Source: Polyangiaceae bacterium (GTDB lineage Bacteria > Myxococcota_A > Polyangia > Polyangiales > Polyangiaceae). Taken from it: a stretch of DNA of 64,000 nucleotides. The notes under the pieces were generated by a model that saw only the letters and a list, made by a program, of their open reading frames with translations, had not been told where the DNA came from and made no database searches. The translations under genes were made by a program, and so were the position numbers. The stretch lies in assembly GCA_020846005.1 (NCBI GenBank), contig JADLEQ010000040.1, forward strand, positions 1-64,000. Direction: 5' to 3'. This document shows positions 1-64,000 of this stretch, in pieces. Numbering within the stretch: the stretch's first letter is position 1; each line of letters opens with the position of its first letter.

Positions 1-1
1 G

Positions 2-304
2 CCAGACGGCAGCACGCTCCTGCCCCCCGTCACCGACGCCGCCACGCGCGGCTGCCACGGCTCCCGCCCCCCGTTCGACGCCCTCCACGACCTCAGCGGC
101 AGCGTCTCCGAGTGGGGCAACGCGTGTACGTTCAACGGCAACGACCTCGGCTGCGCCATCAATGGGGGATCCATCCAACATTCCTCGGCGGAGAGACTCG
201 CCTGCTCGTCAGCGCTCGGATTCACCGGGTTCTCCAACGTGAACCCAGGCCGCGGCTTCCGCTGCTGCGCGGACGCCGAGCCCGTGCCGGGGTCGGACCG
301 GTGA
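2..304 (+). CDS. SUMF1/FGE-sulfatase-like domain protein, C-terminal part (5' truncated by window edge)
   Basis: The open frame runs from the window edge to TGA at 302-304 and gives about 100 residues, so the start and most of the protein are missing. The segment LSGSVSEWGNAC and the terminal GRGFRCC match the end of the formylglycine-generating enzyme (SUMF1) fold, whose usual signatures are a GNVWEW-type motif and a final GFR. In myxobacteria this fold is common in secreted or lipoprotein-like proteins without demonstrated sulfatase-activating activity. The paired catalytic cysteines of true FGE are not evident in the visible part; the cysteines seen (in WGNAC, DLGC, RLAC and FRCC) look more like structural disulfides. 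Family assignment is fairly sure; function is not known. Confidence 0.7.
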   Translation, partial: PDGSTLLPPVTDAATRGCHGSRPPFDALHDLSGSVSEWGNACTFNGNDLGCAINGGSIQHSSAERLACSSALGFTGFSNVNPGRGFRCCADAEPVPGSDR

Positions 305-453
305 GCCGTGACCGGCGCGGCTGGCGCAGGGGGCTGCCGGAGGGCTCCGCGCGCTCCTGGCCCGAGCTCGCGGCGGGCCGCTGTGGCCGGATCCGCGGCG
401 GCGCGCGCCCGGACGCCCGCGCCGGCTCGCTGGTGCAGCGGCCCCGTTCGCCG

Positions 454-459
454 TAGAGT
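454..459 (+). promoter_or_regulatory. Candidate -10 hexamer (TAGAGT) upstream of hflX
   Basis: A TAGAGT hexamer lies 27 nt before the hflX ATG in a 182-nt gap that holds nothing else recognisable. No good -35 is visible. The same TANNNT form precedes many genes in this window. Confidence 0.3.
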
Positions 460-486
460 GCGCCTCGCGCGCCTCGGGCGCCTCGG

Positions 487-2244
487 ATGAGCGGCATCTT
501 CGGCAACACCAGCGGCCTCGCGCCGAGCGCCCACCGCGCGCTCGAGCGCCTCGGGCGCCGCAAGGTGCCGCTCGACCGGATCGCGACGCCGGAGCTGGTC
601 CGCTCGCTCGCCGAGTCGTCACGCGAGACGGGGCGGCAGGTCGGCGTCCTGGTGCACCGCTCCGGCGAGATCGAGTGGGTGGTCGTGGGGACGGCTACCG
701 GGCTCCTGCTCCCCGACGTGGGGCGCCTGCGCGCAGCGGAGGGGCGCTTCCGCGCGCTCCGGCTCGTCCACACCCACCTGCACGGCGAGCCGCTCACCGC
801 GGACGATCTCACGGACCTCGTCCGCTTGCGCCTCGATCTCGTCGCCGCCGTGCAGCTCTCTCCCGAGCGGGAGCCGCGGGCGATCACCTGGGCCCACATC
901 GTGCCGGGGCAGCTCGAGGGGCGTGCCCCCTATCAGGTGGAGGGCCCCGTCCCCTGGGGGCACGCGCTCCCGGACTTCGGCCGGCTGGTGGCCGCGCTCG
1001 AGGCCGAGTACGCCCGCCAGCGGCGCGGCCGCGAGGTCCGCGCGAAGGACGGCCGCGCCATCCTCGTCCATGTCGGCGAGAAGTCCCGGCCCGGCGCGCC
1101 GGGGCGTGCCCGCGCGCGGATGACGGAGCTGGCGAGCCTGGCGGAGACCGCCGGGGTCGAGGTCGTCGACCGGATCGTCCAGCTCCGCGAGCGGCTCGAT
1201 CCGAGGTTCGTGCTCGGCAAGGGGCGCCTCGAGGAGGTCGTGATGCGCGCGATCGATCTCGACGCCGAGACGCTCATCTTCGACCAAGATCTCACTCCCG
1301 CCCAGGCGAGCAGCCTGGCGAAGGTCACCGATCTCAAGGTCATCGATCGTTCGCAGCTCATCCTCGACATCTTCGCGCAGCGCGCCGAGACGCGCGACGG
1401 CAAGCTCCAGGTGGAGCTCGCCCAGCTCGAGTACACCCTGCCTCGGCTCGGGCAGAAGGACGACGCCCTCTCCCGCCTGACGGGAGGCATCGGCGGCCGT
1501 GGCCCGGGCGAGACGAAGCTCGAGATCGGCCGCCGGCGAGCGCGTGAGCGGGTCACGCGGCTGGAGCGCACGCTCGCCGACCTCGCGCGCCAGCGCTGGG
1601 AGCGGCGCCGGCAGCGCACGCGCGCGGAGCTGCCCGTGGTGGCGATCGTCGGGTACACCAACGCCGGCAAGAGCACGCTCCTCAACACGCTCACCGGCGC
1701 GGGGGTGCTGGCCGAGGATCGGCTGTTCGCGACGCTCGACACGCGCGCGCGGCGCCTCCGCCTCCCGGACGGGCGGGAGGTGCTCCTCACCGACACGGTC
1801 GGCTTCATCCGGGACATGCCCCGGGAGCTCTTCGCGGCGTTCCGTGCCACCTTCGAGGAGGCCGAGGACGCCGACCTGCTCCTCGAGCTGGTCGATGTCT
1901 CGGACGAGGACCACGAGGCGCAAGAGGCGACGACTCGTTCGATCCTGGACGAGCTGGGCCTCGCCGCCGTCCCCCGGCTCACCGTGTACAACAAGATCGA
2001 CCGGCTGGAGCCAGCGGAGCGCGACGCGCTCGGGCACCGCGCCGGCGTGCTCGCGGTCGCGGCGGCCGACCGCGGGAGCCTCGGCGCGCTCCTCGCCGCG
2101 ATCGCGGCCCGCGTCCCCGCGCCCCTCGCGAGCGCGCCCTTCGATCTCGCCGAGCTCCGCGCGGACCCCGGCGCGCCTCGCCCCCGCCCCGAGCCGCCCG
2201 CGAGCTCGGCCGGGGCGCCCGGCGGGCCGCGTCAGCGGGGTTGA
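487..2244 (+). CDS. hflX: GTPase HflX, with long N-terminal extension
   Basis: HflX is a ribosome-associated GTPase that splits stalled 70S ribosomes, notably under heat or antibiotic stress. The HflX N-terminal domain lies at about residues 190-330 and includes GKGRLEEV and the DRSQLILDIFAQRA motif. The glycine-rich linker GGIGGRGPGETKLE follows. The G domain has GYTNAGKST (G1, about 390-398), DTVGF (G3, about 436) and NKID (G4, about 501). At 585 residues it is longer than E. coli HflX (426): about 190 residues precede the conserved part, as in some Clostridia and deltaproteobacteria. The last 13 nt overlap the end of the convergent AsmA-like gene. Identification is secure. Confidence 0.95.
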   Translation: MSGIFGNTSGLAPSAHRALERLGRRKVPLDRIATPELVRSLAESSRETGRQVGVLVHRSGEIEWVVVGTATGLLLPDVGRLRAAEGRFRALRLVHTHLHGEPLTADDLTDLVRLRLDLVAAVQLSPEREPRAITWAHIVPGQLEGRAPYQVEGPVPWGHALPDFGRLVAALEAEYARQRRGREVRAKDGRAILVHVGEKSRPGAPGRARARMTELASLAETAGVEVVDRIVQLRERLDPRFVLGKGRLEEVVMRAIDLDAETLIFDQDLTPAQASSLAKVTDLKVIDRSQLILDIFAQRAETRDGKLQVELAQLEYTLPRLGQKDDALSRLTGGIGGRGPGETKLEIGRRRARERVTRLERTLADLARQRWERRRQRTRAELPVVAIVGYTNAGKSTLLNTLTGAGVLAEDRLFATLDTRARRLRLPDGREVLLTDTVGFIRDMPRELFAAFRATFEEAEDADLLLELVDVSDEDHEAQEATTRSILDELGLAAVPRLTVYNKIDRLEPAERDALGHRAGVLAVAAADRGSLGALLAAIAARVPAPLASAPFDLAELRADPGAPRPRPEPPASSAGAPGGPRQRG

Positions 2245-3647
2245 GCGGAGGACACGCCCGGCGTCGGGCGGGCGCCGGGCAGCGGGGGAAACCCCATCGG
2301 GAGCGGGGGGAGCGCGCTGGGCAGCGGCGGGAAGCCGCTCGGGAGGGGCGGGAGCTCGCCGCCGAGGATCTTGCCGACGTCGACGCCACCGACGGTGAGC
2401 GGGCGCAGACCGCAGCCGACGCCGATCTCGGGGCGCACGGTCGCGTCCGCGAGCGCATCGGAGCGCACGTCGACCGCGACCTTCACGCTCACGCTCCCGC
2501 GCACGAGGAGCCGCGCGAGCTCCCCCGGTGCCCGCCCGAGGAGGCGCCCGAGGGCCGAGTCGGCGGCCGCTCCCGCGAGCGCGGAGCAGGGCAGGTCCCC
2601 GGCGAGGTCGAGCCGGATCCGCGCGCGCGCGCCGTCCCTCGCCACCGTGCCGGAGCCGGCGAGCGAGAACGCCCCCGCGGCGAGCCGCACCTCCTCGAGG
2701 TCCACGCGTTCGCGCGCGTCGTCGAGCCGGAGCTTCGCCGAGAGCTTCGTGGTGTCGCCGAAGAGGAAGCCGTCCAGCTCCCGTGGGTGGGGGGGTACAT
2801 ACCCCTGGAGCGACGCCTCCAGCTTGCCGGTGATGGGCCCGCCCGCGCTCCCCGGTGGCAGCGCCAGATCCACCGCCGCGCTCGCCTTCACGCCGCGGAG
2901 CGGGACCTTCGAGCCGAGCGGCCCGGCGAGGCGATGCAGCTCGACCGGCGCGAGCGTGAGGCGCGCCGTGGGCTGCGGCAGCGCGTGCCGCACCTCGAGG
3001 CGGAGCGGCGCGGCGGCGAGGTCGGCGGCCCCGAGCGCGAGCGACACCTGGGCGGCGTCCGCCGTCCACGCGGCGCCGACCTTCCCGAGATCGGGACAGC
3101 GCGGCGCGCCTTCGTCGCGCTCCAGGCACACGCCGACCAGCGAGCGCTCGGCGGTGAACGCGGTCGTCGCCCCGGAGCGCTGCACCCGGCCTCCCTCGAG
3201 CTTCAACCACGGCTCGGCGCCCGGCTCGGGCCGCCAGGCCAGCGTCACCTCCTGCGCCTCCGTCGGGAGCGCGAACGTCGACGGGTGTCGCTTCGCCCAG
3301 TCCGCGACCCCGACGGCCAGCGCCGGTGCCGTCCCGGTCGCCTCCACCTCGACGCCCGTCAGCCCGAGCGCGACCGGCGTCCACCCGCGGAGCGAGACGT
3401 CGAGGCGGCGGATCCTCCCTCGGATCGCGGGCAGCCCCGCGAGCTCGAAGCTCGACTCGCGGAGCGTGACGGACCCCAGCCCGAGCTCGATCTCCGTCGG
3501 GCTCAGCACGACCCCTTGATCGCGCGCCCTGCCGACGGCGTACCGGAGCGCCCACGGCTTCGCCATCGAGAGGAGGAGCGCGACGGCACCGACGAGCGCG
3601 ACGAGCGCCGCGGCGCACCCGAGCTGGAGGAGGCGCTTCCTGCTCAC
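2232..3647 (-). CDS. AsmA-like exported/anchored protein with C-terminal PPLP repeats
   Basis: The 471-residue protein starts with a charged N-terminus and one hydrophobic segment (about residues 8-28). Repetitive beta-strand-like stretches follow, with phrases such as LRESSFELAGLPAIRGRIRRLDVSL. This layout resembles AsmA/GspN-type periplasmic beta-rich proteins anchored in the inner membrane. The C-terminus carries about five repeats of a Phi-PPLP unit, so it may be an extended linker. A GTG start is chosen because TACGCT lies 8 nt upstream. It sits 87 nt downstream of typA on the same strand and converges with hflX. A role in lipid transport or envelope assembly is inferred from fold resemblance only. 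Confidence 0.5.
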   Translation of the reverse strand: MSRKRLLQLGCAAALVALVGAVALLLSMAKPWALRYAVGRARDQGVVLSPTEIELGLGSVTLRESSFELAGLPAIRGRIRRLDVSLRGWTPVALGLTGVEVEATGTAPALAVGVADWAKRHPSTFALPTEAQEVTLAWRPEPGAEPWLKLEGGRVQRSGATTAFTAERSLVGVCLERDEGAPRCPDLGKVGAAWTADAAQVSLALGAADLAAAPLRLEVRHALPQPTARLTLAPVELHRLAGPLGSKVPLRGVKASAAVDLALPPGSAGGPITGKLEASLQGYVPPHPRELDGFLFGDTTKLSAKLRLDDARERVDLEEVRLAAGAFSLAGSGTVARDGARARIRLDLAGDLPCSALAGAAADSALGRLLGRAPGELARLLVRGSVSVKVAVDVRSDALADATVRPEIGVGCGLRPLTVGGVDVGKILGGELPPLPSGFPPLPSALPPLPMGFPPLPGARPTPGVSSAQPR

Positions 3648-3655
3648 GCGCTTCG

Positions 3656-3661
3656 AGCGTA
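3656..3661 (-). promoter_or_regulatory. Candidate -10 (TACGCT-N8-GTG) for AsmA-like gene
   Basis: On the minus strand TACGCT is followed by 8 nt and then the GTG start at 3647. This fits a leaderless or near-leaderless transcript. Confidence 0.4.
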
Positions 3662-3734
3662 GCCCAGGATCGGCGGCGCGACCCGTGGCCCCCGGGCGGC
3701 CGCGCGCGGCGGCGGGCCGGGAGGAGGCGCCGCG

Positions 3735-5552
3735 TCAGTCGTCGTCTCGCCGCGGGCGGCGGTTACAGTCGAGGATTCGCTTGCGGACGCGCACGGCGTC
3801 GGGCGTGACCTCGACGAGCTCGTCCTTGTCGATGAACTCGAGCGCGCTCTCGATCGTCGGGACGCGCGGCGGCGTCAGGATGACGTTCTCGTCGCGCCCG
3901 GCGGCGCGGATGTTCGTCAGCTTCTTCTCGCGGGTGACGTTCACGTCGAGGTCGCTCGCCCGGTTGTGCTCACCGACGACCATCCCCTCGTACACCTCGA
4001 CGCCCGAGCCGACGAAGAGCACCCCGCGCGGCTGCAGGTGGAAGAGCGCGTAGGGCGTGGTCGCCCCGGCGCGGTCGGCGACCATGGCGCCGTTGCCCCG
4101 CCGGAGGAGCGCGCCCTGCCACGGCTGCCAGCCGTCGAACATCGTGTTCAGCAGGCCCGTGCCTCGCGTCTCGGTGAGGAACTGGGAGCGGAAGCCGATC
4201 AGCCCGCGCGACGGCACGCGGAACTCGAGGCGGGCCCGCCCGAAGCCGAGGTTCGTCATCTTCGTCATCTGCCCGCGGCGCTCGCCGAGCCGGGTGGTGA
4301 CGGCGCCGACGTGCTCGTCCGGCACGTCGACGACGACTAGCTCGACCGGCTCGACCTTCTCGCCGTCGATCTCGCGCGCCACGACCTCCGGCATGCCGAG
4401 CGAGAACTCGTAGCCCTCCCGGCGCATCGTCTCGGCGAGGATGGCGAGCATCAGCTCCCCTCGACCGTACACGACGAAGACGTCCGGCTCGGCGGTGGGC
4501 TCGAAGCGGAGCGCCAGGTTGCGTCGCCCCTCGCGCTCGAGGCGCTCGCGCAGGTGCCGCGACGTGACCCACTTGCCGACGCGACCGGCGAACGGCGAGG
4601 TGCTCACCTGGAACGTGATCCGGATCGTCGGCTCCTCCACTCGGATGCGCGGCAGCGCCTCGCGCGCGTCGGGCGCGACCACGGTGTCCCCGATCTGGAC
4701 CTCCTCGAGGCCCGCGATGGCGACGATGTCCCCGACCTGCGCGCGCTGCGCCTTCACCCGGCGGGGCCCCTCGTACTCGAAGAGGCTGCTCAGCCGGTGC
4801 TGGCTCTCGCCGTTCTCGGCCATGAGCACGACCTGTTGCCCGATCTCGACCCGCCCGCGGGCGACGCGACCGATCCCGAGGCGGCCGACGTAGTCGTCGT
4901 GCTCGACGTTGTGGACGAGGAGCTGGAACGCGCCGTCCGGGTTGCCCTTCGGGGGCGGCACTTTGTCCACCAGCGTCTCGAAGAGCGGGCGCAGATCCGT
5001 CCCCTCGTCCTCGAGCCGCCGCTTGGCGATCCCCTGCTTGCCGATGGCGTAGAGCACGGGGAAGTCCGTCTGCGCCTCGCTCGCCTCCAGATCACAGAAG
5101 AGGTCGAACACCTCGTCGAGCACGCCGTCGGGGCGCGCGTCTTTGCGGTCGATCTTGTTGATGACCACGACGACCGGGTGCCCGAGCTCGAGCGCCTTCT
5201 TCAGGACGAAGCGGGTCTGCGGGAGCGGCCCCTCGGCGGCGTCCACGAGCAGGATGGCGCCGTCCGCCATGCGGAGCGTCCGCTCCACCTCACCGCCGAA
5301 GTCGGAGTGCCCGGGCGTGTCGATGAGGTTCACGAGGTACTCGCCGTAGGCGACGCTGCAGTGCTTCGCGAGGATCGTGATGCCTCGCTCGCGCTCGAGG
5401 TCGTTGGAGTCCATGACGCGCTCGGCGACGGCCTCGTTGGCGCGGAACGCCCCCGTCTGGCGGAGCATGGCGTCGACGAGCGTCGTCTTGCCGTGGTCGA
5501 CGTGAGCGATGATCGCGACGTTGCGGAGGCGGTCGCGAGGGAGGGTCGTCAT
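3735..5552 (-). CDS. typA: Ribosome-associated translational GTPase TypA/BipA
   Basis: TypA (BipA) is an EF-G-like GTPase that binds 70S ribosomes and supports 50S assembly and stress adaptation. The start [24 protein letters not shown] places the G1 motif at residues 16-23, where the family has it. [24 protein letters not shown] and the effector segment ERERGITI follow. The C-terminal half has the TypA signature [20 protein letters not shown]. The ATG at 5552 gives 605 residues, matching E. coli TypA (607). The frame is open for 49 more codons upstream, but that extension is not family-like. The next gene upstream diverges, leaving a 140-nt gap. Confidence 0.96.
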
Positions 5553-5692
5553 GAAGGAGTCCGGGGGGTTCGGGGCAGCGGGCGGGCCCCTTTGCCCCGA
5601 GCGGCGCCCTCGCGCAAGGCGACCGAGCGCACCGAGCGCCGGGCCCGGGGGGAAATCGCGCAACTCGGCCCGAATTCGGCCGAACCACGACC

Positions 5693-6079
5693 ATGCCACG
5701 TCACGTGCCCTGGCTCCTGCCGCTGGTCGCTGCCCTCGGTTGCGCCGGCCGCTTGGGCCCGGCGACGGAGGCGTTCGAGCACGCGAGGTACCCCGAGGCG
5801 CGGCGGGCGCTCCAGCGGCTCGAGCCGGAGCTCGCCGAGATGTCGCCGGTCGAGCTCGCCCGCTACTCGCTCCAGCGGGGGCTCACCGAGCTCGCGCTCG
5901 GAAACGCGCGCGAGGCGCACCGGTGGCTCGGGGCCGCGCGACGCGTCGCCGCCTACCATCCCGAGACGCTCTCCGCGCGAGAACGCGAGCGACTCGGCGC
6001 GGCCTGGAGCTCGCTCGGGCTGATGCCGGGTGAAGAGGCGCCGCCCGAGGCCGCGCCGCGCGAGGCCGCGCCGCGGTGA
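5693..6079 (+). CDS. Small lipoprotein with TPR-like helices
   Basis: The N-terminus has a hydrophobic stretch ending in a lipobox (AALGC, Cys about residue 17), so it is a predicted lipoprotein. The remaining ~110 residues are helical and read like one or two TPR-type hairpins (AFEHARYPEARRALQRLEPELAEM, LARYSLQRGLTELALGNAREAHRWLG). The C-terminus is a low-complexity EAAPR repeat produced by a duplicated DNA segment. It is divergent from typA and convergent with the Tudor-like gene. It is a plausible small real gene of unknown function. Confidence 0.6.
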   Translation: MPRHVPWLLPLVAALGCAGRLGPATEAFEHARYPEARRALQRLEPELAEMSPVELARYSLQRGLTELALGNAREAHRWLGAARRVAAYHPETLSARERERLGAAWSSLGLMPGEEAPPEAAPREAAPR

Positions 6080-6108
6080 GACGCGCGCCGCGCCGCGGTG
6101 AGGCGCGC
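6065..6108. repeat. 22-bp tandem duplication spanning a stop codon
   Basis: A 22-bp unit (GCCGCGCCGCGGTGAGACGC plus 2 nt) is present twice in tandem with one mismatch, and a partial third copy follows. The first copy contains the TGA stop of the small lipoprotein gene. The segment is nearly pure G+C and self-complementary (GCCGCGG / CCGCGGC), so it could also act as the terminator between these convergent genes. Confidence 0.6.
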
Positions 6109-6120
6109 GCCGCGGCCCGC

Positions 6121-6648
6121 TCACCGCCGGCCGGCGATGCGCTCGAGCGAGACCGTCTCGTCCCAGGCCGGCTCGTGCGCGTCGTACCGGACCCGGAAGC
6201 GGTCCGGGCCCTCGACGGTGAGGACCGTCGCCCCGTAGATCGAGCCGCGCCAGCGCACGCGCACGCGATCGCCCTCCTTGTAGAGCCCCTGGACGACCGC
6301 CGCCGAGCCGCTCGGCGCCGCGCTCGCGGAGCTCCGCGGGACGGCAGCTCCCAGCGCGCGCGCGACGCGCTCCGGCGGCGGGGGCAGCTCGACGGCGCCG
6401 ACCACTCGCCCTTTGATGCGCTCGAGGCCCACGTCTTCGTCCCAGCGCGAGTCGTAGCCGTCGAAGCGGACTCGGTACCGCGACCGCCCCTTGCGCTCGA
6501 GGATGTGCGCCGGGTGATCGCGCTTCTCCCACTCGACCCAGACGTGCTCGCCGACCCGGTACGGCTCCGAGCACGCCGCCTGCCCGCCCCCCGCGAGCAC
6601 CGCGAGGACGAGACCGAGCCCGAGCCGGACCGCCGACGCCACCCTCAC
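6121..6648 (-). CDS. Exported protein with two Tudor-like (agenet-type) domains
   Basis: The 175-residue product has a signal peptide (VRLGLGLVLAVLAGGGQAACS). Two related SH3-like barrels of the Tudor/agenet type follow. The first is YRVGEHVWVEWEKRDHPAHILE...YRVRFDGYDSRWDEDVGLERI; the second is YKEGDRVRVRWRGSIYGATVL...FRVRYDAHEPAWDETVSLERI. The pattern V-x-V-x-W ... YRVRFDGYDSRWDE is repeated nearly exactly. The GTG start at 6648 overlaps the TGA of the upstream patatin gene (GTGA), so the two are probably translationally coupled. Tudor-like domains in eukaryotes read methylated residues; what an exported bacterial version binds is unknown. The lipase neighbours suggest a surface or cell-wall-associated binding role, by inference. 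Confidence 0.75.
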   Translation of the reverse strand: MRVASAVRLGLGLVLAVLAGGGQAACSEPYRVGEHVWVEWEKRDHPAHILERKGRSRYRVRFDGYDSRWDEDVGLERIKGRVVGAVELPPPPERVARALGAAVPRSSASAAPSGSAAVVQGLYKEGDRVRVRWRGSIYGATVLTVEGPDRFRVRYDAHEPAWDETVSLERIAGRR

Positions 6649-7808
6649 CCCCCCGCGCCCGGCGGGTGGCTCCGCGGCTGGCTCTCCCTCGCGCGTGGGA
6701 CGAACCCCGCGCGCGTGACCGCGGGGGCCTGCTCCTCGAGGAGCCGCGCCACGCGGGCGCGCGTCGTCTTGTAGCCGCTCTCGAGGAGGTTGCGGCGCGC
6801 GGCGAAGCTCGCCGGGCTGTACATGAAGAGGATGCCGTCCGCGGCGTCCGGCTCGAGGAGCAGCACCTCGGCCCTCCCGCCTCGGGTGACGCGCGCCACC
6901 GCCTCGCGGAGCAGCGTGTGCAGGCTGATGCGGATCGCCTGGTTCGCCACCCAGAGCAGCCCCTTGTCCCGCACGCTGGACCGGCGACCGTGACCCGTGG
7001 GCACGCGCGACACGTTCACCGGGACCATGGGGTTTACGACCACGACGACCTCCGCGCCGGCGTCGATGGCGAGCTCGAGCATCGACACCTGAGCCGCGCC
7101 GGCGTCGATGTAGTGGCGGTCGCCGATCCGCACGGGCGAGAAGAAGGGCGGCACCGCCATCGACGCGATGCACGCGCGCGTGATCGGCACGTGCTCGAGC
7201 CCCGGGGCCCCGAACAGCGCCTTCTCCCCGGAGTCCAGATCGTGGGCGAGGATGCGCAGCGGGCGGGGCAGCTTGGAGAACGCCTGCGGGATCCCGCGCC
7301 GGACGAAGAAGCCGTCCAGGAAGCGCTCGTACGCCTCGAGCGAGAGCACGCCCGCCGGCAGCGAGTCGTTGAAGCGATCGAGCTCCTCCCACAGCTCCGC
7401 GGGGGAGAGCGGCGGCCGGCCGACGAAGCTCCGCGCCCCGTGCGCCAAGGCGCCGAGCGCCGTGGTGACCGTGCGCCGCCACTCGGCGCCGTCCGTCTGC
7501 AGGACGTGGCGTCGCTCGAGCGGGAAGTAGGCGTCGGCCGGGTCGAGGAAGGCCCGGTACATGCGCTCGATGGGGCGCCCGGCGGCCAGCGTCGCCGCGA
7601 CGCTGGCGCCGCTCGAGGCCCCCACGTAGAGATCGAGGGCCGTCGCGTCGAAGCCCTCGATCGCGTGCTCGAGCGCGGCGAGGGCGCCGATCTGGTACAT
7701 CGCCCCGGTGGCGCCGCCGCCCGGGAGGCAGAGTGCGATCTTCGAGCGCGTCACGGCAGGCGACGGTCCTCTAGCACGCGCTCCCCGCCCCGGCCCCGGC
7801 GCGCTCAC
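6645..7808 (-). CDS. Patatin-like phospholipase/lipase
   Basis: Patatin-like proteins are Ser-Asp dyad acyl hydrolases acting on phospholipids. The oxyanion-hole motif LPGGGATGAMYQIG (about 29-41), the nucleophile elbow GASSG (Ser about 65) and the Asp motif in HYIDAGAAQ are all visible, although the usual DG[GA] is replaced by DAG. The GTG start at 7808 overlaps the TGA of the upstream C45 gene. A second GTG at 7754 (VTRSKIALCLPGGG) has AGGA upstream and would remove a 20-residue low-complexity leader. No signal peptide is seen, so the enzyme may act in the cytoplasm or at the inner membrane. It is the middle gene of a three-gene overlapping operon. Confidence 0.88.
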   Translation of the reverse strand: MSAPGPGRGARARGPSPAVTRSKIALCLPGGGATGAMYQIGALAALEHAIEGFDATALDLYVGASSGASVAATLAAGRPIERMYRAFLDPADAYFPLERRHVLQTDGAEWRRTVTTALGALAHGARSFVGRPPLSPAELWEELDRFNDSLPAGVLSLEAYERFLDGFFVRRGIPQAFSKLPRPLRILAHDLDSGEKALFGAPGLEHVPITRACIASMAVPPFFSPVRIGDRHYIDAGAAQVSMLELAIDAGAEVVVVVNPMVPVNVSRVPTGHGRRSSVRDKGLLWVANQAIRISLHTLLREAVARVTRGGRAEVLLLEPDAADGILFMYSPASFAARRNLLESGYKTTRARVARLLEEQAPAVTRAGFVPRARESQPRSHPPGAGG

Positions 7809-9499
7809 GGGATGGGCACGTCGGCCAGCGTGAACTCGACGCCGAAGCGACGCGGACGCCAGGCGCGCGCGAGGCCCCGCTCGGCCGCGCGGGAGACGTG
7901 CTCGTCGCCGAGGCGGGCGCGCTGGTAGTCCGCCACGGCGTCGTCACGGCGCCCGAGACGATCCCGCGCGCGACCCCGCCACAGGTGGAACGCCGCGCGG
8001 CGCTCGGGGACGGGATGTCCGAGCTGGATCGCGCGATCGAGCTCGGACGCCGCCCCGGCGGGATCGGCGTCGAGGAGGGCGAGCAGCCCCGCCACGTAGC
8101 GGTAGAGGGGCTCCACGGGGGCGAGCTCCGCCGCGCGGGCGAGCTGCCGCCGCCCCTCGGCCGGATCCCCGCGATCGAAATACGCCGCGTACGCGTCGCG
8201 GTACGCGTCGAACGCGGCGGCAGCGGCCGTGTCCGCCAGCACGCCGCCCGTCAAGGGCGGGACGCCGTCGGCGGGGCCCTCCGCCGGGAGATCGAACGCG
8301 ACGTACTCGCGGTTGGCCACCGGCGCGCGCCCCGTCGCCACCCAGAGCCGCCCGTCCTCGGGACGGAAGACGACCGAGGCGACGGTCATCAGCAGCGAGA
8401 TCGCCGTCTCGAAGCGGCACGTCCCGTCGCCGGGATCCCCGAGGATCCGCGCGATCGCGTCGGCGTCGATGCGGCCGCGACGCTCGGCGAGCAGCGCGTC
8501 CGCGCGGCGGAGCCGCGCCAGGTTGTTCCGCCAGTGTGCCGGGTAGAGGTGTCGCTCGGTGCGCCCGAGCTCCCGATCGAGGAACACGTTGGAGTACGCG
8601 AACGTCCCCGACCCCACGTGGCGGTGCGCGCGCCCGCGAGGGGTCGTCTCGTAGCAGAGCGCCGCCTGCTCCCGCGCGGACGCGACGACATAGGTCCAGC
8701 AGCCGCTCGGGCGGTCGTCGTCGAGCATCCGGCGCGCGTCGTCGAGCGTCCGCGCGTGGCGCATCACGGCGTCCCCCGCGACGCCGATGGGGACCCCGCC
8801 GAGCTCGAGCGCGTCGCTCGCCATGTGCTGGTGCACGACCAGCGTGAGCCCCGCCGCGTTCATCGCCGTGATGCCGCCGAACAGCACGCCGGCCGCGCTC
8901 ACCGAGACGTACGGCTGACCGTCGCGCGGGCGGTGGAACACGACCGCCTGCTCGGTGTCCCAGGCGCCTACCCCCTGGTAGTCGAAGTTGCGCCCGTGCA
9001 GCAGCCGGCCATCGACGACCGCGTCCCCCCAGGCCGCCGCGCTGGTGCAGCCGAGCAGCGCCGCCCCCGCGCGCGGCGCCAGGCGCGGCCCGCGCAGCGC
9101 GATCACGCGACCGAGCAGCCAGAGGTAGGTCTCCGGCATCGTGACGGCGCCCAGCACCTCGGCGCGAGAGAGCCCCGCGCCGTCGGCCAGGCCGTCGAGC
9201 GCCGCGCGGACGTGACCGGGGAAGCCGCGCGCGATCCGGCGGCCGACCGTGCGACGGAGGGCCTCGCCCGCGAGCCACCCCGCGCGCGGGCCGAGCCCGG
9301 CCGCCACCATCGTGTCCACGTAGCTCGCGAAGTACGGGAGCGGACCGCGCCGGATCGCGCCGGAGAGCAGGCGACCGTGCTGGTACCCCATCTCGTAGTC
9401 GTCCCCGCTCAGGCGGAGGACGTGGAGGCCTGCGTGGCGTTCGTAGGCGGGGCGCGCGCGCGCCATCGCCGAGCGGTCGGCCGAGCTGGGAGCGTTCAT
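7805..9499 (-). CDS. C45-family autoproteolytic acyltransferase/hydrolase (phospholipase-B-like)
   Basis: The protein resembles the C45/acyl-CoA:6-aminopenicillanate acyltransferase-like NTN-hydrolase group. These proteins self-cleave to expose a nucleophilic cysteine and hydrolyse or transfer acyl amides and lipids. The likely nucleophile is Cys151 in LLGCTSAAAWGDAVVDGRLLHGRNFD, and GRNFD is a hallmark of the family. The conserved N-terminal helix contains YEMGYQHGRLL. The last ~90 residues look TPR-like (PAGAASELDRAIQLGHPVPERRAAFHLWRGRARDRLGRRDDAVADYQRA), an unusual appendage. The ATG at 9499 has TAGAGT 7 nt upstream. It heads the operon with the patatin and Tudor-like genes. Confidence 0.8.
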   Translation of the reverse strand: MNAPSSADRSAMARARPAYERHAGLHVLRLSGDDYEMGYQHGRLLSGAIRRGPLPYFASYVDTMVAAGLGPRAGWLAGEALRRTVGRRIARGFPGHVRAALDGLADGAGLSRAEVLGAVTMPETYLWLLGRVIALRGPRLAPRAGAALLGCTSAAAWGDAVVDGRLLHGRNFDYQGVGAWDTEQAVVFHRPRDGQPYVSVSAAGVLFGGITAMNAAGLTLVVHQHMASDALELGGVPIGVAGDAVMRHARTLDDARRMLDDDRPSGCWTYVVASAREQAALCYETTPRGRAHRHVGSGTFAYSNVFLDRELGRTERHLYPAHWRNNLARLRRADALLAERRGRIDADAIARILGDPGDGTCRFETAISLLMTVASVVFRPEDGRLWVATGRAPVANREYVAFDLPAEGPADGVPPLTGGVLADTAAAAAFDAYRDAYAAYFDRGDPAEGRRQLARAAELAPVEPLYRYVAGLLALLDADPAGAASELDRAIQLGHPVPERRAAFHLWRGRARDRLGRRDDAVADYQRARLGDEHVSRAAERGLARAWRPRRFGVEFTLADVPIP

Positions 9500-9506
9500 C
9501 GCGCGG

Positions 9507-9512
9507 ACTCTA
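9507..9512 (-). promoter_or_regulatory. Candidate -10 (TAGAGT-N7-ATG) for the C45 operon
   Basis: The minus strand reads TAGAGT, 7 nt, then the ATG at 9499. The distance places the transcription start at or next to the A of the start codon. No Shine-Dalgarno sequence fits in between. Confidence 0.5.
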
Positions 9513-9559
9513 GCTCGACGGCCCGCCGCGTCCCGCGCCGGGCCGCGCCGAGCGCCCGC

Positions 9560-9579
9560 GGTTGGTCGGCCGCCCAACC
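9560..9579. promoter_or_regulatory. 20-bp imperfect palindrome, candidate operator
   Basis: GGTTGGTCGGCCGCCCAACC is an inverted repeat with only one mismatched pair. It sits between the divergent C45 operon and the membrane histidine kinase, 6 nt before the kinase's candidate -10 (TATGCT). A dimeric regulator bound here would cover the -35/spacer region. Confidence 0.5.
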
Positions 9580-9585
9580 TGGCCC

Positions 9586-9591
9586 TATGCT
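9586..9591 (+). promoter_or_regulatory. Candidate -10 (TATGCT-N7-ATG) for histidine kinase
   Basis: TATGCT is followed by 7 nt and the in-frame ATG at 9599. An in-frame ATG at 9587 lies inside the hexamer itself, which favours 9599 as the real start. Confidence 0.45.
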
Positions 9592-9598
9592 TCCATGC

Positions 9599-10918
9599 AT
9601 GCGCGCCGCGGGGGCCCTGGGCCCCGAGGAGGTCCGACCGGACACCACCCCCGAGCGGCTCCGCACGTTCCTCATCCTGGTGCGCGCCGGCATGGGGCTC
9701 CTCACCGTGGCGGCGACCGCCTCCGTCGCGTTGCGCCCGACCCACTGGGCCGGCCACCTCCCCTACCTCGCCATGCTCGCGGCTCACGCCGCGGTGCACG
9801 AGCTGGCCCGGCGGGGGCACCTGCGGCTGGCGGTGGCGGTGCACGCCGGGCTCTACCTCGCCGTGGTGGGCGGTGATCTGTGGCTCTCCGGGGGCGTCCA
9901 GTCCCCGGCGGGCTACGTGTTGCCGCCGATCGTCCTCGTGGTCGGCCTGACGTGGAGCGGCCGCGCGGCGGTCCTCACCGCCGCGCTCGCTTCGGGGCTC
10001 TTGCTCGCGTTCGTCGTCCTGGGAGAGGCGGGGCAGCTCGGCCCGCCCGTGCCGCTCCGGCCGCTGCGGCTCTGGGTCGTCGCCAGCGTCACGCTCGCGA
10101 TCACCGGCGTCGTGCTCGCCGTGTCGCTCCGGATCCTGGCGGAGGCCCGAGACCGCGCGCTGGACGAGGAGCGGCGGCGGCGCGGGCTCCTGGCCGATCT
10201 GGAGCGCGCCCAGCGCACCGAGCTCGTGGCCCGGCTCTCGGCGGGGGTGGCCCACGATTTCAACAACGTGCTGACGGTCGTCCGGCTGCAGGCGGAGGTC
10301 CTCTCGCGGGCGGGTGACCTGGCGACGCGCGAGGCCGCGCGCGAGATCGAGAGCGAGGCGACGCGCGCCGCGGGGCTGGTGCGCCAGCTCCTCGCCGTGG
10401 GCCGCAAGCAGGAGGCGCTCCCGCGCGACGTGGATCTCGGCGAGTCGGTGGAGCGGGTCCTCCCGCTGGTGCGCCGGGTCGTCGACGCGCACCACGAGCT
10501 CGTCGTCGAGCACGGGGAGCCACCGGCGCTCGCGCGCGTCGACCCGGGCCACCTCGAGCAGGTGGCGCTGAACCTCGTCACCAACGCGATCGACGCGATG
10601 CCCTCGGGGGGTCGCGTGACGATCCGCACGCGCGGCGCGACGCCGGCCGAGGCGGCCCGGATCGCGGGGGAGTGGACGGGCGGCCCCGCCGCGCTGCTGC
10701 AGGTCGAGGACACCGGCGACGGCATGGCGCCCGAGGTCGCCGCGCGGGTGTTCGAGCCGTTCTTCACCACCAAGCTGCCGGGGAAGGGCACGGGGCTCGG
10801 GCTGGCCGTGGTGCACGCGATCGCGGAGCAGGCCGGAGGGGCCGTCGCCGTCGCCACCCGACCCGGCGCCGGCACGACGTTCTCCGTCGTCCTGCCCGCG
10901 GCGGGCGCGGCCGCGTGA
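9599..10918 (+). CDS. Membrane sensor histidine kinase (HisKA-HATPase)
   Basis: About 439 residues. Residues about 25-180 form roughly five or six hydrophobic segments with very short loops and no obvious periplasmic domain, so it may sense a membrane-embedded signal. A short coiled coil (EARDRALDEERRRRGLLADLERAQRTE) leads to the dimerisation domain with the phospho-acceptor in SAGVAHDFNNVLTV (His about 218). The ATPase domain has NLVTNAIDAMPSGG (N box), DTGDGMAPE (G1), FEPFFTTK (F box) and GKGTGLGLAVVH (G2), so it should be active. It has no linked receiver domain. The promoter region contains a 20-bp palindrome. The start is chosen for the TATGCT-N7-ATG spacing. Confidence 0.88.
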   Translation: MRAAGALGPEEVRPDTTPERLRTFLILVRAGMGLLTVAATASVALRPTHWAGHLPYLAMLAAHAAVHELARRGHLRLAVAVHAGLYLAVVGGDLWLSGGVQSPAGYVLPPIVLVVGLTWSGRAAVLTAALASGLLLAFVVLGEAGQLGPPVPLRPLRLWVVASVTLAITGVVLAVSLRILAEARDRALDEERRRRGLLADLERAQRTELVARLSAGVAHDFNNVLTVVRLQAEVLSRAGDLATREAAREIESEATRAAGLVRQLLAVGRKQEALPRDVDLGESVERVLPLVRRVVDAHHELVVEHGEPPALARVDPGHLEQVALNLVTNAIDAMPSGGRVTIRTRGATPAEAARIAGEWTGGPAALLQVEDTGDGMAPEVAARVFEPFFTTKLPGKGTGLGLAVVHAIAEQAGGAVAVATRPGAGTTFSVVLPAAGAAA

Positions 10919-10936
10919 GCGCCGCGCGCGCGGCGC
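10919..10936. terminator. 18-bp perfect G+C palindrome between convergent genes
   Basis: GCGCCGCGCGCGCGGCGC is a perfect inverted repeat starting right after the kinase stop codon. It lies 7 nt before the end of the convergent CPBP gene. There is no T tract. It could act as a bidirectional terminator, but this is inferred from position only. Confidence 0.35.
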
Positions 10937-10943
10937 CTCCGCC

Positions 10944-11771
10944 CTAGTCGTCGGCGGCCCGCGCCGCGGCGGCCACGGCGCTCCGCCGCCCGATCGCGAC
11001 GATGCCCCACCCGAGCGCGACGGTGAGCGCCGTCCCCGCGAGCGTGGCGCCCGCGCCGAGCGACGCCGGGCTCGCCGGCGCGGAGAGGCCGAGGAGGAGC
11101 GCGCCGACCGTGGTCGCGTTGAACCCGACATGGAGCGCCACGCAGGGCAAGAGCGAGCCACCCGAGGCCCGGACGAGCGAGAGCGCCGCCGCGACGAGCG
11201 CGAGCGGCGCCCACGTCCGCAGATCGAAGTGGCCCAGCACGAACGCCGCGCCGGTCGCGAGGCTCGCGCTGAGCGCGCCCGCGCCGCGCCGCACCGCGCC
11301 GAAGAGCGCGCCGCGGTAGAAGATCTCCTCCACGACCGGGATGCCGCACGCGACGACGAGCACCAGCGCGACCTGGCGGACCGGGCCATCGGCGGCGAGC
11401 AGCGCAGCCTTCGCCGCGAGGTCGTCGGCCGGGGTGGGCCACAAGCGCTCGATGCGCTCATAGAGCCACTCGGCGGGCGCGTGCAGCACCACCCCGAGCG
11501 CGAGCGCCAGCGGCACCAACCCCGGGTGCGTCGCCCGCAGGCCGAGCGCCGGCGCGAGCTCGCGCTCGCCCTGATGCAGGCGCAGCACGAGCGCGCTCGT
11601 GACGAACAGCACGATCCCCTCGACGAGGCCGAGCGACACCAGATCCGGGACCGCGCCGCGCATCGACGCGAGGATCTGCGCGGAGAGCACCAGGCCCGCG
11701 GTCGCGCCGAAGCCCCAGCCGACGGCGAGCGCGGGCGGGAGCGGCCGAGGCGCGGTCGCCGGCTCCGTCAC
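10944..11771 (-). CDS. CPBP-family intramembrane glutamic endopeptidase
   Basis: This is a 275-residue polytopic membrane protein with about 7-8 hydrophobic segments. It carries the CPBP (CAAX/bacteriocin-processing) motifs: VVEEIFYRG at about 146-154 (the catalytic EE and the R), FVLGHFDLRTW and HVGFN near the C-terminus. Family members are membrane-embedded proteases with a glutamate-based mechanism; bacterial substrates are mostly unknown. It is 52 nt downstream of nadB on the same strand and may be co-transcribed, but no metabolic link is evident. Confidence 0.85.
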   Translation of the reverse strand: MTEPATAPRPLPPALAVGWGFGATAGLVLSAQILASMRGAVPDLVSLGLVEGIVLFVTSALVLRLHQGERELAPALGLRATHPGLVPLALALGVVLHAPAEWLYERIERLWPTPADDLAAKAALLAADGPVRQVALVLVVACGIPVVEEIFYRGALFGAVRRGAGALSASLATGAAFVLGHFDLRTWAPLALVAAALSLVRASGGSLLPCVALHVGFNATTVGALLLGLSAPASPASLGAGATLAGTALTVALGWGIVAIGRRSAVAAAARAADD

Positions 11772-11823
11772 CCGCGCCCCCGAGCGGCGCGCGCCCGCAG
11801 GCCGAGCGAGGAGGCGGTACCCC

Positions 11824-13434
11824 TCACCGGCCCCTCAGGTGGGGCGGGAAGCCTCGCTTGAGCACGGTGTCCTCCGCCCAGTCGGCGGAGGTCTCGGGGT
11901 GATCGATGGTGTAGTGCAGGCCGCGGCTCTCGCGGCGGCTGGCCGCGCACTGGATGACGAGCTCCGCCACGGCGGCGATGTTGCGGAGCTCGAGCAGATC
12001 GCGGGTGACGGTGTGCTTCCAGTAGTACTCGCGGATCTCCTCCTCGAGCACCGCCATCCGCCGGCTCGCGCGGCGGAGGCGCGAGGTGCTGCGGACGATC
12101 CCGACGTAGTTCCACATCAGGCGCCGGATCTCGTCCCAGCTCTGGGTCACGACGACGGCCTCGTCGCTGGGCGTCGCGGTGCCGACCTGCCACTCCGGCA
12201 CCGCGGGCTGCGGGGCCGCGCGGAGCTCTCCGATCTGCCCCTCCAGGCGCGCCGCCGCCCGCCGCGCGAAGACGGCGCCCTCGAGGAGCGAGTTCGACGC
12301 GAGGCGGTTCGCCCCATGGAGCCCGGTGCAGGCCGTCTCCCCGATCACCCAGAGGCCGGGGAGCGTGCTCCGGCCGTGCAGGTCGCTGGTGACGCCCCCA
12401 CAGAGGTAATGGGCCGCGGGCACCACCGGCATCGGCTCGGCGGTGATGTCGAGCCCGTACTTCCGCAGGCACCGCTCGTGGATGAAGGGGAACCGGTCGC
12501 GGACGAACTCGGCCGGGCGGTGCGTGATGTCGAGCAGGACGTGCTCGGAGCCGGTGCGCTTCATCTCGTGGTCGATCGCGCGCGCGACGACGTCACGCGG
12601 GGCGAGATCCGCCATCGGGTGGTGCTGCGCCATGAACGCGGTGCCGTCCGGCAGCCGGAGCACGGCCCCCTCGCCGCGGAGCGCCTCGGTGAGGAGGAAG
12701 TTCTTGGCCAGCGGGTGGAAGAGGCACGTCGGGTGGAACTGGATGAACTCGAGGTTCGCGACCTCGGCGCCCGCCCGCCACGCCATCGCGATGCCGTCGC
12801 CGGTCGCCACGTCCGGGTTCGACGTGTAGAGGTAGACCTTCCCGGCGCCGCCCGTCGCGAGCACGGTGGCCCGCGCGAGCCAGGTGTCGACCCGCCCCGC
12901 GCGCTCGTCGAACACGTAGGCCCCCGCGCACCGATCCGGGCCGCCATAGCGGGACGCGACGATGAGGTCGACCCCGGTGTGCCACTCGAGGATCCGCACG
13001 TTCGGCCGCTCCCGCACCGCCTCGAGCAGCGCCCGCTCGACCTCGCGCCCCGTGGCGTCTCCCACGTGCGCCACGCGCCGCGCGGTGTGCCCACCCTCAC
13101 GCCCCAGCGCGAGGCCCCCCGCGCCGTCGCCATCGAACGCCGCGCCGTGCTCCCGGAGGAAGCGGATCACGTCCGGCCCCTCGCGCACGCAGAGCTCGAC
13201 GACCACGTCGTGACACAGCCCCGCCCCCGCGACCCGGGTGTCCTCCGCGTGGCGCTCGAAGCTGTCGTCCGCCCCGAGCACCGCGGAGATCCCCCCCTGC
13301 GCCCACGCCGTCGCCCCCTCGTCCGCCGCCCGCTTGGTGAGCACGGTGACCTCGCCGTGCCGGCTCGCCTCGAGCGCGAACGAGAGCCCCGCGATCCCGC
13401 TGCCGAGGACGAGATAGTCGGTCACCTGAGCCAT
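11824..13434 (-). CDS. nadB: L-aspartate oxidase (NAD de novo biosynthesis)
   Basis: NadB oxidises L-aspartate to iminoaspartate, the first step of de novo NAD synthesis, using FAD. The ATG at 13434 gives 536 residues (E. coli 540). The N-terminus has the dinucleotide-binding motif VLGSGIAGLSFAL, followed by TAWAQGGISAVLG, a segment typical of NadB and succinate dehydrogenase flavoproteins. FIQFHPTCL, the glycine-rich HYLCGGVTSD and GLWVIGETACTGLHGANRLASNSLLE follow. The region RRMAVLEEEIREYYWKH near the C-terminus is the helical bundle. nadA and nadC are not in the window. TATGGT lies 8 nt before the start. Confidence 0.95.
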   Translation of the reverse strand: MAQVTDYLVLGSGIAGLSFALEASRHGEVTVLTKRAADEGATAWAQGGISAVLGADDSFERHAEDTRVAGAGLCHDVVVELCVREGPDVIRFLREHGAAFDGDGAGGLALGREGGHTARRVAHVGDATGREVERALLEAVRERPNVRILEWHTGVDLIVASRYGGPDRCAGAYVFDERAGRVDTWLARATVLATGGAGKVYLYTSNPDVATGDGIAMAWRAGAEVANLEFIQFHPTCLFHPLAKNFLLTEALRGEGAVLRLPDGTAFMAQHHPMADLAPRDVVARAIDHEMKRTGSEHVLLDITHRPAEFVRDRFPFIHERCLRKYGLDITAEPMPVVPAAHYLCGGVTSDLHGRSTLPGLWVIGETACTGLHGANRLASNSLLEGAVFARRAAARLEGQIGELRAAPQPAVPEWQVGTATPSDEAVVVTQSWDEIRRLMWNYVGIVRSTSRLRRASRRMAVLEEEIREYYWKHTVTRDLLELRNIAAVAELVIQCAASRRESRGLHYTIDHPETSADWAEDTVLKRGFPPHLRGR

Positions 13435-13442
13435 CGGCCGCG

Positions 13443-13448
13443 ACCATA
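13443..13448 (-). promoter_or_regulatory. Candidate -10 (TATGGT-N8-ATG) for nadB
   Basis: On the minus strand TATGGT is followed by 8 nt and the nadB ATG. No ribosome-binding site is visible between them. Confidence 0.4.
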
Positions 13449-13484
13449 GCGCGCCCGCCCCCGCGCCGGCCCCCCGCCCCCGCA

Positions 13485-13513
13485 TTGACGCACCGCGCCT
13501 CTGGCGGTAGTGC
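13485..13513 (+). promoter_or_regulatory. Candidate promoter for etfBA (TTGACG-N17-TAGTGC)
   Basis: A good -35 (TTGACG, 13485-13490) is followed at 17 nt by TAGTGC, about 104 nt upstream of the etfB start. The -10 match is weak. Confidence 0.35.
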
Positions 13514-13616
13514 CCGCCCGCCGTTCGCGGCCGCCCGGAGCACGGAGCGCCCTGCCGCCCGCGCTCGTGGCCCGCCGACGTAGCCCGCCCCCAAACCCAC
13601 AACCCGAGGCCTGCCC

Positions 13617-14447
13617 GTGAAGATCCTGGTCGCATTGAAGCGCGTCGCCGATCCCGACAACGCCAACAAGGTGAAGATCCCCGCCTCTGGCGACAAGGTC
13701 GAGACGGCCGGGCTCGAGTGGAAGCTGAACCCGTTCGACGACTACGCCCTCGAGGCGGCCCTCCGCCTGACGGAGAACGGGAAGAACCCGAAGGCGCGCG
13801 TCGGTGAGGTCGTCGTCGTGACGCTCGGCCCGAAGGAGTGCGAGACGCAGCTCCGCTCGGCCCTGGCCACCGGAGCCGACCGCGCGATCCGCGTCGAGGC
13901 GACGGACGAGGCGCTCGACGGGCGCCTCGTGGCGCACGCGCTCCGCGCCATCGTCGCGGAGGAGAAGCCGGATCTCGTCGTGATGGGCAAGCAGGCCGTC
14001 GACGGCGACAACAACCAGGTCGGCCAGGCGCTGGCTGAGCTGCTCGACTGGCCGATGGCGACGTTCGCGGCGACCATCGAGGAAGAGGCCGCGGGCAGCG
14101 TGCTCGTCGGTCGCGAGGTGGACGGCGGCGTCTGCACCCTCCGGCTGAAGCCGCCGGCGGTCATCACCGTGGATCTGCGCATCGTCGCGCCCGCGAGCGT
14201 GTACTCGAAGCACACGGACAAGGCGCACAAGTACGCAGACGGCGTGCGCTTCGCTGCGCTGCCCGCGATCATGGCGGCGAAGAAGAAGCCGCTCGCCGTC
14301 AAGACGCTCGCGGAGGTCACGGGCGGCGCCACGCCGACGGCGAGCTACGCGAAGTTCGAGCTGCCCCCGGCGCGCAAGGCAGGCATCAAGGTGAAGGACG
14401 TGGCCGAGCTGGTGCAGCGGCTGGCGACGGAAGCGAAGGTCCTCTGA
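13617..14447 (+). CDS. etfB: Electron transfer flavoprotein beta subunit
   Basis: EtfB pairs with EtfA to form a soluble flavoprotein. It accepts electrons from acyl-CoA and related dehydrogenases and passes them to ETF:quinone oxidoreductase. The sequence starts [15 protein letters not shown] (GTG start) and has the AMP-binding segment [24 protein letters not shown] at about 123-146. The length (276) is slightly above the usual 250-260. It is followed after 41 nt by etfA, so the two form an operon. Confidence 0.95.
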
Positions 14448-14488
14448 GCGCTACGCGCGCACCCACCCTCGAAGGAGCAAGGAATCAC

Positions 14489-15466
<978 letters not shown>

Positions 15467-15480
15467 GCGCAGGGAGCGTG

Positions 15481-15514
15481 GCCCGCGCCGAGCGCGAGAG
15501 CGCGGAGCGCGGGC
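15481..15514 (+). terminator. Hairpin after etfA
   Basis: GCCCGCGC at 15481-15488 is the inverse complement of GCGCGGGC at 15507-15514, with further pairing in the loop. It starts 14 nt after the etfA stop and precedes the tRNA promoter. No T tract follows. Confidence 0.4.
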
Positions 15515-15521
15515 GGCGTCC

Positions 15522-15549
15522 TTGACAACGAGGCGCGGGAGGATAGCCT
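15522..15549 (+). promoter_or_regulatory. tRNA-Pro promoter
   Basis: A perfect -35 TTGACA (15522-15527) is followed 16 nt later by TAGCCT (15544-15549). The tRNA begins 31 nt downstream of the -10. Confidence 0.6.
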
Positions 15550-15579
15550 CCCGCTCCCACCGGCGAGCGCCGGGTTCCT

Positions 15580-15653
15580 CGGGGCGTAGCGCAGTTTGGT
15601 AGCGCGCACGGTTCGGGTCCGTGAGGTCGGCAGTTCGAATCTGCCCGCCCCGA
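15580..15653 (+). tRNA. tRNA-Pro (anticodon CGG)
   Basis: The 74-nt cloverleaf is complete. The acceptor CGGGGCG pairs with CGCCCCG, the D stem is GCGC/GCGC, and the anticodon stem is CACGG/CCGTG. The loop TTCGGGT has anticodon CGG. The T stem is GGCAG/CTGCC with loop TTCGAAT, and the discriminator is A. The 3' CCA is not encoded. Confidence 0.95.
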
Positions 15654-15890
15654 CGAGGAGAAGCGAGAGTGAGAGTGAGAGGGGGAGGGGGATGGGAAGG
15701 GGGGAGGGGTGTGGGGGGGGCGGGGGCGTGTGCGAGGGCGTGTGCGAGGGCGGGGGCGGGGGCGGGGGCGGGGGCGGGGGCGGGCGCGTGTGCGGGGGCG
15801 GGCGCGTGTGCGGGGGCGAGCGCGTGTGCGGGGGCGGGGGCGTGTGCGAGGGCGTGGGCGAGGGCGGGGGCGGGGGCGGGCGGTCCGCAG
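15654..15890 (+). repeat. G-rich degenerate tandem repeat tract (GGGGGC and GCGTGTGCG units)
   Basis: Directly after the tRNA, about 60 nt contain almost only purines with G runs. About 170 nt of interleaved GGGGGC hexamers and GCGTGTGCGAGG-like units follow, including several GGGGGC copies in direct succession. The whole 420-nt gap up to the kinase gene contains no credible gene. The open frames across it are low-complexity Gly/Arg/Ala artefacts. The strand asymmetry favours G-quadruplex or R-loop formation on the plus strand. Confidence 0.75.
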
Positions 15891-16073
15891 TTGCGGACGG
15901 GGCCGGGCGGGTTTGGGCCCTGGTTCCCTGGGGCGGGGAGAAGATGGGACTTCGTCCAGGGTTTGAGCGTTTGCCCGGGGCGGGGTCGTCGCTGATAATC
16001 CGCTGAGGTTGCGGCCACTCTTCGAGAGGCCCCGTGTCGGGGCGCGGTTACGCGGCCGTCGAGGAAGGAAGCC

Positions 16074-17444
16074 ATGGCAGGGTCCGAAGATCCGGGTGCG
16101 ACGTCGGCGCGGGCTGGGCTCTCGCCGGCGCTCGGGGAGTCGCTCGACGGGCGCTACCGGCTCCGGCGGGAGATCGCGCTCGGCGGTGGGGCGCGAGTGG
16201 TCGAAGGAGAGCACGTCCTCACGCGGCGCGCGGTGGCCGTGAAGCTCCCGCGCCCCGGGGACGCCGCCCACAGCGTCGCGGTGGCGCGGCTGCGGCGCGA
16301 GATCGAGGCGCTCGCGCTCGCGCGGCAGCCGGGGGTCGTCGACCTGCTCGACGCGGGCGAGGTGGGCGGGCTGCCGTACCTCGTGCTCGAGCTCGTGCCC
16401 GGGCGGACGCTCGCCGGGCTCCTCGCGTCGCGGGGCACGCTCGGGCTCCGGGAGACCGTCGCGCTCGCGCTCGAGCTCGCGTGGACGCTCCACGCCTGCC
16501 ACGAGCGCGGGATCGTCCACCGCGACGTGAAGCCGAGCAACGTGATGGTGCTGCCCGAGCCGGCGAGCGGAGGGCCGCGCACGCGGCTCCTCGACTTCGG
16601 CATCGCCCAGCTCGGCGCCAGGCCGGACGGCGGCGCAAAGCTGACCGCCGAGGGCGCGGTGCTCGGTACGCCGGAGTACATGGCGCCGGAGGCGCTGCTC
16701 TCGCTCCCCACGGCGGACCACCGCGTGGACGTGTACGCGCTCGGGGTCACGCTGTACGAGTGCCTGACGGGCACCGTCCCCCACGAGGGGCGGTACGGCG
16801 AGGTGCTCCTCAAGCACTCCACCGGCGCGATCCCGCCGCTCCGCGAGCGGCGGATCGACGCGCCGCGCGAGCTGGCGGAGGCCGTGCACCGCGCGCTGGC
16901 GAGCGATCCGGCGGACCGCTTCCAGTCGGTCGCGGAGCTGTACGACGCGCTCGCCGCGCTGCCGGAGCTCATCGACCTGCCGCGGCCTCCCCCGCTCCCG
17001 ACGACCGGGCGCGGCCCCGACGTGACGGTCGCCGGGACGCCCGCGTCGCTCCGCGCGTCGGACGCCGGGCGCGGGCCGACGGGCGGCGCGTCGCGCCGCC
17101 AGCACGCGCGCGCGCCGTACGTCACCCCGGCGCGGGTCGTCGCCAGCGGCGGCGCGCGCGACGGCCGCACCGAAGAGGTGAGCGAGGGCGGGCTGTTGTT
17201 CGTCGGAGCCGAGGGCTACGCCTCCGGGACCGCGGCGCGGCTCCGGTTCGCCCTCCCGGTGAGCGGCCGCATCATCGAGGTCGACGCCACGGCGCGGTGG
17301 ACTCGGACGGCGCGCTCGGGCACGAGCACCGGGTTCGAGTTCTCGGGGCTGTCCGACGACGCGCGCGCGGACCTCCGGCACTACGTCGCGTACCTCGCGC
17401 CCCAGGGGCCTCCGAGCCCTTCGCGCGCGCCCGCCGGGTCGTGA
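16074..17444 (+). CDS. Ser/Thr protein kinase fused to a C-terminal PilZ domain
   Basis: The Hanks-type kinase domain spans about 26-300. It has the lysine in AVAVKL, the helix-C glutamate, HRDVKPSN (about 149-156), DFG, GTPEYMAPE and DVYALGVTLYE. The glycine-rich loop is degenerate (LGGGARVVEGEH). A proline-rich linker leads to a PilZ domain (about 340-440) with RRQHAR, matching RRxxxR, and VSEGG, matching the hxSxxG part with Glu in place of the usual Asp/Asn before it. PilZ domains bind c-di-GMP, so the kinase may be c-di-GMP-controlled; this is inference. GGAAGGAA precedes the ATG. There is no membrane segment. The TGA overlaps a possible GTG start of the next gene. Confidence 0.9.
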   Translation: MAGSEDPGATSARAGLSPALGESLDGRYRLRREIALGGGARVVEGEHVLTRRAVAVKLPRPGDAAHSVAVARLRREIEALALARQPGVVDLLDAGEVGGLPYLVLELVPGRTLAGLLASRGTLGLRETVALALELAWTLHACHERGIVHRDVKPSNVMVLPEPASGGPRTRLLDFGIAQLGARPDGGAKLTAEGAVLGTPEYMAPEALLSLPTADHRVDVYALGVTLYECLTGTVPHEGRYGEVLLKHSTGAIPPLRERRIDAPRELAEAVHRALASDPADRFQSVAELYDALAALPELIDLPRPPPLPTTGRGPDVTVAGTPASLRASDAGRGPTGGASRRQHARAPYVTPARVVASGGARDGRTEEVSEGGLLFVGAEGYASGTAARLRFALPVSGRIIEVDATARWTRTARSGTSTGFEFSGLSDDARADLRHYVAYLAPQGPPSPSRAPAGS

Positions 17445-20400
17445 ACGGTCGAGCGCCGCGCGTGATGCCCTCCCCACCCCAGCGCGCGTCGTCGCCCGAG
17501 GAGGGCGTTCCTCGCGCGGCGCCCTCCGCGACCGAGTCGCGGTGGTGTGCAGGCGCCGGGCTCGCCATCGGCGGGCTGGCGCTGGTGGGCTGGCTCGCAG
17601 GCGTGCCCGCGCTCCGCACGTTCGTGCCGGGCTGGGCGAGCCTGAAGGTGAACACCGCGCTGCTGCTCGTGCTGCTCGGCGGCGCGCTGTGGGCGCTCCC
17701 GGCGGCGCGCCGCGACGGCGCGGGGACACCGCGCGTCGCCGTCCGCCTGCTCGGCGGGCTCGCCGCGGCGCTCGCCGCGCTCACCCTGCTCGAGCACGCC
17801 ACGGGCGTGTCGCTCGGGATCGACGAGGCGCTGGTGGCGGACGCTCAGTCGCGGGCGCTCGGCGTCACGCCCGGCCGCCCGGCGGCGGCGACGGCCCTGA
17901 ACGCGCTGCTGCAGTCGGCGGCGCTGCTGCTGGCGTCGCGTGGGTCGCGCGCGGCGGCCAACCTGGCGCAGTGGCTCGCCGCCGCCGCGGCCCTCCTCGC
18001 GCTGGTGGCGATCGCCGGGCTCACCTATGGGCTCGACACCGTGTACGCCACGGGGCTCTACGCGACCGCCGCGCCGCACACCTCGGTCACGCTGCTGGCG
18101 CTGGCCGTCGGCGTCATGCTGGCGACGCCGGAGGGCGCGCTCACCCGCCTCCTCGGGGGGCGCGGCGCCGCGCGGATCGTGCTCCAGCGCTTCCTCCCCC
18201 TGTCGATCGCGGTGCCCTGGGTGGCCGGCTACCTCGCCGTGAGCGCCGCCACCGGCGCCAACGGCGGCGAGGCGCTGGCGGTCGCCCTGGTCGCGGGCGC
18301 GTCGATGCTCGCGCTCGGCGGGATGAGCCTCGCGCTCGCGGCGGTGGTCGCCCGTCGCGAGGACGAGCTCGCGGTGACGCTCCGCAGCATCGGGGATGGC
18401 GTCATCGTGGTCGACGGCGGCGGGGTCGTCACCGAGCTGAACCCGGTCGCCGAGGAGCTGACGGGCTGGCGGACGACCGAGGCCCGAGGCGCGCCGCTGC
18501 TGGAGGTGTTCCGTATCGTGAACGAGGAGACGCGGGCCCCCGCGGAGGATCCCACCTCTCGCGTCCTGCGCGACGGCGTCATCGTGGGCCTCGCGAACCA
18601 CACGCTGCTCCTCGCGCGGGACGGCCGCGAGCGCGCGATCGCGGACAGCTGCGCCCCGATCCGCGACGACACGGGGGCGCTCCTCGGCGCCGTGCTCGTC
18701 TTCCGGGACCAGACGCAGGAGCGCGCCGCCGCCGCCGCTCAGGCCCGCGCCGACGCGCAGCTCGACTGCGCGCCGCTCTCCATCGCGCTGCTCGACGCCG
18801 CCGGCCGCGTCACGCACGTCAACGCGGCGTGGCGAGACTTCGCGGCGGCGAACGGCGCGCCGCCCGCGCTGGTCGAGGGGGTGGGCGAGGACTACCTCGC
18901 GGCCTGCCGCCGGGCGGGCGGAGCCGGCGACGAGCTCGCGGATCGGACGGCGCGCGAGCTCGAGGCGCTGCTCGCAGGCCGCGCAGAGCGGTTCGAGCTC
19001 GAGTACCCGTGCCACGGACCGACGACGCGCCGCTGGTTCCGGCTGGAGGCGCGCGCCGTGCGCGGGGGCGAGCCGGGCGCGGTCGTCATCCACGGCGACG
19101 TGACCCACCGCCACCTGGCGGAGATGCGCCTCCAGGTCCAGGACTCGGTCGCCCGCGCGCTCGCGCGCCGCGCCCCGTGCCGCGAGGTGTGCCGGGACCT
19201 GGTGCGCGTCGCCTGCGACGCCCTCGACTGGGACGTGGGCGAGCTGTGGGTCGGCGGCGCGGCGGGCGCGCGCCTGGTCGAGCAGTGGGTGCGGCCGGCG
19301 CGCGGCCTCGAGCCCTTCGCGGACGCCACCCGCCAGGTCGAGGCCCCGCGCTGCGATCGCGGCCCCGGCGGCGCCGGCCCGCGCGCGGCGTCGCTCGGCC
19401 GGGTCGACACCGACCCGAGCTTCCCGCGCCGCGAGGCGGCGGCCCGCTGCGGGCTGCGCTCCGGGTTCGCGGCGCACGTGGAGTGTGACGGCGCGCGCGC
19501 GTGTCTCGCGTTCTTCAGTCGCATCGACCAGCCGCCCTCCGCGGAGCTGCTGGCGCTGTTCGAGTCGCTCGCGGCGCAGATCGACGAGGTGGCCCAGCGC
19601 GCCGAGGCCGAGGCGGCGCTCGCCCGCTCCGAAGCGCGGTTCCGCGCGCTGTTCTCGTCGTCCCACGACGCGCTCCTGCTGGCGGACGGGGCGGGCCCGT
19701 TCGAGGCGAACGCCGCCGCCGTCAGGCTGTTCGGCTGCGCCGACCCGGGCGCGCTCCTCGCCGGGACGCGCGCCACCGCGCCGGCGGGGGACGCGGCGCC
19801 CGCCGGCGCCGAATCGCCGGGAGAGATGCTCGCGCGCGAGGTGCCGCTCGCCCTCGCGGCAGGAGCGCGATCCTTCGAATGGATGGGGCGCCGGCTGGAC
19901 TCCGGCAAGGCGTTCCCGGCCGAGGTCGACGTCACGCCGATCGAGCTCGAGGGGCGCACCATCGCCCAGGTGACGATCCGGGATCTCACCGCGAAGAAGG
20001 AGCTCCTCGGCAACCTGATGCAGATGGAACGGCTGGCGTCGATGGGCGCGCTCGCCGCGGGTGTCGGCCACGAGATCAACAACCCGCTGTCCGCCGTAGT
20101 GGGCAACCTGGACCTCGCGCTCCAAGAGCTGGAGCGACGCCGGTTGGGCGACCCGGCGCCGCAGGCGGAGCTGGCAGAGATGGTGCGCGAGGCGCGCGAG
20201 GCCGCCGAGCGCGTGCGCGCCATCGCGCGCGATCTCAAGGTGTTCGCGCGGAGCGATCAGGAGCAGACGACCGCGGTGGATCTGCACCGGGTGCTCGACT
20301 CCACGCTCCGGATGGCGGGCCCCGAGGTGCGCCATCGCGCCCGCGTCGTCCAGGCGTACGGCGACCCGCCGCCCGTCGAGGGCACCGAGGCGCGCCTCGG

Positions 20401-21139
20401 CCAGGTGTTCCTCAACCTCGTGCTCAACGCGAGCCACGCGATCGCGGAGGGGGCGTCCCAGCCCGGCGAGATCCACGTCACCACGGGCCGCGACGCGGAC
20501 GGCGGGGCGGTGGTCTCCATCCGCGACACCGGGTGCGGGATGTCTCCCGAGGTCCTGGCGAACGTCTTCGAGCCCTTCTTCACCACGAAGCCCGCCGGCG
20601 TGGGGACGGGCCTCGGGCTGCCCATCGTCGCGCGCATCGTCGGCGGGTTCGGGGGCCGGGTCGACGTCGAGAGCGAGCTCGGGCGCGGCTCGACGTTCAC
20701 GGTCCGGCTCCCCGCCGCGCGCTCCCTCCGGCCTCCCGCGCCGGACGCCGCCGTCGCGGCGCCGCGCCACGAGCCGCGCGGGCGCGTGCTGGTCGTCGAT
20801 GACGAGCCCATGCTGTGCAAGCTCATGGACCGGCTGCTCGGCGGGGTCCACGCCGTCGAGACGACCACACGCGCCGAGGAGGCGCTCCGGCGGATCATCG
20901 CGGGCGAGCGCTACGACGCGATCGTGTGCGACCTCATGCTGCCCGGGATGACCGGCGCGGAGCTCCACGCGCGCCTGCGCGAGCTGGCGCCGGACCAGGC
21001 CGAGCGCATGGTCTTCGTCACCGGCGGCGTGTTCACCGCGAGCGCCCGGGGCTTCCTCGAGGGCGTGGGCAACCTTCGCCTCGAGAAGCCGGTCGACGCC
21101 GACCAGCTCCGCGCCGCCGTCGCCTCGCTGCTGCGGTGA
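17441..21139 (+). CDS. Membrane multi-sensor hybrid histidine kinase (PAS-PAS-GAF-PAS-HK-REC)
   Basis: About 1232 residues. Residues ~38-303 contain roughly eight hydrophobic segments. PAS (about 310-433, LRSIGDGVIVVDGGGVVTELN), a second PAS (about 435-560), GAF-like (about 566-720) and a third PAS (about 730-850) follow. The kinase core has His about 877 in GVGHEINNPLSAVVGNLDLAL, N box NLVLNASHAI, G1 DTGCGM, FEPFFTTKP and GVGTGLGLPIV, so it should be active. The C-terminal receiver (about 1115-1232) has VVDDEP, Asp in VCDLMLPGMTG, and LEKP. The GTG at 17441 overlaps the kinase-PilZ stop (GTGA); an in-frame ATG at 17465 is an alternative. Its stop abuts the convergent REC-EAL gene. Confidence 0.9.
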   Translation: MNGRAPRVMPSPPQRASSPEEGVPRAAPSATESRWCAGAGLAIGGLALVGWLAGVPALRTFVPGWASLKVNTALLLVLLGGALWALPAARRDGAGTPRVAVRLLGGLAAALAALTLLEHATGVSLGIDEALVADAQSRALGVTPGRPAAATALNALLQSAALLLASRGSRAAANLAQWLAAAAALLALVAIAGLTYGLDTVYATGLYATAAPHTSVTLLALAVGVMLATPEGALTRLLGGRGAARIVLQRFLPLSIAVPWVAGYLAVSAATGANGGEALAVALVAGASMLALGGMSLALAAVVARREDELAVTLRSIGDGVIVVDGGGVVTELNPVAEELTGWRTTEARGAPLLEVFRIVNEETRAPAEDPTSRVLRDGVIVGLANHTLLLARDGRERAIADSCAPIRDDTGALLGAVLVFRDQTQERAAAAAQARADAQLDCAPLSIALLDAAGRVTHVNAAWRDFAAANGAPPALVEGVGEDYLAACRRAGGAGDELADRTARELEALLAGRAERFELEYPCHGPTTRRWFRLEARAVRGGEPGAVVIHGDVTHRHLAEMRLQVQDSVARALARRAPCREVCRDLVRVACDALDWDVGELWVGGAAGARLVEQWVRPARGLEPFADATRQVEAPRCDRGPGGAGPRAASLGRVDTDPSFPRREAAARCGLRSGFAAHVECDGARACLAFFSRIDQPPSAELLALFESLAAQIDEVAQRAEAEAALARSEARFRALFSSSHDALLLADGAGPFEANAAAVRLFGCADPGALLAGTRATAPAGDAAPAGAESPGEMLAREVPLALAAGARSFEWMGRRLDSGKAFPAEVDVTPIELEGRTIAQVTIRDLTAKKELLGNLMQMERLASMGALAAGVGHEINNPLSAVVGNLDLALQELERRRLGDPAPQAELAEMVREAREAAERVRAIARDLKVFARSDQEQTTAVDLHRVLDSTLRMAGPEVRHRARVVQAYGDPPPVEGTEARLGQVFLNLVLNASHAIAEGASQPGEIHVTTGRDADGGAVVSIRDTGCGMSPEVLANVFEPFFTTKPAGVGTGLGLPIVARIVGGFGGRVDVESELGRGSTFTVRLPAARSLRPPAPDAAVAAPRHEPRGRVLVVDDEPMLCKLMDRLLGGVHAVETTTRAEEALRRIIAGERYDAIVCDLMLPGMTGAELHARLRELAPDQAERMVFVTGGVFTASARGFLEGVGNLRLEKPVDADQLRAAVASLLR

Positions 21140-22351
21140 TTACGTCGCCTCCGGCCCCCAGCGGAACTCGGGGAACGGGCGGCCCGGCTTCGCGAACAGG
21201 TACCCCTGCAGCAGGTCGCACCCGAGCGCGATCGTCACGTCTCGCTCGGCGGGCGTCTCGATGCCCTCCGCGACGACCAGCGCGCCCATTTCGTGGGAGA
21301 GCTTGGTCATCGACCGCACGACCTTCTGCTTCGTCGACGAGCGGTCGATGTCGCGGACGAGCGACATGTCGAGCTTCACCACGTCCGGCTCGAGGGCGGC
21401 GAAGGTCGTGAGCCCCGCGTAGCCGGCGCCGAGATCGTCGACGGCGATCCGGTAGCCCAGCGCCCGGAGCGCCGCGATGCGCTCGCGCACGTTCGGCACG
21501 TCGTCGAGCGTCGCCCGCTCCGTCACCTCGAGGACGACGCGGCTCGCAACGCGGGAGAGCGGCGCGCTCGGATCGAGCAGGGAGTCGTCGACCAGGTCGC
21601 GTGAGTGGAGGTTCACGAACAGATCACCGCGGGCCGTGTCGAGACCGGCGGCGGCGGCGGCGGCCTCGCGCACCCTCCGCCCGAGCTCGGGGAGGCGGCC
21701 GAGGCGCTCCGCAGCGTCGAGCACGGCCCCCGGGTGGGGGAGCGCGCGCTCCTCCGAGCGGAGGAGCGCCTCGTGAGCGTGGAGCGAGCGGTCCGCAGCC
21801 CGCAGGATGGGCTGGCACGCCATCCAGAGCGAGCCGAGCGCGCTCGAGAGCGACACGTCCAGCCCCGCTGGGTCGCCCGCGCGGGCCAGCGTCGAGCCGA
21901 GGACGTTCATCGCCTCGCGCTTCGCGAGCGCCAGCCGGTGGAGGCTGACCGCGCGCGTCACGACCTGCACGAGCTGCGCGAAGTCGAAGGGCTTCGTCAG
22001 GTACTGGTACGCCCCGAGCTCGATGGCCTTCGTCGCAGACTCGAGCGCGGGAGCGCCCGTCACCAGGACGACGGGGAGCTCGAGATCCGCCTGCCGGATC
22101 GCGCGGAGCAGCTCCACGCCGCTCATCTTCGGCATCATGATGTCGCTCACGACCACGTCGTATTCGCCCGCCGACGCGCGGCGGGCGGCGTCGGCGCCGT
22201 CGTCCGCCTCGTCCACCTCGAAGCCAGCCGCGGCGAGGACGCGCGCCATCGCCCTGCGCATCGGGGCCTCGTCGTCGACGACCAGCACTCGCTGCGCGAC
22301 CCGCGCCGAGCGCGGCGCCTCCTCACCCGGTTGCGACGCCCTGCCTTCCAT
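21140..22351 (-). CDS. REC-EAL response regulator, c-di-GMP phosphodiesterase
   Basis: A receiver (about 20-135) has VVDDEAPMRRA, Asp in VVSDIMMPKMSG, TG and LTKP. After a helical linker an EAL domain follows (about 165-400). EAL landmarks are present: HEALLR, the NLHSRDL Asn, LEVTER, KLDMSLVRDI, AEGIET and LLQGYLFAKP. The loop-6 motif is DDLGAGYAGL rather than DDFGTGYS; both metal-binding aspartates are kept, so hydrolysis of c-di-GMP is likely. The ATG at 22351 is chosen because TACGCT lies 6 nt upstream; a GTG seven codons earlier overlaps that hexamer. The protein is 403 residues. Phosphorylation by one of the adjacent kinases is the expected input. Confidence 0.9.
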   Translation of the reverse strand: MEGRASQPGEEAPRSARVAQRVLVVDDEAPMRRAMARVLAAAGFEVDEADDGADAARRASAGEYDVVVSDIMMPKMSGVELLRAIRQADLELPVVLVTGAPALESATKAIELGAYQYLTKPFDFAQLVQVVTRAVSLHRLALAKREAMNVLGSTLARAGDPAGLDVSLSSALGSLWMACQPILRAADRSLHAHEALLRSEERALPHPGAVLDAAERLGRLPELGRRVREAAAAAAGLDTARGDLFVNLHSRDLVDDSLLDPSAPLSRVASRVVLEVTERATLDDVPNVRERIAALRALGYRIAVDDLGAGYAGLTTFAALEPDVVKLDMSLVRDIDRSSTKQKVVRSMTKLSHEMGALVVAEGIETPAERDVTIALGCDLLQGYLFAKPGRPFPEFRWGPEAT

Positions 22352-22357
22352 CTCGTG

Positions 22358-22363
22358 AGCGTA
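22358..22363 (-). promoter_or_regulatory. Candidate -10 (TACGCT-N6-ATG) for REC-EAL gene
   Basis: TACGCT on the minus strand is 6 nt from the ATG at 22351, in the 33-nt gap after the upstream kinase gene. The gene may therefore have its own promoter as well as read-through. Confidence 0.45.
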
Positions 22364-22384
22364 CCCCAACACGGCGGTGCACCG

Positions 22385-24355
22385 TCAAGGCTCTCCGAGG
22401 CGTGCCCCGGCGGTCGCGGCGCCGACGAGCGCCCGGGCGGCGGCGACCAGCTCGCCGGGGAGCAGCGGCTTCGCCAGGAAGCTCACGCCCTCGCCGAGCT
22501 CGGCGAGCCCCGGCGGCTCGCCAGCGCCGGAGACGAGGAGCACCGGCAGCTCGGGCCGGGCGCGCCGCGCCCGGCGGGCGAGCTCGAGCCCGGACACGCG
22601 CGGCAGCCCTACGTCAGCCACGAGCAGCTCGAGCGCCTGGTCCCGCTGCTCGGCGACCAGCAGCGCGTCACCCGCCCCGGCGAGCTCGATCACCGAGTAG
22701 CCAGCGCGGCGGAGCGTGGCGGCGACGAGCGCGCGCACCTGGTCGTCGTCCTCGACGACCAGCGCCGTGCCCCCGCCCCCGGCGGGGTGGCCCGGCGGCG
22801 GCGCCGCGGGTCGCGTGGAGCGCCGGACCCAGGCGGTCGCCGCGGCGGCCTCGCGGAAGCGCACGACGCCGACTCGCCCCCCGGCTGGCCCGACGGAGAT
22901 CTCGACGTGGCCGCCCGCGCGCTGCACCGCGGCCCGCACGGCGCTCAGCGCCAGCGAGCCGCCGGCCGCCTCCGCGCGACCACCGCGCGTGGGCTCGACG
23001 CGCGGTCGCCCGAGGGAGGCGCTGGCCGGGCCGCCGGTGTCGCTCACGCTGATGCAGACGTACCTCCCGTGAGGGAAGCCACCGCGCTCGTCCTCCCACG
23101 CCTCCGCCCGCGTCGCGATCACCAGGCGACCCCCGGCGGGCATCGCGTCGCGGGCGCTCACCGCCAGGTTCATCACGACCTCGTCGATCAGCCCGGGATC
23201 GACGACGACCGGCCCGACCCCCTCGCCCAGCGCGACCTCCACCGCGATCGCGTCGCCCACGACCGATCGCACGAGGCGCGCCAGGCCCTGGACGGTGTCG
23301 TTCACCTCGATCGGGCGCGGCTCGACCGGCTGCTGCCGGGCGAAGATGAGCAGGCGCCGGGTGAGGCCCGCGGCCCGCTCGGCGGCGGCCCGCACCTCGC
23401 CGAGATCGCGCTGCGCGGGGCTGTCGGGCCCGATCGCGCTCACCGCGAACCCCGTGTACGCGAGGACGACGGACAGCGCGTTGTTGAAGTCGTGGGCGAT
23501 CCCGGCCGAGAGCGCCGCGACCGCCTCCATGCGCTGCCCCTGGCGGAGCTGCTCCTCGAGCGCGCGCCGCGGGGTCACGTCCACGACCATCCCCGCGATG
23601 CGGGAGCCGCCGCTCTCGCTCCACAGCACCTGCCCGCTCACCGCGAGCCAGCGGGCGCCGCCGTCGCCGTCGACGATCCGCAGCTCGTCCCGGTACATCC
23701 CGCTCGGGCTGGCGATCGCGCGGCGGAACACGCCGAGCGCGCGGCGGCGATCGGCCGGGTGGACGTGCCGCCGGAGCGAGGCGAGCGTGCCGTCGAGGTC
23801 GCCTGGGCCGACCCCGAGCAACATCTCGACGTCCGCAGACAGCGAGAACCGTCGATCGGCCACGTCCCACTCCCAGAGCCCGGCGCCCGTCGCCGCGAGG
23901 ACGAGCTCCAGGCGATCGTGCGCCCGCCGCGTCGCGAGCGCTAGCGCGAGCACGTCACGCACGGCGTCGAGGAGCGACTGCGCGTCGCGTTCGTCGGCCG
24001 CGGAGGACGCCTCGCTCGCCGCCAGCCGCCCGGCGGCCGAGAGGTCGCGAACGCGCCCCACCTCGATGACGAGCTCGCTGCCGTCCTCCAGGCGCCCGGC
24101 GCTGCGGAGCGGCGCCGGAGCGCGATCGAAGCCCGCGGTGGCGAGCTGGAGGCTGCCCCAGGTCAGGCGCGCCACCGCCTGCCCCCCGGGCCCGAGGATG
24201 CTCGGCAGCTCCTCGACGATCGGGCCGATCAGCTCCGAGGTCCCGGCGCGGCGGTCCCACGCGACCCGCCCCGCGGTGTGGAGCAGCGTGAGCTCGCGGA
24301 CGCGCCGGTAGAGCACCTCGTGGAGCCGCCCGCCCGGGTCACCGCCTTCCGCCAT
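22385..24355 (-). CDS. Hybrid histidine kinase-like protein with degenerate ATPase domain (PAS-HK*-REC)
   Basis: 656 residues. A GAF-like N-terminal region (about 10-145) precedes a PAS fold (about 148-265). A HisKA domain has GIAHDFNNALSVVLAY (His288). The ATPase domain has lost its signatures. The N box reads NLAVSARDAM with Ser400 in place of the second Asn, G1 is DTGGPAS, the F box is missing, and G2 is GGSLALSAV where GTGLGLATV is expected. The receiver (about 530-645) is complete, with VVEDDD, Asp581 in VADVGLPRVSG and Lys629 in FLAKP. The protein may thus be a phospho-acceptor or scaffold rather than a kinase. It lies 33 nt upstream of the REC-EAL gene. Confidence 0.85.
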   Translation of the reverse strand: MAEGGDPGGRLHEVLYRRVRELTLLHTAGRVAWDRRAGTSELIGPIVEELPSILGPGGQAVARLTWGSLQLATAGFDRAPAPLRSAGRLEDGSELVIEVGRVRDLSAAGRLAASEASSAADERDAQSLLDAVRDVLALALATRRAHDRLELVLAATGAGLWEWDVADRRFSLSADVEMLLGVGPGDLDGTLASLRRHVHPADRRRALGVFRRAIASPSGMYRDELRIVDGDGGARWLAVSGQVLWSESGGSRIAGMVVDVTPRRALEEQLRQGQRMEAVAALSAGIAHDFNNALSVVLAYTGFAVSAIGPDSPAQRDLGEVRAAAERAAGLTRRLLIFARQQPVEPRPIEVNDTVQGLARLVRSVVGDAIAVEVALGEGVGPVVVDPGLIDEVVMNLAVSARDAMPAGGRLVIATRAEAWEDERGGFPHGRYVCISVSDTGGPASASLGRPRVEPTRGGRAEAAGGSLALSAVRAAVQRAGGHVEISVGPAGGRVGVVRFREAAAATAWVRRSTRPAAPPPGHPAGGGGTALVVEDDDQVRALVAATLRRAGYSVIELAGAGDALLVAEQRDQALELLVADVGLPRVSGLELARRARRARPELPVLLVSGAGEPPGLAELGEGVSFLAKPLLPGELVAAARALVGAATAGARLGEP

Positions 24356-24436
24356 GAACGCCAGCTTGTATCTTCGCCCGCGCGAGGGGGCAGCGCAACC
24401 GAGAGCGCGACACGCGCGCGCCGGGCCGGCCAGCGC

Positions 24437-24521
24437 TGCACGCCGCCTCGCGTTGCATGCCGCCTCGCGTTGCATGCCGCCTCGCGTTGCATGCCGCCTC
24501 GCGTTGCATGCCGCCTCGCGC
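24437..24521. repeat. Tandem repeat, five copies of a 17-bp unit
   Basis: The unit TGCATGCCGCCTCGCGT occurs five times in direct succession. The first and last copies have one mismatch each; the middle three are identical. Each unit contains the palindrome GCATGC (GCACGC in the first). It lies in the 200-nt gap between two minus-strand kinase genes. Confidence 0.9.
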
Positions 24522-24555
24522 TTCCGGGCCGGCCTCGCGCGCGGCGGCGGCCGCC

Positions 24556-27500
24556 TCAGTCTGCGGCGTCCAGCGCCTCGCGCACCTCGCGGAGGAAGGC
24601 GTCCAGCGTGAACGGCTTGCCGATGAAGCGCACCCCCGGCTCGAGGATGCCATGGTAGCCGATGGCGTCGTCGGCGTACCCGGACATGAAGAGCGCCCGC
24701 GCAGCGGGGCGGAGCTCCTTCAGCCGCTCCACCAGCTCGCGCCCGCTGAGGCGCGGCATGACCACGTCCGTCACCACGAGGTCGATGGGGTCCGGGTACC
24801 GCCGCGCCACCTCGAGCGCGTCGGCGCCGTCCGTGCCGACGAGCACGCGGTAACCCGCGCTCGTCAACACCCGCTCCACGATGCTGCGCACCGCCCGCTC
24901 GTCCTCTGCGATGAGGATGGTCTCCGTGCCCGTGCGCCGGGGCGGCCGCGGCCGATCGGAGGGCAGCTCGGCGAGGCCGTCCGCGTGCTGGGGGAGGTAG
25001 ACCTTGAAGGTCGTGCCCTGCCCGAGCTCGCTGTACACCCACACGTGGCCGCCGCTCTGCTCGACGATACCGTGCACGGTGGCCAGGCCGAGCCCCGTCC
25101 CCTTCCCCTTCGGCTTGGTGGTGAAGTACGGCTCGAAGATCTGGGAGCGGGTGGCCTCGTCCATCCCGACGCCCGTGTCGGTCACCGCGAGCAGCACGTA
25201 GGCCCCCGGATCCACGCCGAAGTGCGCCGCGCAGTACTCGGCGTCGAGCACCATGTTGCTGGTCTCCACCGTGAGGCGCCCGCCCCCAGGCATCGCGTCG
25301 CGGGCGTTCACCGCCAGGTTCATCAAGATCTGCTCGATCTGGCTCGGGTCGGCGCGCGTGGGGCGGATCGCGGGACCGAGCCGGAACACGAGCTCCACGT
25401 CCTCGCCCAGCAGGCGCCGGAGGAGCTTCTCCAGATTGCTCGCCACGCGGTTCAGGTCGACCGACTCGATCCGCAGCACCTGCCGGCGACCGAACGCGAG
25501 GAGCTGCTGTGTGAGCTCGGCCGCGCGCTCCGCGGCGTGGCGGATCTCCGCCACGTCCTCGCGGAGCGGGGAGCCCTCCGGGAGGTCCTGCACGACGACC
25601 TCGGCGTAGCTCTGGATCACGCTCAACACGTTGTTGAAGTCGTGCGCGACGCCGCCGGCGAGGCGCCCCACCGCGTTCAGCCGCTCGGAGACGCGGAGCT
25701 GCTCCTCGAGCTTCCACCGCTCCTCCTCCTCGCGCTTGCGCAGGGTGATGTCCTGCTTCACCGCGATGAAGTGCGTGACGGCGCCCGCCGCGTCGACGAC
25801 CGGCGTGATCGTCTCCTCCTCGGGGTAGACGCTGCCGTCCTTCCGGCGGTTCCGGAGCTCGGACCGCCAGACGCGACCGGCCTGGATGGTGCCCCACAGC
25901 TCGGCGTAGAAGTCCGGGCTCTGGAGCCCGGACTTGAGGATGCGCGGGCTCTTGCCGATCGCGTCCGCGGCGAGCCACCCGGTGAGGCGCTCCCACGCCG
26001 GGTTCACCCACAGGATCTTGCCGTGGCGGTCGGTGATCATCATGGGGTTCGCCGCCGCCGCCAGCGCCGCGGACTGCACGCGCCGGCTCTCGGCCTCGCG
26101 GCGCTGCTCGCGCAGATCCGTCGCCAGCAGCAGGAAGCCGCCGCTCTCGGAGCCCGCTGCCCGCAGCGCCGCGACGCCCACCCGCACGGGTACGCGCTCG
26201 CCGTCCCGGCGCACGAACGTCCATTCGCGCTCGTCCGCGGCGCCCGCGCGCGCGCGCCACGCGAGCGCCTCCCACCCGGCCGACACGGGGCCGCCGCGCG
26301 CCAGCGCGAGCTCGGACGCGCAGCGCGCCAGCTCTGCCGGTTCGTAGAAGCCGACCGGGGTCCGCTCCCCGACGACCTCGGCGGCGGCCCACCCGAGGAG
26401 GCGCTCGGCAGCGGGGTTGAACGTCTGGATCGTGCCCCACTCGTCCGTCGACACGATCGCGATCGGCGCCGTCTCGAGGATGGCGTGCTGCCAGGCGTGC
26501 GCCGCCGCGAGCGCCGCCTCGGCCTGACGGTGGGCGGAGAGATCGACGCCCGTCCCGGCGACGTGGGCGCGCCCATCCAGGAAGGACCGCACACCGGTGA
26601 AGAAGAAGGGCGTCCGCTGGCCGCTCTTCGCCACCAGCTCGGCCTCGACCGTCGCCTCCCCCTCGACGAGCGCGCGCTCGATCCGCTCCGCGACGACCTC
26701 GCGCTCCGCGCCCTGGAAGAGATCGAGCGGGTGCAGCTGCGCGAGCTCGGCCGCGGTGTACCCGGTGACCTGTTCGAAGCGGTCGTTCCAGCGTACGAAG
26801 CGCCCCGCCTCATCGAAGAGATAGAAGATGCCCGGCAGGCTCTGCACGATCGAGGTCGAGAGCGCGCGTTCCCGCGCCTCCGTCTCCAGCGCCAGGCGCT
26901 GCGCCGTCACGTCGCGCGTGACCGCGAGCGCCGAGCGGACGCCGACGCCACCGCGCTCCGGCTCGTGCAGCGGGCTGAGCTGCGTCTCCACCCAGGTGAG
27001 CGTCCCCTTGAGGCCCGCCACGCGGTGCTCGACCCGCTCGGCGCTCCCCTGCAGCGCCCGCCGCACGCCCTCGGCGACCGCGGCGACGTCGCCGGGCGCG
27101 GCGAACGACGCGAGGGTGCGCCCGAGGATCTCGGACGCGGCGCCCGCCTCGAGCAGCTCGAGCCCGCGCGCGTTCACCTGCAGGATCTCGCCGGCGGGGC
27201 CGACGCGCGCGACGGCGCCCGGCTCGGCCTCCAGCAGCGACGCGAGCTGCGCGTTGCGCGCGCCGAGCTCGCGTTCGAGGCGCTCGAGCTGGATGAGCTT
27301 CGCCTCGAGCTTCCGGGAGATGGCGTCTCTGTGCTGGCCGTCCAGCGCTCCTGGATCGCTCGACGGCGCCCGCGTCGGCCCCTGGCGCGGGACCTCGGCG
27401 AGGGTCCGGCGGAGCACCGCGACGAAGGCGTCCGGATCGGCGGGCTTGACGACGAAGGCGTCCGCGCCGAGGCCGCGGACGAGCGCCTCGTCGCGCGGGT

Positions 27501-27759
27501 CGGTGTACGTGGCGGTGTAAACGACGAACGGGATGCTGCGCAGCCGCTCGTCCGCCTTCCACTCGCGGAGGAGCGCGAAGCCGTCGAGGACGGGCATCAA
27601 CAGATCGGAGACCACGAGGTCGGGTGGGTTCGCGCGCGCGACCAGGAGCGCCTCGGCGCCGTGCCGCGCCTCGTCTACGGTCCACCCCTCGCCACCGAAC
27701 ACGGCGCGGAGCAGGTAGCGGTTCGACTCTACGTCGTCGACGACGAGCACGCGGGTCAT
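24556..27759 (-). CDS. Hybrid sensor kinase REC-PAS-PAS-PAS-PAS-HisKA-HATPase-REC
   Basis: 1067 residues with no membrane segment. The N-terminal receiver (about 1-115) has VVDDVESN, Asp in VVSDLLMPVLDG and VVKP. Four PAS-type domains follow. The last contains NRRKDGSVYPEEETITP and THFIAVKQDIT and closely resembles the PAS of the next kinase upstream. The kinase core has His about 705 in GVAHDFNNVLSVIQSY, NLAVNARDAMPGGG, DTGVGMDE, FEPYFTTKPKGKGTGLGLATVH, all intact. A second receiver (about 947-1064) has IAEDE, VTDVVMPRLSG, SGY and GKP. The architecture is that of a cytoplasmic phosphorelay hub. A GGGAG element 6 nt before the ATG may serve as ribosome-binding site. Confidence 0.92.
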   Translation of the reverse strand: MTRVLVVDDVESNRYLLRAVFGGEGWTVDEARHGAEALLVARANPPDLVVSDLLMPVLDGFALLREWKADERLRSIPFVVYTATYTDPRDEALVRGLGADAFVVKPADPDAFVAVLRRTLAEVPRQGPTRAPSSDPGALDGQHRDAISRKLEAKLIQLERLERELGARNAQLASLLEAEPGAVARVGPAGEILQVNARGLELLEAGAASEILGRTLASFAAPGDVAAVAEGVRRALQGSAERVEHRVAGLKGTLTWVETQLSPLHEPERGGVGVRSALAVTRDVTAQRLALETEARERALSTSIVQSLPGIFYLFDEAGRFVRWNDRFEQVTGYTAAELAQLHPLDLFQGAEREVVAERIERALVEGEATVEAELVAKSGQRTPFFFTGVRSFLDGRAHVAGTGVDLSAHRQAEAALAAAHAWQHAILETAPIAIVSTDEWGTIQTFNPAAERLLGWAAAEVVGERTPVGFYEPAELARCASELALARGGPVSAGWEALAWRARAGAADEREWTFVRRDGERVPVRVGVAALRAAGSESGGFLLLATDLREQRREAESRRVQSAALAAAANPMMITDRHGKILWVNPAWERLTGWLAADAIGKSPRILKSGLQSPDFYAELWGTIQAGRVWRSELRNRRKDGSVYPEEETITPVVDAAGAVTHFIAVKQDITLRKREEEERWKLEEQLRVSERLNAVGRLAGGVAHDFNNVLSVIQSYAEVVVQDLPEGSPLREDVAEIRHAAERAAELTQQLLAFGRRQVLRIESVDLNRVASNLEKLLRRLLGEDVELVFRLGPAIRPTRADPSQIEQILMNLAVNARDAMPGGGRLTVETSNMVLDAEYCAAHFGVDPGAYVLLAVTDTGVGMDEATRSQIFEPYFTTKPKGKGTGLGLATVHGIVEQSGGHVWVYSELGQGTTFKVYLPQHADGLAELPSDRPRPPRRTGTETILIAEDERAVRSIVERVLTSAGYRVLVGTDGADALEVARRYPDPIDLVVTDVVMPRLSGRELVERLKELRPAARALFMSGYADDAIGYHGILEPGVRFIGKPFTLDAFLREVREALDAAD

Positions 27760-27925
27760 GGCCGCTCCCGTCGCTCCGCGAGCCCTCGGGTGTCGCGGGC
27801 GCAGCGCGGCGGCGGCGGGGGGGGAGCCTTCCCCGCGCCCCGTGGCGTCGTCGCCGGAGAGCCGCGCATGTCGCGCCCCAGGCTACCGCGATCGGGGCCG
27901 GCGTGACCACGCCCCGCAGCCGCGG

Positions 27926-29203
27926 TCAGCCCCCCGGCAGCTCGACCACGAACGTCGAGCCCGCGCCTGGCTCGCTCACGACCCGGATCTGGCCTCCGAG
28001 CAGCGCCGCCAGCCGGCGGCAAATGGCGAGACCGAGTCCAGTCCCCTCTCGGGACCGGCCGCCCTCCGTCTCGAGCTGGCGGAACGGCGCGAACAGAGCG
28101 CCCATGTCCTCGGGCCGGATGCCGCACCCGGTGTCCGAGACGCGGAGCTCGACCCGTCCGCCGGCGAGCGCGCTCGCGTCGAGCCGCACGTGGCCGGTGT
28201 CGGTGAACTTCACTGCGTTCCCGAGCACGTTGAGCAAGATCTGCTCGACCCGGCGCTCGTCGCTGGTGAACCGGCCGAGCTCGGCGGAGAGGTCCACCTC
28301 CAGCCGGAGGCCCTTCGCCCCGGCGAGCGGCTCGACCGTCGCCACCACGCGCCGGAGGAGGGCGGGTAGGTCGAACGGCGCCCGCACCACCACGAGCTGG
28401 CCCGCCTCGATCTTGGAGAGATCCAGCACGTCGTTGATGAGCGCCAGCAGGTGGCGAGCGCTCGACTGCACCATGCCGAGCTGCCGGCGCTGCTCGTCGT
28501 TCAAGGGACCGGGCAGCTCGCGCACGAGCACCCCGGTGAACCCGAGGATCGAGTTGAGCGGCGTGCGCAGCTCGTGCGACATCGTGGCGAGGAAGGCTGA
28601 CTTCAGGCGATCGGCGGACTCCGCGCGCGCCTTCTCGCGGGCGAGCTCCGCGACCGTGCGTTCAAGCGCGGTCGCTGTCGTCCGGAGCTCCTCCTCGACG
28701 CGCTTGCGCTCGGTGATGTCCTGCTTGACGGCGACGAAGTGCGTGACCCGCCCGCGCTCGTCCCGGATCGGCGTGATCGTCTCCTCCTCGTGGTAGAGCG
28801 AGCCGTCCTTCCGGCGGTTCACGAGCTCGTCGCGCCAGACCTCACCCGCGAGGATCGTGCGCCAGAGACGCTCGTAGAATTCGTCCGCCTGGACGCCGGA
28901 CTTCAGCAGCCGCGGGTTCTGCCCAATTACCTCACGCTGCGCGTAGCCCGTGAGGCGCTCCCACGCCGCGTTGGCCCACTCGATGGCGCCGTGACGATCC
29001 GTGATCACGACGGCGTTGGCGACCGCGTCGAGCGCGCCGCCGAGCTGGGTGTGCCCCGCCGGCCCTTGCACGAACCGGACGCCGCCCGCCCCGCCAACCC
29101 CCTCGTCCGCCGCCGCGACCTCGGGCGGCCGTCCGTCCTCGACACCGGGTGTCGGATCCGGTGGGTCGGCGCGGTCGGCGCCGGACGGGCTCACCTCTCC
29201 CAT
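27926..29203 (-). CDS. Cytoplasmic PAS histidine kinase
   Basis: 425 residues. A PAS-PAC domain (about 53-175) has VVITDRHGAIEWANAAWERLTGY and THFVAVKQDITERKR. A coiled coil leads to HisKA with His about 210 in FLATMSHELRTPLNSILGF. The HATPase has NVLGNAVKFTDTG, DTGCGIRPEDM, APFRQLE and GTGLGLAICRRL, intact and of the HPK1 type, unlike the HDFNN-type kinases next door. No receiver is attached. The ATG at 29203 is preferred over an in-frame start 23 codons earlier because TACGAT lies exactly 7 nt upstream. It diverges from the REC-XRE gene across 141 nt, and the two may form a pair; this is inference from position. Confidence 0.92.
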   Translation of the reverse strand: MGEVSPSGADRADPPDPTPGVEDGRPPEVAAADEGVGGAGGVRFVQGPAGHTQLGGALDAVANAVVITDRHGAIEWANAAWERLTGYAQREVIGQNPRLLKSGVQADEFYERLWRTILAGEVWRDELVNRRKDGSLYHEEETITPIRDERGRVTHFVAVKQDITERKRVEEELRTTATALERTVAELAREKARAESADRLKSAFLATMSHELRTPLNSILGFTGVLVRELPGPLNDEQRRQLGMVQSSARHLLALINDVLDLSKIEAGQLVVVRAPFDLPALLRRVVATVEPLAGAKGLRLEVDLSAELGRFTSDERRVEQILLNVLGNAVKFTDTGHVRLDASALAGGRVELRVSDTGCGIRPEDMGALFAPFRQLETEGGRSREGTGLGLAICRRLAALLGGQIRVVSEPGAGSTFVVELPGG

Positions 29204-29210
29204 GCGGGAG

Positions 29211-29216
29211 ATCGTA
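29211..29216 (-). promoter_or_regulatory. Candidate -10 (TACGAT-N7-ATG) for PAS kinase
   Basis: The minus strand reads GTGTACGAT, 7 nt, then the ATG at 29203. The spacing fits a leaderless transcript. Confidence 0.5.
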
Positions 29217-29344
29217 CACCCGCCATCCCCGGATGAGGAGCCGGCCGGTCGCCCGGCGTCCCCGGCTCCCATGAGACTGGACCTGCGATTCTAGCCTCAC
29301 TAGAACGTGCCCAGCCCCGGGTCGCTCCCGGAGAGGAGGCTCGC

Positions 29345-29953
29345 TTGGCCATCGAAGTCCCCGCCGTAAGGATCCTGATCGTCGACGACGAGCCCGCGAT
29401 CTGCGAGTACGTGCAGACGCTCCTCGAGAAGGACGGGTTCGAGGTGAAGACGCTCAGCGACCCGACCCTCGTGGAGGGCGAGCTGCGGCAAAGCAGCTAC
29501 CACGTCGTCATCCTCGACCAGATGATGCCGAAGATGGACGGCATCGAGGTCTTGCGGCGCATCCGCGGCCTCGACGCCGACATCGCCGTCGTGATGTTCA
29601 CGGCGCACCCGAGCCTCGACACGGCCATCGCGAGCATGAAGCTCGACGCCATCGACTACATCCGCAAGCCGTTCAACGTGGACGAGTTCCGCGACGTCCT
29701 CGCCCGGGTGATGAAGAAGAAGGGCCTCGCGCGCACACCGGAGGAGCAGCTCCACCGGATCATCGGCGACACGATCCGGGGCCTGCGGAAGGAGCGCGAG
29801 CTCACGCTGAAGCAGCTGAGCCGGCGCACCGGCCTCAGCATCTCGCTCCTCTCGCAGATCGAGCGCGCCGAATCGAGCCCGTCGATCTCCAGCTTGTACA
29901 AGATCGCGCTGGCGCTCGACTCGAAGATCCAGGATCTCTTCGGCGACAACTGA
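29345..29953 (+). CDS. Response regulator with XRE-type DNA-binding domain (REC-HTH)
   Basis: 202 residues. The receiver (about 9-120) has IVDDEPAICEYV, Asp about 57 in VILDQMMPKMDG, FTAHPS and YIRKPFN. The C-terminal Cro/C1-type helix-turn-helix (about 140-198) reads RKERELTLKQLSRRTGLSISLLSQIERAESSPSISSLYKIALAL. A receiver joined to an XRE domain is less common than OmpR, NarL or Fis-type outputs. The TTG start is supported by a strong Shine-Dalgarno sequence (GGAGAGGAGG, 5 nt upstream). Partner kinase is likely the divergent PAS kinase. DNA targets are unknown. Confidence 0.92.
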   Translation: MAIEVPAVRILIVDDEPAICEYVQTLLEKDGFEVKTLSDPTLVEGELRQSSYHVVILDQMMPKMDGIEVLRRIRGLDADIAVVMFTAHPSLDTAIASMKLDAIDYIRKPFNVDEFRDVLARVMKKKGLARTPEEQLHRIIGDTIRGLRKERELTLKQLSRRTGLSISLLSQIERAESSPSISSLYKIALALDSKIQDLFGDN

Positions 29954-29995
29954 GTTCGCGCGCGGCGCACGCGCGCGCCGACCGGCGCCGGCCCC

Positions 29996-30043
29996 GCGGT
30001 GTCGGGCCGCTGCGGTGTCGGGCCGCTGCGGTGTCGGGCCGCT
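29996..30043. repeat. Tandem repeat, three perfect copies of a 16-bp unit
   Basis: GCGGTGTCGGGCCGCT occurs three times without mismatch. About 60 nt of decayed copies (GCAGTGTCG, GCCGTGTCGG) follow. It fills the gap between the REC-XRE gene and the protease gene. Confidence 0.85.
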
Positions 30044-30131
30044 GTCGCTGCAGTGTCGACGCAGTGTCGCGTCGAGGTCGCCGCCGTGTCGGCCCGGCGC
30101 GCCGGGAGCCGACCCGTGGGCCGCTCCGTGC

Positions 30132-30137
30132 TAGGGT
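30132..30137 (+). promoter_or_regulatory. Candidate -10 (TAGGGT) of protease gene
   Basis: The element GTGCTAGGGT lies 38 nt before the start. The same string GTGCTAGGG precedes uvrA at about 44513-44521. Here a normal leader with CGGAGA 5 nt before the ATG follows. Confidence 0.35.
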
Positions 30138-30175
30138 GCGCCCGCCGCCACGGCCCGACCGCACTCCGGAGAACC

Positions 30176-33100
30176 ATGCTCGCTCCCCGATCCCGCCGCC
30201 TCCGACTCCGCCGCTCCTCCGCCGCGCCCGTGCTCGCCGTCCTCGGGCTGGCTGCGGGCCTCACCCTGCGTCACGACGCCTTCGCCGCGTGGCCGCTGCC
30301 CCCCACGGCGACGAAGGCCGAAGCCAAGGACCCGGCGAACTGGCCGAGCGACCCGTCGTACGCGTACCGCGCGTCCACCAAGCCGCAGGAGCGTGAGAGC
30401 GGAGAGTGGCACCTCTTTGGGTTCGTCCCCGACCGCTCGCCGGGCGCGCCCGCGCTCCGCCCGGAGGAGCAGGACACCGCCGCCGGCATGAGCGTCGACC
30501 TCGCGTGGCGCTACGGCATCGGCGACGACCGGGTGTTGATCGCCGTGCTCGACAGCGGCATCAAGTGGGACGAAGACGACCTCCTCGAGAAGGCGTACCT
30601 GAACCGCGGCGAGCTCGGCAAGCCCGGGCAGCTCCCCGTGATGGCCGGCGGCGGCGCCTGCGCGCCCCTGGATGCGTCGAAGCCGGGGGTCGACCTCTTC
30701 GACTGCAACGGCGACGGCATCTTCACCGTCGGCGACTACGCCGACCACCCCGCCGTGAGCGACCTGAACCAGAACGGTCGCGTCGACGCCGGGGACCTCA
30801 TCCTCGCGTTCTCGGACGGAGTGGACGACGACGGCAACGGCTACGTCGACGACATCTCCGGCTGGGACTTCATGAAGGACGACAACGACCCGTACGACGA
30901 CACGCGCTACGGGCACGGCAGCAGCGAGGCGCGGCAGTCCTCCGCGCAGGGCAACAACGGCATCGGCGGGCTCGGGACGTGCCCCAGGTGCCGCTTCGTC
31001 CCGGTGCGCGTCGGGGACAGCTTCATCGCGGACATCCAGGCCTACTCGCAGGGCGTCGTCTACGGAGTCGATCTCGGGGCCCGGGTGGTCCAGGAGGCGC
31101 TCGGGACGATCGACATGTCCCGCTACTCACAGGCCGCCCACGACTATGCGTGGTCCAAGGGCGTGGTCGTGGTCGCGAGCATGGCGGACGAGAACGCTCG
31201 CCACCACAACATGCCCGCCGCCACGAACCACACGCTCCCGGTGCACGCCATCACGATGATGGGCAACGCGCAGCAGATCACGACGGCGGAGAGCTTCCTC
31301 GCGTTCAACACCTGCAGCAACTACGGCGCGCAGAACTACCTCTCGGCGAGCGCGTCGCCCTGCTCGAGCGAGGCGGTCGGCTACACGTCCGGGATCGCGG
31401 GGTTGCTCTACTCGGCCGCGCTCGCCGAGGGCTTCGGCACCGGCGGCAAGGCGGCGCTCACCGCCGGGGAGCTGATGCAGCTCCTCATGATGACGACCGA
31501 CGACATCGACGTCGCGGAGTCGCGCGAGCTGCCGAGCGCGCACCGGTGGTCGCAGCCGGGGTTCGATCAGCGCTTCGGCTACGGTCGCATCAACGCGAAC
31601 AGCGCCGTCGAGGCGCTGCGCGCCGGGCGCGTCCCGCCCGACGTGGACGTGGTGCGCCCCTACTGGTTCGAGGTCCTGCACAAGAACCGGCTGACGGCGC
31701 CGGTCCCCATCCTGGGGACGGTGAGCGCGCGCCGCGCGCCGAGCTACGACGTGATCGTGGAGTGGGCGCCCGGGGTACAGCCGCTCGAGGCCGACTTCGA
31801 GGAGGTCTCGCGGGTGAACAACGTCCCGGGCACGACCGTCCTCGGCGCCGACGGGCAGCCGCTGGCCGAGCTCGACGCGCGCACCATCGACCCGACGCAC
31901 GAGCTCGACTCCGACAGCCTCCTGGGCGAGAACCGGTACACGATCACCGTGCGCGTCCGGTCGATCGCGCACTACGGGGGCAGCATCGGCGACGTCGCGG
32001 GCGAGCTGCGCCGCGCGTACTACGTGCACGAGGATCAAGACCTCGTGGACGGCTTCCCGATCTGGCTCGGCGCCTCGGGCGAGTCGAGCCCGAAGCTCGC
32101 GGACATCGACGGCGACGGCAAGCGCGACGTCGTGGTCGCCACGGCGGATGGGCTCGTGCACGTCTACTCGCTCGCCACCGGATCGCCCGTCGCCGTGAGC
32201 GGCTTCCCGTACGAGGTGGCGCATACCGATGGCCTGGGCGCCACGCCGGCGCCCAACGGGGCCCACTACGTGGGGGCCCCGGCCTACGCGACCGGGAAGG
32301 TGGACCCCGATGTCGCGCGCGAAGCGATCGTGGCGACCCCGGCCGTCGCCGACCTCACGGGAGACGGCAAGCCCGAGATCGTCGTCGCGACATGGGACGG
32401 CACGATCTACGCGGTCGGCGCGGACGGCGCGACCGCTCCCGGCTGGCCCGTGCGGCTGCCGGAGGTACCTTCGTGCCCGCTCGCCGGCACGAAGCCCGCT
32501 GTCTGCATGGACGTCGACAACAAGATCGCCCGCGGCGTGTTTGGAGCGCCGGTGCTCGCGGACATGGACCACGACGGCGACCTCGACGTGATCGTCGCGG
32601 CGTTCGACGGCCACGTCTACGTGTTCGACGGCGCTGGCGCCGCGCTGCCGGGGTGGCCCGTGCGCGTCCGCTACCCCCAGGCCAGCAGCAAGGAGTTCGG
32701 GCGCGTGCTCACGACGCCCGCCGTCAGCGACTTCACCGGGGACGGGATCCCCGAGGTGCTGGTCGGCTCGAACGAGCGGCTCGGCTCCGGCAACACCTCC
32801 GCGGCGTTCTACCTGATCGACGGCCGCGGCAACGCGGCGGGCAGCCCGCCGTACCTGACGAACTGGCCGGTCACCGTGTCGTCGTTCAACATCTTCCCGC
32901 TGGTGGCGGAGGGCGCGGGGAACTCGCCGGTCATCGCCGACATCGACGGCAACGGGCAGCCCGACGCGATCATGCACGGCAACGCGAGCGCCCCGTACAT
33001 CGTCCCGCGGGATCCCGGCGGCCAGGCGACGCTGAGCGGCACCCCGAAGAACGCGCTCCCCGAGCACCCCGACCCGAACGACCCGTCGGTGACGACTCGC

Positions 33101-33934
33101 GGCATCTGGCCGACGACGATCTTCGGCCCCGACTCCAAGGCGCAGACACCGGACACGATGCTCCCGCTCTTCGCGCAGCCGTCGGCCGGCGATCTGGACC
33201 AGGACGGCACGCCCGACATCATCACGGCGGGCGGATCGCTCAGCATGGCGCGTGACCTGCTGTCGAAGGCCACGACGACGGGAGGGTTCGCGCAGCAGCT
33301 CCTCTCGATGTGGAGCGGCAAGGACGGGCGCATGTTCCCGGGCAGCCCGGTGGTCCTCGAGGACTTCTCGTTCTTCAACAGCCAGGCGATCGCCGACCTC
33401 ACCGGCGACGACTACCCGGAGGTGATCGCCGGGAGCGCGGGGTACTACCTGCACGCGGTCGACGCCTGCGGGCGTGAGGCGCCGGGCTGGCCGAAGTTCA
33501 CCGGGCAGTGGATCATCGCGACGCCCGCGGTCGGCGATCTCGACGGCGACGGTACGCTCGAGGTCGTCGCCGGGACGCGCAATGGGTGGCTGTACGCCTG
33601 GCACACCCCGGGCAAGTCGGACGGCGTCATCGCCTGGGAGAGCTTCCACCACGACAACCGGAACAGCGGGGACCACAGCGTGAAGCTCGACCAGGGCAAG
33701 CTGCTCGGCAGCGCGGGGCCGCTCCAGTTGGACGGCGAGGGGCGCTGCATCGCGCCCGAGGTGCCGGACGCAGGCACGGACGGTGGCGGCTCGGTCAACG
33801 GGGCAGCGAAGCCCTCCGGCGGCGGCTGCGACTGCCGCGTGGCGCACCGGCCATCGGCGCCCGCGTGGGCGCTCCTGCCGCTCGCGCTCGGGTTGGTGCT
33901 CCGGAGGCGCCCCCGGCGCCGTCGCGCGGCTTGA
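30176..33934 (+). CDS. Secreted S8 (subtilisin-like) protease with Ca-binding insert, FG-GAP repeats and MYXO-CTERM-like tail
   Basis: 1252 residues with an Arg-rich signal peptide. Subtilase residues are seen: Asp about 125 in IAVLDSGIKWDEDD, His about 247 in RYGHGSSEA, and a probable Ser in CSSEAVGYTSGIAGLL. The latter replaces the usual GTSMAAPHVAG, so the exact nucleophile is uncertain. Between Asp and His is an insert of Asp/Asn-rich loops (DCNGDGIFTVGDY, DLNQNGRVDAGD, DDDGNGYVDD) that look like calcium sites. Residues about 630-1160 carry about eight FG-GAP/VCBS-type repeats (ADIDGDGKRDVVVATADG, ADLTGDGKPEIVVATWDG and others). The C-terminus (CDC, hydrophobic segment, RRRPRRRR) looks like a MYXO-CTERM sorting signal for the cell surface. 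Confidence 0.88.
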   Translation: MLAPRSRRLRLRRSSAAPVLAVLGLAAGLTLRHDAFAAWPLPPTATKAEAKDPANWPSDPSYAYRASTKPQERESGEWHLFGFVPDRSPGAPALRPEEQDTAAGMSVDLAWRYGIGDDRVLIAVLDSGIKWDEDDLLEKAYLNRGELGKPGQLPVMAGGGACAPLDASKPGVDLFDCNGDGIFTVGDYADHPAVSDLNQNGRVDAGDLILAFSDGVDDDGNGYVDDISGWDFMKDDNDPYDDTRYGHGSSEARQSSAQGNNGIGGLGTCPRCRFVPVRVGDSFIADIQAYSQGVVYGVDLGARVVQEALGTIDMSRYSQAAHDYAWSKGVVVVASMADENARHHNMPAATNHTLPVHAITMMGNAQQITTAESFLAFNTCSNYGAQNYLSASASPCSSEAVGYTSGIAGLLYSAALAEGFGTGGKAALTAGELMQLLMMTTDDIDVAESRELPSAHRWSQPGFDQRFGYGRINANSAVEALRAGRVPPDVDVVRPYWFEVLHKNRLTAPVPILGTVSARRAPSYDVIVEWAPGVQPLEADFEEVSRVNNVPGTTVLGADGQPLAELDARTIDPTHELDSDSLLGENRYTITVRVRSIAHYGGSIGDVAGELRRAYYVHEDQDLVDGFPIWLGASGESSPKLADIDGDGKRDVVVATADGLVHVYSLATGSPVAVSGFPYEVAHTDGLGATPAPNGAHYVGAPAYATGKVDPDVAREAIVATPAVADLTGDGKPEIVVATWDGTIYAVGADGATAPGWPVRLPEVPSCPLAGTKPAVCMDVDNKIARGVFGAPVLADMDHDGDLDVIVAAFDGHVYVFDGAGAALPGWPVRVRYPQASSKEFGRVLTTPAVSDFTGDGIPEVLVGSNERLGSGNTSAAFYLIDGRGNAAGSPPYLTNWPVTVSSFNIFPLVAEGAGNSPVIADIDGNGQPDAIMHGNASAPYIVPRDPGGQATLSGTPKNALPEHPDPNDPSVTTRGIWPTTIFGPDSKAQTPDTMLPLFAQPSAGDLDQDGTPDIITAGGSLSMARDLLSKATTTGGFAQQLLSMWSGKDGRMFPGSPVVLEDFSFFNSQAIADLTGDDYPEVIAGSAGYYLHAVDACGREAPGWPKFTGQWIIATPAVGDLDGDGTLEVVAGTRNGWLYAWHTPGKSDGVIAWESFHHDNRNSGDHSVKLDQGKLLGSAGPLQLDGEGRCIAPEVPDAGTDGGGSVNGAAKPSGGGCDCRVAHRPSAPAWALLPLALGLVLRRRPRRRRAA

Positions 33935-33959
33935 CACCGCGCGCGCCGGAGAGAATGGT
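33931..33959 (+). promoter_or_regulatory. Promoter of tRNA(CAU); -35 overlaps protease stop codon
   Basis: TTGACA (33931-33936) contains the TGA stop of the protease gene. AATGGT lies 17 nt downstream (33954-33959). The tRNA starts 10 nt after that. Confidence 0.5.
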
Positions 33960-33969
33960 TCGCCCGCCT

Positions 33970-34046
33970 GGCGAGGTAGCTCAGTCGGTTAGAGCACGCG
34001 CTTCATAAGCGCGGTGTCGCCGGTTCAAGTCCGGCCCTCGCTACCA
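33970..34046 (+). tRNA. tRNA with CAU anticodon (elongator Met or lysidine Ile2), CCA encoded
   Basis: The cloverleaf is complete: acceptor GGCGAGG/CCTCGCT, D stem GCTC/GAGC, anticodon stem CGCGC/GCGCG with loop TTCATAA, T stem GCCGG/CCGGC with TTCAAGT, discriminator A and encoded CCA. The first acceptor pair is G1-U72. The three G-C pairs next to the loop that mark initiator tRNA are absent. Elongator Met and Ile2 cannot be separated by eye. Confidence 0.9.
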
Positions 34047-34060
34047 GCTCCCGAGCTTGC

Positions 34061-35353
34061 TCATCGCGCGATGACCGGGTTCGGCGCGTCGAACTCGAAG
34101 TGGAGGCGGACGGGCCCGCGGCCCAGCGCGCGCGGGACGGCGGCGAGCGGGGCGGCCCGGGCGATGGCCGCCATGGCGCCGCGGTCGAACGCAGGGATCC
34201 CGCTCGCCCGTACGACCGAGATCCCAGACACCCGGCCGTCGGGGTGCACGGTGAAGCCGACGATGGCGAGCGCGCCGCGCCCCGCCAGGGCGTCCTCGCG
34301 CGGCATGTCGTCGCCCCAGTGCGCGAGGACCGCCGCGCGGATGCGGCGGAACCAGTCGGTGTAGCGAGCGTCGTCGGCGCTGCCGCGGCGCGGCCCGGCC
34401 CCGAGCCCGTTCGCGCTGGATCGAGAACCCTCCCCGGTCTCCCCTGCCTGGCCGGCGCCAGCGCCACGAGCGCCACCACGGCCGTCCCCGCCGCGGCCTC
34501 CGAGCGCGCTCGCGTGGAGGAGCGCCGCGACGGCACCGGCGACCTCCTGCGAGCTGTCCTGGCGATCCTGGGCGCGCCCCTTGCGCTCGGCGGGCACCGC
34601 CGCGCGCCCGGCCGCGACCAACGGGCGCGCGAGCATCACCCGCGCGCTCCTCCGGAAGTCGGGGCCCGAGGCTGCGCCCGTGACGCCGAGCCCAGGCTGG
34701 TCCCGATCCGCGCCGGTCCGCTCGCTCCCAGGCGGCGGCTCGGGTCCGACGCCGTCCTCGACCAGGGCGCCGCCCACCTGCCCCCCCACGGAAGCCGCCT
34801 CGCCCGCGACCTCGACGCCGGACGACGGGTCACGCGGGGCGAACGGGCGCCGCTCGCGCGTCGCGCCGTCCCCCGTCGCGAGGAATGAGAGCTCCATGGG
34901 CGTGGGCGTCGCGCGCCGGTCGTCGGGGCTCCGCCGTTCGGCGCTCGTGTCGAGCCGCTGCACCTGGCTGCGGTCCAGGCGGTTCATCGGATCGCGGTCC
35001 AGCGTGAGGCCGTCGACGCTGGAGGCGAGGTTCATCGCTCGTTCGCCCCGCTCGTCCCCGCCCCGCCCGCCACGATCGAGCTCCGGCGCTGGCTCATGCT
35101 CGCCGCCGCCCGGCGCGCGCGGCTCGGGGCGCGGCGCGAGCGGATCGGGGCGGCTCGCAGCGCCCCCCAGCGCCATGCCCGGCAGGTCGAGCCCGCCGCC
35201 GTAGGTCACCTCGACCGCGAGCGGCGCGGAAGCCTCGAGGCTCCGCGCGTCGAGCGACCGTACCACCGCCCACCCCCCGATCCCGAGCGCGACGGCGTGG
35301 AGCGCCACCGACAGGAGCAGCGCTCCCGGCGTCGCCCACCTGCGTGCTCTCAT
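34061..35353 (-). CDS. TonB-family protein
   Basis: 430 residues with one N-terminal transmembrane segment (about 10-30, ALLLSVALHAVALGIGG). A long low-complexity, charge-rich and Gly/Arg-rich periplasmic linker follows. A TonB C-terminal-like domain (about 335-430) reads WFRRIRAAVLAHWG...VGFTVHPDGRVSGISVVRASGIPAFDRGAMAAI. TonB-like proteins transmit energy or force across the periplasm, but no exbB/exbD or receptor gene is nearby. The ATG overlaps the stop of the upstream tatD gene (ATGA), so the two are co-translated. It ends 14 nt from the convergent tRNA. Confidence 0.82.
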   Translation of the reverse strand: MRARRWATPGALLLSVALHAVALGIGGWAVVRSLDARSLEASAPLAVEVTYGGGLDLPGMALGGAASRPDPLAPRPEPRAPGGGEHEPAPELDRGGRGGDERGERAMNLASSVDGLTLDRDPMNRLDRSQVQRLDTSAERRSPDDRRATPTPMELSFLATGDGATRERRPFAPRDPSSGVEVAGEAASVGGQVGGALVEDGVGPEPPPGSERTGADRDQPGLGVTGAASGPDFRRSARVMLARPLVAAGRAAVPAERKGRAQDRQDSSQEVAGAVAALLHASALGGRGGDGRGGARGAGAGQAGETGEGSRSSANGLGAGPRRGSADDARYTDWFRRIRAAVLAHWGDDMPREDALAGRGALAIVGFTVHPDGRVSGISVVRASGIPAFDRGAMAAIARAAPLAAVPRALGRGPVRLHFEFDAPNPVIAR

Positions 35354-36162
35354 GATCCGGGAGTCTGACACCGCGCGACGATCGCGGCCAGCGGAGGGCC
35401 GAACCGCCGGCAGGCGTTCTCCGTGGTGGCCGCCTCGATGCGGGCAGGGTCGACCCCGCGGAGCTCTGCCACGCGCCTGCCGGTGTGGACGACGTAGGCG
35501 GGCTCGCAGCGCCGCCCACGGAGCGGCACCGGCGCGAGGTAGGGGGAGTCGGTCTCGACGAGGAGGCGGTCCTCCGGCGCCCACGCCGCGACCTCCTGCA
35601 CGGACCGCGCCCCCTTGAAGGTGACGACCCCGGAGAACGACAGATCGAACCCCAGATCCAGCGCGCGCCTCGCGAACGCCAGATCCTCGCTGAAGCAATG
35701 GATGACGCCCCCCACGTCCGCCGCGCGCTCTTGCTGGAGCACCTCGAGCGTCTCCTCGGGGGCCTCGCGGGTATGAACCACGATGGGCTTGCGCACGGCG
35801 CGGGCCACCGCGACGAACCGCCGGAACACCTCGCGCTGCACGGGGCGCGGCGCGTGGTCGTAGTGATGGTCGAGCCCGATCTCCCCGACGGCGACGACGC
35901 TCGGCGCCGTCGCGAGGGCGACGAGCTCTCGCTCGAGGTCGTCCGTCCACGTGCCGGCGTCGTGCGGGTGCAGGCCCACCGTCGCGACCACGTCCTCACG
36001 ATCCCGCGCGAGGGAGAGCGTCTCTCGAGTGGCCTGGAGCCCGCTCACGCCGATGGCGACGACCGCGCCGACCCCAGCCGAGCGCGCCCGAAGCAGGAGC
36101 GCGTCGGCGGTCGTCTCACCGACGCTGCGCGCGTCGAGGTGGCAGTGCGTGTCGATCCACAT
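35350..36162 (-). CDS. tatD: TatD-family metal-dependent deoxyribonuclease
   Basis: TatD proteins are TIM-barrel metal-dependent 3'-5' DNases with roles in DNA degradation and repair. The start MWIDTHCHLDA shows the first HxH metal ligands. VGEIGLDHHYD (Glu), PIVVHTREAPEE, GVIHCFSED and LVETDSPYLAPVPLRGRRCEP follow; the last is a strong family signature. The length is 270 residues, normal. The ATG at 36162 is preferred over GTG at 36168; TAGCCG lies 6 nt before the ATG. It is followed by the overlapping tonB-like gene. Confidence 0.93.
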   Translation of the reverse strand: MWIDTHCHLDARSVGETTADALLLRARSAGVGAVVAIGVSGLQATRETLSLARDREDVVATVGLHPHDAGTWTDDLERELVALATAPSVVAVGEIGLDHHYDHAPRPVQREVFRRFVAVARAVRKPIVVHTREAPEETLEVLQQERAADVGGVIHCFSEDLAFARRALDLGFDLSFSGVVTFKGARSVQEVAAWAPEDRLLVETDSPYLAPVPLRGRRCEPAYVVHTGRRVAELRGVDPARIEAATTENACRRFGPPLAAIVARCQTPGS

Positions 36163-36224
36163 GCCCACCGGCTAGCACGGCGCCCGGCGCGGGAGCGGCC
36201 GGAGCTGGGCGTGCGCGGCGCGGC

Positions 36225-36839
36225 TCAGAGGACGCGCGCCTCGATGGCGTAGCGCCCCTTCGCGACCTCCACGCGGCAGAGCGAACCGCGGCCGTAGTGC
36301 ATGACGACGCCCTCGACCTGACCCAGGTTGTACTCCCAGCCGTCGTCTTCCCCGATCACCTCGATCCGCGCGGAGGACGGCCCCGTGCGCGCCGCCGTCA
36401 TCTTCTGACCGGTGACCACGCGATCGTAGGCCGCGGGCATCTGGGTCAGGGCGGAGATCGGATCCCCCACGATCGCGAGCATCACGCGCCCGATCACCGT
36501 CTCGCCGAAGATCAGGAAGTCCTGGCGGGCGACCAGGCGGAGCCCTTGGCGGGCGCCGGCTCCGGGGTGGCGCGTCCGGGCGAGCTCCCAGGCGAGCGCG
36601 AGGTGGTCGCGCTGCGAGTAGTCCTTGAACGCAAGGTATCGGCCGCCACGCGGCGGGTCGACGAGCTGCCCGGCCACGCGCGCCCAGCCGTCGCGGCCGA
36701 GCTGATGGGCGAGCGGCGAGAGGAACATCCCCTTCACCGTGTACGCGAGCGGGATCGCGGCGCGCATCGCGTCGAGATCGGCGCTGCCGCGGAGCGGCTC
36801 GTCGTGACGGAGTTCGAAGCTCGAGGCCGTCGGCTGCAC
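36225..36839 (-). CDS. DUF2378-like (Myxococcales-restricted TIGR02265-type) protein
   Basis: 204 residues with no signal peptide or membrane segment. The phrases AAIPLAYTVKGMFLSPLAHQLG, GRYLAFKDYSQRDHLALAWELA and FLIFGETVIGRVMLAIVGDP resemble the ~200-residue DUF2378 family. That family is expanded as paralogs in myxobacteria and has no known function. The GTG start at 36839 has TAGCCT 6 nt upstream. Family membership is recalled from general sequence character and was not searched. Its presence supports a myxobacterial source. Confidence 0.6.
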   Translation of the reverse strand: MQPTASSFELRHDEPLRGSADLDAMRAAIPLAYTVKGMFLSPLAHQLGRDGWARVAGQLVDPPRGGRYLAFKDYSQRDHLALAWELARTRHPGAGARQGLRLVARQDFLIFGETVIGRVMLAIVGDPISALTQMPAAYDRVVTGQKMTAARTGPSSARIEVIGEDDGWEYNLGQVEGVVMHYGRGSLCRVEVAKGRYAIEARVL

Positions 36840-36845
36840 GGCCGG

Positions 36846-36851
36846 AGGCTA
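36846..36851 (-). promoter_or_regulatory. Candidate -10 (TAGCCT-N6-GTG) for DUF2378-like gene
   Basis: The minus strand reads TAGCCT, 6 nt, then the GTG at 36839, with no ribosome-binding site between. Confidence 0.45.
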
Positions 36852-36960
36852 CCGCCGGGACGCGCCGCCTCCAATTCGCGCAGGGCGCCGCGGCCGTCCG
36901 TGGCGGACGCGCGCCGTGCCCCTGGCGCGCCGCCGCGCGCCGTGCTGGGGTGCGTCCCCC

Positions 36961-37863
36961 GTGCCCAGCCGCCTCCCCTACCCCCCGCTCCTCGCCGCCG
37001 CGCTGACGCTCCTCGCCGCGGCGTGCTCGTCGGAGCGCGGGACGCCCGCGCCGGAGGTCGGACCTCCCGAGGGGACGCTCGAGACCTTCGCCGAGCTGAC
37101 CGGCGGGAGTGAAGGGATCGCGTTCGCCGGGGACGTGCTCTACGCCGCGCTGACCGGGCGCGGGCTCGTCCGCGTACAGACGGACGGCACCGTCGAGGAG
37201 TTCGTCGAGATCCCCTCCCCGGTCGGGGTGAGCCCGGGCCCGGGCGGCAAGGTGCTGGTCTGCGGCAAGAGCGAGGACACCGGAGAGGGCGTGATCTGGT
37301 CGGTCTCCGCGGCCGGCGAACGGAGCGTGCTGGTCCGCGGGGCGACGGAGCCGCTCGCGCTCACCAACTTCGTAGTCGTCGCGCCCGACGGGCGCCTCGT
37401 CTTCAGCGACTCCGGAGGCGACCGCGTGTACGTCGCCGAGTCCGACGGCTCGTCGCCGCGCGCAGCGGTGACCACCGTCGACTACCCGAACGGGCTCGCC
37501 TTCTCCGAAGACGGCAAGACCCTCTACATCGCCTCCTGGAGCACCGAGACGGTGTACGCGGCGAGCTACGACGGCGGCGCCCTCGGGGAGCCGCGCGCCC
37601 ACGTCACTGGGTTCAAGAGCGTCGATGGACTCGTCGCGCTGCGCGGAGGCGACCTCGTGCTCGTGACGAGCGGGGACGGCGTGCTGCGCGTCGCGCCGGA
37701 CGGCACGGCCCGCACGCTCGCGCCGTCGTCGCTGCTCCAGGTGCCGGCCAACGGCGCGTTGGGCACCGGGGAGTACGGCAAGCGCTGGCTCTACGTGACG
37801 AACCTCCTCGGGCGGTCCATCGCGCGGGTCGCCGTCGACGGCGAGGGCGTCCCGCTGCGCTAG
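36961..37863 (+). CDS. SMP-30/gluconolactonase-like beta-propeller lipoprotein
   Basis: The GTG at 36961 gives a 300-residue precursor with a signal peptide and lipobox (LTLLAAACSS). The mature part contains propeller-type strands with repeated phrases: GIAFAGDVLYAALTGRGLVRVQTDG, FVVVAPDGRLVFSDSGGDRVYV, NGLAFSEDGKTLYIASWSTETVYAASYDGG. These resemble SMP-30/SGL or strictosidine-synthase-like six-bladed propellers. An enzymatic role is possible, but no metal ligands can be assigned by eye. An upstream start 15 codons earlier would spoil the signal peptide. Its stop overlaps the end of the convergent permease gene. Confidence 0.75.
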   Translation: MPSRLPYPPLLAAALTLLAAACSSERGTPAPEVGPPEGTLETFAELTGGSEGIAFAGDVLYAALTGRGLVRVQTDGTVEEFVEIPSPVGVSPGPGGKVLVCGKSEDTGEGVIWSVSAAGERSVLVRGATEPLALTNFVVVAPDGRLVFSDSGGDRVYVAESDGSSPRAAVTTVDYPNGLAFSEDGKTLYIASWSTETVYAASYDGGALGEPRAHVTGFKSVDGLVALRGGDLVLVTSGDGVLRVAPDGTARTLAPSSLLQVPANGALGTGEYGKRWLYVTNLLGRSIARVAVDGEGVPLR

Positions 37864-39143
37864 CGGCCGGCGCTGGCGCGTCGCGCCGCCGTGCGAGCCA
37901 CCCAGCCGACGACCACCACCCCACCGGCGACCAGCGCCTCACGGCTCGACGCCGCGCTGACGAGCAGCAGGAGCGCGGCGACGCCGAGCGCGGCCACCGC
38001 GAGGTGCGCCGGACCGAGCCCCAGCGCGCGCCGCGCGCCCAGGGCCGCGAGCGCCGCCAGCGTCACCGCGTACTGTGCGACGACCGCCACGCTCGACAGC
38101 GCGAACAGCTCGCTCAAGCTCCCGGCGAACGACAGGCCGATGACGATCGCTGCCGTGACCGCCACCGCGCCGACGGGGACGCCGCGCCGCTCGCGGCTCG
38201 CCCACTCCCCGAGGCCCTGCGGGCCCCCGAGCGCCGCGAGATACCGGGGCGTCATCGCGACCATCCCGAGCGCGATGCCGAGGGCGGAGAGGTTGGTGCC
38301 GACACGCACCACCGCGCCGAGCCACGCGCCGCCGACCTCATGGGCGGCGGCCGCGAGCGGGGCGCCGCTCGCGGCGAGCGCGGGGACGTGATCCACGCAC
38401 ACGAGATGGAGCCCGACGTAGAGCGCGACCGCGATCCCCAGCGACCCGAGCGTCGCCAGCGGGATCGAGCGGGCGCCGGCCCGCGCGTGGCGCGCCGGGA
38501 CGGGCACGATCTCGAACCCCTGCAGCGCGAAGGTGACGAGCAGCATCGCCCGCGGCAGTCGCACGAGCTCGACGGCGGCCGGCGCCGCTACGGCGCCCCG
38601 GTCGGCGCCCGCTGCCGCCCCGACCGCCAGCAGCGCGCCGAGCGGCGCCAGCTTGATCCACGTGACCGTGGACCACACGATCGCGCTCGGGCGGAGCCCG
38701 GCCGCTACGGTGAGCGCGAGCGCCGTCACGCAGGCCGCGCCGAACGCGAGGCGCGCGCCGCCGCTCTCGAAGCCCAGGGACGGCCCTAGGTGCGTCGCGA
38801 GCCCCGTCACGACGGCGGTGGTGCTGAACAGCGCGCTCACCCAGGTGAGCCACCCGAAGGCGAACGCGATCCGCGGCCCGAACGCCGCCCGCGCCCAAAC
38901 GTAGGGGCCGCCGTCTTCGTCGAACCGGCGCCCGAGGAGCGCCACGGCGACGGCCACGGGGACGAGGCACGCCGCGGCGCCGAGGTACGCGAGCGCACCG
39001 GCGCGGCCCGGCACCAGCCCGGCGACCCCGGCCGGGACGAAGAAGATCCCGACCCCGACGATGCCGTTCAGCCCGAGCGCGAGCAAGGATCCCGAGCCGA
39101 GCGGCCGGGCGGCCGGCGCCTCGGCGGGGGCCGCCGCGCTCAT
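37860..39143 (-). CDS. APC-superfamily amino acid/polyamine permease
   Basis: 427 residues with about 12 hydrophobic segments. The N-terminal GLNGIVGVGIFFVPAG is the helix-1 signature of APC transporters (GxxGxGIF), which lines the substrate site. GGPYVWARAAFGPRIAFAFGWLTWVSALF is the conserved helix-3 region. A CRFxxFEIVPVPA-like segment (VTFALQGFEIVPVPARHARAGARSIP) is also typical. The substrate is unknown. It lies 37 nt downstream of the PrkA-like gene on the same strand, with GGAG before the ATG, and so may be the last gene of that operon. Confidence 0.85.
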   Translation of the reverse strand: MSAAAPAEAPAARPLGSGSLLALGLNGIVGVGIFFVPAGVAGLVPGRAGALAYLGAAACLVPVAVAVALLGRRFDEDGGPYVWARAAFGPRIAFAFGWLTWVSALFSTTAVVTGLATHLGPSLGFESGGARLAFGAACVTALALTVAAGLRPSAIVWSTVTWIKLAPLGALLAVGAAAGADRGAVAAPAAVELVRLPRAMLLVTFALQGFEIVPVPARHARAGARSIPLATLGSLGIAVALYVGLHLVCVDHVPALAASGAPLAAAAHEVGGAWLGAVVRVGTNLSALGIALGMVAMTPRYLAALGGPQGLGEWASRERRGVPVGAVAVTAAIVIGLSFAGSLSELFALSSVAVVAQYAVTLAALAALGARRALGLGPAHLAVAALGVAALLLLVSAASSREALVAGGVVVVGWVARTAARRASAGR

Positions 39144-39180
39144 GGACGCTCCGCCGGCCGCGCGCCGCCGGGGGCGGCCG

Positions 39181-41430
39181 TCATCCGAGCAGATCCGCGA
39201 AGCGCCCGCGGACGAGCACGACCGCAGCGTCGACCGCGGAGGGTTCGTCGTAGCCGAACCGCGCGCAGAGCGCGTCGAGCAACCGCCGCGCGCCGCGCCG
39301 CTGGTCTTCGTCGAGCCCGACACCGCCCTCACGGACGAGGACGACGGCAGCCCGACACATGCGCGCGAGCGCCCCGCGCTGCTCCCGGTACAGCGCGCCT
39401 CGCAGCGCCTCGATCTGCGTCGCGAAGATCCGCCGGTTGTCGATCGGCTCGCCCGGCCGATCGATCGCCCACGCGGCGACCCGCCCGATCAGCGAGTGGC
39501 GCAGCGCCTCCGCGCCGTCCGGCGTCCCGAGGAGCGCCTCGATGTCACGCATCAGCGTGGCGTCGGGATCATCGAGCTGGCCGGTGAGCGGGTTGCGGAG
39601 CTTCTCTCCCTTCACCCAGTAGCTGACGTGCAGCACGTAGCGCTCGAAGAGCTCGAGGTGGCGCGCTTCGTCGACGAGCCCGCTGGCGCTCCGCAGCTCG
39701 CGCTCGAGATCGTCCTCCAGCCGCTCGCGCAGCGCCCGGCGGAAGTACGCGTGGTCGTACCATCCACCCGGCTCGGCCCCCTCGGCCAGCCAGCCGTACT
39801 CGGTGCGCCGCTCGCAGAGGTCGTCGAGCGCCTCCAGCACGGCGAGCGGAGAGAGCGCCGAGAAACGCGCGCTCTGGGCGGCGTCGAGCAGCACCGTCCT
39901 CAGCTCCCGCGGGCTCGCTCCTACCGAGCCCTCGTACGGGTCCTGGTCCGCGCCGTCTCGACGCAGCGCCGGGACCGCCGACCTCAGCAGCTTGCGCGCC
40001 TCTTCGTCGAGACGCGCCGGCGGCGTGCCGTCGGCGTAGAGGTCGAGCTTCTCCATCGGCGTGAGCTCGCGGACGAGCTGCATCGTCCGCCCCTCGAACC
40101 GCTCGGGCCGCGGGCGGCGCAGGCGGGTCAGCACGGCGAACAGGGCCGCGACGCGCGTCGCGTGCGGGGCGACCCGGCCGCCGACCTGGGACGCGATCTG
40201 CCCGGCGTAGATGGCCTCCTCGTCCGGGTGCCGGAGGAGGTACGGCGCCCGGACCAGCTCCAGCCGCCCGCGGAAGCTGTCGAACTCGGGGTGCTCGCGG
40301 AGCGCCGCGAGGTGGACCTCGTTCGCGCTCGCCAGCATCACCGCGTCCACCGGCAGGTTCTGCGACCGCAGGCTCACCTCGCCCGTCTCCGCGGTGATCT
40401 GCAGGTACTTGAAGGCGTCGATGGGTCGCTTCAGCAGGTCGGAGAACTCGAGCACGCCACCCATCGCGTCCACCAGCTCGCCATGCGCCTCGAACAGCGC
40501 GAGCGACTGCAGCGAGGCCGGCAGCGCGCCGAGCGACCGGTCTTGCGTCACCTGCCGCTCGCCGGCGTCCACGCTCAGCTCGGGGCCGAGCGTCACCGCG
40601 CCCCGACGATATCGCCGCGACACGAACCAGCGCTCCACCTGCACGTGGTCGAGGACGCGCGCGAGGTCGCCGTCGTAGCTGGCGAGGAGCGCGTCGAAGA
40701 TCTGCCGGTTCTTGTGCGAGAGCTCCCCCTTCAGGACGAAGCGGCCGAGCGGCTCGCGGCTCCCCACCGCCTCACAGGCAGCGCGGAGCCACTCGGCGCG
40801 CTCGGCGGCCGGCAGGAGGAAGAGCGGGTGATCCCGCACCTCCATGTGGAGCCGGGCGTCGAGCTGGTCGTCCGGCAGGTGCGCGTAGCTGCCAGCGGAG
40901 CGCCCCTCCCGGCGCTCGCCGAACCCGATCGCGCCGCGGAGCTGGGTCGTGTTGGGGAACACCCAGTGGAAGCGGTAGAGCGCGCCGTCGTCGAGCGTCG
41001 AGTAGTGCTCGAGCGCCCGGAAGATGCACGCGGCGACCGTGCTCTTGGCCGAGCCGTTCGGGCCGTGGAGGAGCACGACGCGGTTGATCCGCCCCTCGCG
41101 GACGAAATTCTCGAGACACCGGCCGATCTCCTCCTGGATCTCCTCCTGGGCGACCAGCGCCTCACGCCGCGCCTCCTCGGGCGGCAGGAAGGGCAGGTCG
41201 AAGAGCAGGTGTCGGGTGCTCCGTCCCCACGGCCGCTCGACCTCCGCGCGACCGTAGTGCTCGAACAGGTCCCGCACGTAGCGCGCCGCGCCGCGCGAAT
41301 GCCGGTGCGGGTGCGCGGCGACCAGCTCCAGGTACTCGCCGTAGGCGAGCACCCGCCGGTCCTCGGTGAACTTGTGCTGGACGCCCTCGGCGATGGCGCG
41401 GAGCCGGTCGAGGAGGGCGTGCGCGGTCAC
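39181..41430 (-). CDS. PrkA-type AAA+ serine protein kinase
   Basis: PrkA/YeaG proteins combine an AAA+ ATPase module with a C-terminal kinase-like domain and act in stress or sporulation signalling. This 749-residue protein has the Walker A LLHGPNGSAKST (about 119-130). RFHWVFPNTTQL, FVLKGELSHKNRQIFDALLASYDGD, DAVMLASANEVHL and FRGRLELVRAPYLLRHPDEEAIY follow, all PrkA-like. It is about 100 residues longer than E. coli YeaG (644). The usual partners (DUF444/YeaH and SpoVR/YcgB) are absent here. The GTG start overlaps the stop of an upstream lipoprotein gene (GTGA). Confidence 0.88.
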   Translation of the reverse strand: MTAHALLDRLRAIAEGVQHKFTEDRRVLAYGEYLELVAAHPHRHSRGAARYVRDLFEHYGRAEVERPWGRSTRHLLFDLPFLPPEEARREALVAQEEIQEEIGRCLENFVREGRINRVVLLHGPNGSAKSTVAACIFRALEHYSTLDDGALYRFHWVFPNTTQLRGAIGFGERREGRSAGSYAHLPDDQLDARLHMEVRDHPLFLLPAAERAEWLRAACEAVGSREPLGRFVLKGELSHKNRQIFDALLASYDGDLARVLDHVQVERWFVSRRYRRGAVTLGPELSVDAGERQVTQDRSLGALPASLQSLALFEAHGELVDAMGGVLEFSDLLKRPIDAFKYLQITAETGEVSLRSQNLPVDAVMLASANEVHLAALREHPEFDSFRGRLELVRAPYLLRHPDEEAIYAGQIASQVGGRVAPHATRVAALFAVLTRLRRPRPERFEGRTMQLVRELTPMEKLDLYADGTPPARLDEEARKLLRSAVPALRRDGADQDPYEGSVGASPRELRTVLLDAAQSARFSALSPLAVLEALDDLCERRTEYGWLAEGAEPGGWYDHAYFRRALRERLEDDLERELRSASGLVDEARHLELFERYVLHVSYWVKGEKLRNPLTGQLDDPDATLMRDIEALLGTPDGAEALRHSLIGRVAAWAIDRPGEPIDNRRIFATQIEALRGALYREQRGALARMCRAAVVLVREGGVGLDEDQRRGARRLLDALCARFGYDEPSAVDAAVVLVRGRFADLLG

Positions 41431-41957
41431 TTCACGTCGATCTCCAGCGCGAGATCGCGCTTCTCGAGCAGGCAGCGCTCCGGCGTGCAGACCGAGAACG
41501 AGAGCTTGCCGGTGATCTTTCGCCGCCCCGCCTCCGCCGCCGTGAACACGATGGGCAGCGTGAGCTTCTTCGTCTCGAGCTTCGCGGCGTCGCGCTTCAC
41601 CGGGTTCTGCGCGAAGGTCACGCCCGGGGTCTCGTCCGCCTGGAACTTGTGCGGGTACTCGTCGTTGACTTTGTATTCGCCCTTGGCGTCGAGCACGATC
41701 TCAAGCTTCGCGGGCTTGCCTGCGGCGATCTCGCCCACGGGAGCGATGACGAGGTCGAAGCTCGCCTCGCTCATACGCGCCGCCGGCGGGCTCGCGGGCG
41801 GCTGCGCCGAGGCCGGCGCGGGGGCCTCCGACGCGGCGGTGGTGCGGGGCGGCTCCGCAGCCGTGCGAGGGGTCTCGGCCGCGGGAGGCGCTTCCTTGCT
41901 GCAGGCGGCTGCCACGATTGACGCGGCGAGGCCGAACCATCGTCGGTGCGGGTGCAT
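41427..41957 (-). CDS. Lipoprotein with disulfide-reductase-like beta domain
   Basis: 176 residues. The signal peptide and lipobox (SIVAAACSK) are followed by a Pro/Ala-rich linker and a C-terminal beta-rich domain of about 115 residues. That domain has LEIVLDAKGEYKVNDEYPHKF and GKLSFSVCTPERCLLEKRDLALEIDVK. The CTPERC motif followed by strands resembles thiol-disulfide or DsbD-N-like beta-sandwich domains, but no sure assignment is possible. TACAGT lies 6 nt before the ATG. Its TGA overlaps the PrkA start, so the kinase and the lipoprotein are translationally coupled. Confidence 0.7.
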   Translation of the reverse strand: MHPHRRWFGLAASIVAAACSKEAPPAAETPRTAAEPPRTTAASEAPAPASAQPPASPPAARMSEASFDLVIAPVGEIAAGKPAKLEIVLDAKGEYKVNDEYPHKFQADETPGVTFAQNPVKRDAAKLETKKLTLPIVFTAAEAGRRKITGKLSFSVCTPERCLLEKRDLALEIDVK

Positions 41958-41963
41958 GCGGCG

Positions 41964-41969
41964 ACTGTA
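41964..41969 (-). promoter_or_regulatory. Candidate -10 (TACAGT-N6-ATG) for lipoprotein-prkA unit
   Basis: The minus strand reads TACAGT, 6 nt, then the ATG at 41957. Confidence 0.5.
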
Positions 41970-42034
41970 GTGCAGCCCCGAGGAGGTGACGAGCGGCGCC
42001 GAGGCGCCGCCCCGGGTGGCGCGCGGCCGGGGAC

Positions 42035-43366
42035 TCAGAGCAGGAAGAGGATGAGCACGACGGCCCCGAGCACCAGTGCCCCGACCCCGACGGCGACGAG
42101 GATCAGCAGCCCCTTGTTGCTGTTGGCGGGGATGCCAGCGCCGAACGGCTCGACGGCGCCGGACGGGACCGGCGCGGCAGGCGCGCCGTGCCACGCCTGC
42201 TGGCCCGCCGCCGGCGGCGGCGCCGCGCCGGGCGGCGCGCCCGCGAAGCCGTCGAGCGCGTCCATCTCGCCGAAGAAGGAGTCGGCCACGTCCGCGCGTG
42301 GGGCCTCGGGCTGCGCCGTCATCAGCGCAGGGAGGCGCGCGTCGATCGCCTGCCCGAGCGCCGCCTCGGGGGCCACGGCCCAGGCGCGATGATCGCCGGT
42401 GAGTCCGTAGGCTTGGCCGAAGACATCGGCCAGCGCGCCGACGGAGCCGATCCGCATCCCCGGCGCCTTCTTGAACGCATGCGCCATCACCCGATCGAGG
42501 CCGGGCGGCGCCGGGTGTCGCAACGCCGCCGAGGCCTTGCTCGGCGCCACCGGCTCCTTGGTCAGGATCTCGAGCAGGATGCTCGGGCCGTTCGCGCCCT
42601 TGAACGGCACCGTGCCGGTCACGCACTCGTAGGCGATCGCGGCCATCGCCCACACGTCCGCGCGGTGATCGAGGGTCTCCAGGCCCTGCGCCTGCTCGGG
42701 CGCCATGTAGTAGGGCGAGCCGATCGTGGTGCCGAGCACCGTGAGCTTCTTCGCGGTCTCCTTCTTGTCCTTGACGGAGCCAAAGTCGAGGAGCTTCACG
42801 ATGTCGCCGTCGTTCGTCTGACAGAGGAAGACGTTGTCGGGCTTGAGATCACGGTGGACGAGCTTCCGCTCGTGCGCCTCGTCGAGCCCGAGCGCGATCT
42901 GGCTCAGCATGCGGACGATCCGCGCAGGGACCATCACGCTCTCGCGCTTCAGCATGGCGCGGAGTTCTTCGCCGTAGAGGAACTCCATCACCAGCACGAA
43001 CGTGCCGTCCGAGGGCTGGAAGTCCAGCACCTCGACGATGTGCGCGTGGGGGAGCATCTTGCTCACCTCGAACTCGCGACGGAAGCGCTCGACGGCGACC
43101 TCGTCCCGCGCCACGTCCGGATGCAGGACCTTGAGCGCGACGTTTCGCCGCTCGTAGAGGTCGAGCGCCTCGTACACGCGCCCCATGCCGCCATCTGCGA
43201 CCACCCGGCGCACCTGGTACCGCGAGCACAGCACCTGACCGACGCGCGCGTCCTGATCGTCCGGCGCGATCGGGACCTGGGTCGCGCTCTGGAGCTGGGC
43301 GCCGTCGACGGGGCAGAACCCGGCATCGTCGGGGTACAGGCGACCGCAAGACGGACACGCCTTCAT
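42035..43366 (-). CDS. Membrane-anchored Ser/Thr protein kinase with N-terminal zinc ribbon
   Basis: 443 residues. The N-terminus has a short zinc-ribbon-like knuckle (Cys4, Cys7, Cys18, with Asp21 where a fourth Cys would be). The kinase domain (about 47-310) has ADGGMGRVYEA, the Lys in VALKVL, HRDLKPDN, LDFGSV, GSPYYMAPEQAQG and DVWAMAAIAYECVTG, all intact. A linker rich in Ala/Pro/Gly leads to one C-terminal transmembrane segment (about 422-443) with almost nothing beyond it, so the kinase is cytoplasmic and tail-anchored. It lies 55 nt downstream of the CdsZ-like gene and 77 nt upstream of the lipoprotein-prkA unit, all on the minus strand. Confidence 0.93.
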   Translation of the reverse strand: MKACPSCGRLYPDDAGFCPVDGAQLQSATQVPIAPDDQDARVGQVLCSRYQVRRVVADGGMGRVYEALDLYERRNVALKVLHPDVARDEVAVERFRREFEVSKMLPHAHIVEVLDFQPSDGTFVLVMEFLYGEELRAMLKRESVMVPARIVRMLSQIALGLDEAHERKLVHRDLKPDNVFLCQTNDGDIVKLLDFGSVKDKKETAKKLTVLGTTIGSPYYMAPEQAQGLETLDHRADVWAMAAIAYECVTGTVPFKGANGPSILLEILTKEPVAPSKASAALRHPAPPGLDRVMAHAFKKAPGMRIGSVGALADVFGQAYGLTGDHRAWAVAPEAALGQAIDARLPALMTAQPEAPRADVADSFFGEMDALDGFAGAPPGAAPPPAAGQQAWHGAPAAPVPSGAVEPFGAGIPANSNKGLLILVAVGVGALVLGAVVLILFLL

Positions 43367-43421
43367 CGGAGCGCGGCTCCCCGGCGCTCGCGCGCCCGCG
43401 GCCCGATCCGCCCGCGCAGGC

Positions 43422-44180
43422 TCACGGCGGGCTCGCGGGGCTGTCCGCCGGCGGCTCCGCGCTCTCCGGCGCCGGCTCCTTGAAGTACAGGATGCGCTGG
43501 CAGCTCGGGCATTGGCTGAGCTCGGTTCCCCGACGGAGTTGGTGGAACGCCATGGGCGGCAGCACGATGTTGCACGCGCTGCACTTGCCGTCCGTCGTGT
43601 GAGCGAGCGCCGTGCCGCGGCGTTTGCGGATGAGCTCGTAGCGGCGGAACAGCACCACCGGCACGGCGGTGATCGCCTCCTTGCGCTTCGCCTCCGCCTG
43701 CTCGACCGCCTGCTCCAGCTCGGCGATGCGGTTCGTCGACGCGCCCTCGCTGGCGCCGAGCTCGGACTCCACCGCCGACTGCTCGAGCGCGACGCGATCC
43801 ATCTCCGCGCGCGCCTGCTCCGCCAGGCCGACCAGCTTCTCGACCTCCGTCTCCCGGTCCCGGTAGAGCTTGCGGAGCTCCTCGAGCTCGCGCTGCACCG
43901 CGTTCGCCTCGCGCTCCGACCGGCAGCGCCCGAGCTTCTCCCGGGAGCGCTCGATCTGGTGGCTCATCTGCCGGATGTCCTGCATGAACTCCGCGCGCAG
44001 GCGCTCCATCTCCTCCAGGCTCCGCTGGTGTTGCGCAACTTTGTCCGTCAACCCCGCGAGCTGCTCACGCTTGCCCGCCAGCGCCTCGCGGCCGACGGCC
44101 AGCTCGGTCCCGAGCTCGGAGAGGCTGGCGTCCACCGCGGCGAGACGCTCGAGCGCCCCGATCTGATCTCGAATCGTCAC
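43422..44180 (-). CDS. Coiled-coil protein with C4 zinc ribbon (CdsZ/zf-RING_7 type)
   Basis: 252 residues. Residues 1-170 form a long antiparallel coiled coil. The C-terminal zinc ribbon has CSAC...CPSC spaced by about 22 residues, as in the zf-RING_7 family. The pattern VVLFRRYELIRKRRGTALA just before the zinc site is typical. Some homologs assist type III secretion substrates (CdsZ) or have unknown roles; the function here is not established. The GTG start lies only 14 nt after the 3' end of a tRNA gene on the same strand and lacks a ribosome-binding site. Confidence 0.88.
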   Translation of the reverse strand: MTIRDQIGALERLAAVDASLSELGTELAVGREALAGKREQLAGLTDKVAQHQRSLEEMERLRAEFMQDIRQMSHQIERSREKLGRCRSEREANAVQRELEELRKLYRDRETEVEKLVGLAEQARAEMDRVALEQSAVESELGASEGASTNRIAELEQAVEQAEAKRKEAITAVPVVLFRRYELIRKRRGTALAHTTDGKCSACNIVLPPMAFHQLRRGTELSQCPSCQRILYFKEPAPESAEPPADSPASPP

Positions 44181-44194
44181 GCGATCTGCACCCG

Positions 44195-44268
44195 TAGGCC
44201 CACCTGGATTCGAACCAGGACCGGCCCGGTTATGAGCCGGGAGCTCTGACCGATTGAGCTATGGGCCC
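44195..44268 (-). tRNA. tRNA with CAU anticodon (elongator Met or lysidine Ile2)
   Basis: On the minus strand the acceptor GGGCCCA pairs with TGGGCCT, the D stem is GCTC/GAGC, the anticodon stem CCCGG/CCGGG encloses CTCATAA, and the T stem CCTGG/CCAGG encloses TTCGAAT. The discriminator is A, and CCA is not encoded. The 1-72 pair is again G-U. The initiator marks are absent. It is the second CAU tRNA in the window; one may be Met and the other Ile2. Confidence 0.9.
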
Positions 44269-44269
44269 C

Positions 44270-44323
44270 GACACGGCTCGCCGCCCGGACACGGCTCGCC
44301 GCCCGGACACGCCTCGCCCCGGC
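44270..44323. repeat. 18-bp tandem repeat, two exact copies and one degenerate copy
   Basis: GACACGGCTCGCCGCCCG occurs twice exactly (44270-44305), followed by a diverged third copy. It starts immediately upstream of the tRNA(CAU) 5' end and occupies its expected promoter position. The remaining gap up to uvrA (about 215 nt) shows only a GTGCTAGGGA element just before the gene. Confidence 0.8.
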
Positions 44324-44539
44324 GCGCGCGCTCCGTGCCCGCCGGCCACCTCGGCGCGCGCACGACGCGCTGCTCCGGCGAGAGTCGAGGCGGGGCGCCC
44401 GGTCGGGGACGTTCACGCGGCGAACGGTAGTCGAAGCGGGGGCGCACGGCAACACCGGAACCGCCAGGGAATTCGCGGGGGCGCTCGGCCGACGCTCCCG
44501 ATGGCGGTCGCCTCGTGCTAGGGAGTGGGGCTCCCCGCC

Positions 44540-47398
44540 ATGCAACGCCTCGTGGTGCGCGGTGCGGCGCAGCACAACCTGAAGAGCGTGAGCTGCGAGC
44601 TGCCCCGCAACCAGCTCGTGGTCCTCACCGGCCCGAGTGGCTCCGGGAAGTCGTCGCTCGCGTTCGACACGATCTACGCGGAGGGGCAGCGGCGGTACGT
44701 GGAGTCGCTGTCCGCCTACGCGCGGCAGTTCCTCGACCAGCTCCCCAAGCCGAAGGTCGAGTCGATCGAGGGCCTGAGCCCCGCGATCGCGATCGAGCAG
44801 CGCGCCCTGGGGAAGAGCCCCCGGTCGACGGTCGGCACGGTCACCGAGATCGCAGACTACCTGCGCCTCCTCTTCGCCCGAGTGGGGGTGCCGCACTGCC
44901 CGCGGTCGGGCAAGGTGCTCCGCGCCTACACCGTGCAAGAGATCGTGGACGCGGTGGCCGACCGGGGCGACGGCGCGAAGATCGCGATCCTCGCGCCGAT
45001 CCTCCGGGGCAAGAAGGGCGCCCTCGCCGAGGAGCTCGAGCGCCTTCGACGCGACGGCTTCGTCCGCGCACGCATCGACGGCGTCCAGGTCGACCTGGGC
45101 GACGGCTTGGAGGTCGATCGCGCCCGCCCCCACGACCTCGACGTGGTGGTGGACCGAGTCGTCGTCCGCGCGGGCGCCAAGGGGCGGATCACCGACTCCG
45201 TCGAGCTCGCCCTCCGGCTCGGCGACGGTACGCTGTTGCTCGACGCCCTCGACGGCACCGAGCCGGTCGTGATGAGCGAGAAGCTCGTGAGCTGGGAGTA
45301 CGGGATCGTGCTGCCGCCGCTCGAGCCGAGGCTGTTCTCGTTCAACAGCCCGCACGGAGCGTGCCCGTCGTGCGACGGCCTCGGGGTGAGGTCCACGGTG
45401 GACCCGGAGCGCGCCGTCGGGGATCCGGGGCGGAGCCTGCGCGAGGGCGCGGTGCTCGCCTTCGGGCGGCGCGGATCGGTGGCCCTGGCGACGGATGTGG
45501 CGCGAGTGGTGGGCACGCTCGGCGTCGATCCCGATCGACCCTGGCGCGACCTGACGGAGTCCGATCGCGAGGCGATCCTCCATGGACGCGCTCGGGGCAA
45601 GCGAAAGGACGGCGCTTGGGAGGGCGTGGTACCGCGCCTCACGAGGCTGCTCGAGCAGGGCTTCGAGGACGGCGACGACGAGCTCGACGACGGCGCGATC
45701 GGTCCCGAGGATCTCGGCCGCTTCGTCACCTCCAGCGTGTGCGACGCCTGCGGCGGCAAGCGGCTCCGGCCGGAGGCCCTCGCGGTGAAGCTCGGCGGGC
45801 ACGACCTCTCGGAGCTCTCGACGCTGCCGCTGCGCAAGCTCGCCGCGGCGCTGATCGAGCTCGGGGCGAGCGGGGCGCTCGGCCCGCGCGAAGCGACCGT
45901 CGCGCAGCCGCTGCTCCGCGCTGTGACGGAGCGCCTCGGCTTCCTGATCGACGTGGGGCTCGACTACCTCTCGCTCGATCGGCCGACGGCCACCCTCTCC
46001 GGCGGCGAGGGGCAGCGCATCCGCCTCGCCACGCAGATCGGCGCCTCGTTGATGGGCGTCCTCTACGTGCTGGACGAGCCGAGCGTGGGGCTGCACGCGC
46101 GCGACAACGAGCGACTCCTCGCGGCGCTCCGCCGCCTGGTGGACAAAGGCAACAGCGTGCTGGTGGTCGAGCACGACCGCGACGCCATCCTCTCGGCAGA
46201 CTGGGTGCTCGACCTGGGCCCCGGCGCGGGGCGCTTGGGGGGCACCATCGTGGCAGAGGGGACACCCGCCGCGCTCATGGAGAACCCGAGCTCCGTCACC
46301 GGGCCGTGGCTCTCGGGGGCGAGGCGACTCCCGGTGCCCCAGCGGCGTGCGGCGCCCGGGCCGTCGCGTCTCACGGTCGTCGGCGCGCGCGCGCACAACC
46401 TGCAGGACGTACGGCTCGAGATCCCGGTCGGGCTCATCACCGCCGTGACGGGCGTGAGCGGCTCCGGCAAGAGCAGCCTGGTGGTCGACACCCTCCTCGC
46501 CGCGGCGCGATCGCAGCTCTACGGGGCGTCGCAGTGGGTCGGCCCGTGCGACGCCATCGAGGGGCTGGCCCACATCGACAAGGTGATCAGCATCGACCAG
46601 GCGCCGATCGGGCGGACGCCCAGATCGAACCCGGCGACCTACACGGGCGTGTTCACGCACCTGCGCGAGCTGTGGGCGGGCGTCCCAGAGGCGCGCGCGC
46701 GCGGCTACCGGGCGGGGCGCTTCTCCTTCAACGTGAAGGGCGGGCGCTGCGAGGCGTGCCAGGGGGACGGCGTGCTCCGCGTGGAGATGCACTTCCTCCC
46801 GGACGTGTACGTCACCTGCGACGCGTGCGGCGGCAAGCGCTACAACCGCGAGACGCTCGAGGTCCACTACCGCGGATCCTCGATCGCGGACGCCTTGGAG
46901 CAGACCGTCGACGAGGCGTTCGACACCTTCGAGGCCGTGCCCCGCGTACGCCAGCGCCTCGCCGCGCTCCGCCAAGTCGGGCTCGGGTACCTGCAGCTCG
47001 GCCAGCCGGCGACCACGCTCTCCGGCGGCGAGGCGCAGCGGGTGAAGCTCGCGACGGAGCTGGCGCGGCGAGCCACCGGCCGCACGCTCTACGTGTTGGA
47101 CGAGCCGACGACCGGGCTGCACTTCTCGGACGTGGAGCTGCTCGTCCACGCGCTCTTCGCGCTGCGCGACGCGGGCAACACGGTGGTGCTCATCGAGCAC
47201 AACGTGGATCTGGTCGCTTGCGCGGACTGGGTGGTCGACCTCGGGCCGGAGGGCGGCGAGCGGGGTGGCCGCATCGTGGCGGCGGGCTCGCCGGAGGAGG
47301 TCGCGGGCGTAGCCGAGAGCCACACCGGGCGCTTCCTCGCGACGGCGCTGGGCATGGCGAAGCCCAGTCGCGCCGGGGCGCGCCGCCGACGATCCTGA
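44540..47398 (+). CDS. uvrA: Excinuclease ABC subunit A
   Basis: UvrA is the damage-recognising ATPase of nucleotide excision repair and hands DNA to UvrB. The ATG at 44540 gives 952 residues (E. coli 940). The first ATPase half has [10 protein letters not shown] and [17 protein letters not shown]; the second has [16 protein letters not shown] and [17 protein letters not shown]. The UvrB-binding insertion (about 130-245) is present. The second zinc module is intact (CEAC...CDAC). The first is not: where the family has CPxCGYS, this protein has SWEYGIV, and only the later CPSC remains. A GTG 15 nt upstream is a less likely start. Confidence 0.95.
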
Positions 47399-47418
47399 CC
47401 CCCGGCCCCGCGAGGCGA

Positions 47419-47435
47419 CCGGCGCGAGGCGCCGG
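47419..47435. terminator. Hairpin between convergent uvrA and dksA
   Basis: CCGGCGC, 3-nt loop GAG, GCGCCGG forms a perfect 7-bp stem 20 nt after the uvrA stop. No T run follows on either strand. Confidence 0.4.
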
Positions 47436-47461
47436 CTCCGCCCGCGCGCCGCAGCGCGGAC

Positions 47462-47824
47462 TCAGCCGAAGTCCTTCTCGACTCGCTCCTGGTCCTCTTT
47501 GCAGCGGATGCAGAGCGTTGTCTCCGGGCGGGCCTCGAGGCGCTTCGCCGAGATGGGCTCTCCACACTCGTCGCAGACGCCGAACGTGCCTTCGTCGATC
47601 TTCTCCAGCGCCTTCTGGATCTTGTCGAGGAACACCTTCTCGCGGCCGCGGAGGCGGAAGGTGAACGACTGCAGGTACTCGCTGGAGGCGAGGTCCATCT
47701 CGTCGGGGAGATCGTTCGCGTCGAGGGTCATGTCTTCGTCGAGCGTCTGCTGCGCGCGCTTGACGATCTCCTCGCGCCTGGCGAGCAGCATTTCCTTGAA
47801 CTTCTTCAGCTGGGTTTTCGTCAT
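47462..47824 (-). CDS. dksA: DksA/TraR-family transcription regulator
   Basis: DksA enters the RNA polymerase secondary channel and, with ppGpp, redirects transcription in the stringent response. This 120-residue version (E. coli 151) has the coiled-coil tip motif DEMDLA, matching DxxDxA. It also has the C4 zinc finger CDECGEPISAKRLEARPETTLCIRC and lacks the N-terminal extension. The C-terminal helix is CKEDQERVEKDFG. The start is preceded by a strong promoter, so high expression is likely. It is convergent with uvrA and divergent from the Nudix gene. Confidence 0.93.
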   Translation of the reverse strand: MTKTQLKKFKEMLLARREEIVKRAQQTLDEDMTLDANDLPDEMDLASSEYLQSFTFRLRGREKVFLDKIQKALEKIDEGTFGVCDECGEPISAKRLEARPETTLCIRCKEDQERVEKDFG

Positions 47825-47863
47825 CTCGACCGCCTGCGACGAGTGGCCCGAAGCGAGCCCTGT

Positions 47864-47892
47864 ACGATAGGGACGGCGCTTCGACCCGTCAA
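47864..47892 (-). promoter_or_regulatory. dksA promoter (TTGACG-N17-TATCGT)
   Basis: On the minus strand TTGACG (47892-47887), 17 nt, then TATCGT (47869-47864) form the best sigma70-type promoter in the window. The predicted leader before the ATG at 47824 is about 30 nt. Confidence 0.65.
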
Positions 47893-48042
47893 CGGGCCCG
47901 GCGCTCGGGGTCGCGAAGGTCGCGAGGGGGCCGGGGCGAGACGGCGACGGCCCGGCGCGGCGCCCCCCCCCGGGCCGCGAGCCCCGGGGCGCGGAGCCCG
48001 GACTCGTGGCCGCTCCGCTGGCACCCGGCGCGCTCCGAGCGA

Positions 48043-48048
48043 TAGGCT
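48043..48048 (+). promoter_or_regulatory. Candidate -10 (TAGGCT-N6-GTG) for Nudix gene
   Basis: TAGGCT is followed by 6 nt and the GTG at 48055, with no ribosome-binding site between. Confidence 0.45.
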
Positions 48049-48054
48049 CGGGGC

Positions 48055-48972
48055 GTGCTCGACTTGGATCCGAACCGCGAGATCGTGCGGCCGCGCGACG
48101 CCTCGACCGTCGTGGTCGTACGGCGCCCCGCCCCAGGGGACGGGACGCCGGGAGGCCCGGGCTCAGGGCGGACGGGCCGTCCGGGCGGGGACGCGTCCTT
48201 CGAGGTGCTGTGTGTCCGGCGCCATGATCGCTCCGGGTTCTTGGGCGGCGCGATCGTGTTCCCGGGCGGCAAGGTCGACGTCACCGATACGGATCCGGGG
48301 TGGGCGCAGGCCTCGACCGGCCTCGCAGCGCGAGCCCCCGCCGAGCCGGCGGCGCTCGCGTTCGCGGTGGCAGCGCTGCGCGAGCTGCTGGAGGAGGCGG
48401 GGCTCGCGGTGGTGGCGGGAGGTGACGCGAGCCCCGCCACCGTCGCCGCGCTCCGCGCGTCGGCGCGCGAGCCATCGGCGCAGGGCCTGGCAGCCGCCCT
48501 CGCGGCGCGCGGCCTCCGCCTCGACACGGCGCGCCTGACCACGCTGTCACGCTGGGTGACGCCCGAGGCGGAGCACCGGCGCTTCGACACGCGCTTCTAC
48601 GTGTTGATCGCGCCCGCGGGGCAGGACGCCGAGCACGACGACCACGAGACGACGGAGTCGTTCTGGGCGACCCCCGCCTCGGTGCTCGCCCGATGGGAGG
48701 CCGGTGAGGTGATGCTCGCGCCGCCGACGTCCCACACCCTCACCGTCCTCGCGCGCGCGCGCACCCTCGACGAGGTGCTCGCGCTCGCCCACGTCCACCC
48801 TCTCGACCCTGTCTGCCCGCACTTCGCGCTGGACGGCGCGGACGCCGTGCTCGCGCTCCCGGGCGATCCGTTGCACCCGAGCTCGCGGGCCGTCCTCTGC
48901 GATCGCGCCGATCCGACGCGCTTCGTGCTGGAGAACGGGCGCTTCGTGCCGCGGCGCGCTGGCCCCGCCTGA
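48055..48972 (+). CDS. Nudix hydrolase with interrupted Nudix box (NUDT19-like)
   Basis: 305 residues. The N-terminal beta segment STVVVVRRP...FEVLCVRRHDRSGFLGGAIVFPGGKVD (about 20-75) is the start of the Nudix fold. AALRELLEEAGLAV (about 107-120) supplies the REUxEExGU half of the Nudix box. The two halves are separated by about 25 more residues than in the standard GX5EX7REUXEEXGU motif, as in NUDT7/NUDT19-type CoA or acyl-CoA diphosphatases. The substrate is therefore possibly CoA derivatives, by inference. The rest (RWVTPEAEHRRFDTRFYVLIAP) also matches that group. The start codon GTG is supported by TAGGCT at 6 nt. Confidence 0.82.
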   Translation: MLDLDPNREIVRPRDASTVVVVRRPAPGDGTPGGPGSGRTGRPGGDASFEVLCVRRHDRSGFLGGAIVFPGGKVDVTDTDPGWAQASTGLAARAPAEPAALAFAVAALRELLEEAGLAVVAGGDASPATVAALRASAREPSAQGLAAALAARGLRLDTARLTTLSRWVTPEAEHRRFDTRFYVLIAPAGQDAEHDDHETTESFWATPASVLARWEAGEVMLAPPTSHTLTVLARARTLDEVLALAHVHPLDPVCPHFALDGADAVLALPGDPLHPSSRAVLCDRADPTRFVLENGRFVPRRAGPA

Positions 48973-48989
48973 GCCCCCGCGCGCCGCGC

Positions 48990-50642
48990 TCAGCGACGCT
49001 CGCGGTACGCCCTCACCGCGTTGACGATCGCGTCGGCGAGCTTCTGGCGGAAGTCGGCGGAGTCGAGGCGCGTCTCGTCCACCGGGTTCGAGATGAAGGG
49101 CGCCTCGAAGAGCACCGCGGGCATGTGGGCGCCCGCGAGGACGTAGAACCCGGCGCGCTTGACCCCGCCGTCTGGGATGCCGGGGTACCCAGGCAGCAAC
49201 GACGCTACGCTGGCACGCTGCAGGAGCTCGGCGAACCGAACGCTGAGCTCCAGCGCGCCGGCGTCCATGCCGCCCCCGAACGCGGCGCCGAGCTCGGCCG
49301 CGGCTGCGGGCGACGCCGCGTTCTCCCGTGCGGCGACGTGGAGGCTCGCGGCGTCGGCGGTGGGCGACAGCACGAAGGTCATGATGCCGCGCGCCGACGC
49401 GTCCTCGCTCGCGTTGCAGTGGATGGAGACGAAGAGATCGGCCTGGTAGGCGTTGGCGCGCGCGGTGCGCTCCGGCAGCGGCACGAAGACGTCGCCGTCC
49501 CTCGTGAGGAGCGTCGAGATCCCGAGCTCGCGAGCGAGCAGCGGGGCCGCGCGATGCGCTACGTCGAGGACGACCGCCTTCTCTTCGAGGCCGCCCGGGC
49601 CGACCGCGCCCGGATCGTGCCCGCCGTGCCCGGGATCCAGCACGACCCTGCGGACGAGCCGCTCGGTCGGCGCCGACGCCGCCGGCGCGACCGCGCGGGC
49701 GGCGTCGCGAGCCACGTCGACGACGACGCGGAACGGCTCGGGGAGGTGGAACACGCGCCGAGCCCCCGCGCGCTCCAGATCGAGCACGACCCGCGTCCCC
49801 TGCCGCTGCTTGCCGATCCGGACGCGCTGCACGAGCCCGGCGCCTGGGAGCTCTGCCTTCCCCCGGTAGCTGGTGTCGACGAGATCGACGTAGAGACGGG
49901 GCCCGAGCGAGCCGGCCGCCGGGAGGAACCCCGTCTCGTAGCGGGCTGGCGCCGACAGCTCGAGGACCACCCGCGCTGCGTCCTCCGTACCGTACCGCTC
50001 GACGCCGCCCAGCCGGGACGGCCCGGCCGGCACCGGAGGCCCCGCTGGCGAGGTCGCGTCCGCGGCCCCGGACGGCGACGCGGCGGCGACGGCCGCGTCG
50101 CCACCGAGACCGACGACGCCCGGCGGCGCGGCCGCGGAGGCCGCGGGGCGCCACGCCGCGAGCGTCGACAGGGCGATCGCCGCGCGCCGCGCGCAAGGAT
50201 CGGCCGCGCTCGCGGCCAGGCGCGCGGCCGACACGGCCCGGTACGCCGCCGCCGGATCGCGCGCGAGCTCGCCCTCGAGCAGCGCGGCGGCGAGCATCGG
50301 CTCGCACCGTGACGCCGGCGCCCCCTCGGCGGCGGCGCGCTCGAGCTCGATCGCCTCGCGCGCGTCCACGTCGCGACGCTCACGGCGATAGAGGCGCGCC
50401 CGGAGCGCTGCGGCTCTGCGGCTCAACGAAGCGCCGCCCGCTCCGCCGACGCGCGCCGCTTCGACCGCGATCGCGTCGGCCGACGCCACCGCCTCGGCGC
50501 GCGACGGGAGCTCGTCACCCACGCCTGCCGCGGAGGCAGAGGCCGCCACCGAGGCGCCCGGCGCGGCCTCGCCTCCGCACGCGGCCAGGCAGACGCCCAC
50601 GGCGCTCACGAGGCGACACGTGACGAGCGGCGCTGGGCGCAT
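48990..50642 (-). CDS. N-acetylmuramoyl-L-alanine amidase lipoprotein (AMIN + Amidase_3)
   Basis: AmiA/B/C-type zinc amidases cleave the amide bond between MurNAc and the stem peptide during cell separation. The 550-residue precursor has a signal peptide with lipobox (GVCLAACGG). A helical, Ala-rich region (about 30-190) of unknown role follows. Next come an AMIN domain (about 212-325) and the Amidase_3 catalytic domain (about 331-548). Zinc ligands and catalytic residues are seen in LDPGHGGHDPG, GLEEKAVVLDVA, SIHCNAS and VLFEAPFISNP. The amidase is therefore probably held at the envelope by its lipid. TATGCG lies 8 nt before the ATG. Confidence 0.93.
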   Translation of the reverse strand: MRPAPLVTCRLVSAVGVCLAACGGEAAPGASVAASASAAGVGDELPSRAEAVASADAIAVEAARVGGAGGASLSRRAAALRARLYRRERRDVDAREAIELERAAAEGAPASRCEPMLAAALLEGELARDPAAAYRAVSAARLAASAADPCARRAAIALSTLAAWRPAASAAAPPGVVGLGGDAAVAAASPSGAADATSPAGPPVPAGPSRLGGVERYGTEDAARVVLELSAPARYETGFLPAAGSLGPRLYVDLVDTSYRGKAELPGAGLVQRVRIGKQRQGTRVVLDLERAGARRVFHLPEPFRVVVDVARDAARAVAPAASAPTERLVRRVVLDPGHGGHDPGAVGPGGLEEKAVVLDVAHRAAPLLARELGISTLLTRDGDVFVPLPERTARANAYQADLFVSIHCNASEDASARGIMTFVLSPTADAASLHVAARENAASPAAAAELGAAFGGGMDAGALELSVRFAELLQRASVASLLPGYPGIPDGGVKRAGFYVLAGAHMPAVLFEAPFISNPVDETRLDSADFRQKLADAIVNAVRAYRERR

Positions 50643-50748
50643 CGACCCGACGCATATCCCAGCGCGCCGAGAGAGGCACGCGCGCCCGCGGCGCTGGCGC
50701 GTTGCGCGTGGGGCGGAGCGCGGCTAGGAAGCGGAGAAGGGCGTCGTC

Positions 50749-51843
50749 ATGGCCGCAGAAACCCTCGAGAAGAACCTTTCGGCGGACGACGCGGACCGGC
50801 TCGCGGAGCAGTTTCGTCCGAGCTGGGAGGAGGACGACTTCGCCGAAGCCGGAGTGACGGCGACGGGGTCGAGCGCCGCGCCGCCGGTCGCCACGGAGGC
50901 CGCGCCTCCCGCCGCCGCAGCGAGCTCGGGGGCGAAGGCAGAGGGCGCGGGCCGCGCGACGACCCCCGCGCCGGCGAGCGCGACCACGGAGCCGGCGGCC
51001 ACGGCCGCGCCCGCGGACACCGGCGCAGGCGCGGAGGCGGCCGCCGCGACGAGCGCCGAGGACGACATCCCCGTCGCGGTCGACACGCCGGCACCCGCGG
51101 CCGAGCCGGAGCACGGCGAGCCCTCCTCGCCTCGCGCGGCTGCGGCGGCGTCCACCCAAGGCGAAGCTCCGGCGCCCCGAGGCGACGCACGCGAGGCGAC
51201 GCGCGAGGAGGCGCCTCGGCGCGCGGCGAGCGCGGGTACGGCGGCCGAGGCCGGGCGAGCCCGCGCCCCGGCGCGGCGCGCTGAGCCCGCGCGCGACATC
51301 GACCCCGAGCCGACGATGGCGGCCGCGCCGCGCGGCAACACCAAGCTCATCGTCGCGGCGGCCGTCGTCGGGGCGGCGGCGCTCGCGCTGTGGGCGCTAG
51401 GCGGAGCGGGCAGCGGCGAAGAGCGTGCGCCTGCCGGCCCGAGCGCCCGGCCGACGCCCGCGGCCGCCGAGCCGCCGCGTCGAGCCGAGAGCCGCCCGGT
51501 GGCGCCAGCCCCCACCGCGGAGCCCGCCCCGGTGCAGACCTCCGCGCCCGCGCGGCCGGCCGAGCCGGCGGCCCCCACCGCGCCGCCGCGCGTGCCGGCG
51601 CCTGCCCAGCCGCCTCCTCCGGTCGCGGCCGCCGTTCCTCCGCCGCCGCCGCCCGCGGCCGCGCCGCCTCCGCCGAGCCCGCCCCCCGCCGAGAAGACGC
51701 CGCCGCCCGCGGCGAAACCGCCCACGGCGGCGTTCCCCGAGCCGCCGCCGGCCCCCGCGCCGCCGAAGCCCGAGGTGCCGCCCCCCCCGGCGAAGCCGCC
51801 CGCGCCGAAGCCCGGCACCATCGTCCGAGACACGCCGTTCTGA
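50749..51843 (+). CDS. Single-pass membrane protein, Ala/Pro-rich, function unknown
   Basis: 364 residues. The N-terminal 35 residues (LEKNLSADDADRLAEQFRPSWEEDDF) are acidic and non-repetitive, so they may be a cytoplasmic docking segment. An Ala/Glu/Thr-rich linker leads to one transmembrane segment at about 198-220 (LIVAAAVVGAAALALWALGG). About 140 residues of Pro/Ala repeats follow and end in KPGTIVRDTPF. The layout resembles TonB- or periplasm-spanning linkers without a folded output domain. GGAGAAGGG lies upstream of the ATG. It is followed after 94 nt by the PEGA/TPR gene. Confidence 0.6.
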   Translation: MAAETLEKNLSADDADRLAEQFRPSWEEDDFAEAGVTATGSSAAPPVATEAAPPAAAASSGAKAEGAGRATTPAPASATTEPAATAAPADTGAGAEAAAATSAEDDIPVAVDTPAPAAEPEHGEPSSPRAAAAASTQGEAPAPRGDAREATREEAPRRAASAGTAAEAGRARAPARRAEPARDIDPEPTMAAAPRGNTKLIVAAAVVGAAALALWALGGAGSGEERAPAGPSARPTPAAAEPPRRAESRPVAPAPTAEPAPVQTSAPARPAEPAAPTAPPRVPAPAQPPPPVAAAVPPPPPPAAAPPPPSPPPAEKTPPPAAKPPTAAFPEPPPAPAPPKPEVPPPPAKPPAPKPGTIVRDTPF

Positions 51844-51937
51844 GGCACGGGCGCGGCCGCGCGGTGTTTCACCCGCGCGCCGATGGTGCCATCCTCCCGG
51901 GTGGGCGAGGAGTCCTCGCTCCCCTCCGAGAACGAGC

Positions 51938-53071
51938 ATGATTCGAACACGCTGGTCCGCCTGGGCGCTCGTCGGCGTCCTCACGATGTCCTCGCTGGCG
52001 CAGTCCCAGGGCGACGCGATGACGGAGATGGCGCGGGAGCGCTTCCAGGAGGGCGTCACGTACTACGACGCGAAGCAGTTCGACAAAGCGCGAGCTGCGT
52101 TCCTCCAGGCGTACGCACTCAAGAAGCACCCGGCCGTCCTCCTCAACCTCGCGCAGAGCGAGCTCCGGTCGAGCCACGAGGCCGCAGCCGCGAAGCACTT
52201 CGCCCAGTACCTGCGTGAGAACAAGGCGGCGACCGAGGTGGAGCGCCAGGAGGCGGAGAAGGGCCTGGCGGCGGCCCGGGCGAAGGTCGGCGAGATCTCC
52301 GTGGAGGGCCTCGAGGCCGGCGCCGAGGTCTTCGTCGACGGTGAGCCAGAGGGCACCACCCCGCTTCCCCAGCCGATCTTCCTCGCCCCCGGCCCGCACA
52401 CCGTCGAGGCGCGACGTGCGGGCAAGGTCGCCAAGGAGAGCGTCACCGCGGCCGCCGGAGTGAAGGCGACGGTCACGCTGTCCTTCGCCGCCAAGACGGC
52501 GCCACCGCCGGCGGCGGCCCCGCCGAAGCCCGCGACGCCGCCGCCCGCGCCCGAGTCGCCCGAGCCCACCGAGCCGGGCGACCCCGCGCCGGTGGAGCCC
52601 CCGGTCGAGGCGAGCGATCCGGCGCCGACCGGCGGGCGTGAGCCCTTCGTCCCCTGGGCGTTGAAGACTCCGGTCGCGTGGGCGGGCGCGGGCCTCACGG
52701 CGCTCGGGGTGATCGGGGGCGTGACGTTCGCGGCGATGGCCGGGTCGAAGTACTCGGACTCCGACTCCATCGCCGAGGAGATCCGCGCGCGGGCCGCGGC
52801 CGACGGCGTGAGCGGGCCGTGCCCGGATCTCGTCGTTCCCGGAAAGACGGACTATCGCCCCGCGTGCGCGAAATACCGCGACACGGTCGACTCCGCCGAG
52901 TCCTTGGAGACGTTCTCCATCGTGAGCTTCGTCGTGGGCGGGCTCGCGGCAGGCGGCACGGTCCTCTTCTACTTCGTGACGGCCGAGAAGGAACCGCCGC
53001 CCCCGAGCGCCGCGGTGGTGCCGTTCCTGGTCCCCGGCGGTCAGGGGCTGGGCGTCGTCGGGACGTTCTGA
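51938..53071 (+). CDS. TPR + PEGA domain membrane protein
   Basis: 377 residues. A signal peptide or N-terminal anchor precedes TPR-like repeats (about 28-115): ERFQEGVTYYDAKQFDKARAAFLQAYALKKHPAVLLNLAQSEL. A PEGA-type carbohydrate/surface-associated beta domain (about 118-185) reads GEISVEGLEAGAEVFVDGEPEGTTPLPQPIFLAPGPHTVEARRAGK. A Pro-rich linker is followed by two hydrophobic segments (about 245-265 and 325-350) separated by a loop with two cysteines. This arrangement is frequent in myxobacterial envelope proteins of unknown function. It converges with the FHA-sigma54 regulator gene. Confidence 0.78.
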   Translation: MIRTRWSAWALVGVLTMSSLAQSQGDAMTEMARERFQEGVTYYDAKQFDKARAAFLQAYALKKHPAVLLNLAQSELRSSHEAAAAKHFAQYLRENKAATEVERQEAEKGLAAARAKVGEISVEGLEAGAEVFVDGEPEGTTPLPQPIFLAPGPHTVEARRAGKVAKESVTAAAGVKATVTLSFAAKTAPPPAAAPPKPATPPPAPESPEPTEPGDPAPVEPPVEASDPAPTGGREPFVPWALKTPVAWAGAGLTALGVIGGVTFAAMAGSKYSDSDSIAEEIRARAAADGVSGPCPDLVVPGKTDYRPACAKYRDTVDSAESLETFSIVSFVVGGLAAGGTVLFYFVTAEKEPPPPSAAVVPFLVPGGQGLGVVGTF

Positions 53072-53092
53072 GGCGCGCGAGGGCGGCGCGGG

Positions 53093-54358
53093 TCACTCGC
53101 CCGCGCGCGAGGCGGCGAGCCACGAGCGAAACGTGCTCCGCGGGACGTTCGCTGCGCGGGCCGCCGCGCTGACGTTGCCGCCGTGGAGCTCGAGCAAGCG
53201 TCGCGCGTCGGCGGGGACCCGCGGCGCCGACGACGCCCAGCCGACCGCGAGCGCTGCGCGAACCTGGAGCGCGTCGAGGCACACTCCCGGAGCGGACAGC
53301 GCGGCTCGGTAGAGTACGGCGCCCAGCTCGCGCACATTGCCAGGCCACGAGTGCCGCGCGAGCTCCTCGACGGCGTCCGGCGAGAGGTGCCGCGGCCCGA
53401 GCTCTTCTCGCCGTCGCGCGAGGAGCGTGGCGGCCAACAGCGGCAGGTCGGAGCGGCGCTCGCGCAGCGGTGGGAGCCGGATCACGACGGTCGACAGCCG
53501 GTGAAAGAGATCGGCGCGGAACGCGCCCTCGTCCACACGACGGTCGAGCGGAGCCCACGTCGCCGACACGATCCGCACGTCCACGCTCACGGACCGCGCC
53601 CCCCCGAGCGGCCGAACGACACCGTCCTCCACGACCCGCAGCAGCCGCGCCTGGAGCGCGAGCGGCAGGTCCGCGATCTCGTCGAGGAAGAGCGTGCCGC
53701 GATGCGCCTGCTCGAACACGCCGGCGCGCGCCATCACCGCGCCGGTGAACGCGCCGCGGTGGTGGCCGAACAGCTCGCTGTCCGCCAAGGTCTCGGGGAG
53801 AGCGCCCACGTTGAGAGGCACGTACGGCGCGCCGCGCCGCCCGAGATCGTGCAGCGCCCTCGCGACCACGTCCTTCCCCGTCCCGGACTCCCCCTGGATG
53901 AGCACGGGGGCGCGGTGGCGCGCGTGGCGCGCGACCTCGTGCGCCACGCGCCGGATCGCGTCGGACTCGCCGACCAGCCCGGGCACGCGGGGCGCAGGCT
54001 CCGCGGCGGTGGAGCCGGCGCGGACCACGACCGGCGTGCGCCCGATCACGAACGCCGACGCCCCGGCGCCCAGCACCGCGCGATCGACCCGCGCCTCGCC
54101 GACGTAGACGCCGTTGCGCGATCCTGCGTCGCGCACCTCGACGCCGCTCGGCGTGGACCGAACCCAGCAGTGCACTGCGCTCACCGTCGGGTCGGGGACC
54201 TGAACGTCGGCGCGCGGCCCGCTCCCGAGCGACCGGACCTCGCCGGCCCCGAGATCGAAGCGGACCGGATCGCCCTCCCCCACGACCTCGACACACCACG
54301 GACCACGCCGGGCCGGCACCACCACCTCGCGCGTTCGCTCTACGTCCAGGGTCGACAT
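53093..54358 (-). CDS. FHA-domain sigma54-dependent transcriptional activator
   Basis: 421 residues. The N-terminal FHA domain (about 25-115) has RSLGSGPRADVQVPDPTVSAVHC and DAGSRNGVYV. It binds phosphothreonine, so a Ser/Thr kinase is the expected input. The AAA+ domain (about 128-365) has Walker A GESGTGKD, the sigma54-contacting GAFTGA loop, Walker B GTLFLDEIADLP, and WPGNVREL. A Fis-type helix-turn-helix lies at the C-terminus (ELHGGNVSAAARAANVPRSTFRSWL). FHA-type enhancer-binding proteins are a myxobacterial speciality. The ATG at 54358 is the first in-frame Met that fits the FHA start. It diverges from the outer-membrane protein gene. Confidence 0.93.
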   Translation of the reverse strand: MSTLDVERTREVVVPARRGPWCVEVVGEGDPVRFDLGAGEVRSLGSGPRADVQVPDPTVSAVHCWVRSTPSGVEVRDAGSRNGVYVGEARVDRAVLGAGASAFVIGRTPVVVRAGSTAAEPAPRVPGLVGESDAIRRVAHEVARHARHRAPVLIQGESGTGKDVVARALHDLGRRGAPYVPLNVGALPETLADSELFGHHRGAFTGAVMARAGVFEQAHRGTLFLDEIADLPLALQARLLRVVEDGVVRPLGGARSVSVDVRIVSATWAPLDRRVDEGAFRADLFHRLSTVVIRLPPLRERRSDLPLLAATLLARRREELGPRHLSPDAVEELARHSWPGNVRELGAVLYRAALSAPGVCLDALQVRAALAVGWASSAPRVPADARRLLELHGGNVSAAARAANVPRSTFRSWLAASRAGE

Positions 54359-54452
54359 CTCCCGACCATCGGCCTGCCCCCGCCCCGGTTGCCGAACCGG
54401 GGGGCGGTCCGGGAGTCCGCGGCGGCGCCGGGGTCGTGGTAGACGGCCCCAC

Positions 54453-55238
54453 ATGCGCATCCGCCCCGCTCGCCTCCTCCTTCTCTCGATCGTGTCGTCT
54501 GCGGCGACCTCGCTCGCGGCGCCCGCAGCTCGGGGGGAGGACGCCGGGGAGGGCACGGACCCCCAAGAGGCGCGCGAGGGCGGCGAGCCGGACGACGAAG
54601 AGGCCGACGAAGCGCCCGCGGGTAAGCCGCGCACGGCGAAGCCGCCGGAGAGCGACGAGCCCGAGACCACCGAGCCGCTCCCGGAGCCCGTGCCGCCCGC
54701 GCGCGATCTGCTGGGCGGGCACCTCGTCCTCGGCCTGGGCGCAGCCTGGACGACGCCGTCCGGCGACCTCGCCGACGGCGTCGCCGCGACCACGCGCGCG
54801 GGCGACGGCTACTCCCTGGCGCTCGACGCCGGGCTCGGAGTGAGCCGCAACGTCGTGCTCGGGCTGTGGGCGGCGTACGGGTCGCACGGCGCCGCCGAGG
54901 CGTGCCGCGAGTGCTCCGGCGTCACGATGTCCGGTGGCGCCTTCGTCCGCTACCACCTGGTGCAGGGCGTGCGCTTCGACCCGTGGATGCTCGCGGGCGT
55001 GGGCTTCACCTCCGCGACCTACGACAGCCCCGCCGGCGACTTGAGCTACTCCGGCCCCGAGTGGCTGCGACTCGCGGTCGGCGGAGACTGGTACGCTTGG
55101 TCCGGGCTCGGGTTCGGCCCGTGGTTGGAGGCGTCCGCCGACTCGTTCACCTCGCGGCCCGCCGGCGAGTCCGGCTCGCCGATCCACTGGACGTACCGCG
55201 CTGGCGCCCGGATCGTGTTCGACACGCCTGGGAAGTGA
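54453..55238 (+). CDS. Probable outer-membrane beta-barrel protein
   Basis: 261 residues. The signal peptide (about 1-28) is followed by an acidic, Pro-rich linker. About 170 residues of alternating beta-strand pattern follow, with aromatic girdles: GGHLVLGLGAAWTTPSGDLA, NVVLGLWAAYGSH, GAFVRYHL, WLRLAVGGDWYAWSGLGFGPWLEASADSF, and a last strand ending in RIVF. Two cysteines (ACRECSG) may form a loop disulfide. This looks like an eight-stranded small barrel (OmpA/OmpW-like), but the family is not certain. TAGACG lies 7 nt before the ATG. It may be regulated by the divergent FHA-sigma54 activator. Confidence 0.65.
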   Translation: MRIRPARLLLLSIVSSAATSLAAPAARGEDAGEGTDPQEAREGGEPDDEEADEAPAGKPRTAKPPESDEPETTEPLPEPVPPARDLLGGHLVLGLGAAWTTPSGDLADGVAATTRAGDGYSLALDAGLGVSRNVVLGLWAAYGSHGAAEACRECSGVTMSGGAFVRYHLVQGVRFDPWMLAGVGFTSATYDSPAGDLSYSGPEWLRLAVGGDWYAWSGLGFGPWLEASADSFTSRPAGESGSPIHWTYRAGARIVFDTPGK

Positions 55239-55302
55239 CGCCCGCGCCCGCCGCGCGCCCGGCCCCGCCGCGCGCTCGCCACGGGCGCCGGGCGACCTCC
55301 GC

Positions 55303-58300
55303 TCAGCCCTCCTCGGCGACCCGGATCCCGAGCGTCTGGCGGAGCTGCACGTACTCCTCGCTGACGCTGAACTGTAGGAGATCCTTCATCTTCTCGGCGG
55401 GGGACAGATCGCCGGGGAGCTGCGGCTCGGCGCCGACGATCCGCTTCGCGATGTCCAGGTCCCCACAGACGAGGAGCCCCGCGCGGGTCGAGGTGAGCTC
55501 GACGGCCTGGCTCCACCGCTTGATGTTGGCCTTCGCGCCCTCCTCGATGAATCGCTTCACCACCATGCGCAGCCCCTCGAGCTGGACAGGCTGCATGTAC
55601 TTCGCGAGCTCTTGGGCCGTGGCCCGGATCTGCGCCGCGGCGTCCGCGGGCATCGGCGTGTTCGGCGCCGAGATCATCACGCCCGCGAAGAGCATGATCG
55701 TGAGCTCCGCCTGCGTCGGGAAGAGCGTCTTGATGTAGTGCTCGCCACGGTACGCCGCGAGGTGCTTGCCGCAGATGAACGTGAGCTCCTCGGGACGGAA
55801 GCCGGTGAGCACCGTCTGACCGGCGACCGACGCAGGCGGGATGGCCGGCACCGCGACGATGGCGCCGGGGACGTCGTTCCGCACGTAGAGCTCGGGCGCC
55901 GGGATCCCCAGCACCTGGGCCGCCCAGAAGAACGTCTTCGCGAACGTCACCGTGGACGTCGCCGCGTCCTGCTTCGCCTGCTTCGGCAGCACGGGCGGCT
56001 TGCTCTGAGCGATCTTCGCCTGCAGCGCGGCCGGCGCGATCATCTCGAAGATCTTCGAGATGTACAGGTTCTGATCCGGGTGGGAGAGGAGCTTGGCCCA
56101 GTGCTCGTTGCCCAGGCGCTCCTTGAACGGCAGGATCCCCTTCGGGCGGTAGTCCTCGAAGAACGCCGCCGTCTCCGCGTCTGCCTTCCCGAGGAACGAC
56201 ATCGCCGCCGCCAGGCACCAGGCGTGCTGGTAGTCCCGCTTGTGTAGGTAGAGGCGGTAGAGTCCTCGATACGGCTCGACGTCGAGCGGGTTCCGATCGA
56301 GCAGGATGCGCTGCTGCTCGATCGCTTCGTCGTAGCGCTCGGAGAGCTCGAACATCTCGCTCAGGATCTGGTACTCGAGCGTCTCTGCCGGCTTGACCTT
56401 CGACGCCGCGCTGAACGCCTCGATGGCGTGGTCCGGGCTCTGGAGTCGGTCGCGATAGATGAGCCCGAGTTGGTGCCAGAGCTGGTACTCGAGGTCCGCG
56501 TTGCCCTTGCCCGCGATGCGGTGGATCATCTTCCGATACGCGCGCTCCAGCTGCTTCCACGCCTTCTGCGCGGTCAGCACCTTGTTGATGCGCTCGAACG
56601 CCTCGAGGTACGTCGGGTTGAGATCCAACGCCTCGTTGAACAGCTCGACCGCCCGATCGAAGTCCTCGATCTTGTCCCGGTAGAGCTGCGCCATCGTGAA
56701 GAAGTACCGGCTCTTGATCTCGGGGCGTTGCTCGAGATCGGCGATCGCCTGGATCGTGTCGACGACCCGCTGCCAGTCCTTCGACTCCTGGTAGAGCTCG
56801 AGGAGGCGGTGCAGGAGCACGTGATCCTGCGGCTTGAGCTCGCGCGCCTCCTCGAGCGCCTCGATGGCCTTCGCAGGCGCCTTCTCCTTCTTGCTCCAGA
56901 TCTCGCCGAGCTCGACCAGGATCGCGTAGCGCTCCTCGCCATCGAACACGCTGTCCAGGATCTGACGCTTGTACGCCGCGACCTGCTTCCAGTCGTTCGC
57001 GCTGGAATAGACCCCAACCAGCGCCTCGAGCGTCGCGCGGTGCTCGCCGTCCAGCGCGAGCGCCTTCTCGTAGTTGCCGATCGCCTGCTTCGCCTGGCCC
57101 TGCTCGCGCTTGATGCAACCCAGTCGGTAGTAAACGTCGACCCGATCGCTCACGTCCTCCTCGCCGAGCGAGGTGAGGACCTTCTGATAGTTGGTCAGCG
57201 CCGTCGGCCAGTCCCGCAGCTCAAACGCTACGTTCGCGACGCCACGGATCGTCTCCTGGTCCGTCAGATCGAGCTGGTGCGCCGCCTGGTACGCCTTCAG
57301 CGCGCGATCGTGGTTCCCGAGCGCGGCGTGGACCTTGCCGAGGTTCTTGTTGAGGACGTGCTGCTCCGCGCGATCGCGCCCCTTCGACTTCTTGACCAGC
57401 ATCTCCGCGAGCGGCTCGGCGTCCGTCCACCGCTCCGCCCGGATGTAGTCCTCGACGAGCGGCTGGGCGGCGTCCTCGCAGTCCGCGTCGCACTGAATCG
57501 CGAGCTCGTAGGCCTGCACGGCGAGCTCGTGCTCCCCGAGCATCTCGTCGCGCAGCTTCCCGAGCTCGACGAGGAGCTTGGCGCGCGCGCGCGGCGCCTG
57601 GGTGTTGATCTGCTCCTGGTCGAGGTACCGGGCAGCCCGATCCCAGTCCGACTCGTCCACGGCGATCGTGCGCAGCGCGCCGAGCGAGGCGAGGTGCGCG
57701 GGATCCAGGTCCAGCGCCATCTCGAACCGCTCCTGCGCCGCGGAGCGGTCACCGAGCTTCTCGTCGAGCGCCTTGCCGATGCGGAAGTACATCTCGACGC
57801 GCTGCGTTCCGTCCGTCGTCAGGTCCGCGACCCGGGTCATCGCGTCGATGGCCTGCGCGGCGTCGCCCTGCTTCTCGTAGAGCTTCGCCAGCGCGTCGAG
57901 CGCGCCGATGTTCGATTCATCCAGATCGACGATGTTCCGGTAAGCGTCGATCGAACGATCCACGTCGCCCACCTCGTCGGCGAAGATCGTGGCGATGTGC
58001 CCGTAGAGCTCGATCTTCGTCGGGTGGTCTGCGGCCTCGCTGATGTGTCGCTCGTACGTGTTCACGAGGTCCAGCCACTGCTTGAGTCGCCGGTAGCAGC
58101 GCTCGAGCGCGAGGTACGCGCGCTCCTCCGACGGGTCGATCTCGAGCGCCTGCTCCAGCCGCTGAGCCGCGAGATCGGCCTTGAGGAAGTGCTCCTCGTG
58201 GATCGCCGCCAGCTTGAGCAGGACCTCGATGCGCTCGCGCTCCGTCTCCACCACATCGAGCTGCCGCTCGAGGATCTCGATGAGCTCCGACCAGCGCTGG

Positions 58301-61300
58301 AGCGCCTGGTAGACGCGCTCCAGGCCTCGGAGCGCGAACGGGCTCGTCCCGTCGATCTCGAGCACCTCGCGATAGATGCGCCCCGCGCGATCGAAGTCGC
58401 CGAGCGCGGACTCGTGCAGCCCCCCCATCCGGAGCTTCGTCTGCGCGACGACCTCGGAGTCGGTGAGGGCCTCCACCTTCGCGGCGAGGATGCCGACGAG
58501 GTCCTGGTGCGCGCCGCGCTCGTCGTAGATGCGCTCGAGGGCCTCCAGCGCCGGGAGGTAGTGCGGATCGACCTCGAGGGACTGCTTGTAGTACGGCAGG
58601 CCCTGATCGACCTGCCCCATGTTGCGGTCGAGCAGTTCGCCGAGATCGTAGAGGATGGCCTTCCGGTCCTCGCTCGCGGCGGCGATGTTGAGCGCCGCCG
58701 TGAGGGTCTCGCCCATCTTCTGCCAGTTGGCTCCCTTGCGGTGGATCGCCGCCATCTGCCGCAGGACCTGGACGTTGCTCGGGTCCAGCTGCATCACCTG
58801 CGCGTAGTAGGGCTGCGCGTACTCGGGATGGCCGAGGTCGTCGCCGTACCACTTGCCGAGCCGCAGGCAGAGCTGGATCTTGGCCGTCGGCTCCTCCTGC
58901 TCCTGGAGCCAGGCGTTCGCCGTGTTGATCAGCTCGCCCCAGCGGCCCGTGGCCGCCGCCATCCGCTCGAGGAAGCGGACGCTCTCGTCGTCGCCGAAAT
59001 CTTCGCTGAAGGCGTTGACCAGGGCGTCGAACGCCTGGTTCTTGTCGCCGAGCTGCTCCTCGAAGACCTTGGCGATGCGCCGCAAGAGGTCCGTCTTCTC
59101 GGTGACCGTCTCGCGCGTCTCCAGCCGGTTCAGATAAAGTTCGACGAGCGGCTCCCACCGCCCGGCCGCAGTGTGGAGGCGCTCGAGGGACTCGAACGCG
59201 ACCTGGTGCGTCGGATCGACGGCCAGCACACGCTCGAAGGCCGGCGTGGCCTGATCGTAGTCGTTGGCCTCCTTGCGCCAGATCTCGGTGACCTCGAGCA
59301 GCTCGCGGATCTTCTCCGCGGGCTCCGGCAGCGCCTCTGCGCGCTGGAGCTTGATGCCGACGACCTCGGGCCACCGCTCCTCGCCGCGGTAGATGCGCTC
59401 GAGCGCGTCCATCGCCTCGAGGTCGCCCGGATCCACCTCGAGGAGGTGGCGCCAGGCCTCCGCGGCGTCGAAGGACTGATCGAGCACCTCACCGTAGGTC
59501 TTCCCGAGCTCGCGGTAGACGCTCGTGAGCTCCGCCGCGTCGACGAGGGCGGCGGCGCGATCGATGAGGGCGTGCAGGGCGGAGACGAGCTCCTGCGCAT
59601 CGCGCCGCTTGCGCCACACCTTGGCGATCGCACGCAGCGCGACCACGTTCGAGTAGTCGATCTCGAGGACACGCAGCCACGTGTCCATGGCGTCGTCGTC
59701 GCGGCCGAGCTGCTCAGTGAACAGGCGAGCGCGACGGGTGAGGATGCCGACCCGGACCTCGTCGGACTCCGCGATGTCGAACTGGCGCTCGAGGACCTCC
59801 GCGAGCTCGGGCCAGAGCTCCTGCCGCTGGTGGAGATCCGCCAGCGCGCCGAGCGCCTCGGCGTCCTCGCCCCGCAGGTCGAGCACACGCCTCCAGCCCT
59901 CGACCGCGCCCGCGACGTCGCCCAGACGGTCCGCGGCGAGGTGGGCCATACGAGCGCGGATCTCGGCCTCCTGGACGTCACCGGCCGCGTTGTCGAGCTC
60001 GCGGGAGTACACCTGAGCGAGCTCCGTCCACGCCTGCTTCTGCTCGTAGATCCGCCCGAGCGCCTGGATCGCCTGCTCGTTCGCGGGCTCGAGCTGATCG
60101 AAGATGCGACGGAACGCGCGGATCGCCGAGTCGACCTGGCCGAGGTACTCCTCGTACACCTGACCCACGCGGCCGTAGAGCTCGACCTTGTCCCGCGTGT
60201 CCTCGGCTGCTGCCGCACGCTGCTCGAGGATGCCGGCGAGCTCGGCCCACTGCTCCAAGCTCGAGTAGATGCGGTCGAGGTTCTCGAGCGCCTCCGGCTC
60301 CGCGGGCACGACGCCGAGCACGTAGCGGTACGTCTCCTCGGCGCGCGCGACGTCGGCGAGCTCGACCTCGAACACGCGCGCGAGCCGCTTGCCGATCGAG
60401 GCCTGCGTCGAGGCGTCGGCGCCCTCGAGCCCGAGCACGTCGGCGTAGGCGTTACCGAGCTGCTCCCACCCGCCGTCGATCATCGCCGCGAGCCGCTCGA
60501 TCTCCTCGCCGGTGCGCTCGTCGACCGGGCTCTCCTTCAGGGCCCGCACGTGCACGCCGAACGCGAGCGCCGGATCCATGAGGCGCTCCTCCGCGTCCTC
60601 GGCGATCCGATGGTACATCGCGATGCGCGCCTCCGGCTCCGCCGTGTGCGCCAGCTGCGCCTCGCGGACCCGGATCAGCTTCTCCCACTCCGACGTCGCC
60701 TGGTACAGCGGCTCGAGGATCTCGGCGATCGTCATCTGCTCGACGCCGGCCGCGAACAGCCCCTCGAGCGCCTGGAGCGCCGGCTCGTGCTCGGGCGCCG
60801 CGCCGATGACCTCGCGGTAGGCCTCGATGGCCTGCGGCACCTGACCCAGCCGGGTCTGCCGCACCTGCCCGAGTCGGAACTTGAACTCGAGGATCTCGTC
60901 CGGGCTCTGGCCGATCTCAGCCTCACGAGCGAGGACGTCCGCGAGCTCGGCCCAGCGCTCCGACTGGCTGAACAGGCGATCCAGGGAGCGGACGGCGCCT
61001 TGGTTCTCCGGATCCGCCCCGAGCACGCGACGGTACCGGGCCACGGCCGCGTCCACACTCTCGAGCTGCACCTCGTAGATCTGGGCGACCCGGAGCCCGA
61101 GCTCGACGAGCCGCTCGGGCTGCTCGGAGAGCTTGTCGAGCTCGGCGTCGTACAGCTCGGCCACCGCGGGCCAGCGCTCGATCGCCATCCCGAGCCGCTC
61201 GAGCGCCCCGAGCGACTCCTCGTTCGCGCTGTCCAGCGCCACGGCGCGCGCGTACGTCTGGAACGCCGCGCCCGCGTCGCCGATGGCCTCCTCATAGAGA

Positions 61301-64000
61301 CGGGCGATCCGGTGGAGAAGCTCGACGTTGGCGAACGGATCTTCGCCGTGACGAACCTGCACCTCCAGGACGCTGATCAGGCGCGGCCACTCGCTCATCG
61401 CGTCGTAGACGGGCTCGAGCACGAACGCCGCGGACAGCGCCGCGCGCCCCGCCCCGCGCTGGATCGACTCCAGCGCGGCCAGCGTCGGCGCATGATCGGG
61501 CTGGACATTCAGGATGTCGCGGTAGAGCTCGACGGCGCGCTCCACGTCGCCGAGGTGCTTCTCCCAGAGCTCGGCGATCCGGTACTGGTAGCTGACGGCC
61601 TCCGCGGGATCGCCCGTGAGCTCCGCCTCGTGGGTGAGCACGGCCAGCAGCTCCTGCCAGTTGCTCGCTCGCTGGTAGAGGACATCCAGCCGACCGAGCG
61701 CGGTGAGATCGTCCGGATCGAGCTCCAGCACCTTCTGGTACGTATCGATGGCGCGGGCGACATCACCGAGCTCCCGCTCGTGCACCGCGCCGACCTGGTA
61801 GTAGATGAGCTTCTTCTCTTCGGGGTCGAGGACGAGATCTGCCTTGCGCGAGTACACGCCGAGCAGCTCCTCCCAGCGGGCGAGGCCCAGGTACAGGCTG
61901 ATGAGCGCGTCGATGCTGCGCAGGTCCTCGGAGTCGACCTCGAGGATGCGGAGGTAGACGCCGATCGCGTTCTCCTTGCGGTCGAGGACCTCCTCCTCGA
62001 GCGTCGCCGCCTGGTAGAGGGCGCCCTTCTGAGCGTCCAGATCCTCGAGGATCTGAGCCTTGCGCTGCAGGATGAGCGACATGTCGGCGTAGCGCTCGGT
62101 CGCCTGGAAGAGCGCCTCGAGCGACTCCGCGGCCGCCAGGTTGGTCGGGTCGATGTGGAGCACCCGCCGGTACAGCTCGATCGCGCGATCGACGTCGCCG
62201 ACCTCGTTCTGCAGGACGCGCGCCGCGAGCGTGCAGAGCTGGCTCCCGAGCTCGGGCTCTCCCTGCTCACCGGCGAGCCGCTCGAGCACGTTCGCGTGGT
62301 CGAGGGATCGGCCGGTGGCGCGGGCCAGGCGGTCGAGTCCCTCCCGCGTCTCCTCGTGGGCCGGGTCGACGGCCAAGGCCCGCGCCAGGGTGTCGAACGC
62401 CGCGCTCGGGTCGGAGGCGGCGTCCTCGTAGAGCGCCGCGATCTGGTGCAGCAGCTCGACCCGGCGCGCCGGATCCTCCGCGCGCCGGACCTGGACCTCG
62501 TGGACGCCGATGAGCTTCGCGTAGTCCCCCGCCTGCCGGTAGAGGGGCTCGAGGATCTCGGCGATGGACAGCTCGTTCTCGGGCGCCGCGCCCAGGCGCT
62601 CCAGCGCAGCCAGCGCCGTGGCGTTGGCGGGATCGCGGTCGAGCACCTGGCGGTAGCCCTCGATCGCGGCCTCGAGCTCGCCCATCTGCGACTCGCGGAG
62701 CGCCGCGAGCCGCAACATCAACGCGAGCTGAGCCTCGTCCGTCGGGGCGAGCTCGAGCTGGGTCTCCAGGTTGGCAGCGAGCTCCCCCCAGGCGCGCTGG
62801 CGGGTGAACAGCGCGTCGAGCGCCGCGAGGGCGACCTGGCTCGCGGGATCGAGCGCCAGCACCTCGCGGTAGGCCGCGATGGCCTCGTCGGGCTTACCGA
62901 GCCGCTCCTCGTACACCTGCGCCATCTGCGCGTAGAGCGCCTCGCGCTCGGCGCCGTCACCCGCCAGATCGATGCGGCGCCGGTGGACGCCGATCAGCTG
63001 CTCCCAGTGGCCCGTCCTCGCGTAGAGCGCTTCCATCGCGGCGAGCGCGTCGGCGTCCGACGGGTCGAGCGACAGGACGCGCTCGTAACCCTGGGCCGCC
63101 TGCTCGACGCGCCCGAGGCGCTCCTCGGTCGCGGCGAGCCGCAGCCAGTAGTCACGCGCGAGCGCCTGATCGGACACGCTCGAGGCGACCTTCTCGTAGA
63201 TCCCGATGAGCGAGTCCCAAGCGTTCGCGGCCTCGGCGAGCTGTTCGAGCTCCTGGCGTGACTCCACCAGGGAGGGATCTTCGGCGAGCGCGCGCGCCTG
63301 AGCGTCGAGCGCTCGCTTCACGTCCGGCAGGTTGTTGGCCGCCGTCGACGCGGCCTTACGGAGGAGCGCCACCCTGCGCTGCTGGTCCGACTCCGCGGCG
63401 ACGAGGATCTCGAGAGCGCCCAGGAGCCGCTCCCAGTCCTCGCGCCCCTCGTAGATGCTCTCCAAGATCGTGGCCGCGTCGGCTCGGAGCTCCGGGTGCT
63501 CGAGGAACCCTTCGAGCGCCAGGCGGGCGCCCTCGTGGTCCGGATCGACGAACAGGATCTCGCGGTGGTTCTCCAGCGCGCCGCGCTCGTCCCCGAGGCG
63601 GGTCGCGAGGGTCCCAGCGAGCCGGAACTTGAAGTCGATGAGCTGTCGATCGTCGACATCGAGATCGATGCGCCGCCGCAGGACCTCCGCGTACGCCTCC
63701 CAGCTCTCGGTCTGCAGGTAGAGACGGTCGAGCGCCTCGAGCGCGGCCGCGTCCGCCGGATCGTCCTCCAGCACCGCCTGGTACGTCTCGATCGCGCGCG
63801 CCGCGTCGCCGATGGCGTCCCGGTACAGGGTCGCGATCTCGAACAGGATCTGCTTGCGCGTGGCGGCGTCGTCGGCGAGCTCCCGCTTCCGCGAGTAGAC
63901 CTCCAGCAGCTCGTGCCAGCGGCTCGCCTGCCGGTAGAGCCGCTCGAGCGCCTCGATCGCGGCGGGGTTCTGCGAGTCTGCGTCGTACACGGCGCGGTAC
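55303..64000 (-). CDS. Giant TPR-repeat protein, C-terminal 2899 residues (5' end outside window)
   Basis: The frame is open to the window edge, so the start is not seen. About 2600 residues consist of TPR-type helices organised in a supra-repeat of roughly 100 residues: ...W..L..VY.R...L........L...A...E..LGD...AIE.YR.VLE.DP....AL.AL..L.... About 25 such units are visible. The last ~280 residues are different: PAPELYVRNDVPGAIVAVP...VLTGFRPEELTFICGKHLAAYRGEHYIK. This resembles the M48 metallopeptidase order of motifs, but the HExxH site reads GKHLAAYR, so it would be inactive. The protein has no visible membrane segments. A scaffolding role is inferred. Confidence 0.9.
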   Translation of the reverse strand, partial: YRAVYDADSQNPAAIEALERLYRQASRWHELLEVYSRKRELADDAATRKQILFEIATLYRDAIGDAARAIETYQAVLEDDPADAAALEALDRLYLQTESWEAYAEVLRRRIDLDVDDRQLIDFKFRLAGTLATRLGDERGALENHREILFVDPDHEGARLALEGFLEHPELRADAATILESIYEGREDWERLLGALEILVAAESDQQRRVALLRKAASTAANNLPDVKRALDAQARALAEDPSLVESRQELEQLAEAANAWDSLIGIYEKVASSVSDQALARDYWLRLAATEERLGRVEQAAQGYERVLSLDPSDADALAAMEALYARTGHWEQLIGVHRRRIDLAGDGAEREALYAQMAQVYEERLGKPDEAIAAYREVLALDPASQVALAALDALFTRQRAWGELAANLETQLELAPTDEAQLALMLRLAALRESQMGELEAAIEGYRQVLDRDPANATALAALERLGAAPENELSIAEILEPLYRQAGDYAKLIGVHEVQVRRAEDPARRVELLHQIAALYEDAASDPSAAFDTLARALAVDPAHEETREGLDRLARATGRSLDHANVLERLAGEQGEPELGSQLCTLAARVLQNEVGDVDRAIELYRRVLHIDPTNLAAAESLEALFQATERYADMSLILQRKAQILEDLDAQKGALYQAATLEEEVLDRKENAIGVYLRILEVDSEDLRSIDALISLYLGLARWEELLGVYSRKADLVLDPEEKKLIYYQVGAVHERELGDVARAIDTYQKVLELDPDDLTALGRLDVLYQRASNWQELLAVLTHEAELTGDPAEAVSYQYRIAELWEKHLGDVERAVELYRDILNVQPDHAPTLAALESIQRGAGRAALSAAFVLEPVYDAMSEWPRLISVLEVQVRHGEDPFANVELLHRIARLYEEAIGDAGAAFQTYARAVALDSANEESLGALERLGMAIERWPAVAELYDAELDKLSEQPERLVELGLRVAQIYEVQLESVDAAVARYRRVLGADPENQGAVRSLDRLFSQSERWAELADVLAREAEIGQSPDEILEFKFRLGQVRQTRLGQVPQAIEAYREVIGAAPEHEPALQALEGLFAAGVEQMTIAEILEPLYQATSEWEKLIRVREAQLAHTAEPEARIAMYHRIAEDAEERLMDPALAFGVHVRALKESPVDERTGEEIERLAAMIDGGWEQLGNAYADVLGLEGADASTQASIGKRLARVFEVELADVARAEETYRYVLGVVPAEPEALENLDRIYSSLEQWAELAGILEQRAAAAEDTRDKVELYGRVGQVYEEYLGQVDSAIRAFRRIFDQLEPANEQAIQALGRIYEQKQAWTELAQVYSRELDNAAGDVQEAEIRARMAHLAADRLGDVAGAVEGWRRVLDLRGEDAEALGALADLHQRQELWPELAEVLERQFDIAESDEVRVGILTRRARLFTEQLGRDDDAMDTWLRVLEIDYSNVVALRAIAKVWRKRRDAQELVSALHALIDRAAALVDAAELTSVYRELGKTYGEVLDQSFDAAEAWRHLLEVDPGDLEAMDALERIYRGEERWPEVVGIKLQRAEALPEPAEKIRELLEVTEIWRKEANDYDQATPAFERVLAVDPTHQVAFESLERLHTAAGRWEPLVELYLNRLETRETVTEKTDLLRRIAKVFEEQLGDKNQAFDALVNAFSEDFGDDESVRFLERMAAATGRWGELINTANAWLQEQEEPTAKIQLCLRLGKWYGDDLGHPEYAQPYYAQVMQLDPSNVQVLRQMAAIHRKGANWQKMGETLTAALNIAAASEDRKAILYDLGELLDRNMGQVDQGLPYYKQSLEVDPHYLPALEALERIYDERGAHQDLVGILAAKVEALTDSEVVAQTKLRMGGLHESALGDFDRAGRIYREVLEIDGTSPFALRGLERVYQALQRWSELIEILERQLDVVETERERIEVLLKLAAIHEEHFLKADLAAQRLEQALEIDPSEERAYLALERCYRRLKQWLDLVNTYERHISEAADHPTKIELYGHIATIFADEVGDVDRSIDAYRNIVDLDESNIGALDALAKLYEKQGDAAQAIDAMTRVADLTTDGTQRVEMYFRIGKALDEKLGDRSAAQERFEMALDLDPAHLASLGALRTIAVDESDWDRAARYLDQEQINTQAPRARAKLLVELGKLRDEMLGEHELAVQAYELAIQCDADCEDAAQPLVEDYIRAERWTDAEPLAEMLVKKSKGRDRAEQHVLNKNLGKVHAALGNHDRALKAYQAAHQLDLTDQETIRGVANVAFELRDWPTALTNYQKVLTSLGEEDVSDRVDVYYRLGCIKREQGQAKQAIGNYEKALALDGEHRATLEALVGVYSSANDWKQVAAYKRQILDSVFDGEERYAILVELGEIWSKKEKAPAKAIEALEEARELKPQDHVLLHRLLELYQESKDWQRVVDTIQAIADLEQRPEIKSRYFFTMAQLYRDKIEDFDRAVELFNEALDLNPTYLEAFERINKVLTAQKAWKQLERAYRKMIHRIAGKGNADLEYQLWHQLGLIYRDRLQSPDHAIEAFSAASKVKPAETLEYQILSEMFELSERYDEAIEQQRILLDRNPLDVEPYRGLYRLYLHKRDYQHAWCLAAAMSFLGKADAETAAFFEDYRPKGILPFKERLGNEHWAKLLSHPDQNLYISKIFEMIAPAALQAKIAQSKPPVLPKQAKQDAATSTVTFAKTFFWAAQVLGIPAPELYVRNDVPGAIVAVPAIPPASVAGQTVLTGFRPEELTFICGKHLAAYRGEHYIKTLFPTQAELTIMLFAGVMISAPNTPMPADAAAQIRATAQELAKYMQPVQLEGLRMVVKRFIEEGAKANIKRWSQAVELTSTRAGLLVCGDLDIAKRIVGAEPQLPGDLSPAEKMKDLLQFSVSEEYVQLRQTLGIRVAEEG

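What the first reader, a model, noticed from the sequence alone, without database searches (positions are those of the whole stretch)
55303..64000. Giant TPR protein ending in a catalytically dead M48-like domain
More than 2890 residues, with about 25 repeats of a ~100-residue TPR supra-unit, end in a domain that keeps the M48 order of motifs but has GKHLAAYR in place of HExxH. A pseudo-protease attached to a huge repeat scaffold suggests a peptide- or protein-binding hub. Its size makes it one of the costliest genes in the region.
Basis: partly seen in the sequence, partly recalled or inferred. Interest (0 to 1): 0.6.

Follow-up and report, generated by a model that had tools for sequence, protein, structure and literature searches.

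The report
GltI-type giant scaffold with dead protease end
A 3,773-residue repeat protein, encoded in the same gene cluster as the myxobacterial gliding-machine parts GltC to GltG, ends in a degenerate, inactive relative of M48 zinc proteases, suggesting that a dead enzyme has become the docking end of a huge internal scaffold.

Summary
The observation mostly holds. The ORF at 55303-64000(-) is real and runs off the window: the gene is 3,773 codons long in the genome. It has no signal peptide or membrane segment. The repeat was misread. The period is 72 residues (two TPR hairpins), about 35 units in the window and 46 in all, not 25 units of ~100. The last 276 residues match no Pfam or PDB family by sequence. 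Profile comparison places them with a soluble M48 subfamily of the same clade (96%, E 5e-9; 80 column shuffles score 25 or less against 64). HExxH is gone in 49 of 49 homologues, while the third-ligand E/D and neighbouring W, R and D persist. So "dead M48" is supported, but AlphaFold was uninformative (pLDDT 48). Upstream genes are GltC-, GltD-, GltE-, GltF- and GltG-like. In 37 of 37 genomes with both on one contig, a GltG-like gene lies within 5 kb upstream. This is a GltI (AgmK)-type cytoplasmic scaffold of a Glt gliding-type machine. Direct comparison with M. xanthus GltI was not possible.

The parts
55303..64000 (-). C-terminal 2,898 codons of the giant TPR gene (gltI-type). The gene continues upstream of the window to about contig position 66624; full protein 3,773 aa.
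56134..64000 (-). TPR solenoid: about 35 tandem units of 72 residues in the window (about 46 in the whole protein), some separated by an extra 17 residues.
55306..56133 (-). 276-residue C-terminal pseudo-M48 domain; no Pfam or PDB sequence match; phylum-wide family.
55747..55770 (-). GKHLAAYR, aligned with the G-HExxH segment of the M48 relatives: zinc-ligand H to K, catalytic E to H, second H to A.
55459..55515 (-). WSQAVELTSTRAGLLVCGD, aligned with M48 WSRRAEITCDRAGMLCSKD: third-ligand E, W, R and D kept, the AD dyad lost.
53093..54793 (-). FHA plus sigma-54 activator gene downstream of the giant gene; a homologue also lies downstream of it in G029 and G153. Possible regulator, not shown to belong to the machine.
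54453..55238 (+). 261-aa exported, probably outer-membrane beta-barrel protein, convergent with the giant gene; GltH-like only by position and type, no family hit.

Best explanation
It is the giant cytoplasmic TPR scaffold (GltI/AgmK type) of a Glt gliding-type machine in a Myxococcota (myxobacterial) genome. About 46 tandem 72-residue units form a long solenoid whose surface holds other machine parts on the inside of the inner membrane. Likely partners are the cytoplasmic FHA domain of the GltG-like protein encoded next to it, the AglRQS-type motor, and the MglA/AglZ/MreB apparatus. The C-terminal 276 residues are a degenerate M48 metalloprotease domain that has lost zinc binding by HExxH and catalysis. 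It has been kept as a binding module, most conserved around the former active-site groove, that docks a peptide or helix of a partner at the end of the scaffold. Shown here: the gene, its 72-residue repeat, gene order with GltC/D/E/F/G-like genes across the phylum, profile homology to M48, and loss of HExxH in all homologues. Taken from the literature on M. xanthus: GltI is a cytoplasmic scaffold of the gliding machine. Inferred: that this protein does the same job, and that the dead domain is a docking site.
For: Upstream genes hit NCBIfam GltC (E 7.5e-87, full length), GltG (E 1.1e-99, full length, with FHA and the AgmX/PglI C-terminal domain over its cut-off), GltE (E 1.6e-18) and CglF/GltF (89 aa, E 4.3e-6), with a 1,302-aa exported TPR protein in the GltD position. 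The order C-D-E-(F)-G-TPR lipoprotein-giant is the same in six other genomes of several families (the small GltF was checked only in the own genome and G153). A GltG-like gene lies within 5 kb upstream of the giant in 37 of 37 genomes. M. xanthus gltI (MXAN_4863, 4,132 aa, TPR, no signal peptide or TM) follows gltD-E-F-G-H (PMC3169522). A review places GltI with GltG as the intracellular scaffold coupling Agl motors to MreB (PMC13104615). The own genome has one GltD-like and one GltG-like locus. M48 link: hhalign 95.4-96%, E 2e-8 to 5e-9, against shuffles of at most score 25. Motif loss and retention tallied in 49 sequences. The domain is as conserved as the adjacent TPRs, with its peak in the blocks holding the pseudo-active site. 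The domain tree follows the species groups, so the giants look vertically inherited.
Against: The curated equivalog cut-offs for GltC, GltE, GltF and GltG are not reached, so strict orthology to the M. xanthus motility set is not shown. M. xanthus also has Glt-like clusters G4 and G5 of unknown, non-motility function (PMC3169522). M. xanthus GltI itself could not be fetched, so its C-terminus was not compared. No GltJ gene adjoins; the best GltJ-like hit is a partial match elsewhere. A published search with a 30% identity cut-off found AgmK only in Myxococcus and Stigmatella (PMC3447774). Structure prediction was uninformative, and against canonical M48 proteins alone hhalign is not significant (0.6-15%).
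Confidence: 0.68

Rival explanations
1. The gene belongs to a Glt-like machine of the G4/G5 kind, whose job in M. xanthus is unknown and is not motility. The giant is then a GltI-like scaffold of an envelope or cell-surface transport machine rather than of gliding.
For: M. xanthus has several Glt-like clusters, and mutants in the gltD homologues of G3, G4 and G5 still glide (PMC3169522). The cluster here has gltC in front and a TPR lipoprotein where M. xanthus has gltH. GltJ is not adjacent. GltG/GltC scores are below equivalog cut-offs.
Against: Luciano et al. list gltI in Sorangium and other Myxococcales and say nfs (G3) lacks GltI and GltJ. They also note that G1 and G2 genes, which include gltC, are grouped in Anaeromyxobacter. 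The own genome has only one such cluster.
Confidence: 0.25
2. The C-terminal domain is not related to M48. It is an unrelated alpha/beta or helical domain, and the motif resemblance is chance.
For: No Pfam M48 hit in any of 26 members, no meaningful PDB sequence hit, no fold match from low-confidence models, and weak scores against canonical M48 sequences.
Against: The score against the clade's own soluble M48 family is 63.6-66.6, against at most 25.0 in 80 column shuffles and 16.8 for the reversed profile. Motif order, spacing and the W..E..(x)RAG...D segment all align in register.
Confidence: 0.1
3. The domain keeps some enzymatic activity by another chemistry or another metal site.
For: K/R-H at the former H-E position is well conserved within the order.
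Against: The KH pair is not conserved in the rest of the phylum, and no alternative set of invariant polar residues obviously replaces it; the second-His position is never His.
Confidence: 0.04

Closest known systems
GltI (AgmK, MXAN_4863) of the Myxococcus xanthus gliding machine
   Same: Giant TPR protein without signal peptide or membrane segment, encoded just downstream of gltD-E-F-G genes.
   Different: Published description mentions only TPRs (PMC3169522). Here gltC precedes, a TPR lipoprotein takes the place of gltH, gltJ is not adjacent, and the protein ends in a pseudo-M48 domain. Whether M. xanthus GltI has that domain was not tested.
Soluble M48 metalloproteases of the same clade (own-genome G000:C97:4206-4763 and relatives; GHECGHIHNDH ... 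WSRRAEITCDRAGMLC)
   Same: Profile homology over about 125 residues, same motif order, shared W, third-ligand E, R and D.
   Different: HExxH and the AD dyad are lost; about 40 extra residues between the two motif segments; fused to TPRs.
BepA (YfgC), M48 protease plus TPR of E. coli (PMC7950410; title and abstract seen, details from general knowledge)
   Same: M48-type and TPR domains in one polypeptide.
   Different: BepA is periplasmic, small, with an N-terminal, active M48 domain; here the order is reversed, the M48 part is dead, and the TPR part is giant and cytoplasmic.

Membership tests
GltI-type scaffold of a Glt machine | Giant TPR protein (about 3,300-4,200 aa) | tested here: met
   3,773 aa, about 46 units of 72 residues; orthologous frames mostly 3,350-4,200 codons
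GltI-type scaffold of a Glt machine | Cytoplasmic: no signal peptide, no membrane segment | tested here: met
   N-terminus MDLEQRVNLL..., highest 19-residue hydropathy 1.49
GltI-type scaffold of a Glt machine | Encoded with gltD-E-F-G | tested here: met
   GltG-like within 5 kb in 37 of 37 genomes
GltI-type scaffold of a Glt machine | Followed by gltJ (AgmX) | tested here: not met
   No GltJ beside the gene; only partial GltJ-like hits elsewhere
GltI-type scaffold of a Glt machine | Sequence orthology to MXAN_4863 | not testable with these tools
   No M. xanthus record could be fetched; the one genome-contig scan returned only uncultured Myxococcota
GltI-type scaffold of a Glt machine | Needed for gliding | not testable with these tools
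   needs a mutant
M48 peptidase (PF01435) | Sequence homology to M48 | tested here: met
   hhalign 95-96% with controls; plain Pfam scan negative
M48 peptidase (PF01435) | HExxH zinc-binding and catalytic motif | tested here: not met
   0 of 49 homologues
M48 peptidase (PF01435) | Third zinc ligand E in ExxAD | tested here: inconclusive
   E or D kept in 46 of 49, but the D of AD is kept in only 2 of 49
M48 peptidase (PF01435) | M48 fold | tested here: inconclusive
   AlphaFold pLDDT 48, no usable fold search

The most novel reading that the evidence does not exclude
The domain founds an unannotated, Myxococcota-wide family of pseudo-metalloproteases that cap TPR solenoids as docking modules. 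One member sits on the giant scaffold of the Glt machine and another on a Ser/Thr kinase-TPR protein, so the same dead-protease module would link the motility scaffold and a kinase branch through shared or competing partner peptides.
Probability: 0.3. Interest if true: 0.65.

Novelty: new member of a known kind. Interest (0 to 1): 0.45.

Why it matters
GltI is among the least understood parts of the myxobacterial gliding machine, and neither the curated databases nor the held literature names a domain at its end. If M. xanthus GltI has the same pseudo-M48 end, the finding gives a defined, deletable 276-residue module and a conserved groove to test for partners (MglA, AglZ, MreB, FrzCD, the GltG FHA domain). 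It also shows that the giant scaffold and its gene order are conserved well beyond cultured gliders, and that a dead protease has been reused on several TPR proteins of the phylum.

Tried and rejected
The repeat period of ~100 residues was rejected (72). The genome-contig scan was built on family f32 in the belief that it was Myxococcaceae; it returned five uncultured Myxococcota and no named myxobacterium, so M. xanthus stayed out of reach. No Myxococcota genome of 377 reached the GltG equivalog cut-off, so close relatives of M. xanthus seem absent from the searchable sample. A viral-contig scan found nothing. No AglRQS genes were recognised by eye upstream of gltC (not tested by family search). 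The 2,277-codon plus-strand ORF at 56428-63261 was rejected as a shadow of the TPR gene. HExxH homologues of the domain were looked for and none found. Literature searches for a pseudo-M48 on TPR proteins or on GltI found nothing relevant.

Full report
Observation. The minus-strand ORF 55303-63999 has no stop in 2,898 codons and reads off the window edge. Its GC by codon position (0.75/0.40/0.94) is that of a real gene. The long plus-strand ORF opposite it (56428-63261) is taken to be a shadow. The window is contig C40 of a 5.7-Mb genome, where the open frame is 3,814 codons. The first credible start, MDLEQRVNLL, gives 3,773 residues. There is no hydrophobic segment strong enough for membrane insertion (best 19-residue mean 1.49; the GltG-like neighbour scores 2.14), so the protein is predicted to be cytoplasmic.

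Repeats. Self-comparison of the first 3,480 residues peaks at lag 72 (z about 7.5 over lags 20-329), with harmonics at 144, 216 and 288. An iterated unit HMM finds 49 matches, some split, which I count as about 46 units; about 35 of them lie in the window. Spacing is usually 72 and sometimes 89. By the size of a TPR (34-36 residues) each unit is two hairpins; this step is inference.

C-terminal domain. The last 276 residues match no Pfam family, no NCBIfam family other than weak TPR hits in the flank and no natural PDB chain of note by sequence. The own genome holds at least six copies of the domain. All 59 genomes of the order that were searched carry it, as do 76 of 141 genomes drawn from the phylum. 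hhalign of 26 order-level sequences against eight soluble M48 proteases of the same clade gives 95.4%, E 1.7e-8, score 63.6; 49 sequences from the whole phylum give 96.0%, E 4.7e-9, score 66.6. Eighty column-shuffled versions of the 26-sequence profile never exceed score 25.0, and the reversed profile scores 16.8. Against canonical M48 sequences alone the match is not significant, so the link runs through the clade's own M48 family. Those eight proteases come from a search with PF01435; the own-genome copy is over the Pfam cut-off.

Dead enzyme. In the alignment GKHLAAY faces G-HExxH. Over 49 homologues HExxH occurs in none. The first-His position is K or R in 44, the catalytic-Glu position is E in one, and the second-His position is never H. 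The third-ligand position is E or D in 46, and W207, R217 and D225 are nearly invariant (46, 48 and 48 of 49). Catalysis by the M48 mechanism is therefore excluded on sequence. The domain is as conserved as the TPRs before it (65% against 63% identity to 25 orthologues), and the blocks covering domain residues 61-140, which include the former HExxH helix, are its most conserved part (76-80%). That is what a kept binding surface would look like; the step from conservation to docking is inference.

Structure. Both models had mean pLDDT 48, and the fold search returned nothing. This neither supports nor refutes the M48 fold.

Neighbourhood. Reading in the gene's direction, contig 78.1 kb down to 66.7 kb encodes: a GltC-like protein (NF033756, E 7.5e-87 over its full length), a 1,302-aa exported TPR protein in the GltD place, a GltE-like TPR lipoprotein (NF033758, E 1.6e-18), an 89-aa exported protein matching CglF/GltF (NF033764, E 4.3e-6), a GltG-like FHA/TM/TonB-type protein (NF033760, E 1.1e-99 over positions 5-647 of 650; AgmX/PglI tail over its cut-off), a TPR lipoprotein, and then the giant. 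The same large genes in the same order precede the giant in G048, G021, G037, G029, G153 and G064; the small gltF-like frame was looked for only in the own genome and G153, and found in both. Using coordinates from three searches, 37 of 37 genomes with both genes on one contig have the GltG-like gene within 5 kb upstream of the giant. The domain tree separates the giants by order and phylum group, consistent with vertical descent, with weak deep support.

Identity. In M. xanthus the gliding cluster G1 is gltD-E-F-G-H-I-J, and GltI (AgmK, MXAN_4863) is a TPR protein of 4,132 aa without signal peptide or membrane segment. gltC lies in a second cluster in M. xanthus, but G1 and G2 genes are grouped in Anaeromyxobacter (PMC3169522). 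GltI with GltG is described as an intracellular scaffold coupling Agl motors to the MreB track (PMC13104615), and AgmK is in a complex that binds FrzCD (PMC3447774). Size, predicted location and gene order fit GltI. Against it: the curated cut-offs are not reached, gltJ is not adjacent, a TPR lipoprotein stands in the place of gltH, and M. xanthus has further Glt-like clusters (G3 for sporulation, G4 and G5 unknown). I therefore call it GltI-type, about 70-75% likely to be the GltI orthologue and about 25% a sister scaffold of a G4/G5-like machine.

Mechanism. Most likely the solenoid is a long cytoplasmic scaffold under the inner membrane that gathers GltG, motor and cytoskeletal partners, and the pseudo-M48 end holds one partner through its old substrate groove. 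Shown: gene, repeats, gene order, homology, loss of catalysis. Inferred: location, partners, docking.

Paralogues. The own genome also has a Ser/Thr kinase-TPR-pseudo-M48 protein (about 1,770 aa, L012; frames of about 1,800 codons recur in most relatives), and shorter copies in frames of 850 and 1,061 codons. The module is thus reused on several proteins.

Verdict. A real, mostly well-read observation whose context makes it a member of a known kind, with an unannotated pseudo-protease end that is worth a test in M. xanthus. Interest 0.45.

Noticed in passing
L012:4548-9866 (own genome, contig C107): Paralogue with an N-terminal Ser/Thr kinase domain, TPRs and the same pseudo-M48 end; frames of about 1,800 codons with the domain recur in most genomes of the order.
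   Followed up: partly
L010:6749-7792 (contig C40 66748-67791): A TPR lipoprotein stands between the GltG-like and giant genes in all seven genomes examined, where published M. xanthus G1 has gltH.
   Followed up: partly
window 53093-54793: FHA plus sigma-54 activator gene downstream of the giant; homologues lie downstream of it in G029 (L070) and G153 (L130), and near a second Glt-like cluster in G153 (L155).
   Followed up: partly
L158:9909-19379: G153 carries a further Glt-like cluster resembling nfsC-H (GltC-, GltD-like, 99-aa protein, a 459-aa GltG-like protein, 198-aa exported protein) beside ribosomal protein L21/L27 genes.
   Followed up: no
L157 (G153:C44:680735): A second giant ORF (4,215 codons) in G153 with a weak match to the pseudo-M48 profile (E 3.6e-12).
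   Followed up: no
window 56428-63261 (+): 2,277-codon open frame on the opposite strand, a shadow of the high-GC TPR gene rather than a gene.
   Followed up: yes
L187 (own genome, contig C19 near 34.3-35.9 kb): 729-codon frame with partial matches to GltJ at its start, GYF and tail regions; candidate GltJ-like protein away from the glt cluster.
   Followed up: no
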